Origin: Mediterranea sp. (in: CFB group bacteria)
Lineage (GTDB): Bacteria > Bacteroidota > Bacteroidia > Bacteroidales > Bacteroidaceae
Assembly: GCA_031287715.1 (NCBI GenBank)
Contig: JAITSN010000020.1
Location: forward strand, 1 to 64,000
Direction: 5' to 3'
DNA length: 64,000 nucleotides
The notes beneath the pieces are model-generated. The model had not been told where the DNA came from and ran no database searches. It was given only the letters and a program-made list of their open reading frames with translations. This document shows positions 1-64,000 of this stretch, piece by piece. Position 1 is the stretch's first letter; the number at the start of each line of letters is the position of its first letter. Both the position numbers and the translations under genes were made by a program.

Positions 1-245
1 ATTTGTCGAAGCGTCGTTTCACAGTGGGAAAACCGCTTTTTCATTTGTCGAAGCGCCGTTTCACAGTGGGAAAACCATTTTTTCATTTGTCGAAGCGCCA
101 TTCCACAGTGGGAAAACCATTTTTTCATTTGTCGAAGCGTCATTCCACAGTGAAAAACCATTTTTTCATTTGTCGAAGCGCCATTTCATAGTGGGAAACC
201 GCTTTTTCATTTGTCGAAGCGCCGTTTCACAATGGGAAAACCGCA
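1..245. repeat. Intergenic tandem repeat array, 6 units of 41-42 bp (atttgtcgaagcgccgtttcacagtgggaaaaccgctttttc), possibly extending left of the window
   Basis: atttgtcgaagcg recurs at 1, 43, 85, 127, 168 and 209; each unit contains a small inverted repeat, gTTTCacagtggGAAAc. Confidence 0.95.
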
Positions 246-271
246 AATATGAGGCTGTTGGGTCGTAAAAG

Positions 272-392
272 GAGAGAGGGAAGGCGCAGCCGCGTTAGGG
301 CCATAAGTGGAAAGCCCACAGCGGAGCGAAACGAAGTGAAGCGAAGCGAGGACTTGCAACGGATGGCCCGACCCCCGCAGGGGGGAACGCCC
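272..392 (-). repeat. Dispersed ~120-bp intergenic repeat, copy 1
   Basis: Reverse complement nearly identical to 11534-11652 (gggcgttcccccctgcgggggtcgggccatccg.tgcaagtcctcgcttcgct...). Confidence 0.9.
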
Positions 393-494
393 AAATCCAT
401 TTACTATTTAGTATTTAATACTATTTTACTATTAAGAAATGAAACGGCACTCTGCTATAAATAATGTTTATCGGATATACCTGCTTAAACGCCA

Positions 495-529
495 AACTCC
501 CTGATTGCTTTTCAGCAAATCAGGGAGTT
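495..529 (-). terminator. Stem-loop downstream of the tRNA gene
   Basis: AACTCCCTGATT...AATCAGGGAGTT inverted repeat. Confidence 0.6.
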
Positions 530-574
530 CCCTTTAAAATACAAAACCTGGACAAAGTTTCGCACTATTCTCGT

Positions 575-644
575 TGGGCTACCAGGATTCGAACCTGGAA
601 AGACAGGACCAGAATCTGACGTGTTACCATTACACCATAGCCCA
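575..644 (-). tRNA. tRNA-Gln (anticodon CTG)
   Basis: Reverse complement TGGGCTATGGTGTAATGGTAACACGTCAGATTCTGGTCCTGTCTTTCCAGGTTCGAATCCTGGTAGCCCA; acceptor TGGGCTA/TAGCCCA, GGTTCGAATCC T-arm, loop TTCTGGT. Confidence 0.9.
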
Positions 645-806
645 ATATATTCGCGTGCAAATATACAACTCTTTTAAAAAAGCCCAATAATTTAAATCGT
701 TTTTTCACTTAGTACAATAAATCGGTGTATATTTGTAGGCAGGAAAGGGTTTATGAGAGAAAAAAGAAAACAACTTTCCTGCTATTCGGAATAAACCAAA
801 AATGTA

Positions 807-1169
807 TTGATGAACGAAACAAAAGATTTAATCGAGAAAATAACAGAAGGAATACAAGGTAAGAAAGGTAAAAATATTGTTGTAGCCGACTTGACCGGAA
901 TCGGCAACACCATCTGCAATTATTTTGTGATTTGCCAAGGCAATTCCCCCAGCCAAATAGGAGCTATTGTCGACTCAATCAAAGAACATACTCACAAAGG
1001 CGTAAACAGTAAACCGATAGCTATTGACGGGCTTAGAAATGCGGAATGGGTGGCTATGGACTACGCAGATGTTTTAGTACATGTATTTCTTCCGGATATT
1101 AGAACGTATTACAACTTGGAGCAACTCTGGGCAGATGCCAAACTAATGACCATTCCCGACATTGACTAA
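807..1169 (+). CDS. rsfS: Ribosome silencing factor RsfS/RsfA
   Basis: 120 aa; DLTGIGNTICNYFVICQGNSPSQIGAIVDSI...GLRNAEWVAMDYADVLVHVF typical of the DUF143/RsfS family. Confidence 0.92.
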   Translation: MMNETKDLIEKITEGIQGKKGKNIVVADLTGIGNTICNYFVICQGNSPSQIGAIVDSIKEHTHKGVNSKPIAIDGLRNAEWVAMDYADVLVHVFLPDIRTYYNLEQLWADAKLMTIPDID

Positions 1170-1175
1170 TCAAAT

Positions 1176-3188
1176 ATGGAAGACAACAATAAAAAACCTA
1201 ATAGAGCAAATACGCCCCGATTCAATCTGAATTGGATGTACATGATCATCGCCATGATGTTATTGGGGCTATACCTGACCAACGAAAGCGGGTCTGTAAG
1301 CAAAAACGTATCCTACGATGAATTTCAGAAGTATGTTTGCAAAGGATATGTAAACAAAGTTGTCGGCTATGACGACAATTCCGTGGAAGCGTTTATCAAG
1401 CCCGGCCACGTGAAAGATGTCTTTAAACAAGACTCCACCAAAGCCGGCAAAAACCCGATGGTCATTACTGAAGCGCCGTCGCGCGGCAATCTGGATAATT
1501 TTCTTCAAAAGGAAAAAGACGAAGCTCATTTTGACGGAATAGTCAGCTACGATAAGAGAAAAGATTATTTCAGCATGATCCTGTGGAATATATTCCCTAT
1601 AATTCTTGTGATCGGCCTGTGGATATTTTTCACGCGCCGCATTAGCGGAGGTGGTGGCGGAGGCGCCGGCAATATCTTCAGCGTAGGGAAATCCAAAGCG
1701 CAATTGTTTGAAAAAGGAGGGTTGATGAAGATAACTTTCAAAGACGTTGCGGGATTGGCCGAAGCGAAACAGGAAGTGGAAGAAATTGTGGAATTTTTGA
1801 AAGAGCCGCAAAAGTATACCGACCTTGGAGGTAAAATACCCAAGGGCGCACTACTCGTAGGCCCTCCGGGAACCGGTAAAACATTGCTTGCCAAAGCTGT
1901 GGCTGGCGAAGCAAACGTACCTTTCTTTTCATTGGCGGGTTCGGATTTTGTTGAAATGTTTGTTGGAGTCGGCGCATCACGTGTACGCGATCTGTTCAAG
2001 CAAGCCAAAGAAAAAGCGCCATGTATCGTCTTCATTGATGAAATAGATGCCGTAGGGCGTGCGCGTGGCAAAAACCCAAGCATGGGAGGCAACGACGAAC
2101 GCGAAAATACGCTAAATCAGTTGCTTACCGAGATGGACGGCTTCGGCTCGAACAGCGGGGTCATCATTCTGGCAGCCACCAACCGTGTGGACGTACTGGA
2201 TAAAGCGCTGCTTCGTGCCGGACGCTTCGACCGCCAGATCCACGTAGACTTGCCGGACCTGAACGAACGTAAAGAAGTCTTTGGCGTTCATCTTCGCCCG
2301 ATCAAGATAGACAACAGCGTCGACATTGACTTACTTGCCCGGCAGACACCGGGATTCTCGGGAGCAGACATAGCCAACGTATGCAACGAAGCTGCACTGA
2401 TAGCAGCCCGCCATGGCAAAAAAGCCGTGGAGAAACAAGACTTCCTCAATGCTGTAGACCGCATTATCGGAGGATTGGAAAAGAAAAGCAAGATCACAAC
2501 GGAAGCGGAACGCCGCGCAATTGCTCTGCACGAAGCCGGACACGCCTCACTGTCCTGGGTGCTGGAACATGCAAATCCGTTGATCAAAGTTACGATCGTA
2601 CCGCGCGGGCGTGCATTGGGAGCAGCGTGGTACCTGCCCGAAGAAAGACAGATCACAACCAAAGAGCAAATGCTGGACGAGATGTGCGCCACCTTAGGCG
2701 GACGCGCCGCAGAAGATCTGTTTCTGGGCAGAATCTCAACCGGTGCGATGAATGACCTGGAACGGGTAACAAAACAGGCTTACGGAATGACCGCTTTCCT
2801 GGGAATGAGCGAAAAACTACCCAATTTGTGTTACTACAATAATGACGAATACTCCTTCAACAAGCCATACAGTGAAAAAACAGCCGAAACGATCGACGAA
2901 GAAGTACAAAGCATGATCAACCGGCAGTATGAACGCGCCAAAGGGATCCTGTCCGACCACCGGGAAAAACACAATGAATTGGCGCAATTGCTGATTGACA
3001 GGGAAGTGATCTATGCCGAAGACGTAGAACGCATCTTCGGCAAACGCCCGTGGGCTTCCCGCTCGGAAGAGATCATGGAAAGCGAAAAGAACCGCAAGGC
3101 GAAGTCCCAGGAAGAAGAAGCAAAGAATCATAAAGCAGAACCCGATACGGATATAACCGCCGGGCAAGTGGAAAAACTCAACACCTAA
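1176..3188 (+). CDS. ftsH: ATP-dependent zinc metalloprotease FtsH
   Basis: Walker [15 protein letters not shown] region, HEAGH zinc motif, N-terminal TM segments. Confidence 0.98.
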
Positions 3189-3202
3189 AACTATAAACTC
3201 AA

Positions 3203-4042
3203 TTGAAAAACCTTATTATACGAACAATTACCGGAGTACTGTTTGTGGCAATACTCCTGTTTTGTATTCTGTACGGCCCATGGCCCTTCGTTCTTCTATT
3301 TGCTGTCATCACCGGATTATGTGTATTTGAGTTTGCAACACTCGTCAACCGGACAAAAGGCGTAGCGATAAACCGGCTCATGTCCAGCATGGGAGGAGTA
3401 TATCTGTTTCTTGCTTTCATGGGATTCTGCACAAATGCTTCAGGCTTTATCCTGTTCATTCCCTATCTCGTACTACTCATCTACCTGATGGTGAGCGAGC
3501 TTTACGCCAAAAAGGAAAACCCGGTGAATAATTGGGCGTATACGATGCTCAGCCAAATGTATGTTGCCCTTCCCTTCGCGTTGCTCAATACATTGACATT
3601 CCACTATAATAAAGCTGAAGATGCCGTAGACTACAACGCCATACTTCCGCTATCCGTTTTTATTTTCACCTGGCTGAACGATACCGGAGCGTATTGCGCC
3701 GGCACGCTGTTTGGAAAACACAAGCTATTCGAACGTATTTCCCCCAAAAAGTCCTGGGAAGGTTCCGTCGGAGGCGGCGCGGCAACCATAGCCTCATCGT
3801 TCGTCTTTGCCGGCTTTTCCTCCATCCTGACCACGCCGGGCTGGGTTGGATTAGCATTGGTTGTGGTTCTGTTCGGAACCTGGGGGGATTTGACGGAATC
3901 ACTGTTCAAGCGCCATCTGGGAATAAAAGATTCGGGCGCCATACTGCCCGGACACGGAGGCCTGCTCGATCGCTTCGACAGCATCCTGATTGCCGTACCC
4001 GCAGCAGTGGCATATCTGTTTATACTCAAGAACTTTATTTGA
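3203..4042 (+). CDS. cdsA: Phosphatidate cytidylyltransferase
   Basis: Multi-TM; C-terminal signature GDLTESLFKRHLGIKDSGAILPGHGGLLDRFDS. Confidence 0.96.
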   Translation: MKNLIIRTITGVLFVAILLFCILYGPWPFVLLFAVITGLCVFEFATLVNRTKGVAINRLMSSMGGVYLFLAFMGFCTNASGFILFIPYLVLLIYLMVSELYAKKENPVNNWAYTMLSQMYVALPFALLNTLTFHYNKAEDAVDYNAILPLSVFIFTWLNDTGAYCAGTLFGKHKLFERISPKKSWEGSVGGGAATIASSFVFAGFSSILTTPGWVGLALVVVLFGTWGDLTESLFKRHLGIKDSGAILPGHGGLLDRFDSILIAVPAAVAYLFILKNFI

Positions 4043-4054
4043 AAAAGACAAGCG

Positions 4055-4687
4055 CTACTTTGGGACGATAGTCCATGTCATGACAAAATCGGTGTCGAGC
4101 ATGTAGTTTATAACGTATGTTTTTCCACGGGGGCTACGGGTCTCTTTACCGGAGAAGCAGCCGCCGTCCATTTGGGAAAGCCCGACGTACAAGTGCTCGC
4201 GGAAGTCTACCGCTTCTTCATCCATACATTTGAACATGGTTTCTTTGGCCGACCAGATAAGCAAAAGGGCCTGGGTCTTTTGGGCCGGATCTTCGGGAAG
4301 AAATTCGTCATCCCGTACGAATTTAGGGGCTGCTCTATGCACGCGTTCGCCGGTTTTCTCTATATCAATGCCCACTTCGCCGGTTTTGCCGACAATAACA
4401 GCTGCGTAGCCTTTGGTATGGGAGATGCTGAGGTATGTGCCGCCGGTAAAATAAGGTTTCCCGCTGGGATGATAGTGAACCGGTTCGTTCTCTCCCGTGA
4501 GAGTAAAGAGAAGAACGCGCACGGCCAGCCATTCTGTTTTTCTGGAGTCGGATTTAAATACATCCGATTCATGCACGTACATGGCGCCATGATCCGGAAG
4601 CAGGGCCAGCAATTCATCCGGCGTTTCGGTTATTTTCCAGATCCCCCACCGGTATCCGGCCGTTATAAATTGCTTGTATAAACCCAT
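4055..4687 (-). CDS. 4'-phosphopantetheinyl transferase superfamily protein
   Basis: GIDIEKTGERV...WSAKETMFKCM motifs. Confidence 0.9.
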   Translation of the reverse strand: MGLYKQFITAGYRWGIWKITETPDELLALLPDHGAMYVHESDVFKSDSRKTEWLAVRVLLFTLTGENEPVHYHPSGKPYFTGGTYLSISHTKGYAAVIVGKTGEVGIDIEKTGERVHRAAPKFVRDDEFLPEDPAQKTQALLLIWSAKETMFKCMDEEAVDFREHLYVGLSQMDGGCFSGKETRSPRGKTYVINYMLDTDFVMTWTIVPK

Positions 4688-4727
4688 TGCCGCGTTGAGT
4701 GTCGGAGGTTGGAAATTGCCTGTGGTT

Positions 4728-6053
4728 TCAATTTCCGGCGTTCAATTTGGTTAGTTTCACTTTCAGGATCCGGCGGTTATCCATTTCCAGGATCTCAAAC
4801 TCGTAATCCTCATAGGTGAGTATCTCGTGGAGCTGTGGAAATTCGCCCTTGATTTCAAGCAGAAGCCCGGCCAGCGTATCGGCATCGCCGGAAATCTTTT
4901 CGAGGTCTTCCGGATGGCATCGCACGATCTTGCAAAAATCGGTCAGCTGGGTTTTGGCTTCAAAGATCCAGGTGTGGTCATTGATTACGACGAATGTACG
5001 TTCTTCATCATCGTACTCATCGCGGATCTCGCCTACAATTTCTTCGATGATATCTTCCATCGTGACGATGCCCGAAGTTCCCCCGAACTCATCCACAACA
5101 ATGGCGATATGGATCTTCTCGGTTTGAAAATCGCGCAACAGATCGTCGATCATCTTGGTCTCCGGTACAAAATATGCCGGACGGATGAGCGACTGCCAGC
5201 GGAAATTATCGCCTTTGTTGATATGGGGAATCAGGTCTTTGGTGTAAAGTATTCCTTTGATGTTGTCGAGCGAGCCGGAATAAACGGGCATACGGGAGTA
5301 TGCATTGTCTACGATACATTGCAATACGTTTTTGAATGAGGTGCGTATGTCCAGATCGACGACATCCAGCCGCGAGGTCATCACTTCTTTCGCTGTCTCG
5401 CCGCCAAAACGCACGATACCTTCGAGTATGGTGTTTTCTTCAGAAAGCTGCTCTTTATCCGTTAAGTCAAAGGCCCGTGACAGTTCGCTGACAGAAATGC
5501 TGCGGTTCTTTTTTACTATGTGTTTGTTCAGAAAAATAGATGATTTCATCAGTAATGAGGCTAACGGATAGAATATCTTTTGGAACATGATAATGCCACC
5601 GGCGGAAAAACGGGAAAAGGCCAATATTTTCTGCGCGGAGAATATTTTCGGCATGATTTCGCCGAACAGCAGCAGCAAAAAGGTTAATATGACAGTCAGG
5701 ATGATGAACTCGGCAACGGGCGATGAAAAATCGAACACGCCCATGAAGAAGTAATTGCAGAGCATGATGATCGTTACATTCACGGAATTGTTGGTTATCA
5801 GGATGGTCGCCAACAGGCGTTCCGTATTGCTCAAAAGGTAGCTGACTTTTTCATCGGCCGGATGGCTCCGCGCATTGATCTTACTGCGGTCGGATGGAGA
5901 TAAGGAAAAGAAAGCGATCTCGGAAGCTGAGGCGAAGCCTGACACAAGCAGCAATAAACCAGCCAAAACAATGGCTACAACCATAGAAGTTGTGGGGGAA
6001 TTTACGGCTATGTCGCCCCAGCAATCCGACAACCGGTATAGATAATCGTCCAA
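4728..6053 (-). CDS. gldE: Gliding motility-associated protein GldE / CNNM-CBS transporter family
   Basis: DUF21 N-terminus, paired CBS domains, CorC_HlyC C-terminus; immediately downstream of ssb and mutY as is common in Bacteroidetes. Confidence 0.88.
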   Translation of the reverse strand: MDDYLYRLSDCWGDIAVNSPTTSMVVAIVLAGLLLLVSGFASASEIAFFSLSPSDRSKINARSHPADEKVSYLLSNTERLLATILITNNSVNVTIIMLCNYFFMGVFDFSSPVAEFIILTVILTFLLLLFGEIMPKIFSAQKILAFSRFSAGGIIMFQKIFYPLASLLMKSSIFLNKHIVKKNRSISVSELSRAFDLTDKEQLSEENTILEGIVRFGGETAKEVMTSRLDVVDLDIRTSFKNVLQCIVDNAYSRMPVYSGSLDNIKGILYTKDLIPHINKGDNFRWQSLIRPAYFVPETKMIDDLLRDFQTEKIHIAIVVDEFGGTSGIVTMEDIIEEIVGEIRDEYDDEERTFVVINDHTWIFEAKTQLTDFCKIVRCHPEDLEKISGDADTLAGLLLEIKGEFPQLHEILTYEDYEFEILEMDNRRILKVKLTKLNAGN

Positions 6054-6098
6054 TTAAGCTGTTTTTTTAATTAAGAAATATTCAACGGCAACTTCCAG

Positions 6099-6572
6099 TC
6101 AAAAAGGCAAGTCGTCGGCCGGATTATTGTTATTGGCTTCCGACGCAGGCTGTTCGCCTTGAGACGGCACCGGCGCTTGCTGGTTTCTCTGTGGCGGCGG
6201 CGTACCGGCTGCTGCTGCACCGGCGGCGGAACCGCTGCCTTTAGAGGTAAGCATTTCCATGTTGTCGACAAAGATCTCGGTCACATAACGTTTGTTACCG
6301 GCTTGGTCGTCATACGAACGGGTTCTGATCTTGCCTTCTATATATAACTTATCTCCCTTGTGGATATACTTTTCCGCAGTTTCTGCCAAACCACGCCACA
6401 GCACTAAGTTATGCCATTCTGTTCTTTCGGGAACCTGAGTTCCATTAGCCAGCGCATATGCGCGCTCCGATGTGGCTAAAGACATTGTTGCAACGGCAAT
6501 TCCGGTATCGAGATACCTCACTTCGGGGTCTTTACCCACATTTCCCAATAAAATTACTTTGTTTACTGACAT
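6099..6572 (-). CDS. ssb: Single-stranded DNA-binding protein
   Basis: MSVNKVILLGNVGKDPEVRYLDTG OB fold; acidic tail ending DDLPF. Confidence 0.97.
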   Translation of the reverse strand: MSVNKVILLGNVGKDPEVRYLDTGIAVATMSLATSERAYALANGTQVPERTEWHNLVLWRGLAETAEKYIHKGDKLYIEGKIRTRSYDDQAGNKRYVTEIFVDNMEMLTSKGSGSAAGAAAAGTPPPQRNQQAPVPSQGEQPASEANNNNPADDLPF

Positions 6573-6651
6573 AATGTTGATCGTATAAAATATAATTGTT
6601 TCCGAATGCCAAAAATAAATAGAACCTGGGGATAAAGCAAGCGTTTTTTAT

Positions 6652-7755
6652 CTATTTCTTTTCCAAAAAGATTTGCACCAGTCTCGAAATGGCATATTGG
6701 TTCATTTCATTTTTCTTTATGCGTTTATATGCGGCAAACGACCGGGTTTCTTCCGGTAGGGTTACTTCGTAAAAATCGGCGTAAACCACACGGTGTGAAA
6801 GAACATGTTTCACTTGCCGCAGGGATAGTTTTATTACAGGGGATTCGTTTCCGGCTATGAGGTTGCGAAATTCAGGCAGGGCGGTCAGCTCTTCTTCCGT
6901 TACAGCCCGGGAAGTTTCGATCAGCGGCAGTTCAAACAGGTTTTTCCAAATATCATCTTCCGCACGTTTCCGGATATAGGTATATTCTCCCGCATGTACA
7001 TATATATAATTGAAGTAGCGATTTGTAATTTTCGTTTTGTTTTTCTTGACCGGCAGCTTCGAGACCGTTCCGTTTGCAAGCGCGGTGCAGCCGGCAGCTA
7101 AAGGACATTCGGCACATCCGGGCGATTTGGGAGTACACAGCAAAGCGCCGAAATCCATGATCGCCTGATTGTACAGGGCGGGGCATTTCCGGTCAATCAA
7201 CCGGTTTGCCCATCCGGTTATTTCTTTTTTCCCACGTCCCGAATCTATCGGGGTCTCTATGCCCATGTAGCGGGAAACTACACGAAAAACATTCCCGTCA
7301 ACGACCGGATAGGGCATGTCGTAAGCGATCGAACAAATGGCGGCAGCTGTATATTCGCCTACTCCTTTCAGTGCGATAATCCCTTCGTATGTGTCCGGAA
7401 ATGCGCCATTCATGCTTTTTGCGGCGGCGTGTAAGTTCCTGGCGCGCGAATAATACCCCAATCCCTGCCAATATTTCATCACTTCGTCTTCATGGGCTTC
7501 CGCTAATGTTCGTACATCCGGAAAACGTTCGATAAAACGCAGGAAATAATCATATCCCTGATTAACGCGGGTCTGTTGCAAGATGATCTCCGATACCCAG
7601 ATCGTATAGGGGTCGGTTGCTCCCCGCCAAGGCAATTCACGTTTGTTTTCATTGTACCAACGGATTATATTTGTTGAAAAGCGGGAGCAGACCGTTGAAT
7701 ATTCATCTTCATGTATCTCAGCAAGAGGCGGCGGCGTGTATTTCTTTTGGAGCAT
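6652..7755 (-). CDS. mutY: A/G-specific adenine glycosylase
   Basis: HhH-GPD, 4Fe-4S CTPKSPGCAECPLAAGC, C-terminal NUDIX-like domain; the ORF extends to 7929 but the likely start is MLQKKYTPPP at 7755. Confidence 0.94.
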   Translation of the reverse strand: MLQKKYTPPPLAEIHEDEYSTVCSRFSTNIIRWYNENKRELPWRGATDPYTIWVSEIILQQTRVNQGYDYFLRFIERFPDVRTLAEAHEDEVMKYWQGLGYYSRARNLHAAAKSMNGAFPDTYEGIIALKGVGEYTAAAICSIAYDMPYPVVDGNVFRVVSRYMGIETPIDSGRGKKEITGWANRLIDRKCPALYNQAIMDFGALLCTPKSPGCAECPLAAGCTALANGTVSKLPVKKNKTKITNRYFNYIYVHAGEYTYIRKRAEDDIWKNLFELPLIETSRAVTEEELTALPEFRNLIAGNESPVIKLSLRQVKHVLSHRVVYADFYEVTLPEETRSFAAYKRIKKNEMNQYAISRLVQIFLEKK

Positions 7756-8072
7756 GGAATAATTTCTAATAATATCCGTCAAAGATAGGATTAAGATGCT
7801 TTCGACGAAATATTTGCGCTCTCCGCTGAGCGGAGGATGCTGTGGAAAAATCCTATAGAGACTCCTGAAAGAAATCAATCCAATGATAGCAGCCAATGCC
7901 CGGCCCCCTGCGGGGGAACGCCCACACAATGATATTTAATGGGCGCTTTTGGTATAAACTTGTATGTTGTTGCCAAAAAAATATGTTTTATGGATATAGA
8001 TCAGCCCGTTTCGGCTATATTTGCAAACAGAGAATTAAAAATGATTTCAATCACACTTAAATTAATTAATCT

Positions 8073-9581
8073 ATGTTTAGCAAACATCCTAAAGGGTTAA
8101 TCGGAGCCGCTCTTTCGAACATGGGAGAACGGTTCGGGTTTTATATTATGATGGCCATCCTGACTTTATTCCTAATGTCGAAGTTCGGCATATCGGGCGA
8201 GGAGGCAGGCTGGCTGTATTCTGCATTTTATGGAGGAATCTACATCCTGGCTTTAGTGGGCGGGATCATTGCCGATAGAACAAGGAATTATAAAGGAACA
8301 ATTATAGCCGGACTTATCGTGATGAGCTTGGGATATTTGTTTCTTTCCACGCCCGGCTTGATAACCACCCAGTGGGCTGCGATGGCCGCCCTTTTGGTTA
8401 TTGCTTTCGGCAACGGGCTTTTCAAGGGAAATCTTCAGGCTATAGTGGGTCAGTTATATGATAACCCGACGTATTCCAGGATGCGGGATTCGGGGTTCCA
8501 GATTTTTTATATGTTTATCAATATCGGCGGGATGGCTGCACCTTTTGCGGCTGTTTGGGTGCGCAATTGGTTTGTAAAGGCGCAGGGATATGCGTATAAC
8601 TCCGACCTTCCCGGACTTTCCTGGCAGTTTAAGAGCGGCAAGATGTCTGAGGAAGTATTTAACGGGCGTTTCACCGAATTGGCAACCGAAGTATCCGGTG
8701 GGACGACCCCGGACATGTATACCTTTGCCGATAGTTACTTAAATGCTTTCAACACAGGGTTCCACTATGCTTTTTCCGTTGCCATCATTGCCATGTTGAT
8801 TTCGTTGGCGATCTTTCTGCTGTCTAAGCGGATCCTTCCCGATAAAAAGGCGCCGGCCAAGCAGGGTTTTAAACCGGAAATGTCTAAAGAAGAGATCCGT
8901 CAGGATGCACGGGAGATCAAACAGCGTCTTCTGGCTTTGTTTGCGGTGTTTATCGTTGTTATTTTCTTCTGGTTCTCCTTCCATCAAAACGGTTTGACGC
9001 TCACCATGTTTGCCCGGGACTATACGCAGCTGAAAATATTCGGCATTGATATTGCCGCCGAGCTGTTTCAATCGACCAATCCGTTTATCGTGGTGTTTTT
9101 CACTCCTATTATCATGGCCATCTTTTCTTTTTTGGCCAAAAGAGGTAAGGAGCCGTCTACTCCACGGAAGATCGGCATAGGTATGGGTATCGCCGCCTTG
9201 GCATTCGTTGTTATGGCGATTGGCTCTATCGGGCTTCCGCTTCACAAGGAGGTGGAAGCTATGGGCGGACTTTCTTTTGATATGCGTGTTACGCCCTGGC
9301 TGCTTTTCGGCACCTATTTTATTTTGACGATAGCGGAGTTGTTTATTTCGCCTCTCGGGCTTTCGTTTGTATCCAAAGTATCTCCGGCTCATTTGCAAGG
9401 GTTAATGCAAGGGTGTTGGCTGGGTGCAACCGCGGTGGGCAATTTCTCTCTTTTCCTGGGTGCGATAATGTACGAAAACATATCCTTATCGGTAACGTGG
9501 ACGGCGTTTGTTGTCGTCTGCGCCATTTCCATGATTGCCATGTTCTCGATGGTGACTTGGCTGGAGCGGGTGGCCAGATAA
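8073..9581 (+). CDS. POT-family proton-dependent oligopeptide transporter
   Basis: ERFGFYIMMAILTLFL and GFQIFYMFINIGGMAAP PTR2 signatures, ~12 TM. Confidence 0.92.
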   Translation: MFSKHPKGLIGAALSNMGERFGFYIMMAILTLFLMSKFGISGEEAGWLYSAFYGGIYILALVGGIIADRTRNYKGTIIAGLIVMSLGYLFLSTPGLITTQWAAMAALLVIAFGNGLFKGNLQAIVGQLYDNPTYSRMRDSGFQIFYMFINIGGMAAPFAAVWVRNWFVKAQGYAYNSDLPGLSWQFKSGKMSEEVFNGRFTELATEVSGGTTPDMYTFADSYLNAFNTGFHYAFSVAIIAMLISLAIFLLSKRILPDKKAPAKQGFKPEMSKEEIRQDAREIKQRLLALFAVFIVVIFFWFSFHQNGLTLTMFARDYTQLKIFGIDIAAELFQSTNPFIVVFFTPIIMAIFSFLAKRGKEPSTPRKIGIGMGIAALAFVVMAIGSIGLPLHKEVEAMGGLSFDMRVTPWLLFGTYFILTIAELFISPLGLSFVSKVSPAHLQGLMQGCWLGATAVGNFSLFLGAIMYENISLSVTWTAFVVVCAISMIAMFSMVTWLERVAR

Positions 9582-9603
9582 CCTTCGGGCTTTAATAAGC
9601 AGC

Positions 9604-9649
9604 AAAATAAAAGGCCAACCACGATAGAAAGCGGTTGGCCTTTATTTTT
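9604..9649. terminator. Bidirectional terminator between convergent genes
   Basis: AAAATAAAAGGCCAACC...GGTTGGCCTTTATTTTT. Confidence 0.85.
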
Positions 9650-9663
9650 CTCTTGCCGGAAGA

Positions 9664-10815
9664 TTAATCGAAGAGGCTCCTGAACTTTTTAAATATCTTC
9701 TCTTTGGCCGCGTTGCTCGGCTTGAAGTTCTCCACATGCTCGAGCTTTTCCAGCATACTTTTCTCTTCCTTGTTCAGTGTTTCGGGAACGTAGATGCTGA
9801 TATTTACCAGCAAATCTCCCATTCCATAGCCATTGACGTTGGGCAGTCCTTTGCTGCGCAGGCGCAAAACCTTGCCCGGTTGCGTACCCGGATCGATCTT
9901 CACCTTCACCCGGCTGTCAATTGTAGGAATCTCCACCGTTCCGCCCAATGCAGCCACGGGGAAACTTAACAGCAGGTTGTAGATCAAATCGTTTTCGTCG
10001 CGGATAAGCTCGGGATGCGGTTCTTCCTGTACCTGGATCAGCAAGTCGCCCGGCACGCCGTTATGTTTGCCGGCATTGCCTTTCCCTCCCATAGAAAGCT
10101 GCATTCCTTCGGCCACTCCGGCGGGGATATTGACCGATACGACTTCTTCGCCCTGCACAACACCGTCGCCGCCGCAGCCCCTGCATTTATTCTTGATAAC
10201 TTTTCCTTCTCCGCTACAAGTGGGACAGGTGACGCGGGTTTGCATTGTTCCCAGAATGGTCTGCTGGTTTCGGATCACCGAGCCGTTACCCTTACAGGTC
10301 GGACAAGTTTCCGCGCCTGAGTTTCCTTCGGCTCCCGATCCGTGGCAATGATTGCAGGCCACGTATTTCTTCAGTTTGAATTTCTTTTCGGTACCGGTTG
10401 AAATCTCTTTCAGGTTCAGTTTCACCTTTACCCGCAAGTCCGATCCGCGGAAGCGCCTTTGCTGTTGGCCTCCGCCGAAGCCGCCAAACCCGCCGAAGCC
10501 GCCATGGCCGCCAAATACATCTCCAAACATGGAAAATATATCATCCATAGACATGCCGCCGCCAAACGGGCCTCCATTGCCGGCAGCTCCGCTCATTCCG
10601 GCATGGCCGAACTGGTCGTACCGGGCGCGCTTCTCCGGATTGCTCAGCACATCGTAGGCTTCGGCCGCCTCTTTGAACTTCTCCTCGGCTTCCTTGTCGC
10701 CCGGATTCTTGTCCGGATGATACTGTATCGCTTTCTTTCTATATGCCTTCTTTATCTGGTCGGCAGTAGAATCTTTGGTGACTTCAAGCACCTCGTAATA
10801 GTCTCTCTTTGCCAT
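9664..10815 (-). CDS. dnaJ: Molecular chaperone DnaJ
   Basis: J domain with HPD, G/F-rich region, four CxxCxGxG repeats. Confidence 0.98.
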
Positions 10816-10817
10816 AA

Positions 10818-11381
10818 TTATTCTCCCACAACCACTTTTGCGTGACGGATCACTTTATCATTCATTATATATCCGGTCTGAACCGTGTCGAGTATCTTGC
10901 CTTTCAGCTCTTCCGACGGAGCCGGCGCCATCGCAATTGCTTCGTGATAATCTGTGTCCAGCGGTTGGTCTTTTGTTTCGATCGCCTTAACGCCATTCTG
11001 CCCCAGGACAGCAATGAACTTGTTGTAAATAAGGCTTATCCCTTCTTTGATTGCGGCCATATCGGCAGATGCTCCGGTTATTTTGACGGCACGTTCCAAG
11101 TCGTCAATGACCGGCAGCAGGGAAGTGAGGCTTCTTTCGCCGCCGTTGAGAATAAGCTCGGCCTTTTCCTTCAGAGTACGCTTGCGGTAATTGTCAAAAT
11201 CGGCCGACAAACGAAGATACTTATCTTTCTCTTCTTCCATCTGCGCGTTGAGCCTTTCTATTTCTTTTTCAAGTTCTTCTTCTTTCGTCAGGGCAGGTTC
11301 ATTCATGAGTTCCTGCGTGTCAGGCGTATCAGGAATCGTCTGTTCCTGTGCTTTTTCTCTTGGGTTCTTTTTAGATGTCAT
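10818..11381 (-). CDS. grpE: Nucleotide exchange factor GrpE
   Basis: Coiled coil plus [11 protein letters not shown]...[18 protein letters not shown]; adjacent to dnaJ. Confidence 0.96.
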
Positions 11382-11533
11382 ATCTGTATTATTATATAGT
11401 ATAGCGTTATTTCCGATACGGCAAATACTTTGCCAAAAGGGTTGTTTTTGCTAAAGAAAGTGCAAATGTAACATAAATATGCCGTATTGACAGTTTACAA
11501 TGGACAATGGACTTTTCCAATTGTCCATTCTTT

Positions 11534-11652
11534 GGGCGTTCCCCCCTGCGGGGGTCGGGCCATCCGCTGCAAGTCCTCGCTTCGCTGCACTTCGTTTCGC
11601 TCCGCTGTGGGCTTTCCGCTGCTCGCCCTAACGCGGCTGCGCCTTCCCCCTC
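11534..11652 (+). repeat. Dispersed ~120-bp intergenic repeat, copy 2
   Basis: Near-identical to the reverse complement of 272-392; related to 28619-28717. Confidence 0.92.
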
Positions 11653-11683
11653 TTCTTTGGAGCGCGCGCGGGATAGGCTGTTC

Positions 11684-11760
11684 CGTCCCGCCGTTGGAAA
11701 TCATTTAGACGGCGTCGTAGCTTCGTCCCGCCGTGGGAAACTATTTAGACGGCGTCGCAG
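11684..11760. repeat. Two-unit tandem repeat, 40-bp period (cgtcccgccgt.ggaaa.atttagacggcgtcg)
   Basis: cgtcccgccg at 11684 and 11724; atttagacggcgtcg in both units. Confidence 0.9.
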
Positions 11761-11820
11761 GTCATGTTTGCCCGGAAAACGACTTCGGCGGTCTTTTGGT
11801 CTTTCTTTTCGCCGGCGTTT
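11754..11820 (-). pseudogene. Isolated fragment of the HMA-domain gene at 28813-29184
   Basis: gtcgcaggtcatgtttgcccggaaaacgacttcggcggtcttttggtctttcttttcgcc matches 29044-29103 with two substitutions; a 3-bp gap follows. Confidence 0.85.
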
Positions 11821-11981
11821 AGCTAAGTGAAGCCCGTTACGCGTTTTTTCTGCATAGCGGGCTTCTTAATTGTAAATGGTAAATGAAAAGATTGTCAATT
11901 GTTTTAATAACTTTGTTGTCGGCGGACAAAACGGCAATTGTACAGCCAATTAAGTAAATTTTAAAACTAACATGATTACGT

Positions 11982-13259
11982 ATGAAAAAGAATGGTATGC
12001 TCCTCAGCTTTTTGCTGTGTTTTTTGGGTATGGCCACGCAAGGCGCGGCTCAACCGGTACAAACGTTGGTACAAGTCATCGTTTCGCCCGACCATCCGGA
12101 CTGGGCTTATTCATTGAAAGAGAACGCAACGTTCAAGATTCAAGTTTACAAAGACAATGTCCTGCTGAAAGATGCAGCTGTCGACTATGAGTTAGGTCCC
12201 GAATTTTTCCCGACCGAAAAGAAACAGGGCGTTGTTCTGAAGAATGGAGAACTTACCCTGAAATCATCCATGAAAGAGCCTGGTTTTCTCCGTTGCAAAG
12301 TGATCGCCCGGGTAGACGGCAAGCCGTATGAAAGCCTGGCTACCGCCGGCTATGAAGTAGACAAGATCCGCCCGACTACGCCCGAACCGGAAGACTTCGA
12401 CGCGTTCTGGTCGGGAGCCATTGCGGATGCCCGTAAAACAGATCTGGATCCCAAGATGGTTTTACTTGCCGACAAGTGCTCTTCTACGCACTATACCTAC
12501 GAAGTCAGTTTCCGGAACGAAAACCCCGGCTCCAGGATATACGGCATCCTGACCGTCCCCAAGAAAGCCGGCAAATATCCGGCCCTCCTGCGTGTTCCCG
12601 GCGCCGGAATCCGTCCGTACGGCCCGGAGTTCAATGAAGCTGCCGTCACGCTTAACATCGGGATCCACGGAATTCCGGTCACGCTGCCCGACGAGGTCTA
12701 CAGAAACTTAGCAGCCGGAGGTTTGAACGCATACTGGTCCGTCAATATGAACAAACGCGACAACCACTACTATAAACGGGTGTTTCTGGGATGTGTCCGC
12801 GCGATTGACTTCATCTACAGCTTGCCCGAATTTGACGGGCAGACGGTCGGCGTCACCGGCGGAAGCCAAGGAGGCGCTTTATCTATCGTAACAGCCGGAT
12901 TAGACCCCCGTATCAAATTTCTCGCTGCATACTATCCGGCCATGTGCGACTTTTCCGGATACCTGAATAAACGCGCCGGCGGATGGCCGCATTATTACAG
13001 ATCCGCAAAGCCCCAGCTCAACGAGGTGGAAACGCTGGCCTACTTTGATGTGGTAAACTTTGCCAAGCGGGTGAAGGCGCCGGGATGGTACAGCTGGGGG
13101 TTCAACGACGTAACCTGCCCGCCCACATCCATGTATGCCGCCTACAATGTCATTCCTGCAGTAAAGGAATTAACTCTTTACTTAAATACAGGGCACTGGA
13201 CTTATCCCGAGCAAAGGGAAATTTGCTATGAATGGCTGAAAAAGCAGATGCACTTATAA
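11982..13259 (+). CDS. Acetylxylan esterase / cephalosporin-C deacetylase-like alpha/beta hydrolase (secreted)
   Basis: Signal peptide; GVTGGSQGGALS nucleophile elbow; AXE1-type C-terminus (GHWTYPEQREICYEWLKKQ). Confidence 0.88.
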   Translation: MKKNGMLLSFLLCFLGMATQGAAQPVQTLVQVIVSPDHPDWAYSLKENATFKIQVYKDNVLLKDAAVDYELGPEFFPTEKKQGVVLKNGELTLKSSMKEPGFLRCKVIARVDGKPYESLATAGYEVDKIRPTTPEPEDFDAFWSGAIADARKTDLDPKMVLLADKCSSTHYTYEVSFRNENPGSRIYGILTVPKKAGKYPALLRVPGAGIRPYGPEFNEAAVTLNIGIHGIPVTLPDEVYRNLAAGGLNAYWSVNMNKRDNHYYKRVFLGCVRAIDFIYSLPEFDGQTVGVTGGSQGGALSIVTAGLDPRIKFLAAYYPAMCDFSGYLNKRAGGWPHYYRSAKPQLNEVETLAYFDVVNFAKRVKAPGWYSWGFNDVTCPPTSMYAAYNVIPAVKELTLYLNTGHWTYPEQREICYEWLKKQMHL

Positions 13260-13288
13260 GCCCCGTCCGCATATTTTTTCCGGCTACT

Positions 13289-13320
13289 CATGGGGGAAAA
13301 GGTATTTTCCCCCATGTTTT
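13289..13320 (+). terminator. Rho-independent terminator
   Basis: CATGGGGGAAAA GGTA TTTTCCCCCATG tttt. Confidence 0.85.
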
Positions 13321-13391
13321 CTGCCTTTTTTGCTTTATATTCAATTAATTCCTTACTTTTGTTTCATCCTTTAACTAAAAAACGAAACGAA

Positions 13392-13517
13392 ATGTTTGGT
13401 ATAGAATATCCTTTGATCTATCTGCCTTATCTGCTTTCTGCGGTATGTGTGTGTTTCTCCGTTTGGTATGGCATCAGGTATTGGAATAAAGATAACGATA
13501 AAGACGAAGCACAATGA
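13392..13517 (+). CDS. 41-aa single-TM protein translationally coupled to the sodium:solute symporter
   Basis: MFGIEYPLIYLPYLLSAVCVCFSVWYGIRYWNKDNDKDEAQ; stop overlaps the next start as ATGA. Confidence 0.75.
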   Translation: MFGIEYPLIYLPYLLSAVCVCFSVWYGIRYWNKDNDKDEAQ

Positions 13518-15070
13518 GTACATTTGTTCTTGGATTGATCGTGGTGGCCTACTTGCTGCTCACCGCTTTCTTAGGTTTTTTGGGATACAAGAAAACGACC
13601 TCGTCCAGTGACTACTTAGTCGGAGGCCGCGGCATGAATCCTATTGTCATGGCATTGTCCTATGGGGCGACGTTCATCTCCGCTTCCGCCATCGTAGGCT
13701 TTGGAGGCGTTGCCGCCGCTTTCGGGATGGGCATCCAATGGCTCTGTTTCCTCAACATGTTTATCGGTGTGGTTATAGCCTTCATCTTCTTCGGCTTACG
13801 TACCCGCCGGTTGGGCGCGAAGCTGAATGTAGGGACGTTTCCCCAATTGTTAGGCCGCCATTATCGTTCGCGTGCCGTTCAGGTATTTATTGCAGCCGTC
13901 ATCTTCCTGGGCATGCCGCTTTATGCCGCTGTGGTCATGAAAGGCGGCGCTGTTTTTATAGAACAGATCTTCCAGATAGATTTCAACATAGCCCTTCTGA
14001 TATTTACCCTTGTTGTGGCGGCTTACGTCATTGCAGGCGGAATGAAAGGAGTAATGTATACCGATGCCATGCAGGCGGTGATCATGTTTTTGTGTATGCT
14101 GTTCCTGCTCTTCGGGTTTTATAAAGTCATAGGAATGGGCTTTACCGAAGCCAATGAAAAACTGACGGAGATGGCCCCGCTCGTCCCCGAAAGATTCAGG
14201 GAATTAGGCCATCAAGGTTGGACGCGTATGCCGGTTGCCGGTTCCCCGCAGTGGTTTACGCTGGTTACTTCCCTGATCATGGGCGTAGGGATTGGCTGCC
14301 TGGCCCAGCCTCAGCTGGTGGTACGCTTTATGACCGTTAAGAATAGCAAGCAACTCAATCGCGGCGTCTTTATAGGCTGTTTATTCATATTAATAACTGT
14401 CGGGGCGATTTATCATGTGGGAGCTTTGAGTAATATCTTTTTCTTACAGACAGAAGGGGCCGTAGCAAGCGAAGTTGTGAAAGATATAGATAAAATCATA
14501 CCTTACTTTATAACTAAAGCCATGTCCGAATGGTTTTCCGCCATTTTTATGCTTTGTATCCTTTCGGCAAGCATGTCTACGCTCAGTTCGCAATTCCATA
14601 CGATGGGGACGTCAGCCGGTTCGGATATTTACGGTACGTATAAGCCCCGTTCGGCCGGCCGCTTAACCAATGTGATCAGAATAGGAGTGTTTTTCGCCAT
14701 ACTTGTCAGCTATATGATTTGCTACATGCTTCCCAACGATATTATTGCCCGTGGAACGGCGATGTTTATGGGAATCTGTGCTTCTTCTTTCCTGCCTGCC
14801 TATTTCTGTGCATTGTACTGGAAACGAGCTACCCGCCAAGGCGCTTTAGTCAGCCTTTGGACGGGAGCACTTGCCGGCGTCTTTGCATTGGCGTTCCTGC
14901 ACGAGAAAGAAGCCGCAGCCATGGGAATCTGCAAAGCGCTATTCGGGAAAAATGTGTTGATAGAAAGCTATCCTTTCCCCATGATCGACCCGATCATATT
15001 TGCTCTTCCGCTATCCATCGCGACTATGATTGTGGTCAGTTTACTGACTAAAAATAAGCCGGAAACGTAA
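13514..15070 (+). CDS. Sodium:solute symporter family protein (SSS)
   Basis: SSDYLVGGRGMNPIVMALSYGATFISASAIVGFGG signature; multi-TM. Confidence 0.93.
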   Translation: MSTFVLGLIVVAYLLLTAFLGFLGYKKTTSSSDYLVGGRGMNPIVMALSYGATFISASAIVGFGGVAAAFGMGIQWLCFLNMFIGVVIAFIFFGLRTRRLGAKLNVGTFPQLLGRHYRSRAVQVFIAAVIFLGMPLYAAVVMKGGAVFIEQIFQIDFNIALLIFTLVVAAYVIAGGMKGVMYTDAMQAVIMFLCMLFLLFGFYKVIGMGFTEANEKLTEMAPLVPERFRELGHQGWTRMPVAGSPQWFTLVTSLIMGVGIGCLAQPQLVVRFMTVKNSKQLNRGVFIGCLFILITVGAIYHVGALSNIFFLQTEGAVASEVVKDIDKIIPYFITKAMSEWFSAIFMLCILSASMSTLSSQFHTMGTSAGSDIYGTYKPRSAGRLTNVIRIGVFFAILVSYMICYMLPNDIIARGTAMFMGICASSFLPAYFCALYWKRATRQGALVSLWTGALAGVFALAFLHEKEAAAMGICKALFGKNVLIESYPFPMIDPIIFALPLSIATMIVVSLLTKNKPET

Positions 15071-15402
15071 TTATTCTATTGTTAAATCAGGATTTTCTTC
15101 AACACGTTCGTACAGCATCCAAACATAACCGTAGAGAATAAAAGATTTCTGCTTAAAAAATAATCCCAAATGTTTGGTGAATTGCAACGAAATATCCATT
15201 TTTGCAACAATAAAACAAAAGAATGCTTTCTGACAACGATAAAAGTAAGAGATGATAAGAAATTTGCTAACATAATTTGCACAGACAACACTAATATTCA
15301 AGTTGAAACAAGTAATTATGGTTTTGTTTAGTCAAGAGGTTTTTTAAGTTTAAGAGGTTCTTTATTTTATGGAAATATAATGTGCAATAATACAATACTA
15401 AA

Positions 15403-16878
15403 ATGAAAAAACTGTTTACCTGTTTATTAATCATGCTTCAGGCGCCTGTTCTGTTTGTGGCAGCGCAAGAAGCTTATAAGGGTCAGATTTATGTTGCCCG
15501 CCAACGCTTTTCCTTGGTTGAAAATCAGTTGCAGGTAGAGATGGATATAAACTACGAAGCACTCCATCTCCCTTCAAATGAATCATTGACGCTGGTTCCG
15601 ATGTTGAGGACTCCTTCGTACAGCCTATCTTTGCCGTCAGTGCTGATTAATGGTACCGAGATGCATAAAGCCTATAACCGCGAGTTGGACCTGAGTGAGA
15701 AAAAGTCCCGTGACTTTGTCTCTCCTTCGGTAGTTATCCGTGATGATAAGAAAAACGCTCGTTTTCTCACGTACAAGGTAGCGGTACCTTATAGGGATTG
15801 GATGGAAGAAAGCGTACTCTTTTTACGTGTTGAAGAATGTGCTTGTAATGGGAAACAGGCTGCCGTTTATGAAGATAAAATTGCAGACAGGATAACCATT
15901 CCTCATGGCGCTTCGTCCCGTCTCGCTCCGGGTATTGATTCACGCTATTTGTCAATGGTAAACATTGTAGCTCCTGCCGAAGAAGCAAATAAGGTGTATT
16001 ACTTGCGTGGAACTTTCCCGTTTGAAATCTCAAATAATTTAAAGAAAAACGCTTTAAAAAAGCAGCATTACGAAATCTACTACCGGCTGCGCGATCTGGT
16101 CAGTTCAATTCAATCCCAGGCCGGCAATGAACTTTCCTATGTACATGTTACGGGTTATGGAGCTCCTATTGGCGACCATCGCGCAAATGAGCGTGAAGCC
16201 TCAATCCGCGCTCAGGCACTGAAAGATTATTTACGCGAATACCGCGTATCTGCAAAAGCTCCATTGGAAGTAAATTGGATACCGGAAGATTGGGATTCCA
16301 TTGCTTCGCTGGTTAAACGTACGGATATGATATTTCGTGAAGCTGTATTGGATGTGATCAATACCGTTGATGTCACACAAGGGCGCGAGCGCATGTTAAT
16401 GCAATTCGCTAATGGCGTTCCATACAAATATCTTCGTGAACGTATTTTCCAGCAGGTTCCCCGCGTAAACTATGAAATTGCTTATACACGTGCTACTTTG
16501 GGTCTCGAAGATAGCCGTAGAGTGCTGGCCGCCGGCTCAAGCTCTCTGACTGTAACGGAATTGTATACTGTAGCAAACATCTATCAGCGCGGATCCACAG
16601 AATACAACGATATGCTTGATCTTTCGGCACGTTTGTTCCCTGATAATGCAGAAGCAAACATTAATGCGGCAGCTATAGCCTTAGCAAAGAAAGATACACA
16701 GCGTGCACGTAGATATTTAGAGCAATTCTCGGCTAATCCGGCAGCATTCAACAACTTGGGTGTCTTGTACATGTTGGAAGGTAACCGCGACAAAGCTGAA
16801 GTTTATCTTCAGATGGCTGCGTCTAATGGCGTTGAAGAAGCACGCCGTGCATTGACGCAATTGAAGAACGGACTATAA
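15403..16878 (+). CDS. DUF3868-type protein with OmpA-like and TPR-like C-terminal segments (fimbrial-locus type)
   Basis: Signal peptide, YKGQIYVARQRFSLVENQLQVEMDINY N-terminus, OmpA-like region (VTGYGAPIGDHRANEREASIRAQALKDYL), then TPR-like region. Confidence 0.7.
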   Translation: MKKLFTCLLIMLQAPVLFVAAQEAYKGQIYVARQRFSLVENQLQVEMDINYEALHLPSNESLTLVPMLRTPSYSLSLPSVLINGTEMHKAYNRELDLSEKKSRDFVSPSVVIRDDKKNARFLTYKVAVPYRDWMEESVLFLRVEECACNGKQAAVYEDKIADRITIPHGASSRLAPGIDSRYLSMVNIVAPAEEANKVYYLRGTFPFEISNNLKKNALKKQHYEIYYRLRDLVSSIQSQAGNELSYVHVTGYGAPIGDHRANEREASIRAQALKDYLREYRVSAKAPLEVNWIPEDWDSIASLVKRTDMIFREAVLDVINTVDVTQGRERMLMQFANGVPYKYLRERIFQQVPRVNYEIAYTRATLGLEDSRRVLAAGSSSLTVTELYTVANIYQRGSTEYNDMLDLSARLFPDNAEANINAAAIALAKKDTQRARRYLEQFSANPAAFNNLGVLYMLEGNRDKAEVYLQMAASNGVEEARRALTQLKNGL

Positions 16879-16907
16879 TCTTTATTTATCATCTGTGTAT
16901 TATTCGC

Positions 16908-17354
16908 ATGCATTATTTCACTCAAATATGTAAAGTGGTCATAGCTGTGTTCTTCACAGCTATGGTCGCTGTTTTATTCTCTACCCTTACCGGCTGTCGT
17001 GGCTGTAGTTCCGAGGAAAAAGAGGTTGCTCATTGGGTACCTGCTCCCAGAGATATTACTCCGGAAGTTGTTGTTGAAGATTCTGAACCTGTAGTGGTGG
17101 AAGAGATCGTTGTTGCCGCAGAGCCGGCAAAGAACGCAGAGCCGGCAAAGAAAAAATATTCCGTATCCAAGTACAAGTACGACGAAAGTGCTTATCAGGA
17201 CGAAGACGAGAACATATGTATAGGAAATTGCAACCAACAGCATAACCGTACAATTATTATTCGTTCGTGGCCTGAAGAACTTAATGTAGACTCTATAAGA
17301 TTAACGATCGCCACATCTGATTTGGAGATACAGATTACGCAGAATTTCAATTAA
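16908..17354 (+). CDS. Hypothetical lipoprotein-like protein
   Basis: Hydrophobic N-terminus followed by LTGCRGCSSEE. Confidence 0.6.
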   Translation: MHYFTQICKVVIAVFFTAMVAVLFSTLTGCRGCSSEEKEVAHWVPAPRDITPEVVVEDSEPVVVEEIVVAAEPAKNAEPAKKKYSVSKYKYDESAYQDEDENICIGNCNQQHNRTIIIRSWPEELNVDSIRLTIATSDLEIQITQNFN

Positions 17355-17559
17355 ATAGTAGCCGAGTGAATTTCACAAACTCTTTATCAAAGAGTTACGG
17401 AAAGAAGTTTTTCAAGAGATAACGATTTGGTAACGGTTCTTTTGACTGGCCTTTGCGCAGTTTTACCTACACCAAATAACTTGTTCTGTAAATACACGAA
17501 ACAATTTTTATACTCCAATCTATAGCAGAAAATAGTAGTTGTTTTTATCAAATAAATCG

Positions 17560-18203
17560 TTATAAGCTATTAAATTCGTTCTCAAACTCTTTTAAAAACA
17601 AGTTCATCTCTATCTTTTTGTTAAACTATTGACAGGAAGCGATAGATTTCTTTAGCCTTTCTATTTCCTTTGTCAGAGTATATAGTTTAGAATTATAAGC
17701 CGATAAATCGGCAATATTTTTTACGCTCTTGTTTTTCTTAATGGACAATTGTAGACAAAACTCATAAAAAATATTATCAATACTCTTTCTAAGGCTAATT
17801 ATATACTTGTTATCCACCTTCTTAAACTAAGGAGTTGTGTATGTCCAGTCAATAACAGATTTTGCATCATTTAGTGGTGACGGATGTTTTGATGAAGTAG
17901 AAAAATAAACCCAATCTCCAAACTCAACCACAAATATGATACGATAGGGAATTGCTTTATCAATAATATCCAGAATGGTTTTTATCTCTTTTTGTTTTTC
18001 AACTCAATCGTAAAGATTTGAATTTCTTGTATCTCTTTACCTTGTAGATTTCTTGTTTCTGCCGAAAGCTTGTTGCTCCACACTATTTTTGCAATGCCTT
18101 TGGTAAACATCTCCTTTTGCTTACTATCCGTGAAAGAATCGAAAGAGTTCTTAGGTATTATATGCTGAACAACTGTATTGAATGGCAAGTTGAAATAACC
18201 CAT
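17560..18203 (-). pseudogene. DUF4391-like gene broken by one frameshift and two in-frame TAG stops
   Basis: MGYFNLPFNTVVQHIIPKNSFDSFT... (frameshift) EIKTILDIIDKAIPYRIIFVVEFGDWVYFSTSSKHPSPLNDAKSVIDWTYTTP*FKKVDNKYIISLRKSIDNIFYEF...SIASCQ*FNKKIEMNLFLKEFENEFNSL* read manually across the ORF breaks. Confidence 0.75.
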
Positions 18204-18611
18204 TAGCGTATAATTAAAAATGTGATTAACTTGAAATCCTCAGTTCCCTTAAACTTATTTTTGGCAGTGGTTGTACCTCCCGGCTTAAAAAGGCTAAGTA
18301 CTGTCTTCTCATCTTTTGTCTGTAAAACAAAATGAATACTCTGCTTTAGAAGAATGGAGTATTTATCCATCTTATTATATTCGTTTGTTTCGTTTATAAT
18401 CTCTTTACAAAGTTCCGTTATCGGCAGCGATTTCCCATTACATACTACCCGCATAGCATCTAATATCTTTTTTGATTCGACATCTTTCAAATACAGCTCA
18501 CCGGACTCTTTGATATAAGCGAGATAATAAGGGTGTAAACGATTCAGCTTATCTATATTTACGCCCTCATTTACATTCTTCAGAACAGAGATAACCCCTT
18601 GTGGTAAATTT
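18203..18611 (-). pseudogene. C-terminal fragment of a large (probably helicase) protein, 5' truncated
   Basis: Open frame upstream of the annotated ATG: GENLPQGVISVLKNVNEGVNIDKLNRLHPYYLAYIKESGELYLKDVESKKILDAMR...; ends where the DUF4391-like gene starts; preceded directly by the transposase fragment. Confidence 0.6.
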
Positions 18612-19052
18612 TCACCTCTTATCTTTAGTTACGATGCCATCAAATATCTTATTTTGATGTTTCCGTTTGATGTGACAAACTTTTAATGTAGTAGAATCAA
18701 CAAAACTTATACCGGTGCAGCTACCCATGCGACAGGTTTTCAGGAAAATAACCAAAGCCGGCAACACACGTTGCTGTAATTCTACAAAACGAGTATAAGA
18801 AACCAAACGGGGAAAATCTCCACTTAAATGTTTGCAAACATAGAACAAATAATAATGTTTCAGATTTCTCATTCCGCTTAAATGAAAGCTAATCAATATA
18901 GTCATTACCTCGCTGTCGGAAAGGCGACAGGGCTTATTTCCACGCTTTTTACCATCGTCTTTTCTCAATTGGTATTTGGAGGAGGAAGATTCAAATTCTT
19001 TTGAAAATTCATCGATTAAATATTTGTAAATCAACACTATAAATATAATCAA
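18612..19052 (-). mobile_element. Truncated IS982-type transposase (N-terminal half)
   Basis: CRLSDSEVMTILISFHLSGMRNLKHYYLFYV...FVELQQRVLPALVIFLKTCRMGSCTGISFVDSTTLKVCHIKRKHQNKIFDGIVTKDKR*; catalytic C-terminus absent. Confidence 0.8.
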
Positions 19053-19207
19053 TAATAAACTATTATGCTATTTTTTGCGACAATTCTTATATCAAACTCT
19101 CGTTAAAACAACTCCGAAATCGTTATATTAGGAGAAGATATGTATTAATTCAGAAAAAGTTATATCTTTGTACCGTTTCTTGTCAGGATAATTAAAATTC
19201 AAGACGA

Positions 19208-19490
19208 ATGACTTTTACAGAAAGAAAAAACAGTTAAGAGAAAAATGCCAATTACTGCAAAAAAGTAGCGGAAGCGTTAGATATTAATTCTGTAACCTAT
19301 TGCAAAACAGAACGTCGGGAATGTCGTGCAAAAAAAACATTTATGAATTCCTTGCTGACCTTTGTAAGCCGATAAAGAAGAACTTTTAACCCTTTGGTTT
19401 GCCGACCAGATTATTAAAATAGTTGAAGACGAGCAAAAAGTGGCAAATAATAAAGTATTGAATATTACAAAAGAAAAATTAAAGAAATAA
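19208..19490 (+). pseudogene. XRE/HTH regulator with several frameshifts
   Basis: Manual frame-joining gives MTFTER..LREKCQLLQKKVAEALDINSVTYCKTERRECRAKK.IYEFLADLCK.ADKEELLTLWFADQIIKIVEDEQKVANNKVLNITKEKLKK*. Confidence 0.7.
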
Positions 19491-19524
19491 CAATATGTAA
19501 TTACAACAAGACAATATAGTTATT

Positions 19525-22212
19525 ATGACTTTTATCAACCCCATAGAAATTCTCGAACTGCAAAATTATTCGGTTTCCGATATTGGCAATTCAAGGATTA
19601 AGAAAGCGAAGAGAAAACTCTTTGCTGATATTGATTTGTCTGATGATGGGCTGCTTGATTATAAAGGTGTTTCTTTAACAAAGTCCGATTGCGAAACTGC
19701 GATTGGCAATCTAGAAAACCGTGAATGCGCAGAGTTTTATTCATACTTGGCAAGCAATAATCAACCGCTTAATGATTTTCTTGTAAATGGCGACGAAACT
19801 TTTTTCTCAAAATTATCACAAGAAAGCATTTACAAATTGCCTGAATTTGTAAATTTTATCAGTCCGTATTTTGCGCCGCAATTTGACAAGGCATTATTGA
19901 AATCATTCATTGAATTTCAAAATGGCAGTATGAATTCAAGAATTAAGATAAAACGCATTTTGCAGGCACAAATGTTAATTGCTCTTTCAAATATAAACAC
20001 AGCCTATAAAAGTGCAAGTATTGAAATTACAAATCGGATCAATCAAATTGAAAAAATTACAAAGGAGATAAAAAACAAAACAACAGATTATACCAATGAT
20101 GATATTAATGAGGTTGAGAGTTTGAGTAGAAATCTATTTCCTATTTATTTCTTAAATTATTTGCCACCCTATTTTCAAAGTCAAATTAATAAGATTGCTA
20201 CTGCAATCAATCAACTGCAACTTGCCATTTGGGGAAGTAATCTCTATAATCCTTCTGTTTGCAGACAACTTTTAGAACATTTACTCGCGTTGAATATAGA
20301 AAGCGTCAGTAAACAAACTTTTGAAAAAAATTATGAAATCGTAAAAAAAGCGGACGAAAAAGAAAAAGTACAAGATAAAATACAAAATCATATTAATAAG
20401 TTGATTGCTCTTATTAATTCCTTTGAAAGTAAGGCAAAAACAATAGCAAATGCAAGGGAATTGATTTATCAGGCGAAGCTGTATCTGTTTAATATAAAAA
20501 CAATTTCACAAGGGGACGATAACATATATATAAGTTTATCTACCCGTGTTGCCTCTATTGCTCAAAACTTTGTTGTTGAAGAAGTTAATAAACCGCAATC
20601 CTCAAACAGCCAATTTGACAGCATATTAGGTTTCCCAATATTGAAAAGCACACTTAAAAATGCGTGGGAGGTAATGCAATTGATTGGCTCGTTGGAAATG
20701 CAAAATGATTTTATAGTCAATCATTACAATCCGAACAAGGACACTTTACGCGATATTTGCAGCAAATTAAATGTTACAACCCCTCAATTAGCTTTGGGCA
20801 AAATACCACAATGCAATTTTATAATACTTGATAGCACAATTACGCATACTGATAAAGATGGAAAGTCATTGCCAATTACTAATCCATTTATTAGAGGTGA
20901 TGTAAGATATATCGGGCTTAATTTGAAAATTGAATCATTCGGAAACCAATCTGTTCAATTCGATTTGAAGTATGTAAAACCGAATGGAACATTAGAACGA
21001 GGCAGTTCCTCGCCTGATAGTTTTACTTTCTCAACAAATAAAATGATTAATTCAAATTCTACAATCATCAGTTTGTCGGGGTGGGGGAATAATGAAAAAG
21101 GGACTTATGAAGTTGGTATGCACCATATTGAAGTTTGGGCGGATAACTGTATGATTTACCGTAAATCATTTGTGGTAGATTGGTCGCAAGCAGAAAAAAT
21201 TGAAGTCGAAAAGCGAGAAGCAGAAATGCAAGAGCGAGAAAGAATTGAAATCGAAAAGCGAAAAGAACTGGCGAGAATTATAGAGCAAAAGGATAAAATA
21301 ACAGATACAATAGATATAATAGGCTATATTATTGGTTACCCATTAGGAATATATTTGTTAGTAATTTTGGGAATATGGTTAGGTGGTGTTGTACCTGAAT
21401 GGGTTCTATTCGTTTATATAATAGCAATGTTATACATTGGTACTTACTTGACTGCATTTAGTTTAATGTGGTCTTATTTCATTAAAAAGATATTTGTAAA
21501 AAATGATTCCACAAACAATAACACTTTAACAGTTATAACAAGTATTTTATCAATTATTGTGATAGGTTTTATTATTGTTGCTATAACAAAAATGTGCTTA
21601 ACAGAAAACTCATACACACCAACTGTAAAAAACAGTCCATACAACAATACCTCAAATTCTTATAGTTCGTCAAATTCGTCTTCGTCAAATTCTCACAGTT
21701 CGCCGAGTACTTACAAGTCAAACGACAACTCGTATTCCGAGCCTGCACACACGGAAAGCGAGTATAAAGGCAATCAACTTTCAAATGGGAGTTCGCCTTT
21801 GGATGGTTGTTTTGGAAAAGGTCGTTACAGCGGGCAGGCGTGGATAACTTTTAAAAACAGCAACGCTTCCGATGCGATTGTTTGTTTGGTAAGAGTTTCT
21901 TCAGAAAAAACAATCAGAAACGAGTATATTAGGGCAGGAACAAATTTTACGATGAATAATATTCCAAGTGGAACTTACTATTTGAAAGTGTACTACGGCA
22001 ACGATTGGAATCCAACAAAAGAAAATTTCTGTGGAACAAAAGGCGCATTTGACAGCGATGAACGTTTCAGTAAGTCTGATAACTATTCCGATTACATAGA
22101 AATCGAAAATTTGGAATATTCATACACTACAGGCGAAATTACACTTTATACAGTCGCCAATGGAAATATGTCGTTGGAACGAATGTCTGCTTCGGAGTTT
22201 TTTAATAATTAG
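19525..22212 (+). CDS. Large membrane protein of an Hsp70 operon: J-like N-terminal segment, coiled-coil region, ~3 TM, Ser/Asn-rich linker, C-terminal beta-rich domain
   Basis: 895 aa; N-terminus NPIEILEL..SVSDIGNSRIKKAKRKLF; TM at about residues 600-690; SSSNSSSSNSHSSPSTYKSNDNS linker. Confidence 0.8.
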   Translation: MTFINPIEILELQNYSVSDIGNSRIKKAKRKLFADIDLSDDGLLDYKGVSLTKSDCETAIGNLENRECAEFYSYLASNNQPLNDFLVNGDETFFSKLSQESIYKLPEFVNFISPYFAPQFDKALLKSFIEFQNGSMNSRIKIKRILQAQMLIALSNINTAYKSASIEITNRINQIEKITKEIKNKTTDYTNDDINEVESLSRNLFPIYFLNYLPPYFQSQINKIATAINQLQLAIWGSNLYNPSVCRQLLEHLLALNIESVSKQTFEKNYEIVKKADEKEKVQDKIQNHINKLIALINSFESKAKTIANARELIYQAKLYLFNIKTISQGDDNIYISLSTRVASIAQNFVVEEVNKPQSSNSQFDSILGFPILKSTLKNAWEVMQLIGSLEMQNDFIVNHYNPNKDTLRDICSKLNVTTPQLALGKIPQCNFIILDSTITHTDKDGKSLPITNPFIRGDVRYIGLNLKIESFGNQSVQFDLKYVKPNGTLERGSSSPDSFTFSTNKMINSNSTIISLSGWGNNEKGTYEVGMHHIEVWADNCMIYRKSFVVDWSQAEKIEVEKREAEMQERERIEIEKRKELARIIEQKDKITDTIDIIGYIIGYPLGIYLLVILGIWLGGVVPEWVLFVYIIAMLYIGTYLTAFSLMWSYFIKKIFVKNDSTNNNTLTVITSILSIIVIGFIIVAITKMCLTENSYTPTVKNSPYNNTSNSYSSSNSSSSNSHSSPSTYKSNDNSYSEPAHTESEYKGNQLSNGSSPLDGCFGKGRYSGQAWITFKNSNASDAIVCLVRVSSEKTIRNEYIRAGTNFTMNNIPSGTYYLKVYYGNDWNPTKENFCGTKGAFDSDERFSKSDNYSDYIEIENLEYSYTTGEITLYTVANGNMSLERMSASEFFNN

Positions 22213-22233
22213 ATCATTAAATATCAATATAAT

Positions 22234-22584
22234 ATGAACGATACGACAATATCAATTCCAAAAAAGTATATTGAAATACTTGACCAAGTTTTTGAAATAG
22301 AAAAGAAACTTGACGGTGTCAATGAGGCAAATACAATCGACAGAAATGTCAATCGGATTAAAGAAATGCTTGAGTACTTGACCGAGGATAGCGGTTTGAT
22401 TTATCAAAATCCGCTCGGCGAAACATACGACGAAACCCGCACCGACCTTGAAGCAAGTATTGCAGGTAAATCAGCCGATAACCTTGTAGTTACGGAAGTT
22501 ATTAAACCTATTATTCGCTTTCGCGCTAATGGGATAACAACCATTGTGCGTAAAGGCATTGTTGTTGTGGAATCTAAAAAGTAA
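22234..22584 (+). CDS. Minimal GrpE-like nucleotide exchange factor
   Basis: 116 aa; predicted helical region then VVTEVIKPIIRFRANGITTIVRKGIVVVESKK resembling the GrpE C-terminal beta region; same operon as the Hsp70. Confidence 0.55.
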   Translation: MNDTTISIPKKYIEILDQVFEIEKKLDGVNEANTIDRNVNRIKEMLEYLTEDSGLIYQNPLGETYDETRTDLEASIAGKSADNLVVTEVIKPIIRFRANGITTIVRKGIVVVESKK

Positions 22585-22604
22585 AACAAATAAAATTCAA
22601 AAAT

Positions 22605-23465
22605 ATGGGGCTATTTAATTTTTTCAAAAAAAGTAACGAAAACTCGCAAAAAATCAATTTTAGCGAAAGAGACATTAAAATTGGAACAAAAGTTTTGCTA
22701 TTAAATGTAAGCAATCGTATTGATTATCAAATGGCAAGGAAAATATTTATCGAAACTGCAATAGCCGCTAAGACAGTGGCGAGTTTTGACATCAATGCTC
22801 TGAAAAAGATAATGCTTGGGAAATATTCCTCGTTTCATTTTTTGGAAAGAGAAATTGATGCGTATTATCAATTTTTACTCGTTTTTGTAAAAACAAAAAG
22901 TCCGATAAATATAAGCAATTTTTCGAACGACTTTTATGATAAGATGTTTGAAGAAATACTTAACTCAAATCTGTTTGCAATGCCACAATATGCCTGCTTT
23001 GTTACAGAGAAAAGAGTGATTTATGCAAACAGCGAAGAAAATCAAATGGGCATAGTATCGGGTTATGTATATTTATGGTTGCGAAATATTATGAGTAAAA
23101 ATAAATTGTTTTACAAGCATATTTTATCTTTAATCCCAAATGATTTTGCAAGTTCATATGAAGAACAAAAATCATTGATTGGTGCAACCTTTTCAAGTGT
23201 AAAATTAGAACAACTTTATGAAGATAAAAATACAGTATATCAAATATATAATAGAATTAAAGCATATTTAAAATTGATTGACAGATTGACTAATGGATTG
23301 TTAGCATTTTACTCTGAACAAGAAAATGATATTAATTATTTTCTTTCAAGAGCAAATCAAAATTATTTACCAACAAATAAAATTCGAAACATTGCGCAAT
23401 TAAACATTCAAGATATTGACCGTATTTTTATTAGGGATATGCTGAATGGGAAAAATTTATCGTAG
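22605..23465 (+). CDS. Uncharacterized 286-aa protein in the Hsp70 operon
   Basis: Intact ORF, ~20-bp intergenic gaps on both sides, no recognizable domain. Confidence 0.75.
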   Translation: MGLFNFFKKSNENSQKINFSERDIKIGTKVLLLNVSNRIDYQMARKIFIETAIAAKTVASFDINALKKIMLGKYSSFHFLEREIDAYYQFLLVFVKTKSPINISNFSNDFYDKMFEEILNSNLFAMPQYACFVTEKRVIYANSEENQMGIVSGYVYLWLRNIMSKNKLFYKHILSLIPNDFASSYEEQKSLIGATFSSVKLEQLYEDKNTVYQIYNRIKAYLKLIDRLTNGLLAFYSEQENDINYFLSRANQNYLPTNKIRNIAQLNIQDIDRIFIRDMLNGKNLS

Positions 23466-23484
23466 AATTAAATACTTAAAATAA

Positions 23485-25977
23485 ATGGACAACACAATCA
23501 ATTTCGGAATAGACCTCGGAACAACAAATTCCGCAATCGCCAAGTTTGTAAAAGGTGAAGTAGTAGTTTTCAACAACCCGTTGGACTACGGCAGAGCAAC
23601 GCTACCTTCAGTGGTTTCTTACCGCAAAGACAAAATTATTGTTGGCAGCAAGGCAAAAGAGTATCAGGAAAAAGACCCCAAAAGCGTCGTAGGTGTTTTC
23701 AAACGCAAAATGGGAACTTCTGAAAGTTTCAAAATCAAGTCGCTTGGCGAATCAAAAACACCGATTGAACTTTCTGCACAGGTACTCAAAGAGCTGAAAA
23801 CCTTTGTAAATACGGGTGATACACTTGAAGCAGCGGTTATTACCGTTCCTGCAAGTTTCGACCTCATTCAGAGTAATGCTACAAAAGAAGCGGGTTATCA
23901 GGCTGGGTTCAAACAAGTTGTTTTGCTACAAGAGCCAATTGCAGCGAGTTTGGCGTATGCCAATATGAAAAAGACAAACGACCTGACAAATGGGCAATGG
24001 CTTGTGTACGATTTAGGTGGCGGCACTTTCGACGTTGCGCTTGTGAAAATTGCAGATGGCGAAATGAAAATAATTGATAACAAAGGTGATAATTTTCTCG
24101 GCGGGACGGATTTCGACCAACTCATTGTTGAGAAACTGATTATTCCAAAACTCAATGCCGAATACAGTTTTGAGAATTTAGAAGAAGACCTGAAAAGTGC
24201 AAGCGGAAAATATAACGCTAAATATTATGTGCTTTTGCGTCGTTCCGAAGAAGCAAAAATCCGCTTGTCTGCCGTCAGTTCAGCCGAAATTGTTGTTGAT
24301 GGTCTTGAAGACGAAGACGGTAACGATGTTGATATGGAAATCAGTATTACCCGCACAGAATTTAACGAGTTAATCAAGCCCGCGATAGATAAAACTATTG
24401 AAATGATTAAGAAAATTATTACTCGTAATTCACTAACTTCCATTGATCTGCAATTCACTTTGATGGTTGGTGGCTCTACTTATATTCCGTATGTGCGGCA
24501 AAGAATTGAGGAAATTTTGCAAATTCCTGTAAATTGCGAAATTGACCCGACAACGGCTATTGCTGTCGGTGCTGCCTATTATGCAGCCACAAAACAAAAG
24601 GAAGTGTCAAAGGCAGATAGGGCAAAAAAGAAAACAGCGATTTCAGTAAAAACAGCCTATAACAAGACCTCAAAAGAAAAAGAAGAATTGTTTTCGGCAC
24701 GAATTAAAGGCGATACAGAAGGATTGTTTTATAAAATCACACGACAAGACGGTGGTTTTGATTCGGGATTGAAAAAACTTTCGGCACGAATAAGCGAAGA
24801 TTTGCCGTTGGTTGAAAATGCCTACAACTTTTTTATATTTACGATTTACGACAACCAAAATAATGTAATTGAAGCAGATGTAGAAACAATCGGAATAAAT
24901 AGCGGATTCGGAATTAGTGGACAACCCCTGCCGGAAGATATTTGCCTCGAAGTAGATGATTATGACAATCCGGGGGAAACTCGCTTGGCTTTGGTTTTTC
25001 AACGAAATACTGTTTTGCCGACAAAACGGACATTGATATTTCCGCTAAATAAAACTGTTATAAAAGATTCAACCGACGAAGTTATCCGCGTGAATGTATT
25101 GCAGGGTTCTCACGACTCATTGCCTGAATCAAACAAAGTTTTGGGTAATATTTGGATTAACGGTAAGCAATTGATAAGAGACATTTCCAAAGGTTCAGAT
25201 ATTGAGATTACGGTGTCGCTTTCTGAGTCGCAAGACCTCACTGTTTCGGCATATTTGAATATGGCAGACCAAGAGTTTAAGGGTATATTTAATCCCAAAG
25301 AACGCGATACTCCTATTGAATTGCTGAAAGAACAGGTTGAAGATTTATCGAAAAAACTGAAAGAAGAAATCAAGCAGGCAACAGAAGCAGAAGATTATGA
25401 ATCGGCAAATGTACTAAATAAACTGCGCAAGGAAATGGAAGATATTTCGAACGAAACAAATTCTTTAACGCTTGACGATGTGACCGATAAAAAATATCAG
25501 TTGGAAGACAAAAAACGGAAACTTGCCCAAGAAATTGACAATGCCACCAAAGGCAAACGCATTGCCAAAGCCCGCGACGAGTATTTTGAAACAAGAGCGA
25601 AATGTGAGCGGTTGTTGGACGAAAATGGTAATGATTATGAGAGAAAGGCGTTTAACGACATAGTTTCGCAGGAAAAAGCGTTTTTCGCAACTAACAGTCC
25701 GATAAAAATTCAGGAAAAAGCAGATGAATTGCAGCAGATTATCGGGCAAATTCGCTGGCGTTTGCCTAAATTCTTACTCGATATTTTTGCGTGGTTATTG
25801 AAGGAACAGCCAAAGATGAACGACCAAATCCAAGCCAAAAGTTTGATAGAGGCGGGTCATTTTGCAACCAATAACAAAAATTGGGAACGGTTGCGTGAAG
25901 TTAATTTTGGTTTAATGGATTTGTTGCCTCGCGGTGTAAAAGAAGAAGCAACTCATAAAATTGGATTTGGATTATAA
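23485..25977 (+). CDS. Divergent Hsp70/DnaK family protein (830 aa) with extended C-terminal helical region
   Basis: FGIDLGTTNSAIAKF, VYDLGGGTFDVALVKI, FTLMVGGSTYIPYVRQRIEEI; long coiled-coil C-terminus without the usual acidic tail. Confidence 0.95.
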   Translation: MDNTINFGIDLGTTNSAIAKFVKGEVVVFNNPLDYGRATLPSVVSYRKDKIIVGSKAKEYQEKDPKSVVGVFKRKMGTSESFKIKSLGESKTPIELSAQVLKELKTFVNTGDTLEAAVITVPASFDLIQSNATKEAGYQAGFKQVVLLQEPIAASLAYANMKKTNDLTNGQWLVYDLGGGTFDVALVKIADGEMKIIDNKGDNFLGGTDFDQLIVEKLIIPKLNAEYSFENLEEDLKSASGKYNAKYYVLLRRSEEAKIRLSAVSSAEIVVDGLEDEDGNDVDMEISITRTEFNELIKPAIDKTIEMIKKIITRNSLTSIDLQFTLMVGGSTYIPYVRQRIEEILQIPVNCEIDPTTAIAVGAAYYAATKQKEVSKADRAKKKTAISVKTAYNKTSKEKEELFSARIKGDTEGLFYKITRQDGGFDSGLKKLSARISEDLPLVENAYNFFIFTIYDNQNNVIEADVETIGINSGFGISGQPLPEDICLEVDDYDNPGETRLALVFQRNTVLPTKRTLIFPLNKTVIKDSTDEVIRVNVLQGSHDSLPESNKVLGNIWINGKQLIRDISKGSDIEITVSLSESQDLTVSAYLNMADQEFKGIFNPKERDTPIELLKEQVEDLSKKLKEEIKQATEAEDYESANVLNKLRKEMEDISNETNSLTLDDVTDKKYQLEDKKRKLAQEIDNATKGKRIAKARDEYFETRAKCERLLDENGNDYERKAFNDIVSQEKAFFATNSPIKIQEKADELQQIIGQIRWRLPKFLLDIFAWLLKEQPKMNDQIQAKSLIEAGHFATNNKNWERLREVNFGLMDLLPRGVKEEATHKIGFGL

Positions 25978-26081
25978 TACTATCAAAAAAGGAAATATAA
26001 AAAATATACGTGCGAAAGACATGGTTAACAAAGAGGTTTTTCCCGCCTAAGATAAAGAATCGGATTGCCTGCCTTCCCACC

Positions 26082-26434
26082 TTATGGTTTTATTTTAGTT
26101 TTGTAAATGTCGAATCGTTGATTGATTATCCGCACAAAGGTATAGGTTTCTCTTCCACGGAAGTATCCGTACTTGCAGGCCGGATCATTGAAATATTCTT
26201 CGGGATTGTGTTCCATACCCGGAGGTACTCCCATCGCTTTAGCTGTGTTCGGCATCAGTTGCATAAGTCCTTGTGCGCCGGCCCATGTTTGGTTCTGCTT
26301 ATGCCAGATGTTTACAGTTTTTTCATGTGGCTGACGGTTAGGTTGCTAAGGATGTTTTTTTAACCGCGTTAGGCCACAAACAACGCCCAAATACAACCGG
26401 TAACGGCAGCGGCAAATGCGGATTGTTTTAGCAT
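26082..26434 (-). pseudogene. MltF-like lytic transglycosylase with internal deletion
   Basis: QNQTWAGAQGLMQLMPNTAKAMGVPPGMEHNPEE joined directly to YFNDPACKYGYFRGRETYTFVRIINQRFDIYKTKIKP*; upstream MLKQSAFAAAVTGCIWALFVA* may be a remnant N-terminus. Confidence 0.65.
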
Positions 26435-26534
26435 GAGCCTGTATGTGCTTATTTTTGTTATTCTGCATATTTAAAGCAAAAGGAGTATTTTTGCACCTCA
26501 CAAAATATATGGAAATAATTAAAGTTATAAATTT

Positions 26535-28535
26535 ATGATTAAGCATATTCTGTTTTCTATGATTATGAGAAAGATGGTTTTTCTGTTTTCCCTGCTGTTT
26601 TGTTTTCTTGCGGCAGTGAACGCGCAGATATATGATCCTGTGAATTTTAAAACGGTTTTGACTCCGGTTTCGGATACGGAGGCGGAAATCATATTTACTG
26701 CTGCGATTGAGCCTGGGTGGCATGTTTATTCTACCGATTTGGATGACGGGCCTGTTTCGGCGACATTTCATATCGAAAAGACGGATGGCGTGGAGCCGGT
26801 TGGCAAGCTAACGCCCCGCGGTAAGGAGGTTAAGAAGTTTGACGAGATCTTCCGGATGGATGTGCGTTATTTTGAAACGAAGGGCGAGTTTGTGCAGAAG
26901 GTGAAGTTCACCGGCCCCGAATATGCCATTGCGGGATATTTGGAATACGGCGCGTGCTCTGACGAAACCTGCTTGCCTCCGACTCATGTTCCTTTTCAAT
27001 TTTCGGGACGGGCGTCGAAGGCCGCGCTGCCGGCAACAGAAGCTGAAACAGCTGAAGTAAAGGATGGCGGCGGGGAAGCAGTTGCGGACGATGCCGTTTG
27101 GACGAGCGATTTGTGGTCGCCCGTAACCGATGAGTTGCAGACATTCGGCCAGATGGCTTCGCAGAGAGACAGGTCGTGGCTCTATGTTTTTCTTGCGGGG
27201 TTTGCCGGAGGCTTGCTGGCTTTGTTTACGCCTTGTGTATGGCCGGTTATCCCTATGACCGTCAGTTTTTTCCTCAAACGCACAAAAGATAAAGCAAAAG
27301 GCATCCGGGATGCGGTGACCTACGGCGTATCGATCATTGTGATCTATGTCGCATTGGGCGTTGTGATTACGCTGGCCTTTGGGCCGAATGCGTTAAATGC
27401 GCTTTCTACGAATGCGGTATTCAACGTTTTGTTCTTCCTGATGCTGGTTGTTTTTGCCGCATCTTTCTTTGGGGCGTTCGACATCACCCTGCCGTCCGGC
27501 TGGAGCACTTCCGTTGACAGCAAGGCCGGGCAAACCCGCGGGCTGATCAGTATTTTCCTGATGGCGTTTACGCTGGCGCTGGTTTCTTTTTCCTGCACGG
27601 GGCCGATTATCGGTTTTGTACTTGTTGAGGTCGCCACAACGGGCAATCTTGTCGGTCCGGTTATTTGCATGTTCAGCTTTGCCCTTGCGTTGGCGCTGCC
27701 GTTTACCCTGTTTGCACTCTTCCCGTCGTGGCTGAAATCCATGCCCAAGTCCGGCGGTTGGATGAATGTCATCAAGGTGACGTTGGGTTTCCTTGAGCTG
27801 GCTTTCGCTTTGAAATTCCTTTCCATTGCCGATCTTGCTTACGGATGGGGTATTCTTGACAGGGAAACGTTTCTGGCATTGTGGATTGTGATTTTCGGTT
27901 TACTTGGCGCGTATCTGCTCGGAAAGATCAAGTTTCCGCACGACGACGACGGCACCAAGGTGAGCGTTCCGCGCTTCTTCATGGCCTTGGCGTCGCTGGC
28001 TTTCGCCGTATACATGGTTCCAGGCTTGTGGGGGGCGCCGCTAAAAGCCGTGAGCGCATTTGCCCCTCATATGAATACGCAGGATTTCAATCTGTACACC
28101 AAAGAGGTGCACGCCCGCTTTGACGATTACGACGCGGGAATGGAATACGCCCGCAAGAATGGGAAACCGGTTATGCTCGACTTTACAGGAAACGGCTGTG
28201 CGAACTGCCGTAAAATGGAATTGGCCGTGTGGACAGACCCGCGAGTGAGCGAAATCATCAACAACGATTATGTATTGATCACCCTGTATGTGGATAACAA
28301 GCAGTCTTTGCCCGAACAAATCCGGGTAACCGAGAACGGTAAAGAACGCGTATTGCGCACGTTGGGCGACAAGTGGAGTTACCTGCAACGTATAAAATTC
28401 GGAGCCAACGCACAGCCTTTTTATGTATTGGTGGACAACGGCGGCAAGCCGCTGAACAAATCCTATGCGTACGACGAGAATGTCGACCGGTATGTGGACT
28501 TTCTTCAAACCGGTTTGAAAAAATACAGACGGTGA
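26535..28535 (+). CDS. Thiol:disulfide interchange protein DsbD-like
   Basis: N-terminal DsbD-alpha-like domain, 8-TM cytochrome c biogenesis domain, C-terminal thioredoxin-like domain with GNGCANCRKME. Confidence 0.93.
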   Translation: MIKHILFSMIMRKMVFLFSLLFCFLAAVNAQIYDPVNFKTVLTPVSDTEAEIIFTAAIEPGWHVYSTDLDDGPVSATFHIEKTDGVEPVGKLTPRGKEVKKFDEIFRMDVRYFETKGEFVQKVKFTGPEYAIAGYLEYGACSDETCLPPTHVPFQFSGRASKAALPATEAETAEVKDGGGEAVADDAVWTSDLWSPVTDELQTFGQMASQRDRSWLYVFLAGFAGGLLALFTPCVWPVIPMTVSFFLKRTKDKAKGIRDAVTYGVSIIVIYVALGVVITLAFGPNALNALSTNAVFNVLFFLMLVVFAASFFGAFDITLPSGWSTSVDSKAGQTRGLISIFLMAFTLALVSFSCTGPIIGFVLVEVATTGNLVGPVICMFSFALALALPFTLFALFPSWLKSMPKSGGWMNVIKVTLGFLELAFALKFLSIADLAYGWGILDRETFLALWIVIFGLLGAYLLGKIKFPHDDDGTKVSVPRFFMALASLAFAVYMVPGLWGAPLKAVSAFAPHMNTQDFNLYTKEVHARFDDYDAGMEYARKNGKPVMLDFTGNGCANCRKMELAVWTDPRVSEIINNDYVLITLYVDNKQSLPEQIRVTENGKERVLRTLGDKWSYLQRIKFGANAQPFYVLVDNGGKPLNKSYAYDENVDRYVDFLQTGLKKYRR

Positions 28536-28547
28536 TATAAGTTTTTG

Positions 28548-28610
28548 AGTCTATAAGTTTTTAAGTTTTTAAGTCTAAGGCAGCCTCAAAGCCTTAAAAA
28601 CTTATAGACT
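28548..28610. terminator. Long perfect inverted repeat downstream of the dsbD-like gene
   Basis: 18-bp perfect arms agtctataagtttttaag / cttaaaaacttatagact. Confidence 0.7.
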
Positions 28611-28618
28611 TAAAATTT

Positions 28619-28717
28619 GGGCGTTGCCTTCGGCCCAGGCCATCCGCTGCAAGTCCTCGCTTCGCTGCCGCTCGCTCCGGGCTTTCCGCTCCTGTCCTTT
28701 CCGCGGCTGCGCCTTCA
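28619..28717 (+). repeat. Dispersed intergenic repeat, copy 3 (shorter, diverged)
   Basis: gggcgttgccttcggcccaggccatccgctgcaagtcctcgcttcgctgc...gcggctgcgccttc. Confidence 0.85.
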
Positions 28718-28730
28718 CATTTACCCTTTT

Positions 28731-28830
28731 CTACTCCTCGAAAACACCATTTTTCATGAAAACGAGGCTTTCTATTCCTCGAAAACGCCATTTTTCATAA
28801 AGACGGAGCTTTCTACTCCTCAAAAGCGCT
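28731..28830. repeat. Tandem array, 41-bp period, last unit overlapping the 3' end of the HMA gene
   Basis: cta(c/t)tcctc(g/a)aaa at 28731, 28772 and 28813. Confidence 0.85.
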
Positions 28831-29184
28831 GTCCATAGCGCCTGGAATGTAAAAACGCCCGCCAGGCCGAGCAACCATGATCTCGGCGGTGAATCCCAGC
28901 TTTTCGATAGCTTTTTCGAGTATTTCCGGATTGGTTTTCCGGGGATCGAAAAGGATGGTCACCGTTTTCTTGTTCAAGTCGATCCGGAGGTCTTTCACGC
29001 CCTTTTCCCACGAGATGTTCTTTTCTATCTTCCTTTTGCAGTTGTCGCAGGTCATGTTTGCCCGGAAAACGACTTCGGTGGTCTTTGGGTCTTTCTTTTC
29101 GCCGCCGGCGTCTTTTGCCAGCAGGGCGGATGTTCCGGACAGGGCCAGCAATGCGATGGCAATAAATGTGATGTTGCGGTTCAT
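28813..29184 (-). CDS. Heavy-metal-associated (HMA) domain protein, secreted
   Basis: Signal peptide plus FRANMTCDNCKRKIEKNISWEKGVKDLRIDLNKKTVTILFDP; the longer ORF to 29901 overlaps the TonB receptor and is not credible upstream. Confidence 0.88.
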   Translation of the reverse strand: MNRNITFIAIALLALSGTSALLAKDAGGEKKDPKTTEVVFRANMTCDNCKRKIEKNISWEKGVKDLRIDLNKKTVTILFDPRKTNPEILEKAIEKLGFTAEIMVARPGGRFYIPGAMDSAFEE

Positions 29185-29186
29185 GA

Positions 29187-31190
29187 TCAAATTTCTATTT
29201 CTAAGTTTATAAAAAGGTTGCGTCCTTTGCGGGGAATATTTTTCCAGTCGGCGTAGGTGGAATAGCAGGCGTCGAACAGGTTTTCCACGCCCGATTTCAG
29301 TCTGAAAACCGTTTTCTTCATTCTGAACGAATAGCCTGCCGAGAGGTTGGTTATCGTGTAGGCCTTTGTTTCGTCTTCGCCGTATTCGGGACTGAAGTCG
29401 GTTTGCCGCGCTGCGCCGGCCATGCTTGCTTCGGCAACAAACCGGCCTTTGCCGAAGCGCAGTGACGCGTCGTAGCCGAACGGCGCGATGAGCGGAAGGT
29501 TGCCGGCTCCGGCGCGCCCGCGGGCGTAAACGGCCTTTGCGTCGAGCGTAAAGAAGCCTCCGAAGCGGTATTTTACCAGCAGGCTTGTGTTTAGCAGTGA
29601 GGCGCGGCGAAGGTTGCGGTATACCTTCACGCCTCTTGCGCCGGCGGTCATGCGGTGCAGTTCGGCGCCCGGCGTGCCGGCGATGTAGTTGGCGAACCGG
29701 AAGTGCGAGGCTTCGGCTGTTGCTTCGACGGCGCGGCCGGAATAGGTGAGCGTGGCCGATGTTTCGAGAGATGATTCGTTTTTCAGGTGGGGGTTGCCCA
29801 GGTAGTCGAAGGCGTCGAAGGTGTTGAAGAGGAAAAACCCGTAGGCTTCCGATACCGTTGGCGTGCGGCTGCCGTAGCCAGCGGCGAGGTTGGCCTCCCA
29901 TGCGGCGCCGACGCGAAACCGGTAGCAGGCGGCGATCTTGCCTTCGAGGCGGTTGGTGAACCGTTTGGCACGGGGATGATAACCTTGCAGCGACCGGTAG
30001 CCGAAGTCGCTATGCACGCCGGTGCGCAGCAGCGACAGTTTTCCCGACACGCGCAGCGTTTGGCGGCTTCCGATGCGCCATTCGTCTACGCCGGAAAGCC
30101 CGCTGCCCAGCGTGCGGACGTCGCCCCAGGTGAGCATGAACATCGGCGCTTCGGCGGGGTTGGCGGGATACATCGTCATTTCGGCATACGACCGGTTGCA
30201 GTAGCCGTCCCAATTGAGCGAGTAGCGGTGTTTGCCGGCTGTCCCGATCAGGGTGGAATAGAAGCCTCCGGTTTGGCTTTTGCCGGGCATGTCCATGTGC
30301 ATGGCGATTTCTTCGGGCGGGCGCTTCGTGTCGTCCATGATATGGACGATGTTGTTGTAGTATATCTTTGTTTCCCACTTTTGGGGGAGCGGCAGGCTCC
30401 CGCTGCCAAACAGCCGCGTGTAGGCGAGCGACGCGATAAGCCCTTCTGCCGTTGCCACATCCATCGCCAGCGAAGGATAGCCCACGTTGCCGGCGCGGTC
30501 GAAGATGACGGATCCTTCAAGCTCGTGACCCGGCTTGACGACGCCGCCCAGGTTGGCGAAGATGTTGTTCTTTGTGAACTGCGAGAAACGCACCGCCGCA
30601 CCGCCGCCGGCAGCGTAGTTGCCGCCCTGCCGGTGGAAGTAGCCGGTGTTGATGTAAAAGCGGTCGCCGGCATAGGCCGCCTCGGCGCCGCCGGTCCGGA
30701 GGTTGCCGTTGCTTTCATAACCGGAGTGGATGTTTGCCGAAAAGCCGTCGTTGCAGAATCCGCTTTTGTTGAGCTTCAGGTCGAGGCTGCCGCCGATGGC
30801 GCCGGTGGCGTTCGGGTTGGCGTCGAAGCCTTTGCCGATGCTGATCTTGCTCAGGTTGATGGTTTCGACGTAGGATGTTACAGGGTCCATGCGGTCGGTA
30901 CAGGCGTGGAAGATTTTCATCCCGTCGATGGTGACGGATATGCGTCCGTCCGTCATATTGTTGATCGACGGTTCCCAGGCATACGCGCCGCGCCTTATCA
31001 TGCCGGCTTTTCCCGACGATTGCAGGTATTCTTCCACCGATGCGCCGGGCTTTGCCTGCCGCCGGCGATCGATGCCCTGCTTTGCCGAAATGACGATCTC
31101 GTCCAGCCCGATCGTTATCGTATCTTGGGCGTGGAGCGGGAGCATCTTGCCGAGCAACAGCATAAACAGGATGCCGTTCAGTCGTTTCAT
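29187..31190 (-). CDS. TonB-dependent receptor
   Basis: 667 aa; plug-like N-terminus (TITIGLDEIVISAKQG...) and beta-barrel ending NLFINLEIEI. Confidence 0.9.
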   Translation of the reverse strand: MKRLNGILFMLLLGKMLPLHAQDTITIGLDEIVISAKQGIDRRRQAKPGASVEEYLQSSGKAGMIRRGAYAWEPSINNMTDGRISVTIDGMKIFHACTDRMDPVTSYVETINLSKISIGKGFDANPNATGAIGGSLDLKLNKSGFCNDGFSANIHSGYESNGNLRTGGAEAAYAGDRFYINTGYFHRQGGNYAAGGGAAVRFSQFTKNNIFANLGGVVKPGHELEGSVIFDRAGNVGYPSLAMDVATAEGLIASLAYTRLFGSGSLPLPQKWETKIYYNNIVHIMDDTKRPPEEIAMHMDMPGKSQTGGFYSTLIGTAGKHRYSLNWDGYCNRSYAEMTMYPANPAEAPMFMLTWGDVRTLGSGLSGVDEWRIGSRQTLRVSGKLSLLRTGVHSDFGYRSLQGYHPRAKRFTNRLEGKIAACYRFRVGAAWEANLAAGYGSRTPTVSEAYGFFLFNTFDAFDYLGNPHLKNESSLETSATLTYSGRAVEATAEASHFRFANYIAGTPGAELHRMTAGARGVKVYRNLRRASLLNTSLLVKYRFGGFFTLDAKAVYARGRAGAGNLPLIAPFGYDASLRFGKGRFVAEASMAGAARQTDFSPEYGEDETKAYTITNLSAGYSFRMKKTVFRLKSGVENLFDACYSTYADWKNIPRKGRNLFINLEIEI

Positions 31191-31245
31191 GTTCTTTTCT
31201 GTTTAAAGAAGCGGGCTTTCCGTCCGGAAAGCCCGCCCGCCGGAG

Positions 31246-32130
31246 TTAAAATTCAACTTCAAAAAACAGGCTGCTGGCCTCTATGTCGTCGGTAACGGCG
31301 TTCCCGTAAAGCGTTTCGCCCGGGCTGTTCTGCAAGATCAGGTTCAGTTTCCAGTAGCCGGTCATGCTGAAATTGACGCGGCCCCGGTAAACCCGTCCGG
31401 CACTGTCCCAGCTCAGGTCTTCGTTGTTTGGCGACGAATGGTTTTCCATAGACGGCATACGGGGGTCGAGTTTCAGCTTGAAACCGGCCACTTCCGGATA
31501 GGTATTTGCATCTTCGCGCCCGTGGACGTAAACCGTTATTTCGTTGCTCCCAACCGCCGGATGTTGCGGTTCAACCAAGCTGATCACGTAGCGTTTCCCG
31601 CTGCCGTCGGCGGCGACAACCGTTTGGATCACTTTGCGGGGCGTATTGCCGTCGAGGCGGAACGCGTTCTTCACATCAATCACCACATCGTCAAAACTGC
31701 CGGCCGCACTGCCGGTGGTGTAGCTAAGATCGTAATACCACGTGCCGTCGCCCTGTCCGCTGTACATCAAGAAGCTGTAGTACGCTTCGTAGAGGGGTTT
31801 TCCGGCCACTTTTGTGATTTCCGAGCGTGGCGTCGAGTGCCTCATGCCCATGCCCATATCCATTTCGGGAAACGCCGTCAGTCCGGCATCCTCAACAAAG
31901 TCGCCGTTCTTGTTTTGCACCGTGAAATAGACTTTGGTATAGCCCAGCCGCCATTGGCCGGCTTCGTTCCACGCCGTAACGGTGTAATTGGCGTCTGTAA
32001 ACTCTTGAATCTTCGTCAAACCGGCAACCGGACTGGCCGCCGGGGTTTCATCCTTCCCGCAGGAAACAAGCAGGAAGGACAGGAATAAAACCGCGCTGAT
32101 AAACAGCTTGTATATGTATATTTGTTTCAT
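31246..32130 (-). CDS. Lipoprotein with FixH/YtkA-like repeats, Met/His-rich motif
   Basis: Lipobox LLVSCGKDE; FPEMDMGMGMRHSTPRSEITK and DPRMPSMENHSSPNNED. Confidence 0.7.
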   Translation of the reverse strand: MKQIYIYKLFISAVLFLSFLLVSCGKDETPAASPVAGLTKIQEFTDANYTVTAWNEAGQWRLGYTKVYFTVQNKNGDFVEDAGLTAFPEMDMGMGMRHSTPRSEITKVAGKPLYEAYYSFLMYSGQGDGTWYYDLSYTTGSAAGSFDDVVIDVKNAFRLDGNTPRKVIQTVVAADGSGKRYVISLVEPQHPAVGSNEITVYVHGREDANTYPEVAGFKLKLDPRMPSMENHSSPNNEDLSWDSAGRVYRGRVNFSMTGYWKLNLILQNSPGETLYGNAVTDDIEASSLFFEVEF

Positions 32131-32204
32131 GTTTTTTTAGTTTTAAAAGCAGCCTCACCCCGCGCCCTCTCCCAAAAAGAGAGGGAAAAGGATGGTGTCG
32201 CTCG

Positions 32205-32620
32205 TTTTTGATTACAATGCGCCTGCGCAGAAGCTCCAAATTTCTTTTTTGATTACAATGCGCCTGCGCAGAAGCTCCAAATTTCTTTTTTGATTACACT
32301 GCGCCAGCGCAGAGGCTCCAAATTTCTTTTTTGATTACACTGCGCCAGCGCAGAGGCTCCAAATTTCTTTTTTGATTACACTGCGCCTGCGCAGAGGCTT
32401 CAAATTTCTTTTTTGATTACAATGCGCCTGCGCAGAGGCTCCAAATTTCTTTTTTGATTACAATGCGCCTGCGCAGAGGCTCCAAATTTCTTTTTTGATT
32501 ACAATGCGCCTGCGCAGAGGCTTCAAATTTCTTTTTTGATTACAATGCGCCTGCGCAGAAAGCTCCAAATTTCTTTTTTGAATCCACTGCGCCTGCGCAG
32601 AGGCTTCAAAATTTCTTTAG
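32205..32620. repeat. Tandem array, 10 units of 41 bp (gattacaatgcgcctgcgcagaggctccaaatttctttttt)
   Basis: gattaca at 32210, 32251, 32292, 32333, 32374, 32415, 32456, 32497, 32538; last variant unit at 32580; each unit contains TGCGC-c(t/a)-GCGCA. Confidence 0.97.
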
Positions 32621-33003
32621 TTGGATTGCGGGGGTGGGGCAGGGGGCCTTGAAATGAAATCCGGAAGGCGGAAGACCACCGGCCGGAATGATTTTATTGT
32701 TTTTACGGGGATGCGTTGTGGCAGTGCGTACAGGTGTGCGTCGTTGAGGTAATCCGATGGCTCGTACGTGGCGGTTTGCGCTTTTTCCGCCGGGTTTCCG
32801 TCTGTTTCGTTTATCCGTTCGATTTGTTTTTTGAGGTGGCACCGCCCTTGGCAGCTGTTGTTTACCTCGTTTCTTTTTACGCACAGGTTTTCGGCGATGT
32901 AGCGGCCAAACAGCGCATATCCGAGATGCGGCAGTTGGTAGCGGCCGATGTTCAGTGTCATTGCCGCCAGCAGCAGGATCGTGTGGAAGGTTGCGTATTT
33001 CAT
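32617..33003 (-). CDS. Hypothetical small secreted protein in the TonB/HMA cluster
   Basis: 128 aa; signal-like N-terminus; NNSCQGRCHLKKQI Cys motif; same strand as the cluster. Confidence 0.65.
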   Translation of the reverse strand: MKYATFHTILLLAAMTLNIGRYQLPHLGYALFGRYIAENLCVKRNEVNNSCQGRCHLKKQIERINETDGNPAEKAQTATYEPSDYLNDAHLYALPQRIPVKTIKSFRPVVFRLPDFISRPPAPPPQSN

Positions 33004-33015
33004 TGCGTGGCCGGG

Positions 33016-33660
33016 CTAATGAACGACGTCGCCGATGATCCGTATTTCCCGGCTCACATTGTCGGCGGGGTTGTATTCGGCATTGCCTCCCTGCGAGGCG
33101 GTGAACGTCAGGGTGGTGACGTACGTGTTTTGGAAGTCGCAGCCGCCTTCGCCCGCGTGGTAAACGTAGAAGAGGGTTGCGTTCAGGAAGCGGCCGGCAC
33201 TCGCTCCGCTCACGGTGTATGCTACGGGTAGTCCCGACGAGGCTGTCGCGTTCAGTTCGAGCAGTTGGTAGTCTCTCGATACTTGCCATTGGGCGGGCGG
33301 TTGGAACGTGATGGTTTGCGTTTGCTTGTTCGGGTCCAGGTCGCGGATATGCAGGCTCCGGGAAACGCTTGGCGCCTCGTTATAGGTTTCGTTTCCCGGT
33401 TGTGCCGCATAGATGAGCACGCGTCCCGGCGCGTGGAATATGGCTTTGCCGTCTTCAACGGTCGCGATGCCGCCGTCGGCGCTCGCAAATGTAACGGGCA
33501 GGCCCGACGAGGCGGCGGCGTTCAGTTGCACCGCGCCGTCCCTCAGCATCTGCGGGGGTATTTCTTCAAAATTGATCCGTTGCTCTTGCTTCACATCGCT
33601 CTGGCAGGCTTCTGCCAGGGCCACCAGCAGGGCTATCGTTATGCTGTTCCGGGTTTTCAT
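33016..33660 (-). CDS. Hypothetical lipoprotein
   Basis: LVALAEACQSDVKQEQRI lipobox; two repeated ATASSGLPV-type segments. Confidence 0.7.
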   Translation of the reverse strand: MKTRNSITIALLVALAEACQSDVKQEQRINFEEIPPQMLRDGAVQLNAAASSGLPVTFASADGGIATVEDGKAIFHAPGRVLIYAAQPGNETYNEAPSVSRSLHIRDLDPNKQTQTITFQPPAQWQVSRDYQLLELNATASSGLPVAYTVSGASAGRFLNATLFYVYHAGEGGCDFQNTYVTTLTFTASQGGNAEYNPADNVSREIRIIGDVVH

Positions 33661-33687
33661 ATCCTACTTCTGTCTGTTTCTGTTTGG

Positions 33688-35781
33688 TTACATTAGTTCT
33701 CCCAGCCTCATCCGGAATCCCACGTATATTTTCCGCCCCACGATCGGGCCCCAGACCGCCGACGCGTCGAAGTCGCGTTGGAAGGGGTCTTCCCATCCGT
33801 TTACGGGGTTTCCCTGCTTGTAGTTCAGCAGGTTTTCCACGCCAAGATACACGTCTATGCGTTTGCTGTTTTTCGTGACCTGCGCAAAGCAAACCGGATA
33901 GGCCGGCGAATAGCGTTTCTGCGAATCGTAGCCGTTTGCACCCGGCAGGCGGCTTTGCCCGTTCAGTTGCGCCGTAGCGTCGAACACCCAGCGTTTCAGT
34001 GCTGTGGCATAGGACAGATTGACCAGGCCGCGGCAGGCGGCGACCAGCGGTTTGTCGATTTCCACGATCCGGCTGCCGTCGGTATAGGTGATCCGGTTGC
34101 TGTTCAGCCTGAAGGCGGCGAAGACGTCAAATCCCCTGAACACCGTCAGCGAGAGGTCTGCCTGCCACGCATCGGCGAAAGACCGGCCGGGGAGGTTGTA
34201 GAAAAAGACGGCATTGCGGTCGCGCTCCACATCGGCGATGACCTGGTTCTGAAAGCGCGTGTGGAAATAATCCAAGCTCAAAACCGCCCGCTGCCCGTTT
34301 CCTGTCGGGATATAAACAGCAAGGTTGCCGCCGAAGTTCCACGCGCGCTCGATACCCAGCCCGTCGACCGCCGACAGGTCGAACTTCCGCGAAGAGGCCA
34401 GCAGCCCGGTGTTCTCGGCGATAACATTTGCCGAACGGAACCCTCTTCCCGCCGACGCGCGAATGGTGATATGCTCGCCGATGCCGTATTTCACAGCGGC
34501 CCGCGGCGTGAAGAGCCATCCGTAGCGGCTGTTGCGGTCGGCGCGCAGGCCAACCGACACGGTCAGCCCGTCAATCGCCCCGCAGGTGTATTCGGCAAAA
34601 ACACCCGGCACGATTTCCGTGCGGTTGATGCGCGTGAGGGGCGTGCGGTTAAATTCGAGCGAGTCGAGGTATTCCATGCCGCAGCGGTCGTAAGAAAAGC
34701 TCGCCCCTGCCGTATAGCGGTGGCCGGCGACGGCGGGCGACGAAGAATACAATACGTTGGCGTAGCCGGATGCTTGTTTGCCGTTGAACGTTTTACGCCC
34801 GAAGACGGAGCGCTGCCTGTGCCAGGTAAAGCTCCCGATGATGCCGACGCTTGCGCCTGTTTTTCGGCCTACGGCAATTCCTGTTTTGTTGTAGAGGGTG
34901 GCGCCGGTATTTTCGATGGGCGATTCAAAGTAGGGGATCCCTCCGGCAAGGTCGTGACAGGAGGCGTCCTGCCCCGCGAAGCGGTCGTCGTGAACGAACT
35001 TAATGCCGGTGCGCGACTGGATGCCGTTTTCTTCGTCTATGTAAAACCAGCGGTTGTACAGATTGATGTTCTGCGTTTTGGGCGCATCCAGAAAGTGGTC
35101 TTTGTTCTTGTCGTGCAATTCTGCCAGGGCCGCCGGGTGGACAGATTGCGTCCCGTGCAGCATCAGCCCCGTCCATAGCTTCCCGTTCAAGGGCAGGCGT
35201 ACGGAAAGATTTTCTTCCGAATGAAGCAAATCGTCGGCATAAACATCGGCATATAGCGATTTGCCCGAATTAGGCTTGCGAAATTCCAGATTGATTTGCC
35301 CCGCAACCGCTTCATATCCGTTTACGACCGACGATACCCCCTTGGAGATTTGTATGGATTCGAGCCAGGGCGAAGGCGTGTAACTCCACCCGTAAGTAGA
35401 AGCCAAACCGCGCAGGACGGGAATGTTCTCGGCAAGTATTTGCGTGTAAACGCCCGCCAGGCCGAGCAGCTGGATCTGCTTCGCTCCCGAGATGGCATCG
35501 GTGTAGGCCACATTGGCCGTAGCGCTGTTTTCAAAACTTTCGGCTAAGTTGCAGCAAGCCATCTTGGTCAGGCCCGCCCCGGTGATCGTTTCGGTTTTCA
35601 GGAGCGACGCAGAAGACAAAACCGTACCGGCGCGGAAGGCCGATACCGCCACCTCGTCAAGCTGCACGGCGGGCCGGGCCGTCGCCGTCGTGTCCGGCGC
35701 CTGTTGTTCCGTGTTCTGCGCACATATCCCGAACGCCGGAAACACAAACACAATGACGCAATATCTGCCGAAAACAATCAT
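33688..35781 (-). CDS. TonB-dependent receptor
   Basis: [71 protein letters not shown] plug; barrel C-terminus; start assigned at MIVFGRYC rather than 35892. Confidence 0.9.
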
Positions 35782-35952
35782 TCTATCCTCATCATATTTA
35801 TTCCGAAAACCAATTATTATACAAAGGTCGGGAAAGGTTCTTCTTCGGACAATCCCATAAATATGGCATTTTATTCTTTGTCCGCAAACCACCGGAGCGT
35901 TAGCAAAAACTTGCAGCTTTGTCTTATCTTTGCCGGAAATTTAACTGTTAAA

Positions 35953-37428
35953 ATGATGGGATCAATTGCTGAAATAGCCGTCTTGTTCGACCTCGACGGG
36001 GTGGTGGTAAATACGGAAGGGCAGTATACCGTTTTTTGGGACGGGCAGGGAAAGAAGTATTTGAATGAAGATAATTTCGGTGCTCACGTCAAGGGGCAAA
36101 CGTTGCAGCAGATCTATGACAGGTATTTTGCCGGGGCAGACGACGTGCAGCGGCAAATCACCGCGGCGCTCGACCGCTTTGAAGCTCAAATGGATTATGG
36201 TTATGTGGCGGGGGTGGAAGATTTCCTGAAAGACTTGCGGAAAAATGGCGTGAAGATCGCTATCGTGACCAGCTCCAATGCGAAGAAGATGGAGGCTGTG
36301 TACAAGGCGCACCCCGATTTGGGGGCGTACTTCGACCGGATACTCACGGCCGGCGATTTTGCGCGTTCCAAGCCCGACCCGGAGTGTTTCCTGCTGGGCA
36401 TGAAACTGTTTGGAACGGCACCCGAAAATACGTTTGTGTTTGAAGATTCTTTCCACGGCTTGCAGGCCGGAATGGCTTCGGGGGCGACGGTTGTCGGGCT
36501 GGCGACGACCAATCCGCGGGAGGCGATAGGCGATAAGGCGCATCATGTGGTGGACGACTTCGGCGGGATGACGTTTGGGCGCTTGCTTGCCATGAAACAA
36601 AAAACGATGGCCGGCTATATCTCGAACGATACGCGGAAGGTCACCACGCACCGGCTGATTGAGATGAAGCAGCGGGGCGAGAAGATCTCCATGCTGACGG
36701 CCTATGACTATACGATGGCGCGGATTGTGGACGGCGCAGGGATGGATGTGATCCTGGTGGGCGACTCGGCATCGAATGTGATGGCGGGAAATGTGACGAC
36801 GCTCCCGATGACGCTCGACCAGATGATCTATCACGGAAAGTCGGTGGTTCGCGCCGTGACGCGGGCGATGGTGGTGGTAGACATGCCGTTCGGCTCTTAC
36901 CAGGGAAACTCTAAGGAAGGGCTGGCCTCGGCCATCCGCATCATGAAGGAGAGCCATGCCGATGCGCTGAAGCTGGAAGGCGGGGAGGAGATCCTCGAAA
37001 CGGTCAAACGCATCCTCACCGCAGGGATTCCGCTGATGGGCCACTTGGGATTGATGCCGCAGTCGATCAATAAATACGGCACCTACGCCGTCCGTGCCAA
37101 GGATGCCGACGAGGCGGAGAAGTTGATCAGGGATGCGCATCTGCTGGAAGAGGCCGGGTGCTTTGCCGTCGTGCTGGAAAAGATTCCGGCAACGCTGGCG
37201 GCCCGCGTGGCAAGCGAATTGACGATTCCGGTCATCGGTATCGGCGCGGGCGGCGGGGTCGACGGCCAGGTGCTTGTTGTTCAGGATATGCTCGGCATGA
37301 GCCAGGGGTTCAGCCCGCGTTTCCTGCGCCGTTATGCCGACTTGCATACGGTGATGACGGAAGCCATCGGGCAGTACATTGCCGATGTAAAGAGTAGCGG
37401 TTTTCCCAACGGGAAAGAACAATACTGA
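35953..37428 (+). CDS. panB: HAD-superfamily phosphatase fused in frame to 3-methyl-2-oxobutanoate hydroxymethyltransferase (PanB)
   Basis: N-terminus [16 protein letters not shown]...[35 protein letters not shown]-terminus [39 protein letters not shown]...[21 protein letters not shown]. Confidence 0.93.
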
Positions 37429-37434
37429 CGGGCT

Positions 37435-38586
37435 ATGAAAGCTAATTTCGGGAAGGTGTGCGCGGGTAACCTGCTGATCTTTATTTCCCAATATATGTTG
37501 TTTCCCATACTTCCGGTTGTGATGAGCAGGAGGCTGGGCATTTCCGTGGCGGCTACGGGCGGGATGCTTCTGGTTATGGTGCTGGGGATGGTTTTCATGG
37601 GTCCTTTCTATAGCTACCTGATGGATGTTTACAGGCGGAAGTCGCTTTGTGTTTTTGCTTTTGCCGTCGTGTTTGCAACCACAGCGGGTTATACTTTCGT
37701 CCACGGGCCGCTGGAGTTGCTGTTGCTTTCGCTTGTGCAGGGCTTTGCGTTTGGCGTGGCCAATTCTTCCATCATCACCCTGGGCATTGACGTGAATGTT
37801 TCGGACAACCGCAGCAAGGGCAATGTGATCTTCGGCTGGTTTACGCGGCTGGGGATGATTCTCGGCGCAGGGTCGGGGAGTGCGATCTATTTGAATTGCG
37901 GCTTTGAAACGCTGGTTGCGGCTTCGGTCATTGCCGGTTGCGCCGGCCTACTGTTTGTGGCTGCGATGCGCATCCCGTTCCGCGCTCCCATAGGTATGCC
38001 GTTGTGTTCTACCGACCGTTTTTTCCTTCCGCATACGTTTCTTTTTATGCTGAATATGATCCTGATCGCTTTTGTTCCGGGCGTGCTGCTTCCTCTTATT
38101 CATTTCAATATGGGGGATGTTTTCTTGCCGCGCGAGTGGACGGTGCCTTACTTCGCTGTCGTTGGCGGGGCCTTTCTGCTGTCGGTATTGCTGGTCGGGT
38201 TCCTGAAGAGGTGCAGTCTTTTGATGCAGGCGTTACTCGGCATGGCGGCCATGACGTGTTCCGTTTGCAGCCTGATGTTGTTTGATTCCATTTCGGGGCG
38301 GCTGTTGTCTGCCGTTTTGCTGGGGCTTGGGCTGAGCGTTATCACTCCGGCGTTTCTGTTCTTTTTCATCAATCTATCCAGCCATTGCCAGCGAAGCACT
38401 GCAAATACAACGCATCTGCTGTCGTGGAAGATCGGGGTTTTCGCGGGAATAGCAGCGTCTTGTTATTTGACGGTGAACGGATCTTCGGGTGCGGCTTTCC
38501 GTGCGGCTCTGGCGGCTTCCGTACTTGCCGCGGTGTTCTTTGTCCTGGTTTCCTATCCGTACTACCGGAAGAAAAAAGTACGGTGA
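37435..38586 (+). CDS. MFS transporter
   Basis: ~12 TM, MDVYRRKSLC loop motif. Confidence 0.85.
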   Translation: MKANFGKVCAGNLLIFISQYMLFPILPVVMSRRLGISVAATGGMLLVMVLGMVFMGPFYSYLMDVYRRKSLCVFAFAVVFATTAGYTFVHGPLELLLLSLVQGFAFGVANSSIITLGIDVNVSDNRSKGNVIFGWFTRLGMILGAGSGSAIYLNCGFETLVAASVIAGCAGLLFVAAMRIPFRAPIGMPLCSTDRFFLPHTFLFMLNMILIAFVPGVLLPLIHFNMGDVFLPREWTVPYFAVVGGAFLLSVLLVGFLKRCSLLMQALLGMAAMTCSVCSLMLFDSISGRLLSAVLLGLGLSVITPAFLFFFINLSSHCQRSTANTTHLLSWKIGVFAGIAASCYLTVNGSSGAAFRAALAASVLAAVFFVLVSYPYYRKKKVR

Positions 38587-38645
38587 CTGAGGCGGGATAA
38601 ACTTTTGTGCTATTTTTGTAACACATGATTTTACCTTAAATACAG

Positions 38646-40970
38646 ATGATTAAAAAAATAGTAATCGGGTTGTGGATATTCCTTGCGGCCGTGGTATTGG
38701 TTACCGCAGGTATTTTTGTTGCCATCTCCAAAGGATGGATCGGTTATATGCCCCTGGTGGAAGAACTTGAAAACCCGTCTTACAAATTCGCGACGGAAAT
38801 TTATTCCGAAGACGGGAAAGTATTAGGCACGTGGTCGCTCGAAAAGGAGAACCGTGTGTACATCGGCTACGACGAATTGTCTCCGCACATCATCCATGCG
38901 TTGATTGCCACGGAAGACATCCGCTTCGCCGAACACTCCGGTATTGACGTGAAAGCGCTGGTGCGCGCGGTGGTCAAACGCGGGCTGCTGATGCAGTCGC
39001 AGGCGGGCGGCGGAAGCACCATTACGCAGCAATTGTCGAAGCTGCTGTTCTCGCCCCGTGCGGAAAGCGTGACCGAACGCGTTTTGCAAAAGTCGATCGA
39101 GTGGGTCATTGCAGTCAAGCTCGAGCGCTACTACACCAAAGAGGAAATACTTTCCCTCTACCTCAACAAGTTTGACTTCCTCAACAATTCGGTGGGAATC
39201 AAAACGGCTTCGTTCACCTACTTCGGCGCCGAGCCTAAGGATTTGAAGATAGAAGAGGCGGCCACGCTCGTGGGGATGTGCAAGAACCCCGCCCTCTACA
39301 ATCCGCTGCGCTTCAACGAGCGGGCAAAGGGCCGAAGGAACGTCGTGCTCCGCCAAATGCTGAAAGCGGATTACATCACGCAGCAGGAGCATGACTCGTT
39401 GAAGAACCTCCCGCTTACGCTGAAATACAACCGGGTGGATCACAAAGAAGGCCCGGCGGCTTACTTGCGCGAATACCTGCGCGGAATCATGACTGCGCAG
39501 AAACCCGAAAAGAAAAACTACCGCGGCTGGCAGCAGCAAAAGTTTTATGAAGACTCTGTGGCGTGGGAAACAAGCCCGCTTTATGGCTGGTGTGCCAAGA
39601 ATAAAAAGAAAGACGGAACCAACTACAGCATCTATACGGATGGGCTGAAGATCTACACAACCGTCAACTCGCGCATGCAACAGTATGCCGAAGAAGCGGT
39701 AACCGAACATCTGGGCGGCCATCTGCAAAGCCGCTTCTTTGCCGAAAAGGCGAAGAAGAAAACAGCCCCGTACTCCTGGCGCCTGCCGCCGGAAAAAGTA
39801 AACGAGATACTGAACCGTTCGATCAAGCAGAGCGACAGGTACCGTTCGATGAAGGCCTCGGGAATCTCCGAAGCTGCCATCAGGAAGGCATTTGATACGC
39901 CGGAACCCATGTCCGTATATACCTGGAACGGAAACAAGGACACGATCATGACGCCGCTGGATTCGATAAAATACTACAAGCATTTCCTGCGTACCGGATT
40001 CATGTCTATGGATCCCGTGACGGGGCACGTGAAGGCATACGTGGGTGGCCCCAACTATACATATTTCCAATATGACATGGCTATGGTCGGCCGCCGGCAG
40101 ATCGGGTCTACGGTGAAGCCGTTTGTGTATGCCCTGGCTATGGAGAACGGCTTTACGCCTTGCGACGAGATACGCAAAATAGAACAAACATTCATCACAG
40201 AAGCCGGCGAGCCGTGGAGTCCGCGAACATCCGACCCGAAGAAACGCTATGGCGAAATGGTTACACTGAAATGGGGATTGGCAAACTCGGACAACTGGAT
40301 CACGGCCAACCTGATGAGCAAGCTCAATCCCTACAGCTTGGTACGGCTGATCCATGATTTCGGGGTGCTGAACCAGCAGATCGAACCGGTGATCTCCCTT
40401 TGCCTCGGCCCCTGCGAGATTTCCGTCGGCGAAATGGTGAGCGCCTATACGGCTTTTTCCAATAAAGGTATCCGTGTGGCCCCGCTGTTTGTTTCGCGGA
40501 TTGAAGACAACGACGGAAATGTGCTGGCAACCTTCACCCCGCAAATGGAAGAAGTGGTCAGCGCGTCGAGCACGTACAAGATGCTGACCATGCTTCGCGC
40601 CGTGATCAACGAAGGTTCGGGCGGACGCATAAGACGCAACTACGGCATCACCGTCGATATGGGCGGCAAGACCGGCACGACGAACTACAATGCCGACGGA
40701 TGGTTTATGGGCTTTACCCCGTCGCTGGTTTCCGGCGTTTGGGTGGGCGGTGAAGAGCCGGACATACACTTCGATACAATGGCCGACGGACAGGGAGCTT
40801 CCATGGCCCTTCCCGTTTGGGGATTGTATATGAAGAAAGTCTTTGCCGATAAAACATTGGGCTACGAGCAGTCGGAAACATTCCAGATACCCGAAGACTT
40901 CCACCCCTGCGGCAACAAAGAAGAAGAGGATAGCCCGACCCAAGGGCTTGACGGCCTGTTCGACCGGTAG
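38646..40970 (+). CDS. Penicillin-binding protein 1A-type transglycosylase/transpeptidase
   Basis: GGSTITQQLSKLLFS, RRQIGSTVKPFVYALAME, GGKTGTTNYNADGWF. Confidence 0.96.
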   Translation: MIKKIVIGLWIFLAAVVLVTAGIFVAISKGWIGYMPLVEELENPSYKFATEIYSEDGKVLGTWSLEKENRVYIGYDELSPHIIHALIATEDIRFAEHSGIDVKALVRAVVKRGLLMQSQAGGGSTITQQLSKLLFSPRAESVTERVLQKSIEWVIAVKLERYYTKEEILSLYLNKFDFLNNSVGIKTASFTYFGAEPKDLKIEEAATLVGMCKNPALYNPLRFNERAKGRRNVVLRQMLKADYITQQEHDSLKNLPLTLKYNRVDHKEGPAAYLREYLRGIMTAQKPEKKNYRGWQQQKFYEDSVAWETSPLYGWCAKNKKKDGTNYSIYTDGLKIYTTVNSRMQQYAEEAVTEHLGGHLQSRFFAEKAKKKTAPYSWRLPPEKVNEILNRSIKQSDRYRSMKASGISEAAIRKAFDTPEPMSVYTWNGNKDTIMTPLDSIKYYKHFLRTGFMSMDPVTGHVKAYVGGPNYTYFQYDMAMVGRRQIGSTVKPFVYALAMENGFTPCDEIRKIEQTFITEAGEPWSPRTSDPKKRYGEMVTLKWGLANSDNWITANLMSKLNPYSLVRLIHDFGVLNQQIEPVISLCLGPCEISVGEMVSAYTAFSNKGIRVAPLFVSRIEDNDGNVLATFTPQMEEVVSASSTYKMLTMLRAVINEGSGGRIRRNYGITVDMGGKTGTTNYNADGWFMGFTPSLVSGVWVGGEEPDIHFDTMADGQGASMALPVWGLYMKKVFADKTLGYEQSETFQIPEDFHPCGNKEEEDSPTQGLDGLFDR

Positions 40971-40991
40971 GATTTAAAAAGAATACAAACT

Positions 40992-41774
40992 ATGAAAGAA
41001 AAGAAAGATCGGCAGGGCGTAACATTTATCGCCGTCATCCCGGCCCGTTACGCCTCAACGCGTTTCCCGGCCAAGCCGCTGGCCATGCTGGGAGGAAAAC
41101 CTGTGATCCGGCGGGTGTACGAACAGGTTTCCGGTGTCTTCGACCAGGTGTATGTGGCTACGGACGATGTGCGCATCCAGGAGGCCGTTTGCGCTTTCGG
41201 CGGTAAGGTTGTGATGACTTCCGCCGACCATACCAGCGGCACCGACCGCTGCTTTGAAGCCTATACGAAAGTGGGCGGAGGCCGCGATGTGGTGGTCAAT
41301 ATACAGGGCGACGAACCCTTTATCCAACCCTCGCAACTGCTGGCCGTAAAGGCATGTTTCGACGACCCCGCCACGCACATCGCCACGCTGGTGAAACCTT
41401 TTACGGCCGATGATCCGTTTGCCGCGCTGGAGAATGTCAATTCCCCCAAGGTTGTGCTCAATAAAAACATGAATGCGCTTTACTTCAGCCGTTCGATCAT
41501 TCCCTACCGGCGGAATGTGGAAAAGAAAGACTGGCTCAAAAGCCATACCTACTACAAACATATCGGGCTGTATGCCTATCGCGCAGAGGTGCTCAAAGAA
41601 ATCACCGCATTGCCTCAATCGCCGCTGGAGTTGTCGGAATCCCTCGAGCAATTGCGCTGGTTGGAAAACGGCTATACCATTAAAGCCGGAATAACCCAGG
41701 TGGAAACCATCGGGATTGATACTCCGGAGGACTTGGCCCGCGCCGAAGAATTTCTAAAGCTGCAATCTTTATAA
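40992..41774 (+). CDS. kdsB: 3-deoxy-manno-octulosonate cytidylyltransferase
   Basis: IPARYASTRFPAKPLAMLGGKPVIRRVYEQ...NIQGDEPFI. Confidence 0.97.
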   Translation: MKEKKDRQGVTFIAVIPARYASTRFPAKPLAMLGGKPVIRRVYEQVSGVFDQVYVATDDVRIQEAVCAFGGKVVMTSADHTSGTDRCFEAYTKVGGGRDVVVNIQGDEPFIQPSQLLAVKACFDDPATHIATLVKPFTADDPFAALENVNSPKVVLNKNMNALYFSRSIIPYRRNVEKKDWLKSHTYYKHIGLYAYRAEVLKEITALPQSPLELSESLEQLRWLENGYTIKAGITQVETIGIDTPEDLARAEEFLKLQSL

Positions 41775-41802
41775 ACCACCGCACAGCGCGCGCTACCCAA
41801 AA

Positions 41803-41849
41803 CAAAACACCCCGGTTTTGAATTTTACTTCAAAACCGGGGTTGTTTTT
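41803..41849. terminator. Bidirectional terminator
   Basis: aaaacaCCCCGGTTTTGaattttacttCAAAACCGGGGttgtttt. Confidence 0.88.
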
Positions 41850-41874
41850 ATACCAAAAGCGCAGGCCTGCCGAA

Positions 41875-42279
41875 TTACTTTCTGACTACCATTTTCCAGA
41901 CGCCGTCTTTCTTGACCATCTCATAGTCTTCATCATCCGTAGTTCCATCGCCATACGTTTGTTTCAGTACCACTTCGGCTTCATTTCCGTCTGCCGATAT
42001 GTCTTCCGAAACAATTTCGATGCGCTTTAGCCCGCCTCTTTTATCAATCTCTTTTTTGCCTTTTTCCCGAAGCAGGGCTGCCAGCATTTCTTTTTGTTCT
42101 TTGACTTGTTCCTCCGTAGTATTTTCGTCAAAGGCAATACCATCTATAAATTTGCCGTATTGGCCATCCGCAATATATTGCGCATATTTCTTGGCGGCTT
42201 CGCCCGGTCCGGCAGAGGAGCAAGCGGCAAAGAGGCCCGGAAGGAGTACCAGCAGACTGAAATAGATCATTTTCTTCAT
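41875..42279 (-). CDS. DUF4878-like lipoprotein
   Basis: Lipobox LFAACSSAGPGEAAKKYAQYIADGQYGKFIDGI. Confidence 0.7.
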   Translation of the reverse strand: MKKMIYFSLLVLLPGLFAACSSAGPGEAAKKYAQYIADGQYGKFIDGIAFDENTTEEQVKEQKEMLAALLREKGKKEIDKRGGLKRIEIVSEDISADGNEAEVVLKQTYGDGTTDDEDYEMVKKDGVWKMVVRK

Positions 42280-42311
42280 AAGTTTCTGTTTTTAAAGTTG
42301 ATATTCATGTT

Positions 42312-42950
42312 TTAGAAATAATAGATCAGATAAAGCAAAGCGTTTTGTTGTATATCGCTGGGAAAAAGGTAATTGCCGCTCATCCCCGGAACACTTATCC
42401 GGCTGATCCTTCCTTCGGGAAGGTCGATGCCTTGCCGCCTGTAAACAAAGTCAATCAGTTCGGTGCAATACATTCGGGAGGTGTCGTTCAGGTTGTATTG
42501 GTGATCAAATAATATTCCGGCACGGTATAACCGGATGGCGGCGCAAGCGGCTCGGCGGCATAGGGTGGGGGAGATGGAGAGCCGCATTACGGCGCCGGTC
42601 GTGGCCCGTTTTTTATGGAAGAACAAGTCCAGCTCTTCCATCTTGATCCGGTCCGGGTTTTCTTCGCCGTCCGGCTCGCCGGGAACGGCATGTACCACCT
42701 TCCACCTGTTGTTTTCTTTCACTACGATACCTGTATGGGAATAACTCCCCGCCTTATCGGCTGCAACGACAGCCCGGCTGACAAGCCCGGTGCCGCGGCG
42801 GAAAACAAGGTCGCCTTCTTGCAGCGACTCCAATGGGAAACCGGCCGGCAGCCCGCCTTCTTTCTTTCTGCATCCTGAGGCCAGGAACAAAAAGAGGATC
42901 AACGTGTACAGCGGGAACTTCATGCGTTGCGATGCCCGGTGTCTTGCCAT
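42312..42950 (-). CDS. YiiX/YebB-like permuted papain-fold (NlpC/P60 superfamily) lipoprotein
   Basis: LQEGDLVFRRGTG...GSYSHTGIVV...MYCTELIDFVYRRQGIDL. Confidence 0.8.
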   Translation of the reverse strand: MARHRASQRMKFPLYTLILFLFLASGCRKKEGGLPAGFPLESLQEGDLVFRRGTGLVSRAVVAADKAGSYSHTGIVVKENNRWKVVHAVPGEPDGEENPDRIKMEELDLFFHKKRATTGAVMRLSISPTLCRRAACAAIRLYRAGILFDHQYNLNDTSRMYCTELIDFVYRRQGIDLPEGRISRISVPGMSGNYLFPSDIQQNALLYLIYYF

Positions 42951-42954
42951 CCGT

Positions 42955-44622
42955 TTAGCCTTTGGCTTCCTGATAGAGGAAGCGCTTGATGCTTTTCTTT
43001 GGCGTTTTCTCGAATTCTTCGGGATATATCTTCATTTTGGATAGCCGGCTGTACGCAGGAAGCATGGTGTTGAGCAATACCCGGTTCTCTTCCATGACGC
43101 CTTCGATGTCTTCCGTTTTCAAGCCATGCGCAAAGGCATCGTCGAAGTCGGGATACACCAGCCCCACCAGCTTGTCGTTTTGTTGCACGACGATGCTTTC
43201 GGCCACGTAGGGCAGGTTGTTCAGTTTGTCTTCGATTTCTTCGGGGTAGATGTTTTGCCCGCTCGCCCCAAGCAGCAGGTTCTTGCTGCGCCCTTTGATG
43301 GTGACATTTCCCTTTTCGTCCATCACCGCGAGGTCGCCGGTATGCAGCCAACCGTCCTCAAGAACGGCGGCGGTGGATTCTTCGTTCTTGTAATAGCCCA
43401 GCATCACGTTAGGCCCTTTGCATACGATCTCGCCGACGATACGGGCCGGATCGGAAGATAATATCTTGACGTCCATGCGCGGCACGGCTTTGCCGCACGA
43501 CCCCGGCTTGAAAGATTTCCAGTCTTCGTAGCAAATGATCGGCCCACATTCGGTCATGCCGTAGCCTACCGTATAAGGAAATTCGATCATCTTCAGGAAA
43601 TGTTCCACATCCTGATTGAACGCGGCCCCCCCAACGATGACCGCGATAAAGTTGCCTCCGAAGGCCTGGATAACTTTTTCGCGTACCGACGCTTTGATCT
43701 TGTCATTAATAATAGGTACTCTCAGCAGTACTTTCATGGTGGGTGTTTGCAGCTTGGGCAGCACATTTTTCTTGATGATCTTCTCTATGATGAGGGGAAC
43801 GGCGATGACCAAGTTCGGTCTTACTTCGGCAAACGCCTGGAAAATGATCTTCGGGCTGGGCGTCCGGGTGAGGAAGAAGATTTGGCAGCCGATAGAAAAC
43901 TCATACAGAAATTCAAACGCGAGACCATACATATGTGCCATAGGAAGGATCGAAACGATCTTATCGCCGGGTTTCAGCGGGAGGACTTCAAAGGCAAAGG
44001 ACACGTTGGACCATAAACTCCGGAAGGGTAGCATCACCCCTTTGGAGAAGCTCGTCGTTCCCGATGTATAGTTGATAACGGCCAGCTCTTCCGCTTCTTC
44101 CTTATGGTAACAGACGTGTTCGGCTCGGAAATTCTTGGGATATTTCTTGCCGAACATCTCGTTGAGGTGTTCCCTGGCGTGCGTCAGCCTTTTGCTTCTT
44201 GAAATCAGAATCGAAAAATCCTGCACAGCCATAATGCCTTCCAGCAACGGCATGGCCGCTTCGTTCAGGTTCTCCCACGCCATCTCTCCCACGAACAGGA
44301 GTTTGGCCTCGGAGTGATTCACGATATTGTGCACATTGTCGGCTTTAAATTCGTGTAAGATCGGAACGGCTACTGCTCCGTAGGTAAGGGTGGCCAGAAA
44401 GGCAACCCCCCAATGCGAACTGTTACGGCCGCATATCGCGATCTTATCGCCTTTCACGATGCCGCTTTCTTCAAAGATAATGTGTATCTTTTCTATTTTC
44501 CGTGCTACATCTTTATATTGAAGCGTAGCTCCGTTGTAATCTGTCAGGGCGTTTAAGTCCCAATTCCTTTTGATGCTGTTTTCGATATAAGCATTGAAAC
44601 GTTGTTCCATTTGTCTGCACAT
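42955..44622 (-). CDS. AMP-binding acyl-CoA synthetase family protein
   Basis: INYTSGTTSFSKGVMLPFRSL, GYGMTECGPI, DGWLHTGDLAVMDEKGNVTIKGRSKNLLL. Confidence 0.93.
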   Translation of the reverse strand: MCRQMEQRFNAYIENSIKRNWDLNALTDYNGATLQYKDVARKIEKIHIIFEESGIVKGDKIAICGRNSSHWGVAFLATLTYGAVAVPILHEFKADNVHNIVNHSEAKLLFVGEMAWENLNEAAMPLLEGIMAVQDFSILISRSKRLTHAREHLNEMFGKKYPKNFRAEHVCYHKEEAEELAVINYTSGTTSFSKGVMLPFRSLWSNVSFAFEVLPLKPGDKIVSILPMAHMYGLAFEFLYEFSIGCQIFFLTRTPSPKIIFQAFAEVRPNLVIAVPLIIEKIIKKNVLPKLQTPTMKVLLRVPIINDKIKASVREKVIQAFGGNFIAVIVGGAAFNQDVEHFLKMIEFPYTVGYGMTECGPIICYEDWKSFKPGSCGKAVPRMDVKILSSDPARIVGEIVCKGPNVMLGYYKNEESTAAVLEDGWLHTGDLAVMDEKGNVTIKGRSKNLLLGASGQNIYPEEIEDKLNNLPYVAESIVVQQNDKLVGLVYPDFDDAFAHGLKTEDIEGVMEENRVLLNTMLPAYSRLSKMKIYPEEFEKTPKKSIKRFLYQEAKG

Positions 44623-44769
44623 TTAATGTTGGCTTGTGCAAATATATGTCTTTATCCGATTCAAGCAAATAATCCATAAGCAAAAATTTAATGCGGCCAA
44701 ATGAAGCATATATATAATGTATCAATATGAAATTTCTTGGCCGCCAAACATTATGCTAAAATGAAAAAC

Positions 44770-45075
44770 TGTCTCAACCCAGTTAACGACACTTAGACGG
44801 CGTATTTGCTCCGTCAATTGAATTTACGGCGCTTAGACGGCGTATTTATCCCGTCAACAAAGTTGATGGCACTTATATTTTGTATTTATCCCGTCAACAG
44901 AGTTGATGACTTTTATATTTTGTATTTGTTCCGTCAACAGAGTTGATGACTTTTATATTTTGTATTTGTGCCGTCAACAGAGTTGATAGCGCTTATATTT
45001 TGTATTTGTCCCGTCAACAGAGTTGATGGCGCTTATACAATAATATTTGTTCCGTCAGATCAACTTACGGGGCTT
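44770..45075. repeat. Tandem array, ~8 units of 40 bp (ccgtcaacagagttgatggcgcttatattttgtatttgt)
   Basis: ccgtcaa at 44811, 44851, 44891, 44931, 44971, 45011; variant units at ~44771 and 45052; hairpin TCAACagaGTTGA in most units. Confidence 0.95.
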
Positions 45076-45201
45076 TTATAAAAATAAATGGTGATAGTAA
45101 ACCTGGTAAATAACAAATAATAAAGTCTATGATGCTTGAATGTAATTTCGATTTGATTTTTATAAAATAAAGTTTATTTTGATAGGGAAATGACGTTTTC
45201 C

Positions 45202-45231
45202 TTTGCAGATTAAAAATAATATTTACCTTTG
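45202..45231 (+). promoter_or_regulatory. Bacteroidetes-type promoter of the leu operon
   Basis: TTTG (45202-45205), 18 bp, TAccTTTG (45224-45231). Confidence 0.7.
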
Positions 45232-45265
45232 CAACGATAAAATAAAAAAGTTAATACTAAGATTA

Positions 45266-45346
45266 ATGGATGTTTTTATAGGTATTCAGTTTTGCGATAT
45301 GATCCTCCTACCGGTAATGCCGGCCGGAGGTGAGTATCGCATATAG
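45266..45346 (+). CDS. Leader peptide of the leu operon (26 aa): MDVFIGIQFCDMILLPVMPAGGEYRI
   Basis: ATG...TAG between promoter and terminator; Ile-Leu-Leu-Pro-Val codons ATC CTC CTA CCG GTA lie in the 5' arm of a hairpin. Confidence 0.75.
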   Translation: MDVFIGIQFCDMILLPVMPAGGEYRI

Positions 45347-45412
45347 CTTTAAGTATAAAGACGTGCAGGATAATGAAGGCCTTTCTCACTTCCAAGTGTG
45401 AAAGGTTTTTTT
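45294..45412 (+). promoter_or_regulatory. Transcription attenuator: hairpin 1:2, alternative antiterminator 2:3, terminator 3:4 plus U-tract
   Basis: 1:2 = TGCGATA..CCTCC..CCGG / CCGG..GGAGG..TATCGCA; 2:3 = GGAGGTGAG (45326-45334) with CTCACTTCC (45385-45393); 3:4 = CCTTTCtCACTTccAAGTGtGAAAGGTTTTTTT (45380-45412). Confidence 0.8.
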
Positions 45413-45453
45413 ATGAGTGAATCGGAATGAGAATATATTAAAACAATAAAGAA

Positions 45454-46950
45454 ATGAGTGACAGATTATTTGTTTTCGATACAACATTGCGCGACGGCGA
45501 ACAGGTGCCAGGCTGCCAATTGAACACAGTAGAGAAGATCCAGGTGGCAAAAGCGCTGGAAGCGCTGGGAGTAGACGTGATCGAGGCTGGTTTTCCCGTG
45601 TCCAGCCCGGGAGATTTCAATTCGGTGATCGAAATATCGAAAGCGGTGACGTGGCCGACGATTTGCGCCCTGACCCGCGCCGTGCAGAAAGACATCGAGG
45701 TGGCGGCCGAAGCGCTGCGGTATGCAAAACGCAAGCGGATCCACACGGGCATCGGTACGTCCGACTCCCACATCAAATATAAGTTCAATTCAAACCGCGA
45801 AGAGATCATCGAACGCGCGGTTGCCGCGGTGAAGTATGCGCGCCGGTTTGTGGACGATGTGGAGTTTTATGCAGAGGATGCAGGGCGTACGGACAACGAA
45901 TACCTGGCAAGGGTGATCGAAGCCGTGATCGGGGCGGGAGCCACCGTTGTGAATATTCCCGATACGACGGGCTATTGCCTGCCGGACGAATATGGCGCGA
46001 AGATCCGGTACTTGGTCGAGCATGTGGGCAATATTGATAAGGCGGTCATCTCTACCCATTGTCATAATGATTTGGGCATGGCGACGGCAAATACGATGAG
46101 TGGCGTGCTGAACGGCGCCCGCCAAGTGGAAGTCACGATCAACGGCATCGGCGAGCGCGCCGGAAACACGGCCCTGGAAGAAGTTGCCATGATCTTGAAA
46201 AGCCACCACGAGATACAAATCGAAACCAACATCAACACACAGAAGATCTATCCGGTGAGCCGCATGGTCTCAAGCCTGATGAACATGCCGGTACAGCCGA
46301 ACAAAGCGATTGTGGGGCGCAATGCTTTCGCACATTCTTCGGGCATCCATCAAGACGGGGTGCTGAAGAATATGCAAACGTATGAGATCATCAACCCGCG
46401 CGACGTGGGCATCGACGACAGCTCGATTGTGCTGACGGCCCGCAGCGGCCGCGCGGCGTTGAAGCACCGCCTTTCCGTTCTGGGCGTGGAGCCATCCATA
46501 GAGAAGCTGGACGAGATCTACGAGCAGTTCCTGCGGCTGGCCGACCGCAAGAAAGACATCAACGATGATGATATTTTGGTGCTGGCAGGAGCCAACCGCA
46601 GCCAGAACCGCAGGGTTAAGATGGAATACCTGCAAGTGACCAGCGGCGTGGGCGTGCGCTCGGTAGCCAGCCTGGGACTGAATATTGCAGGCGAAAAGTT
46701 TGAAGCCGCCGCCGGTGGAAACGGGCCGGTGGATGCCGCGATCAAGGCGCTGAAAAAGATCATCGACCGCCAAATGACCCTGAAAGAGTTTACCATCCAG
46801 GCCATCAGCAAAGGCAGCGACGACGTGGGCAAGGTACACATGCAAGTGGAATATAACGACCAGATGTATTATGGCTTCGGAGCGAATACGGATATTATCG
46901 CCGCCTCGGTGGAAGCCTACATTGATTGTATAAACAAGTTCGTGAAGTGA
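45454..46950 (+). CDS. leuA: 2-isopropylmalate synthase
   Basis: [21 protein letters not shown] plus LeuA allosteric dimerization domain. Confidence 0.96.
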
Positions 46951-46980
46951 AAGAAAAAATAAACAAAACATTGACTCTTA

Positions 46981-48407
46981 TGACTGAAAAAAATAAGAAT
47001 GGGCAGAATGAACCTCAAACGCTGTTTGATAAAATATGGAACGCCCATATAGTGGCTAAAGTGGAAGACGGACCCACGCAATTGTATATCGACAGGCTTT
47101 ACTGTCATGAAGTAACCACCCCGCAGGCTTTCGCAGGGCTGCGCCGGCGGGGCATCCGATGCCTCCGCCCGGAAAAAATCTATTGCATGCCCGACCATAA
47201 TACGCCGACGCACAACCAGGACAAACCGATCGAAGACCCCATATCCAAAACACAGGTGGATACCCTGGCCCAAAATGCGGCAGACTTCGGCCTGAACCAT
47301 TTCGGGATGATGCACCCCAAGAATGGAATCATCCATGTGGTTGGCCCGGAAAGAGGATTGACCCTGCCGGGGATGACCATTGTGTGCGGCGACTCCCACA
47401 CTTCGACCCACGGAGCAATGGGAGCGGTGGCCTTTGGCATCGGCACCAGCGAGGTGGAGATGGTGATGGCTTCGCAATGTGTTCTCCAGGCCAAGCCGAA
47501 AACCATGCGGATTGCCGTTGAAGGCAAGCCGGGCCGGGGAGTCACAGCCAAAGACATGGCACTTTATATCATAGCCCGGATGACGACCGGCGGCGCCACC
47601 GGATACTTTGTGGAATACGCAGGAGAGGCCGTACGCAACTTATCTATGGAAGGACGCCTGACCCTTTGCAACCTGAGCATCGAGATGGGCGCGCGTGGCG
47701 GAATGATCGCCCCCGATGAGGTGACGGCAGATTACATCAAAGGCCGCGAGTATGCTCCGGCCGGTGCGGACTGGGATAAAGCCGTGGCGTATTGGAAAAC
47801 ATTGAAGACAGACGAAGGCGCGTCGTTCGATGAAGACATCGTCCTACAGGCCAAAGATATTGAGCCGATGATTACCTATGGAACAAACCCGGGCATGGGC
47901 ATGGGGATCACCGGCCGTATCCCCGCAATGGAAAGCGTGCCCGAAACCGGCCGCATCTCCTACGCCAAGTCGTTGGAATATATGGGATTCAAAGCCGGCG
48001 AGTCGTTGATAGGAAAGAAGGTCGACTACGTATTCCTGGGTTCTTGCACCAACGGGCGCATCGAAGACTTCCGCGACTTTGCCGCTTTGGTGAAAGGCAA
48101 AAAGAAAGCGGATGGCCTTGTGGCCTGGCTCGTTCCGGGGTCGTGGATGGTAGACGCCCAAATAAAAGAAGAAGGGCTGGATAAGATTTTGGCGGAAGCC
48201 GGCTTTGAACTTCGCCAGCCGGGCTGCTCGGCTTGTCTGGCTATGAACGACGACAAAATACCTGCGGGGAAATATGCCGTGTCTACCTCAAACAGAAACT
48301 TTGAAGGCAGGCAAGGGCCGGGCGCGCGCACGTTGCTGGCCAGTCCGCCGGTAGCCGCCGCCGCCGCCGTAACAGGAGTTATAACCGACCCGAGAACATT
48401 AAAATAA
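46981..48407 (+). CDS. leuC: 3-isopropylmalate dehydratase large subunit
   Basis: Aconitase-family motifs [27 protein letters not shown]; start [20 protein letters not shown]. Confidence 0.96.
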
Positions 48408-48415
48408 GAATCATC

Positions 48416-49009
48416 ATGAAAGAGAAATTCAACATACTGACATCCACTTGCGTGCCGCTCCCATTGGAGAACATAGATACCGACCAGATCATCCCTGCAC
48501 GCTTCCTGAAAGCTACGACAAAAGAAGGCTTCGGCGACAACCTGTTTCGCGACTGGCGCTACGACAAGCAAGGAAACAAGGTCGGATCCTTCGTTTTGAA
48601 CAATCCGGTTTACGGCGGAAAGATACTTGTTGGCGGCAAGAACTTCGGTTCGGGATCAAGCCGCGAGCACGCCGCCTGGGCCATAGCCGGCCACGGCTTC
48701 CGCGTGGTGGTATCGAGCTTCTTTGCCGATATATTCCGCAACAACGCCCTGAACAACTTTGTGCTTCCGGTGATGGTTAGCGACGCGTTCCTGTCGGAAC
48801 TGTTCGAAACCATCAACAAAAACCCCAAAGCCGAAGTAGAGGTAAACCTCCCCCTACAAACCATAACAAACAGATCAACAGCCGGGAGCGAACGGTTTGA
48901 AATCAACGCCTACAAAAAGCATTGCTTAGAAAACGGGCTGGACGACATCGACTTCCTGCTGACCAACAAAGACAAGATAGAGGCATGGGAAGAAAAAGCG
49001 TTAAAATAG
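48416..49009 (+). CDS. leuD: 3-isopropylmalate dehydratase small subunit
   Basis: NIDTDQIIPARFL; GKNFGSGSSREHAAWA. Confidence 0.96.
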   Translation: MKEKFNILTSTCVPLPLENIDTDQIIPARFLKATTKEGFGDNLFRDWRYDKQGNKVGSFVLNNPVYGGKILVGGKNFGSGSSREHAAWAIAGHGFRVVVSSFFADIFRNNALNNFVLPVMVSDAFLSELFETINKNPKAEVEVNLPLQTITNRSTAGSERFEINAYKKHCLENGLDDIDFLLTNKDKIEAWEEKALK

Positions 49010-50517
49010 AACTCATGGACACAACACTCCGCGACGGCGAGCAAACCAGCGGAGTGTCTTTCGTTCCACACGAAAAACTGATGATAGCACGTCTGCTTCT
49101 GGAAGAACTGAAAGTAGACCGCATCGAAGTTGCCTCGGCGCGGGTTTCTGACGGCGAATTTGATGCCGTAAAGATGATTTGCGACTGGGCCGCCCGCAGA
49201 AACATCCTGCAACGGGTGGAGGTCTTGGGATTTATTGACGGGCGGACTTCATTGGAATGGATCCAGCAAGCAGGCTGCCGTGTGATCAACCTGCTGTGCA
49301 AAGGATCATTGAAGCATTGCACCTGCCAGCTGAGAAAGACACCGGACGAACATACGGCAGGCATCATCGACGTTGTTCGCTATGCCGACGAAATGGACAT
49401 TGACGTAAATGTCTACCTGGAAGACTGGAGCAACGGAATGAAACATTCCCCCGAATATGTGTTCCAGCTGATGGACGCACTCAAAGACACGGCCGTCAAA
49501 CGGTTTATGCTGCCCGATACCCTGGGAGTGCTCAATCCGCTGGAAGTAATAGAATATATGCGCAAGATGATCAAGCGCTATCCCGATAAACACTTCGATT
49601 TCCATGCACACAACGACTATGACCTGGCAGTGAGCAACACACTTGCAGCCGTACTGAGCGGCGCCAGAGGGCTGCACACCACAATCAACGGGCTGGGCGA
49701 GCGGGCCGGCAACGCACCGCTGGCAAGCGTGCAAGCCATCCTGAAAGACCACTTCAACGCGGTGACGAGTATCGACGAAAGCTGCTTGAACGATGTGAGC
49801 CGGGTGGTTGAATCCTACTCCGGTGTGATCATCCCGGCCAATAAACCGATCGTAGGAGAAAGCGTCTTCACACAAGTTGCCGGCATACATGCCGATGGAG
49901 ACAATAAAAGCAACCTGTACTACAACGACCTGCTACCGGAACGCTTTGGACGCATACGCGAATATGCGCTTGGAAAAACATCGGGAAAGGCAAACATACG
50001 CAAGAACTTGGAAAGCCTCGGCCTTGAACTGGACGAAGAATCCATGAGCCGGGTAACCGAACGCATCATCGAGCTGGGAGACAAAAAAGAACTCGTAACA
50101 AAAGAAGATCTGCCCTACATCATCTCCGACGTCCTCAAGAGCGAAACAATGGGCTGTAAAGTTAGGCTGAAAAGCTACTTTGTAACCCTGGCGCACCGGT
50201 TGCGCCCGATGGCAACACTGAGCATAGAGATCGACGGCAAACTGTATGAAGAAAGCTCGTCCGGCGACGGACAATACGATGCCTTTGTCCGTGCCTTGCG
50301 GAAAGTGTACAAAGTAACGCTGAACCGCAAATTCCCCATGCTGATCAATTATGTGGTCAATATCCCGCCAGGAGGAAGGACGGATGCTTTTGTGCAGACG
50401 GTCATCACCTGGAGCTACAAAGACAAAGTCTTCCGTACGCGCGGGCTGGATGCCGACCAAACAGGAGCAGCCATAAAAGCCACCATTAAAATGCTCAACA
50501 TAATAGAAGAATATTAA
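48985..50517 (+). CDS. Second alpha-isopropylmalate synthase/citramalate synthase-type enzyme
   Basis: [45 protein letters not shown] plus LeuA C-terminal domain; start overlaps the leuD 3' end. Confidence 0.88.
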
Positions 50518-50534
50518 ATAATTCAAGAATAACG

Positions 50535-51605
50535 ATGAAATTGAATATTGCTGTCCTGCCGGGCGACGGAATCGGTCCCGAAATAGTCAACGTAGCACTG
50601 GATGTTACGGTTGCAGTGTGTGAGAAATTCGGCCACGGGTTGAACTACGCCCACGGCATTTGCGGCGCTGCGGCGATCGACCGGGTAGGCAATCCCTATC
50701 CGGAAGAAACACATGAACTGTGTATGAAAAGCGACGCCGTGCTGTTTGGCGCAGTGGGCGACCCGAAGTTCGACAACGACCCGCTGGCCAAAGTACGTCC
50801 CGAACAAGGCTTGCTGGCCATGCGCAAACGTCTGGGACTGTATGCAAACATCCGTCCGGTAACCACGTTCGAATCCCTGCTTCATAAATCGCCGCTGCGT
50901 GCCGACCTGGTAAGAGGCGCAGACTTTATGTGCATCCGCGAGCTGACCGGGGGCATGTACTTCGGCCGCCCGCAAGGCCGTTCGGAAGATGGAAATACGG
51001 CTTACGATACGTGTGTGTACAGTCGCGAAGAAGTAGAACGCATCGTTACGCTGGCTTATGAATATGCCATGAAGCGCCGGAAAAAAGTCACAATCGTAGA
51101 TAAAGCCAACGTGTTGGCAACCTCCCGCTTGTGGCGCGAAGTAGCCAAAGGAATCGCCCCGAAGTACCCCGAAGTAGAAACCGAATACATGTTTGTAGAC
51201 AATGCGGCCATGCGGCTGATTCAATGGCCGGCTTCGTTTGACGTCATGGTTACCGAAAATATGTTCGGCGACATCTTGACCGACGAAGCCTCGGTCATTA
51301 CCGGCTCCATGGGATTGTTGCCATCCGCTTCCATCGGAACCCATACTTCCGTATTCGAACCGATTCACGGCTCATGGCCGCAGGCGGCTGGGCAAGACAT
51401 AGCCAACCCGCTGGCCACGGTATTGTCGGCTGCGATGATGTTCGATTACGCATTCGGTTTGAAAGCCGAAGCCGGCCTGATCCGCAAGGCTGTAGACGCT
51501 TCAATGGCGGCCAATATACGTACGCGGGACATTCAAATAGAGGGTGAGAAATCTTACTCTACCTCCGAATTGGGGAAATGGATCGTTGATTATATAAAAG
51601 CATAA
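50535..51605 (+). CDS. leuB: 3-isopropylmalate dehydrogenase
   Basis: [43 protein letters not shown]. Confidence 0.97.
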
Positions 51606-51820
51606 GTATGCTTTCTGTGAAGCATTTTATTGCCGGTTTCAACTGCGTGTACAACGCTCATTTGAAAGACTTTTAAGTTTTTCTATATCGCCTATGCAAA
51701 AAATATGAACGAAAATGTTGTGTATATAAAAAAAAAGTATGATGTTTGTAACGCCAATTGTATTTTAAATAAATACAGATGGAATAAAGAATAAAAAACG
51801 CCTTAAAACCGGTAAATTAA

Positions 51821-52279
51821 ATGAGTGATTCAGAAAATAGAAAACAAGGGAGGCCTCCTAAAAAGTATCCCTACAATATTAGGGATAAGCAGGAGAAAAA
51901 GGCAGCTTACAGAACCTTAATCAGGCCTGAGCTGGCAGATGAGTTGTATGACAAGATCATGGAGATTGTCATTATGCAGAAAAAGTATAGAGATCCTGAT
52001 TATTCGGCAAAAGCCTTGGCGAAAGAGTTGAAAACCAATACTCGCTATTTGTCGGCAGTAGTAAATTCACGCTTCGGAATGAATTATTCCTGCTTGTTGA
52101 ACAAGTACAGAGTACAGGATGCTTTACACTTGTTGACCGATAAAAGATACCTGGATAGAAATGTGGAAGAGATCAGTGCAATGGTTGGCTTTGCCAATCG
52201 CCAGTCTTTCTATGCCGCTTTTTATAAAAACATGGGTGACACACCCAACGGGTATCGTAGAAAAAACGCAAAGAAATAA
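51821..52279 (+). CDS. AraC-type helix-turn-helix regulator
   Basis: LNKYRVQDALHLLTDKRYLDRNVEEISAMVGFANRQSFYAAFYKNMGDTPNGYRR. Confidence 0.88.
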   Translation: MSDSENRKQGRPPKKYPYNIRDKQEKKAAYRTLIRPELADELYDKIMEIVIMQKKYRDPDYSAKALAKELKTNTRYLSAVVNSRFGMNYSCLLNKYRVQDALHLLTDKRYLDRNVEEISAMVGFANRQSFYAAFYKNMGDTPNGYRRKNAKK

Positions 52280-52384
52280 TAAACTGTGTGTTTAGTGAAA
52301 GAAAAAGGAACTATCCCGAAAGGGGTGCTTCCTTTTTTTGTTTTAGGAACTATCGTGTTTGTGGAATGAAAAAATATCGGCGTT

Positions 52385-53053
52385 TTGATGGAACCGAATG
52401 AAGTATTAAAAGAAATCGAAGCACAACTTCGTCTGGTAATGAACGGAGTTGCCTCTCAAATCATGCGTGAGAACGGGTTGGTATATAAGCTCAACTTTGG
52501 AGTAGAACTTCCACGCATAAAAATGATTGCCGCCGGATACGAGAAAAACCATGCGCTTGCCCAGGCGCTTTGGAAAGAAGACGTCAGGGAGTTTAAGATC
52601 CTGGCAGGAATGTTGCAACCCGTCGATACGTTCTATCATGAGATTGCAGACATCTGGGTAGAAGATATCCGGAATATTGAAATAGCCGAGCTGACCGCCA
52701 TGAACCTCTTACAGCATTTGCCTTATGCTCCGGCAAAAACGTTTCAATGGATAGCCGGCGAAAAAGAATATGTACAGGTCGCCGGATACCAAACAATAGC
52801 CCGTCTGTTGATGAAAAAGGGAAGCATGACGGAAAGAGCTTCTTCCGAACTGCTTGACCAGGCGGTGACAGCTGTACTCTCGGGTAGCTATCACGTACGG
52901 AATTCGGCCCTGCTGGCCATTCGTAAATATATGCAATACAGCCAGGATAATGCTTTTCGTGTATGCCGCATGGTGGAACATTATGCCGGGTCGGAAAATG
53001 AAATGGAACGTATGCTTTACGACGCGGCAAAAGAAGAAGCCGCGAATTTCTGA
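52385..53053 (+). CDS. Probable DNA alkylation repair (AlkD-like, HEAT-repeat) protein
   Basis: All-helical 222 aa; IKMIAAGYEKNHALAQALWKEDVREFKILAGMLQP resembles AlkD-type LW..EVRE.R segments. Confidence 0.6.
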   Translation: MMEPNEVLKEIEAQLRLVMNGVASQIMRENGLVYKLNFGVELPRIKMIAAGYEKNHALAQALWKEDVREFKILAGMLQPVDTFYHEIADIWVEDIRNIEIAELTAMNLLQHLPYAPAKTFQWIAGEKEYVQVAGYQTIARLLMKKGSMTERASSELLDQAVTAVLSGSYHVRNSALLAIRKYMQYSQDNAFRVCRMVEHYAGSENEMERMLYDAAKEEAANF

Positions 53054-53127
53054 GAATGGCCGTCTTGATCGGAAATATTGTTTTTCTCATCATCGCTTCT
53101 ATATATAATGTATATGTGTTTTTTAAA

Positions 53128-53169
53128 AGCGGCTCATTAAAGATTGGTTTAATGAGCCGCTCTGTTTTT
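53128..53169 (+). terminator. Rho-independent terminator
   Basis: AGCGGCTCATTAAA...TTTAATGAGCCGCT ctgttttt. Confidence 0.85.
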
Positions 53170-53319
53170 CTTCCTTAATTATCAATCAACCTGACCGTAA
53201 ATAGAAAACATGTTTTGTAACATGGTTCCGTTCGTTGTTTCTGTATACTTTAATTTATAATTTGCGACCGCTTAAAAAAAAGTATGTGAAAAAACATACC
53301 GATTGTCTCATTTTAAATC

Positions 53320-55485
53320 TTGGATACAATGAAAGTTTATCAAACAAATGAAATCAAGAACATCGCCCTGTTGGGCAGTTCCGGCTCTGGGAAAACTACT
53401 CTCGTAGAAGCTATGCTCTTCGAGAGTAGTGTTATAAAACGTCGCGGGACAATAGCCGCCAAGAATACGGTAAGCGATTACTTCCCCGTAGAGCAAGAGT
53501 ATGGATACTCTGTCTTTTCGACCGTTCTTCACGTGGAATGGAACAACAAAAAGCTGAATATCATAGATTGTCCGGGTTCGGACGACTTTGTTGGAGGCAC
53601 AGTAACCGCTTTAAATGTGACCGACACAGGAATTATCCTGCTCAACGGCCAATACGGCATGGAGGTCGGCACGCAAAACCACTTCCGTTATACCGGAAAA
53701 CTTGGCAAACCGGTCATTTTCTTAGTCAACCAGCTGGATAATGACAAATGCGATTACGATAACATATTGGAGCAACTCAAAGAAGCCTACGGCTCCAAAA
53801 TCGTTCCCATCCAATATCCCATTAAAACCGGCCCGGATTTCAACGCATTGATTGACGTGCTGCTGATGAAAAAATACTCATGGAAGCCCGAAGGCGGCGT
53901 TCCGCTTATCGAAGAGATTCCTGCCGAAGAGATGGACAAAGCCACCGAAATGCACAAAGCATTAGTGGAAGCGGCAGCAGAGAACGATGAACAGTTGATG
54001 GAGAAATTCTTCGAACAGGAATCACTAAGCGAAGATGAAATGCGCGAAGGCATCCGCAAAGGGCTGATCTCACGCGGCATGTTCCCCGTATTCTGCGTAT
54101 GTGCCGGAAAAGATATGGGCGTACGCCGTTTGATGGAATTTCTGGGTAACGTAGTACCTTTCGTATCCGATATGCCTAAAGTGGCGAACGCTACCGGAAA
54201 AGAGATCACCCCCGACCCCAAAGGACCTGCCTCGCTTTACTTCTTCAAAACAAGCGTAGAGCCGCATATCGGCGAAGTATCATACTTCAAAGTGATGAGC
54301 GGATCCGTCAAAGAAGGCGACGACTTGCTGAACGCCGACCGCGGATCGAAAGAACGCATGGCGCAACTCTATGTCGTAGCAGGTGGAAACCGCATAAAAA
54401 CAGAACAGTTGGAAGCCGGAGACATCGGAGCGGCAGTAAAGCTCAAAGACGTAAAGACCGGCAATACATTGAACGGAAAAGACTGCGATTACAGGTTCAA
54501 CTTCATCAAATACCCCAATTCAAGATATTCGCGCGCCATCAAGCCCGAAAACGAAGCGGATGTAGAAAAAATGATGGCTATCCTGAACCGTATGCACGAA
54601 GAAGACCCGACCTGGGTCATCGAACAATCAAAAGAACTGCGCCAAACACTCGTGCACGGGCAGGGGGAATTTCATTTACGCACACTCAAATGGCGTCTTG
54701 AAACCAACGAAAAGCTGCCGGTGAAATTTGAAGAACCCCGTATCCCTTACCGCGAAACCATCACCAAGGCCGCCCGTGCCGACTATCGCCACAAAAAACA
54801 ATCCGGCGGAGCCGGACAATTCGGCGAAGTACACCTTATCGTCGAACCCTACAAAGAAGGAACGCCCGTCCCCGACACCTATAAATTCAACGGACAGGAG
54901 TTTAAAACCACTGTCAGAAGCACCGAAGAAATAGCATTGGATTGGGGAGGCAAACTCATATTTGTAAACAGCATCGTGGGCGGCTCCATCGACACCCGTT
55001 TCCTGCCGGCCATACTGAAAGGCGTAATGGCCCGCATGGAACAAGGCCCGCTGACCGGCTCCTACGCGCGTGACGTACGCGTCATTGTTTACGACGGGAA
55101 GATGCATCCGGTTGACTCCAACGAAATCTCGTTCATGCTTGCCGGACGTAATGCGTTCAGCGAAGCATTCAAGAACGCCGGGCCTAAGATCCTGGAACCT
55201 ATATACGACGTCGAAGTATTCGTCCCATCCGATAAAATGGGAGATGTGATGGGCGATCTCCAAGGCCGCCGCGCCATGATCATGGGCATGAGCAGCGAAA
55301 AAGGATTTGAAAAGCTGATAGCCAAAGTCCCGCTAAAAGAAATGTCCTCCTATTCAACTGCGCTTAGCTCGCTGACAGGCGGCCGCGCATCCTTCATCAT
55401 GAGATTCGCAAGCTACGAGCTTGTACCGTCCGAAGTCCAAGACAAGCTGATCAAAGAATTTGAGACAAAGCAAACAGAAGAGTAA
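53320..55485 (+). CDS. Elongation factor G-like GTPase (EF-G paralogue)
   Basis: ALLGSSGSGKTTLVEAML G1 motif, IIDCPGSDDF G3, NQLDNDKCD G4, EF-G domains IV and V. Confidence 0.93.
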   Translation: MDTMKVYQTNEIKNIALLGSSGSGKTTLVEAMLFESSVIKRRGTIAAKNTVSDYFPVEQEYGYSVFSTVLHVEWNNKKLNIIDCPGSDDFVGGTVTALNVTDTGIILLNGQYGMEVGTQNHFRYTGKLGKPVIFLVNQLDNDKCDYDNILEQLKEAYGSKIVPIQYPIKTGPDFNALIDVLLMKKYSWKPEGGVPLIEEIPAEEMDKATEMHKALVEAAAENDEQLMEKFFEQESLSEDEMREGIRKGLISRGMFPVFCVCAGKDMGVRRLMEFLGNVVPFVSDMPKVANATGKEITPDPKGPASLYFFKTSVEPHIGEVSYFKVMSGSVKEGDDLLNADRGSKERMAQLYVVAGGNRIKTEQLEAGDIGAAVKLKDVKTGNTLNGKDCDYRFNFIKYPNSRYSRAIKPENEADVEKMMAILNRMHEEDPTWVIEQSKELRQTLVHGQGEFHLRTLKWRLETNEKLPVKFEEPRIPYRETITKAARADYRHKKQSGGAGQFGEVHLIVEPYKEGTPVPDTYKFNGQEFKTTVRSTEEIALDWGGKLIFVNSIVGGSIDTRFLPAILKGVMARMEQGPLTGSYARDVRVIVYDGKMHPVDSNEISFMLAGRNAFSEAFKNAGPKILEPIYDVEVFVPSDKMGDVMGDLQGRRAMIMGMSSEKGFEKLIAKVPLKEMSSYSTALSSLTGGRASFIMRFASYELVPSEVQDKLIKEFETKQTEE

Positions 55486-55501
55486 CGAACCACATTCTAA
55501 T

Positions 55502-55539
55502 AAAGAAAAGGCGTTGCCAACAGGCAACGCCTTTTCTTT
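55502..55539. terminator. Bidirectional terminator
   Basis: AAAGAAAAGGCGTTGCC AACA GGCAACGCCTTTTCTTT. Confidence 0.9.
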
Positions 55540-55542
55540 GTA

Positions 55543-55574
55543 ATGCGGGGGCCGGCAGCTGCCGGCCCCCGCAT
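55543..55574. repeat. 32-bp perfect GC-rich palindrome
   Basis: ATGCGGGGGCCGGCAG|CTGCCGGCCCCCGCAT, no loop. Confidence 0.97.
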
Positions 55575-55585
55575 CATCCGTTATT

Positions 55586-56194
55586 CTATAAGAGTTTGAA
55601 CGCGTATCCTTGCTCTTTTAGCCACTCGATGGAGCGGGGCAGGGCGTATTTTATGTTCTTTTCGGCTTTGAGTGAGTCGTGGAAGGTTATGATGGAGCCG
55701 TTCCGGGTGTACTTTTTCACGATCTCGAAAACCTGTTCTTTATTCACTCTTTTACTGTAATCGCGGGTGACCAGATCCCACATGACGATCTTATAATGCT
55801 TCCTGAGCAGGTGGTATTGCCCCCAACGCATACGGCCGTGTGGCGGACGGAATAGATCCGTTTTCATGGTTTCGTTCGCTTTATCCGTATTTTCCAGGTA
55901 GCTCCTGGTTGAAAATCCAAACCCCCGGATGTGGTTGAAGGTGTGGTTGCCTATCCGGTGCCCACGCTCAACAACCATGCGGAACGTATCGGGATACTTG
56001 CAAACATTGTCGCCTACCATAAAGAAGGTGGCTTTAATACCGGATCTATCCAGTACGTCAAGTACCCAGGGGGTGATTCCGGGGATAGGCCCATCGTCGA
56101 AGGTCAGGTAAACGGCTTTTTCGGTGGGATCCATCCGCCAAACGGCTTTCGGGTATAGCGCCCGGATAATTTCCGGCGGTTGTTCAATAAACAT
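55586..56194 (-). CDS. Polysaccharide deacetylase family protein
   Basis: VYLTFDDGPIPGITPWVLDVL; RGHRIGNHTFNH; RPPHGRM. Confidence 0.95.
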   Translation of the reverse strand: MFIEQPPEIIRALYPKAVWRMDPTEKAVYLTFDDGPIPGITPWVLDVLDRSGIKATFFMVGDNVCKYPDTFRMVVERGHRIGNHTFNHIRGFGFSTRSYLENTDKANETMKTDLFRPPHGRMRWGQYHLLRKHYKIVMWDLVTRDYSKRVNKEQVFEIVKKYTRNGSIITFHDSLKAEKNIKYALPRSIEWLKEQGYAFKLL

Positions 56195-56205
56195 ACTTTC
56201 TCTAA

Positions 56206-59200
56206 CTATTGAGCCGGTTGCCTGCTTTTAACACGCATCACATACATGCCGTACAGTTCCTGGAAGCGCGCCGAGTAGTTCTCGTGAAGAGGCGACCCGT
56301 TGTCTTCCATGATGCGGATACATTCGTCCAGTATGCTGAAGTGCGTTTGTATTTCCCTTGACGAAACGGCCAGCTGAAGGTCGTTCATCGTCAGGTACCA
56401 AACGACGTATTCTACCGATTTGTTTGCCAGGGCGTCTATGATCCGGCTTGCTTTTTCCTGTTCGCCGAGCTTGTAGTATATTTCGCCCATGTCCAGCGCC
56501 GAGCTTTGAATATCGTAGGGCACGTTGGATGCCGGTATCATTTTCTCGCAGTAGTCGAGTGCTTTCAGCGCCATGTCGTTCTTGCCTTCTTTCAGGAGCT
56601 GGTTTGCCAATTGTACGAAGATGCGGCGGTGCGTATGGCACATGCGCATCACGTTTTCGTCGATGTATATTCCTTCTTTGTCTATGCCGCCGAATTTGAA
56701 CTTATTCATCAGGTTGTCGTACATCTTTTCGCTGTCGATGGTTGCATCCAGCGCTTTGGCGTCGAACGGGGTGAAGCGGTAGGCCAGCCCTTCCTGTACG
56801 AAGTGGTTGTCCATGCCCAGTCTGTTTTCGGATCCCACGGTGATGGCCATGTAGATGGGGCGTTCCCAATTGGCATTTGCCAGCATTTCCAGCATCATCA
56901 GTTCGCTTTTGTACAGGCTGCGCTTGCCTTTGAGGGAGATGTGCATGTAGTCGGGGATCGAATCGCCCAGCGCGTCCGGTATCTTCATTCCCGAGCGGCG
57001 CACGGCTTCTTTGTCGATCTTTATCACGATACTGTCTGTCGGGATGACGCAAAACTTTTCTTCATCCGAGCGCACCCAGTTCTTGAGGATGTTTTTCAGC
57101 TCGTAGGGATTGTCGCCGAACTCTTGGCGTACATCGAATATTTTTTTGGGGGTGGTATCGGCATGTGCATAGAGTGATTCTATTTGTTTCATCAGTTCGG
57201 GGCGCACTTGTACGTATTCGTTCGTTCCTTCGACGTATTCCACGCGGTTCCAGGTGATCGGCAGTGGCGGCGACTGATAGGCGGGGCGTTTCATCTGGTC
57301 GATGTACCAATCGGTTTGCAGGTAGCTCAGGTTGCAGGTGCGGGCGTCGGGGCGGAAGCCTTCCGTTTCCTGGTTGTACCAGAGGGGGAAGGTGTCGTTG
57401 TCGCCACAGGTGTAGATGATCGGGTTTCCGGTTTCCTGGATAGACATGAGGTAGTTTTGCCCGAAGTCGCGGCAAACGTAGCGCCCGCTGCGGTCGTGGT
57501 CGTCCCACGTTTGTCCGGCCATCTGGATCGGAATGAGCACACAGAGTGCCGCGGCAGTGGCGGCGGCCGGTAGTTCTTTCATTTTCAGGTATACGCGGAT
57601 CAGCCTGACGATACCCGCCACTCCCATGCCTATCCAGATGGCGAAGGCATAGAATGAACCGGCATACGCATAGTCGCGTTCGCGGGGTTGCAACGGGTGT
57701 TGGTTCAGGTAGAGCACGATGGCGATGCCCGTCATGAAGAACAGGAAGAATACGACCCAGAACTGTTGCACGCCTTTTTGTCCGCGGTACGCCTGCCACA
57801 GGATGCCGATGATGCCCAGCAGGAGCGGCAGGCAATAATATACGTTCCGCCCCTTGTTCTCTTTGAGTTCCTGCGGCAGCAGGTCTTGGTCGCCTGCCAG
57901 GATGTTGTCTATCCATTTAAAGCCGGTGATCCAGTTCCCGTTTTCGATCTCCCCGCTTCCCTGGATATCGTTCTGGCGTCCGGCGAAGTTCCACATGAAG
58001 TAGCGCCAGTACATGAAATTGAGTTGGTAGGCGAAGAAAAACCGTATGTTTTCCCATTGTGTGGGTATGTTTACGGTGATCATTTCACCGCAGCTGTCAT
58101 AGGGGATGTCTTTTCCTTTGATGTCCACCCAGCCGCGGTACTGCTCGGCATGTGCGCTGCTGTACATGCGCGGGAACAGCATGTTTTGGGCATACGCATA
58201 TTCTACGCGTCCGGGGATGGAGATATAGCTGTCTTTCTCGTCCGGGCCGGTCTTTTCTTTGCGGATGTATTTCACCCGTTCGCTTAGCTGGCGCGGTTCG
58301 CAATACCTGCCTTTTACGTCAAGGGCGACGCGCGAAGAAAATGCCTGTCCGTAGAACAGCGGGCGCGTTCCGTATTGCTCGCGGCCCAGGTATTCGCCCA
58401 GCGTAAAGATGTCTTCCGGTGAGTTCTGATCCATGGGAGTGTTGGCCGTGGAGCGTATAACGATCAGTGCATAGGAAGAATATCCGACCATGATCATCAG
58501 GATGCTCAGCAAGGCGGTGTTCATGGTGCGCGCGCTCATCCGGTACTTGGTCTTGATCCCGGAAAACAGGTAAGCGGCAAGCCCGCCAAGTACGATCAGG
58601 CCTATCAGGACGCTGCTTTTTCCGTGTCCGTAGAAAGGGATACCCAGCAGGGCGACCGTGACTAAGAATGATGCGTTCATCCGTGGCCGGCTCTTCTCGT
58701 TGTAGCTTTCGTATATGCCCCAGATGATGGCGGCGGCCAGGACGACGATATAGACGATCACTCCGCTGTTGAAGGGCATACCGAGCTTATTCACAAACAG
58801 CAGCTCGAACCAGCCGCCAATCTTTACGACCCCCGGCACGATGCCGTAGAGCACCGCCACGACCAGCACGGCGGAACCGAGCAGGGCCAACAGGCTGCCT
58901 TTCAGGTTGGCCTCCGGATTCTTTTTATAGTAATAGACCAGAACGATGGCGGGCAGGCAAAGGAGATTCAGCAGATGGACGCCGATGCTTAGTCCGGTCA
59001 GATAGGCGATCAGAATGATCCAGCGGTCGGAGTGGGGCTGGTCGGCCACGTCTTCCCATTTCAGGATCAGCCAGAATACCACGGCGGTAAAGAGCGATGA
59101 ATAGGCGTAAACCTCACCCTCAACGGCGCTGAACCAGAACGTATCACTGAAAGTATAGACCATCGCACCCACAAATCCCGAACCGATGATGGTGATCATC

Positions 59201-59547
59201 CGCCCCGGCCTCATGCTGCCGCTGCTTGCGGCGATCAGCTTCCTGACCAGATGGGTGATCGTCCAGAACAGGAACATGATGCACGCGGCGCTCATCAAAG
59301 CGCTCATATAATTGACCATCTTGGCCACCAGGGCGGTATCGCCGGTAAAAAGCGTGAAGAAGTTGGCCGTGAGCATAAAAAAAGGCGCCCCCGGGGGATG
59401 CCCCACCTCCAGCTTGTTGGCCGAAATGATAAACTCCCCGCAGTCCCAGAAGCTCGCGGTAGGTTCTACCGTCATGCAGTAGACGATTGCAGCAATCAGA
59501 AAGGTAATCCAGCCCATCAGGGTGTTTACGGTCTTGTACTGTTTCAT
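56206..59547 (-). CDS. DUF2723 family membrane protein (putative protein O-mannosyltransferase-like)
   Basis: 1113 aa; ASFWDCGEFIISANKLEVGHPPGAPFF N-terminus, multi-TM. Confidence 0.93.
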   Translation of the reverse strand: MKQYKTVNTLMGWITFLIAAIVYCMTVEPTASFWDCGEFIISANKLEVGHPPGAPFFMLTANFFTLFTGDTALVAKMVNYMSALMSAACIMFLFWTITHLVRKLIAASSGSMRPGRMITIIGSGFVGAMVYTFSDTFWFSAVEGEVYAYSSLFTAVVFWLILKWEDVADQPHSDRWIILIAYLTGLSIGVHLLNLLCLPAIVLVYYYKKNPEANLKGSLLALLGSAVLVVAVLYGIVPGVVKIGGWFELLFVNKLGMPFNSGVIVYIVVLAAAIIWGIYESYNEKSRPRMNASFLVTVALLGIPFYGHGKSSVLIGLIVLGGLAAYLFSGIKTKYRMSARTMNTALLSILMIMVGYSSYALIVIRSTANTPMDQNSPEDIFTLGEYLGREQYGTRPLFYGQAFSSRVALDVKGRYCEPRQLSERVKYIRKEKTGPDEKDSYISIPGRVEYAYAQNMLFPRMYSSAHAEQYRGWVDIKGKDIPYDSCGEMITVNIPTQWENIRFFFAYQLNFMYWRYFMWNFAGRQNDIQGSGEIENGNWITGFKWIDNILAGDQDLLPQELKENKGRNVYYCLPLLLGIIGILWQAYRGQKGVQQFWVVFFLFFMTGIAIVLYLNQHPLQPRERDYAYAGSFYAFAIWIGMGVAGIVRLIRVYLKMKELPAAATAAALCVLIPIQMAGQTWDDHDRSGRYVCRDFGQNYLMSIQETGNPIIYTCGDNDTFPLWYNQETEGFRPDARTCNLSYLQTDWYIDQMKRPAYQSPPLPITWNRVEYVEGTNEYVQVRPELMKQIESLYAHADTTPKKIFDVRQEFGDNPYELKNILKNWVRSDEEKFCVIPTDSIVIKIDKEAVRRSGMKIPDALGDSIPDYMHISLKGKRSLYKSELMMLEMLANANWERPIYMAITVGSENRLGMDNHFVQEGLAYRFTPFDAKALDATIDSEKMYDNLMNKFKFGGIDKEGIYIDENVMRMCHTHRRIFVQLANQLLKEGKNDMALKALDYCEKMIPASNVPYDIQSSALDMGEIYYKLGEQEKASRIIDALANKSVEYVVWYLTMNDLQLAVSSREIQTHFSILDECIRIMEDNGSPLHENYSARFQELYGMYVMRVKSRQPAQ

Positions 59548-59618
59548 TTATATGGATTTATGGATTGACATAAGCGATATGCGAATGCAAATATACGATT
59601 TTGGCGCAAGTTGAGGCA

Positions 59619-60437
59619 TTAATGCCCGTGTTTTCCCAGCACCCGGTGCGGCATCGTCCCATGCCCCAGAAGATCGATCGGACAATGGAAACTCTTTTCG
59701 AGCCATTCGCTTGTAATGCCCGTATCGGGGTGGTAGTCCAGCGTTTCGTTTACGCAGGCTATGGATTTCACATTTTGCAGCACCGTGCCGATGTCATGAC
59801 TGACCAGCACGATGGCGCAGTCTTTGTTTATTTCGGTCAGCAGCCCGTACAGGCGCGCTTCAAAATGCTTGTCGATATACGTGCTTGGCTCGTCGAGGAT
59901 GAGCAGGCAAGGATCTGAGATGACCGCCCGGCCAAGCAAGGCGCGCTGGAGTTGCCCGCCGCTCAATTGCCCGATGGGACGTTTCTCCAATCCTTCCAGT
60001 CCCATGCGGGCGATGGTCTCATGCGCCCTGTCTTTCTGCTCGCGGGTAAACCTGCCGATCAAGGATCTCTTTGAGCTGAGGCCGGAAAGAATGACTTCTT
60101 CCACGCAGATGGGGAATTTCTTGTCGATGCTGCTGTACTGCGGCAAATATCCCATGGTCAGGCTGTTTACCGGCTTTCCTTCTTCAAAGAACCGTATGCT
60201 TCCCGCTTTGGGTTGCAAAAATCCGAGTATCGTTCTGACAAGCGTTGTTTTTCCGCCCCCATTCGGCCCGATAATGCCGAGGAAATCATTTTTGTAGATG
60301 TTCAGATCGACGTCATGCAGCACGGTTTTGTTATCGTATGCAACGGAAATATTTTTAAGGGCGACCACCACGTTTTCTTCTTCTTTGGAGGGAGAAGAAA
60401 AGCTGTTCTGATGTATATGCCCGCAATCGTTAGACAT
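59619..60437 (-). CDS. Metal (zinc/manganese-type) ABC transporter ATP-binding protein
   Basis: GPNGGGKTTLVRTILG Walker A, LSGGQLQRALLGRA signature, LLILDEPSTYID Walker B; start MSNDCGHIH. Confidence 0.9.
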   Translation of the reverse strand: MSNDCGHIHQNSFSSPSKEEENVVVALKNISVAYDNKTVLHDVDLNIYKNDFLGIIGPNGGGKTTLVRTILGFLQPKAGSIRFFEEGKPVNSLTMGYLPQYSSIDKKFPICVEEVILSGLSSKRSLIGRFTREQKDRAHETIARMGLEGLEKRPIGQLSGGQLQRALLGRAVISDPCLLILDEPSTYIDKHFEARLYGLLTEINKDCAIVLVSHDIGTVLQNVKSIACVNETLDYHPDTGITSEWLEKSFHCPIDLLGHGTMPHRVLGKHGH

Positions 60438-60529
60438 GGATGAAATGATGTTTGTTTTAAGATGAAAAGATAATGCTTCCTTGCAAAAATAGTGATATTT
60501 ACCGAAAACCCTCATCCGGCACAGTCGAA

Positions 60530-60740
60530 GAACTGTATTTGCGCCTTCCGGTGAGCGGAAATCATTCCGAAAAATTATTTGCGCCTTCCGGTGAGCGGAA
60601 ACCATTCCGAAAAATTATTTGCGTCTTCCGGTGAGCGGAAACCATTTCGAAAAATTATTTGCGCCTTCCGGTGAGCGGAAGCCATTTCGACAAAATTATT
60701 TGCGTCTTCCGGTGAGCGGAAGCCATTTTCGCAACTATTT
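60530..60740. repeat. Tandem array, 5 units of 40-41 bp (gcgccttccggtgagcggaaaccattccgaaaaattattt)
   Basis: gcg(c/t)cttccggtgagcgga at 60541, 60581, 60621, 60661, 60702; hairpin TTCCGgtgagCGGAA. Confidence 0.95.
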
Positions 60741-60776
60741 TTGTGCCTTTGTCGCCGACAATAGGCCATAGGTAAA

Positions 60777-60811
60777 TAAAAAAGGCCGTTTCTCACGAAA
60801 CAGCCTTTTTT
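60777..60811. terminator. Rho-independent terminator
   Basis: AAAAAAGGCcGTTTCtcacGAAACaGCCTTTTTT. Confidence 0.8.
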
Positions 60812-60860
60812 GAAACTATTAATGTAAAGCTAAAAATTTAGATTTAGCTGTGTTGAATCT

Positions 60861-62153
60861 TTAATTATCAAAAGGATAATATACCGGCGTTTTATGCAAC
60901 TTGATCACGTTATTTGCATTGGCGTCTTCGGTCAGTATAACATAGGTTGGACTTTTTAGATCATCTGTTGTCAGCGTAAAGATACGTGCTGCACTATATC
61001 CAAACGGATTCAAAAAATAACTGAAACCGGCATAGTTGTGATACCAAACGCCATCACCTTGGCCACTCATGGCGAAAACCAAACTTATCTTGTCTTCTCC
61101 GATCAAGGTATAATTATAGGTCAATAAACCTGTATAGCCACTGCTGCTGAAGTTAAATCCAAATGCACCATATAGAAGTGAACCCATAAATGCGTATTGC
61201 AATACTTCACCTTGTATATTCGAATTCGTTGAATATTGTCCCTTGACATAATTAAAATAAGCTGTTGCAAACGGGCCTGCTGTGCTAAGTGCGATAAACC
61301 AGTTACCTGTTACGAATTGCTTATTTATCGGCGGGAAAACAGGAATCAGTTTGATGTTGACGTTTCCCGTTTCGGTAAACAACTGATCGCCGGCATCAAA
61401 TGTGAAACCGCTAAGTGTTACACCTTTTATCACTACCGGCTCATAGAATTTATAACCGGTCTTCGTTACAATGTACGATGCCGTTTGCGACTTGGTATCA
61501 CCATCCTCCTCATACGTGAAGGTCAGCGTACGGTAAGATATGGTCACCGGGATCGTTTCTCCATTCAGCTCCACCTTGAATTCTGGAAAAACCGTGGCAG
61601 CTTCCAGATCCTGGACAGCCGTAATGTAATCACTCCAGCTTTCCTGTATGGGAGTTAGGACGGCCAGCCCCCCGGTCTTTTTACCCTTGAGGATAACTTT
61701 TTCTGCGGAGGCTTCCAAAACCAAAAATTCAAAATCGCCTTCCAAACCAAAGCCGGTGCCTCCTATGCCGGAGGGGTCGGATGGGTCGGAGAAGAAGTGG
61801 AACAGCGTATTATACATATCAAAAGAAAGTACAATACCGGCGCTTTGCTTCACAGCGTACAAACTTGTGGCGACGTCTGACGGGTTGGCAATTTCACCGG
61901 CTACCCTTACAGCGCCTTCCTTATCGAAAGCCAGAAGTATATTGTATCCGCCGTATTCCCGCGTAGATGCAGGGAAATATTCCATAAGCCAGCCGTTTGA
62001 CGGGCTTGCCAACACTTCTATATAGGTATTAATGGCCGCATCCGCCCGGTTAGCCGACGAATCACCAAACAGATCCTCTTCCTCATGGGTACAGGCAACC
62101 AAGGCCACCATTGCCAGAGAGAGCAGGTAATATATTCTTTTCATATTATTCAT
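60861..62153 (-). CDS. DUF4302 domain-containing lipoprotein
   Basis: VALVACTHEEEDLFGDSSANRADAAINTYIEVLASPSNGWLMEYFP. Confidence 0.82.
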   Translation of the reverse strand: MNNMKRIYYLLSLAMVALVACTHEEEDLFGDSSANRADAAINTYIEVLASPSNGWLMEYFPASTREYGGYNILLAFDKEGAVRVAGEIANPSDVATSLYAVKQSAGIVLSFDMYNTLFHFFSDPSDPSGIGGTGFGLEGDFEFLVLEASAEKVILKGKKTGGLAVLTPIQESWSDYITAVQDLEAATVFPEFKVELNGETIPVTISYRTLTFTYEEDGDTKSQTASYIVTKTGYKFYEPVVIKGVTLSGFTFDAGDQLFTETGNVNIKLIPVFPPINKQFVTGNWFIALSTAGPFATAYFNYVKGQYSTNSNIQGEVLQYAFMGSLLYGAFGFNFSSSGYTGLLTYNYTLIGEDKISLVFAMSGQGDGVWYHNYAGFSYFLNPFGYSAARIFTLTTDDLKSPTYVILTEDANANNVIKLHKTPVYYPFDN

Positions 62154-63040
62154 TAATTAAGCGTTTTTAAATCCATAGTCAAGATGTCATTGGAACGGCG
62201 CAATACAATGGCGCGCAATTCGTCCATATTGATTCCCCATGTAGTAAGCATATAATCTTTCACCAGGTCGAGCTTTTGATTGATCATGCTTTGTCCTTCC
62301 GTACTGGCCCTGCCAACCAAGCTATTCCAGCCGGCTTCGGTGCTTGTTACATAAATAGATATGATCTCAACAAAATCCTCTCCGGTTTCCGAGCTGGCAT
62401 ACGGAGACACAAATCCCATATCCAACGCTGCCTGATTAGAGACATTTACCCAGCTGCTCGACTGGTAATTGCTTGGGGAGATCAGGTTGAAATCAACCGA
62501 GTAGTTTTTGGTTTGATTCAGAATATGCCCGAACTCATGGTGCATGGTTTTGAAAAACCAGTAATTGAGCATCGCCAGATCGGGATTGTCCACGTCAATG
62601 CCGTTTACATTATATAATACAATTTTCAATCCCCCTTCGGCTGTTCCCAATACGATCGACCCTTGGCTATTATAAGCAAAAGAACCCACTAAGAACAGGA
62701 TCTTAGGGCAATAGGTACGGATAAACTCGGATCCCACCAATTCTTCGTAAGATTCGACCCATACGTGTTTTGTCATTTTGGCCAATGCTATGGCCCTTGT
62801 ATACTCGGCAGGAGCCAGATTATAACTGTAATCGGCCTCTTTGTCTTCAAACCGGTACTTGAATTCAATATTATAAGGTTTCGTATAATTATTGTATATC
62901 CAGGTATCGAATTCGTTTTCAACAATACCTTTTCCCGAATCGAAAATGCTGTTGGGATTCAGATCGTCTTCGCCATTGCAAGACCATGACACCATTGCAA
63001 TAAGTGCAATGAATAACCATTTTATCTTTTTCATATTCAT
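62153..63040 (-). CDS. Putative zinc-binding metallopeptidase lipoprotein (SusD-locus associated)
   Basis: Lipobox VSWSCNGEDD; FFKTMHHEFGHILNQTKNY (HExxH). Confidence 0.88.
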   Translation of the reverse strand: MNMKKIKWLFIALIAMVSWSCNGEDDLNPNSIFDSGKGIVENEFDTWIYNNYTKPYNIEFKYRFEDKEADYSYNLAPAEYTRAIALAKMTKHVWVESYEELVGSEFIRTYCPKILFLVGSFAYNSQGSIVLGTAEGGLKIVLYNVNGIDVDNPDLAMLNYWFFKTMHHEFGHILNQTKNYSVDFNLISPSNYQSSSWVNVSNQAALDMGFVSPYASSETGEDFVEIISIYVTSTEAGWNSLVGRASTEGQSMINQKLDLVKDYMLTTWGINMDELRAIVLRRSNDILTMDLKTLN

Positions 63041-63054
63041 CTTTTTTATGTTCG

Positions 63055-63993
63055 TTATCTGGGATTAGCAGCCAAACCGGCATTTATAACATCTTGCGGC
63101 AATTGGATAGCACGGCGCGGGTCGTTAATGCCTAAAACATCATCGGCCATGCCGTCGCGGTTATGCACTATTTCAATTCCATACCGTTTGACATCTTGCC
63201 AACGTAAACCTTCATGGACGGTTTCAACACGGCGCAAATGAAGAATACATTGGATCAATTTTTCCTGGTCGCCTTCTGCGACAGTAAAGCCGCACGGATT
63301 CAAAGCCTTTTTCGGCGTCCGCTGATTAACATTGGTGATTTCTTTTGGCATGTAGGCCATATCGCCGTAGATCGTAACAAGTTCGGCCGTTGTGTGCTGA
63401 ACCTTGTTCACCGTATGTGAAGCCAGCCAAACATTTATATCTGCTGTGGCTTTGTCAAGTTCTCCCTTTAGGGCATACGCTTCCGCGCGGCAAAGCAGCG
63501 CCTCATCGGCCGAAAAGGCTACGATAACATTTTTGCGGTATCCTATGCCGTTTACTTTATCCGTGTATTGGAAATAACCTCCGATCTTAGTTACTGCCAT
63601 TTTTTCGTCAAATCCCCAGAGCGAACGGGCCAGATAAAGATTTGAATATAAGCCCCATGCTCCCGTGGCTCGAACGGACTCCTTTTCAATAATAGCTTTG
63701 GCATTGCCGTATCTTTTTCCTAAATTATATGGCCCAACCCAATATCCCCAGGAAGAGGTTGCGGGAAGCATTAATAAATTGGCCGGCTCGCTGGCTGAAA
63801 TATACATATCTACACGCAGGCTCCAATTGGATGCGGAAGTGCCGATGGAAACCCAGTTCCGCATAGCCTTTTCAGGGGAATTTCCCAACACAACAGTTGC
63901 ATACTGGATAACCTTATCATAATTGTGATAGTACAGGTTGAAACGGGCGGCAAACGCATGGGCGGCCTTTTTGTTGAAATGATATTTAGGCAC
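63055..63993 (-). CDS. RagB/SusD family nutrient uptake lipoprotein, 5' end beyond the window
   Basis: SADEALLCRAEAYALKGELDKATADINVWL and C-terminal LRRVETVHEGLRWQDVKRYGIEIVHN. Confidence 0.88.
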   Translation of the reverse strand: MPKYHFNKKAAHAFAARFNLYYHNYDKVIQYATVVLGNSPEKAMRNWVSIGTSASNWSLRVDMYISASEPANLLMLPATSSWGYWVGPYNLGKRYGNAKAIIEKESVRATGAWGLYSNLYLARSLWGFDEKMAVTKIGGYFQYTDKVNGIGYRKNVIVAFSADEALLCRAEAYALKGELDKATADINVWLASHTVNKVQHTTAELVTIYGDMAYMPKEITNVNQRTPKKALNPCGFTVAEGDQEKLIQCILHLRRVETVHEGLRWQDVKRYGIEIVHNRDGMADDVLGINDPRRAIQLPQDVINAGLAANPR

Positions 63994-64000
63994 GGAGTAG

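Follow-up and report, generated by a model that had tools for sequence, protein, structure and literature searches.

A mobile gene triad encoding a divergent Hsp70, a GrpE-fold protein, and a J-like membrane protein in defense-rich neighborhoods of Bacteroidota and other bacteria

The window analyzed here (the whole stretch of 64,000 nucleotides) is contig 71 of a Bacteroidota assembly (2.5 Mb, 84% complete). Between positions 19525 and 25977, four intact open reading frames of 895, 116, 286, and 830 amino acids (aa) follow one another on the plus strand, separated by gaps of 21, 20, and 19 bp. They lie in an island (17.4 to 26.0 kb) with a GC content of 34.3%, compared to 49.9% in the rest of the window. 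An initial annotation of this DNA had described four intact, codirectional genes with gaps of about 20 bp in an AT-rich region flanked by pseudogenes, together with a separate housekeeping dnaJ/grpE pair. Gene arrangement and base composition agreed with that description, and the housekeeping grpE and dnaJ genes were located at approximately 10.6 to 11.3 kb of the window on the minus strand. The decay of the flanks held for the upstream side only, where the edge of the island carries a frameshifted, truncated remnant of an IS982-family transposase (18612 to 19052, minus strand; NCBIfam, 4.4e-23 over the first 98 of 243 positions) and further frameshifted reading frames are found between 17400 and 19400. 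On the downstream side, the 830-aa gene is followed by a short doubtful ORF and then by an intact ORF of 666 aa (26535 to 28535). The ordinary DnaK of the same genome is encoded on another contig. Two genomes of the same genus contain second, divergent GrpE matches (G005:C83 and G009:C135). Promoter and terminator scans of the locus returned signals that were no commoner than expected by chance.

The first gene (19525 to 22212, plus strand, as are all features of the locus described below) encodes an 895-aa membrane protein (component 1), which we call J-like as a working label and not as a family assignment. In the AlphaFold2 model of its N-terminal domain (aa 1 to 240; 19525 to 20244; pLDDT of 95.3), all secondary structure is helical apart from a beta-hairpin at the position where a J domain has its HPD motif, and the order of the helices resembles that of a J domain. 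A J domain was not established by Pfam (no match of the 895-aa protein to DnaJ, PF00226), a PDB profile search, a fold search (no PDB match to the model of aa 1 to 240; best E of 1.2), or hhalign (alignment of the J-like profile to DnaJ collinear and not significant; P = 0.011). HPD was found at the J position in none of the 58 aligned J-like rows; a single chance HPD occurs elsewhere in the sequence from L133. The membrane-anchored co-chaperone envisaged in the initial annotation is thus retained as an anchored partner but not as a J-domain protein, given the lack of a Pfam match, a fold match, and HPD.

Further along the J-like protein, a beta-rich region (aa 428 to 560; 20806 to 21204) matches the first protein of L021, a locus of a related branch that we call group B (phmmer iE of 1.1e-29, computed, like the E-values of the other group comparisons, on a small database). 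Hydropathy places transmembrane segments at approximately aa 595 to 690 (21322 to 21594), and most related J-like proteins carry such segments too. The C-terminal beta domain that follows (aa 743 to 893; 21751 to 22203) recurs behind the transmembrane part in several of the module's J-like proteins from other phyla, among them those of an Acidobacteria and a KSB1 MAG (L082, L086, L112, L098, and others). Similarity of this domain to SH3 proteins was considered and rejected (hhalign P of 0.6). Stand-alone proteins with the same domain occur in L023, L026, and L028, with no Hsp70 match in the stretches examined. In L105, L106, L107, L112, L119, L125, and L219, the J-like proteins are extended at the N terminus by approximately 240 aa or more, and the added part resembles TPR repeats.

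The 116-aa protein (component 2; 22234 to 22584) is GrpE-like by its predicted fold, in line with an earlier call made by eye, and is a predicted nucleotide exchange factor for its Hsp70. Its AlphaFold2 model had a pLDDT of 90.2, and the 10 best matches in a PDB fold search were GrpE without exception, some of them bound to DnaK or mortalin (probabilities of 0.77 to 0.99, with modest E-values of 0.008 to 0.14 and TMq values of 0.42 to 0.53). By sequence, the protein did not match GrpE in Pfam, and profile comparison with GrpE did not detect a relationship (hhalign P of 0.12, collinear only).

The gene that follows (22605 to 23465) encodes the 286-aa protein. A search of 60 related genomes gave no match to it, and the plasmids and phages searched contained no relatives. 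The only relative found forms part of a larger protein (513 aa) of a Prevotellaceae locus (L059, positions 2021 to 3562); the C-terminal part of that protein resembles a nuclease-type fold as judged by eye. The four-gene unit proposed initially was rejected because the 286-aa gene was found in only this one other locus. The core consists of the three genes that are conserved together (J-like, GrpE-like, and Hsp70; here the triad), and the 286-aa gene is an accessory.

The 830-aa protein (component 3; 23485 to 25977) is a divergent Hsp70, as indicated by Pfam (HSP70, 8.6e-74) and by its position in the tree. The nucleotide-binding domain (23485 to 24600; Pfam and alignment) keeps the ATPase residues that were checked: the equivalents of D8, T11, K70, P143, and T199 are invariant in all 88 aligned rows, and that of E171 is kept in 87, the residue in the remaining row being unread. 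Approximately 130 extra residues (aa ~373 to 503; 24601 to 24993) precede the recognizable SBD-beta in the alignment, and the canonical VLLLD linker is missing here and in the other Hsp70 rows inspected. For the SBD-beta-like substrate-binding domain (24994 to 25314), all 10 PDB sequence matches were Hsp70s or Hsp70 substrate-binding domains; these matches are weak (best E of 0.021), with a collinear alignment. The helical C-terminal region (25315 to 25977) is presumed from the alignment to be the lid, and the C-terminal Hsp70 profile A2 alone had no PDB match at 0.01. With both an ATPase domain that retains its catalytic residues and a substrate-binding beta domain, the protein belongs to the Hsp70 superfamily. 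Its scores fell below the NCBIfam cutoffs for DnaK (TIGR02350; 250 versus 822 bits) and HscA (TIGR01991; 234 versus 708 bits).

In DnaK of Escherichia coli, HPD touches linker residue L391 as well as P419, R167, and Q378 (PMC8215388). None of the 88 Hsp70 rows has Arg at the equivalent of Arg167, the DnaJ-docking residue of DnaK, and in all 82 group A rows N170 is replaced by Gln and T173 by Ile or Val. Judged from the sequences, neither side of the DnaJ-DnaK interface is preserved: the partner has no HPD, and the Hsp70 has neither Arg167 nor the canonical linker. The triad thus shares with DnaK-DnaJ-GrpE an Hsp70 ATPase, a GrpE-fold exchange factor, and a putative recruiting partner encoded alongside, whereas it differs in a partner without HPD or a detectable J domain and in an Hsp70 without Arg167 or VLLLD and with an extra region before the SBD-beta. 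HscA/HscB and HscC also combine a second Hsp70 with its own partner, but the triad has a dedicated GrpE-fold gene and, compared to HscA/HscB, falls far below the HscA cutoff and has no iron-sulfur genes in its operon. The changed partner contacts suggest that the triad probably works apart from the cell's own chaperones.

To describe the distribution of the triad, we searched 84,980 species genomes in a single scan with a profile of the C-terminal part of the Hsp70. The scan yielded 249 confirmed Hsp70 relatives, and gene content and order were tallied in the best 80 of these. A GrpE-like gene lies directly 5' of the Hsp70 gene in 67 of the 80 loci (median gap of 14 bp; gap or overlap of ≤60 bp in 59). 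The J-like gene, recognized by its N-terminal domain family, is present in 69 loci; the commonest position is 5' and codirectional (49), and most of the others are 3' and convergent (15). Dozens of genera share the J-like/GrpE-like/Hsp70 order, which argues that the triad is more than a chance arrangement, and the comparison of gene neighborhoods suggested in the initial annotation found it in Bacteroidota and in other phyla. Bacteroidota, Verrucomicrobiota, Planctomycetota, Acidobacteriota, Fibrobacterota, and Pseudomonadota all contain relatives; KSB1, a Clostridium, and Caenarcaniphilales are each represented by single MAG contigs that may be mis-binned, a caveat that applies to MAG contigs in the sample generally.

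Within Bacteroidota the triad is patchy, being present in approximately 2% of the sampled genomes. Searches detected the 116-aa protein in 7 of 346 genomes and the C-terminal part of the Hsp70 in 9 of 396 (the genome of the window is counted in both), and the Hsp70 was present in all sampled genomes that had the 116-aa gene. Of 18 genomes checked for copy number, 17 had one copy and 1 had two. Over 55 loci, the three proteins diverged together (r = 0.94 for J-like/Hsp70, 0.77 for J-like/GrpE-like, and 0.75 for GrpE-like/Hsp70; permutation P ≤ 0.001), with part of these values expected from shared ancestry alone. Common extras among the 80 loci are a TerB-like gene (27 loci) and a gene for a small hydrophobic membrane protein, DUF6804, which follows the Hsp70 gene (18 loci); several loci have a gene for a secreted SH3_3 protein ahead of the J-like gene. 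In L044 and L045, which come from two species of one genus, the gene immediately upstream of the GrpE-like/Hsp70 pair is GldN, placing the pair in a gliding motility/type IX secretion context.

In the Hsp70 tree, copies from different families and phyla are intermingled. The window copy pairs with that of a Prevotellaceae MAG, inside copies from Flavobacteriaceae, Saprospiraceae, and Chitinophagaceae and on short branches, and a conjugative Pseudomonas plasmid carries all three triad genes. The branch lengths, the mixing, and the plasmid copies indicate horizontal spread; together with the triad's own GrpE-fold factor and membrane-anchored partner, they support the earlier proposal of a self-contained, horizontally acquired chaperone unit. 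A phage origin was rejected, as searches of phage records and of viral contigs returned no relatives. Several Chitinophaga species share one syntenic triad site, which suggests domestication rather than island life.

The neighborhood of the triad is rich in defense genes. Among 101 neighbor proteins within 7 kb, 165 PADLOC families matched at an E of 1e-20 or better, compared to 4 families, all metabolic look-alikes, among 101 control proteins of like size from distant contig parts of the same group of genomes; the tally is of families rather than proteins and is inflated by overlapping related families. This content supports a link to defense islands, for which the initial annotation had proposed to look. 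Of 10 neighbors that were picked by eye and tested singly, 6 were restriction or candidate defense genes, and the set includes Type III RM, Type IIG RM, Dnd-associated Orf5, and PDC-S68. At other loci, the neighbor is a Type ISP restriction gene or a mad3-like gene. The proteins of the locus itself matched no PADLOC defense model (only a weak coiled-coil match at 0.097), and the module has no constant effector that is clearly a killing protein. A defense function of the triad is plausible in view of its neighborhood.

Group B loci encode a J-like protein, a longer protein whose C-terminal part is GrpE-like (hhalign E of 6e-5, again a small-database value), and an Hsp70, and most of those seen add a kinase-AAA fusion and a TerB-like gene. 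Of five such loci (L025, L029, L030, L058, and L220), all have the fusion and four have TerB, and BREX genes adjoin L030 and L220. The BREX neighbor in L030 is BrxC, and on a Haliscomenobacter plasmid group B adjoins brxL/pglZ.

We propose that the triad is a mobile, self-contained Hsp70 machine, insulated from DnaJ and DnaK, that is used in conflict at the inner membrane, and we give this reading an even chance of being correct. The membrane-anchored J-like protein would recruit or position the divergent, ATPase-competent Hsp70, which the dedicated GrpE-fold protein would reset. As one partner lacks HPD and the other lacks Arg167 and the canonical linker, we infer a private J-like/Hsp70 interface, insulated from the housekeeping DnaJ/DnaK. 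In a conflict setting, the machine would act on its clients at the inner membrane and might detect or handle proteins that are unfolded or foreign when a phage or plasmid attacks. A signal could then pass to variable accessories, such as the TerB-like, DUF6804, and SH3 proteins, the kinase-AAA fusion in the related branch, and the 286-aa protein in the window. We likewise infer a physical complex, client binding, a membrane site of action, and a defense role. The triad may serve in defense or stress, and given the defense genes around it, a role in conflict is its most likely use. Points against this reading are the lack of a constant killing effector and of a PADLOC model, the synteny in Chitinophaga, the GldN context, and the inflation of the family tally.

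The main rival explanation is envelope proteostasis, in which the triad would be an island-borne fitness or stress set for the upkeep or assembly of membrane or exported proteins, a role ascribed to specialized DnaK paralogues. The transmembrane segments of most J-like proteins, several of them followed by the shared C-terminal beta domain, fit such a role, as do the secreted SH3_3 protein, the small hydrophobic DUF6804 protein, and the GldN that precedes the GrpE-like/Hsp70 pair in L044 and L045; in Myxococcus, DnaK2 favors membrane proteins (PMC11019930). The strong excess of defense genes nearby, the patchy presence, and the carriage by mobile elements and plasmids all argue against this explanation, which we consider a real possibility that falls short of an even chance. 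A decaying or neutral duplication of DnaK, kept by chance in the island, would agree with the decay of the surrounding region but not with the open frames, the invariant catalytic residues, and a gene order conserved across phyla, and we regard it as very improbable.

The triad could also be a version of Hsp70 conflict systems that have already been proposed, with the other core genes lost or located elsewhere. Kaur et al. (2020) reported HSP70, GrpE, and a DnaJ-FNIII protein in 14% of GAP1-N2 neighborhoods, so that these GTPase systems share with the triad a dedicated HSP70, GrpE, and J-type partner, there as a proposed conflict-system switch (PMC7159879). CoCoNuTs use Hsp70-like domains, and their CnuD is, like the triad Hsp70, an Hsp70-like unit in restriction and defense superoperons (PMC11090510). 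However, the GAP1-N2 partners have a recognized DnaJ domain, which is not recognizable in the triad partner, and are found mainly in Actinobacteria and Firmicutes, whereas the triad occurs in other taxa. The triad also differs from CoCoNuTs in having no McrB/McrC core and in having its own GrpE-fold partner, and CnuD is predicted to hydrolyze ATP poorly, whereas the checked ATPase residues of the triad Hsp70 are intact. Neither a conserved GTPase gene nor an McrBC gene was seen among the recurrent neighbors in the triad gene-order table. This origin seems unlikely to us. The triad is a module for which we found no description in the open-access literature searched, a body that misses many journals.

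In Hsp70 machines, the contact of HPD with Arg167 and the linker is normally near universal. A triad that lacks HPD on one side and Arg167 and the linker on the other is thus a clean test of Hsp70 coupling without the standard J-domain mechanism. More tentatively, and with some doubt on our part, it may represent a further type of Hsp70 machine beside DnaK and HscA, with an HPD-less membrane partner, a different interface, and a use as an antiphage sensor or switch. Few examples link chaperones and immunity so far, among them DnaJ in bNACHT25 sensing (PMC12169576); the setting of the triad among defense genes and on plasmids, together with the branch that adjoins BREX, would tie chaperone action to phage immunity.

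Follow-up and report, generated by a model that had tools for sequence, protein, structure and literature searches.

In the enterobacteria leuA is preceded by leuL (Rfam Leu_leader, RF00512), a leader in which a short ORF containing rare Leu codons (CUA) in tandem goes together with mutually exclusive antiterminator and terminator structures. In 2010 leader-peptide systems were stated to be known only in the Proteobacteria and Actinobacteria, and cases from the Firmicutes were added in PMC2965389. Passages of a report on the ilv-leu operon of Staphylococcus aureus describe a Leu-rich attenuator peptide which acts together with CodY (PMC5794164). Nearer to the bacteria considered here, main-text passages on Flavobacterium psychrophilum speak of strong clues for leader peptide attenuation before amino-acid operons (PMC9723704), and passages on Bacteroides thetaiotaomicron describe sORFs in long 5' UTRs, some of which were termed reminiscent of attenuation-mediating leader peptides (PMC7366714). 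The original prediction knew of no specific description in this genus; our search of the open-access Bacteroides and Bacteroidetes literature on leader peptides and attenuation found none for this leuA leader, priority being uncertain. A comparative analysis of attenuation, reportedly by Lopatovskaya et al. in 2010 (Mol Biol 44:128), could hold a prior prediction.

Here we analyze the leader of a leu operon of the Bacteroidales. We are confident that it represents a classical translation-coupled (ribosome-stalling) transcription attenuator, which would sense charged Leu-tRNA and probably Ile-tRNA too.

Anatomy of the leader and the leu operon

The window, that is, the whole stretch of 64,000 nucleotides analyzed, belongs to contig 71 of a draft genome (83.6% complete) and contains an intact leu operon which, after the leader, has the order leuA-leuC-leuD-cimA-leuB (Table 1). 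The cimA-like ORF is listed from a TTG; its real start is probably near position 49000, overlapping the end of leuD.

Table 1. Features of the leu leader and of the genes downstream of it in the window
Feature	Position	Strand	Remarks
Predicted Bacteroides-type promoter	45202..45231	+	TTTG 45202-45205, 18-nt spacer, TAccTTTG 45224-45231
Leader peptide ORF MDVFIGIQFCDMILLPVMPAGGEYRI	45266..45346	+	26 codons; coordinates include the stop codon; from sequence; homologous ORFs in relatives
Putative control codons ATC CTC CTA (Ile-Leu-Leu)	45302..45310	+	CTC CTA = 45305-45310
Segment 1, CCTCC	45304..45308	+	5' arm of hairpin 1:2; fold -16.2 kcal/mol
Segment 2, GGAGGTGAG	45326..45334	+	3' arm of 1:2 (bases 1-5) or antiterminator 5' arm
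Intrinsic terminator	45376..45412	+	stem 45376-45389 / 45396-45409, one T-T mismatch, T run 45406-45412
Segment 3, CTCACTTCC	45385..45393	+	antiterminator 3' arm; part of terminator 5' arm and loop
Segment 4, GTGTGAAAGG	45396-45405	+	within terminator
leuA, 2-isopropylmalate synthase (regulated gene)	45454..46950	+	NCBIfam NF002086 and TIGR00973, above cut-off
leuC	46926..48407	+	TIGR00170 above cut-off; ORF listed from TTG, likely start further in
leuD	48416..49009	+	TIGR00171 above cut-off
cimA/leuA2-like, (R)-citramalate synthase family	48922..50517	+	best match NF042433, 638 bits, below cut-off 950
leuB, 3-isopropylmalate dehydrogenase	50535..51605	+	TIGR00169 above cut-off

Upstream of leuA the original prediction had placed a 26-codon ORF followed by a terminator with a seven-T run, the codons CTC CTA overlapping the CCTCC arm of a first hairpin, and a pairing of segments 2 and 3 over 9 bp with one G-U; all of these are present in the sequence where they had been placed. 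The last of them is the 2:3 antiterminator helix, and since segment 3 is common to it and to the terminator the two structures are mutually exclusive. The inner helix of hairpin 1:2 is formed by CCGG/CCGG (45311-45314 / 45320-45323).

The predicted promoter ends 34 nt before the leader ORF. Of 44 leaders, 38 have its TAnnTTTG element 5' of their ATG, as against 10% in shuffled sequence. From this we infer a transcription start about 30 nt 5' of the leader ORF; the sequence does not point to a start 3' of 45266, the predicted promoter being upstream of the ORF. A short way 5' of the promoter lies a 40-bp tandem array (44842-45037; 4.9 copies, 91% matches), each unit of which carries a GTCAAC...GTTGAT palindrome. 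The genome has a related array on its contig 51 (8946-9331).

A generic scan for sigma-70 promoters and terminators returned three promoter-like and three terminator-like sites and missed the real leader terminator, the probable reasons being its mismatch and a stem that runs into the T run. When the window sequence was tested against chance, hairpin 1:2 (-16.2 kcal/mol) gave a z of -2.9, the terminator (-14.8 kcal/mol) -4.2, and the entire leader, whose best fold adds a predicted longer stem enclosing hairpin 1:2, -5.6. The 2:3 pairing was matched by about 4% of shuffles (p=0.04), and the peptide, with Ile, Leu or Val at 8 of its 25 residues, is not significant by itself (p=0.18 against the window genes). 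Taken by itself, then, the window sequence makes a moderate case, in which the attenuator is plausible only; that it is more than chance follows from its conservation in relatives and not from this single sequence.

Conservation among the Bacteroidales

A single scan of genome contigs with LeuA yielded 80 leuA loci, many of which share a common 5' layout of promoter, Ile/Leu-rich ORF, GGAAGTGAG, and terminator CCTTTCTCACTTCC...GTGTGAAAGG. A covariance model (R1) was built from 34 leuA leaders with the terminator as the sole structure supplied; its seeds came from a script requiring an Ile/Leu/Val-rich ORF and a terminator, and were then trimmed on the quality of the 2:3 pairing. At E values up to 1e-5 R1 matches 49 of these loci, in one case (L078) some 400 nt further upstream; about 30 of the 80, including most of the Muribaculaceae loci seen, are without the element.

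Genome-wide matches, which were not selected by the ORF and terminator script or by 2:3 quality, were found in 128 of 394 genomes of the order and in 107 of 121 genomes of the same genus, figures which include ilvD and other leaders and not leuA alone; among the good genomes of the genus the proportion is 68 of 71. Only 16 of 398 genomes of a phylum sample are matched, as expected if R1 is tuned to leuA of the Bacteroidales. In one genome of the genus there are two copies of the leader, one in front of leuA and the other in front of leuC (L149, L150). Lentisphaerae leuA genes that are close relatives of the Bacteroidales ones (L072 and L074) are preceded by different Ile/Leu-rich leader ORFs and terminators.

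Rfam gave no relevant match to the window at gathering score, Leu_leader and T-box included, nor to eight canonical relatives at E values up to 1; a T-box riboswitch was rejected on these grounds.

Covariation of the helices

Alignment A4 comprises 78 R1 matches, some 28 of its rows coming from the order genomes and a search of the genome itself. Within it the antiterminator 2:3 is paired in 94.5% of cells, and seven of its nine pairs have changed on both sides; double-changed cells number 23 versus 3.4 in shuffles (0/500), where shuffling does not remove relatedness. Slid controls, which keep the relatedness, were 10 to 78% paired, far below the true antiterminator register. As the antiterminator was not given to R1, this covariation has not been fitted by the model, although the seeds had been trimmed on their 2:3 pairing. 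The terminator 3:4 is paired in 96.9% of cells and all 11 of its pairs covary (65 double-changed cells versus 11.8 in shuffles, 0/500). Examples of compensation between segments 2 and 3 include GGTAGTAAGA/TCTTGCTACC in L052, GGAGGTAAGT/GCTTGCCTCC in L077 and, in the same genus, GGATAGTGAG/CTCACTATCC in L152, with further cases in L041, L051 and L079.

Hairpin 1:2 recurs at the same position, occupying segment 2, in 70 of the 78 relatives. It sequesters segment 2 in 90%, versus 69% when the upstream bases are shuffled (mean z -1.47). The first register proposed for it in Bacteroides-type leaders was discarded, its covariation being no better than that of a one-base slide, and 1:2 therefore rests on fold statistics. 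Bacteroides-type and Prevotella-type leaders differ in register, and because of this shift between lineages the covariation of 1:2 is mixed and weaker than that of 2:3 and 3:4. Hairpin 1:2 is thus supported as a recurrent local hairpin, less firmly than the other two helices.

The predicted 1:2 / 2:3 / 3:4 logic is borne out by compensatory changes in both of the mutually exclusive helices (2:3 and 3:4). In the leaders before leuA the ORF, the 2:3 pairing and the terminator proved to be conserved, and hairpin 1:2, with its shifting register, recurs with weaker covariation. We consider the comparison with relatives decisive for the predicted attenuator.

Proposed mechanism

Based upon sequence and folding we infer the start of transcription, translation of the ORF, stalling, termination and amino-acid response of the leu leader as follows. 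RNA polymerase would start about 30 nt 5' of the leader ORF, followed by a ribosome translating the leader. When Leu-tRNA (and probably Ile-tRNA) is amply charged the ribosome would reach the stop codon and cover segment 2, whereupon terminator 3:4 would form and transcription end at about 45412. When charged Leu-tRNA is scarce it would stall at ATC-CTC-CTA, breaking hairpin 1:2 and making segment 2 available for pairing with segment 3, so that no terminator would form and leuACD-cimA-leuB would be transcribed. Without translation hairpin 1:2 would form first and favour termination.

Folding was modelled with a ribosome footprint of about 12 nt past the P-site codon, an assumption taken from E. 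coli. A ribosome placed at CTC leaves free RNA that, until segment 4 has been made, folds with the 2:3 helix (-18.8 kcal/mol), and with the ribosome at the stop codon the RNA beyond folds as the terminator. When the ribosome is stalled and segment 4 is present the minimum free energy fold is again the terminator. The switch must therefore be kinetic, as in known attenuators; antitermination requires that 2:3 be formed first and persist.

Leader peptides and control codons

Peptide statistics were drawn from 44 leuA leaders. Twelve automatic picks were excluded overall, seven as spurious (L013, L022, L025, L042, L043, L063, L078) and five as unrelated or doubtful (L028, L030, L032, L072, L074). 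Ile, Leu and Val make up 41.6% of the leaders versus 22.6% of the window genes, the former figure being inflated by sampling partly on these residues. The preference for CTA was not a sampling criterion: this codon, which at 3.7% is the least used for Leu in the window genes, accounts for 58 of 189 Leu codons (31%) in the leaders. Leu is found at alignment columns 33-35 in 57 of 77 sequences and at columns 36-38 in 69 of 78. Bacteroides leaders have the conserved core Ile-Ile-Ile-Leu-Leu (ILL..GIIILL) and those of Prevotella Ile-Ile-Ile-Arg-Leu (IIIIRL); the ancestral control codons are Ile-Ile-Ile-Leu-Leu. Leu had been predicted as the amino acid sensed; its codons are indeed conserved and CTA is enriched, and this reading is to be widened, since the ancestral control codons include the Ile run and Ile is probably sensed as well.

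The window peptide has drifted from this core. Its aligned Ile-Ile-Leu-Leu has become Ile-Leu-Leu-Pro, with ATT-CTA-CTG of the relatives replaced by CTC-CTA-CCG, and the first ILL block has become IQF; one Leu pair is kept, as is the CTA at 45308-45310, which stands in the column of the alignment for which CTA is the codon most often found in relatives. The window leader is thus a divergent copy and its peptide alone is not distinctive.

One might suppose that it is the decaying relic of a functional family member, which may terminate constitutively or respond weakly. Its R1 score of 78 bits is lower than that of nearly all copies of the same genus (mostly 90-115 bits), and both the first Leu-Leu and the run of Ile are gone. 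Yet all three helices are intact, as is the operon downstream, hairpin 1:2 is at -16.2 kcal/mol stronger than in the other copies listed (-6 to -13 kcal/mol), CTA is kept in its conserved column, and other divergent copies of the genus (L152, L153) retain the complementarity of segments 2 and 3. We consider such decay unlikely, though deserving of some weight.

Leaders of other operons

Analogous leaders occur before other operons of the same genome, the genes being identified by NCBIfam (ilvD, pheA, trpB, hisG). The Ile/Val/Leu-rich MINNTSINLSLSIVSLVVILPSRA and a terminator precede ilvD (L083:1471-1545, contig C118; R1 45.9 bits), and comparable leaders (..HIIRLVVV..) are present in other genomes of the genus. 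Before pheA lie MNLFAYTFSFYYYFYFSRK, which has a run of Phe and Tyr, and a terminator (L084:1484-1543, C38), with a weak R1 match (27 bits, E 0.0145). Read by eye, the putative leader MKTNIKTSYWWRYLTQAIMS with tandem Trp codons and a terminator precede trpB (L172, about 1330-1462, C111). For hisG the candidate is MLLTNAHHYISNE with tandem His codons, followed by a terminator (L173, minus strand, C106) and picked by eye from four short ORFs.

That the short ORFs of a single genome match the amino acids of their respective operons lends strong support to sensing by translation. It bears directly on the supposition that the hairpins are a binding site for some protein or small molecule, the terminator controlling leuA without a leader peptide and the ORF being incidental. 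Such a scheme would sit well with the unremarkable composition of the window peptide (p=0.18) and with hairpins that are strong on their own, but a protein-binding site would not predict the match between ORFs and operons, nor is it in keeping with an ORF which is kept across families, rich in Ile and Leu, and supplied with rare CTA codons; we hold it to be very improbable. Less credible still is that the ORF promotes leuA translation through reinitiating ribosomes, the terminator belonging to something else: leader genes near start codons have been proposed to act in this manner in Bacteroidetes (PMC4833913), but the distances there peak at 11-14 bp, whereas here the leader stop codon is 107 nt 5' of leuA with the terminator in between, and the segment pairing is conserved.

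Ribosome-stalling attenuation being thus preferred for leu, its possible extent in the phylum may be considered. Bacteroidota rarely use Shine-Dalgarno initiation. In spite of this we lean toward the view that they run amino-acid operons through phylum-wide leader-peptide attenuators (leu, ilv, phe, trp, and probably his). Should these function, Bacteroidota must couple transcription tightly to translation where operons start, and the leaders would offer a readout of this coupling in a phylum with unusual translation initiation. Ile-rich leaders such as MKNLIYIIIVIIIIIIR were also seen elsewhere in the phylum before genes for branched-chain amino acids (L174-L184); the genes that follow were read from their first residues as putative ilvD, ilvE, ilvA and acetolactate synthase small subunit genes.

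Comparison with known systems

The analysis provides a structural model for the way in which leucine synthesis may be regulated in the Bacteroidales, bacteria dominant in the gut. R1 finds the element, which has no Rfam family, in most Bacteroides genomes. The mechanism is a classical, textbook one; the family is conserved across the Bacteroidales and absent from Rfam, and conserved attenuators in the Bacteroidota widen the range of the mechanism.

The sORF example in the B. thetaiotaomicron passages is BT_4401, a hypothetical protein, and these passages name no leu, ilv, phe or trp attenuator (PMC7366714). The F. psychrophilum candidates belong to the same phylum, their main-text passages being without details of a family or of leuA (PMC9723704). 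The S. aureus ilv-leu leader, as the passages describe it, is alike in placing a Leu-rich leader peptide over branched-chain amino acid genes, and differs in phylum, in operon and in the involvement of CodY. Closest is enterobacterial leuL, with which the Bacteroidales leader shares the short ORF, the tandem Leu codons including rare CUA, the exclusive helices and the position before leuA. The sequences and the peptide are different, however, and the control run of the Bacteroidales leader is rich in Ile; the two leaders are presumably of independent origin.
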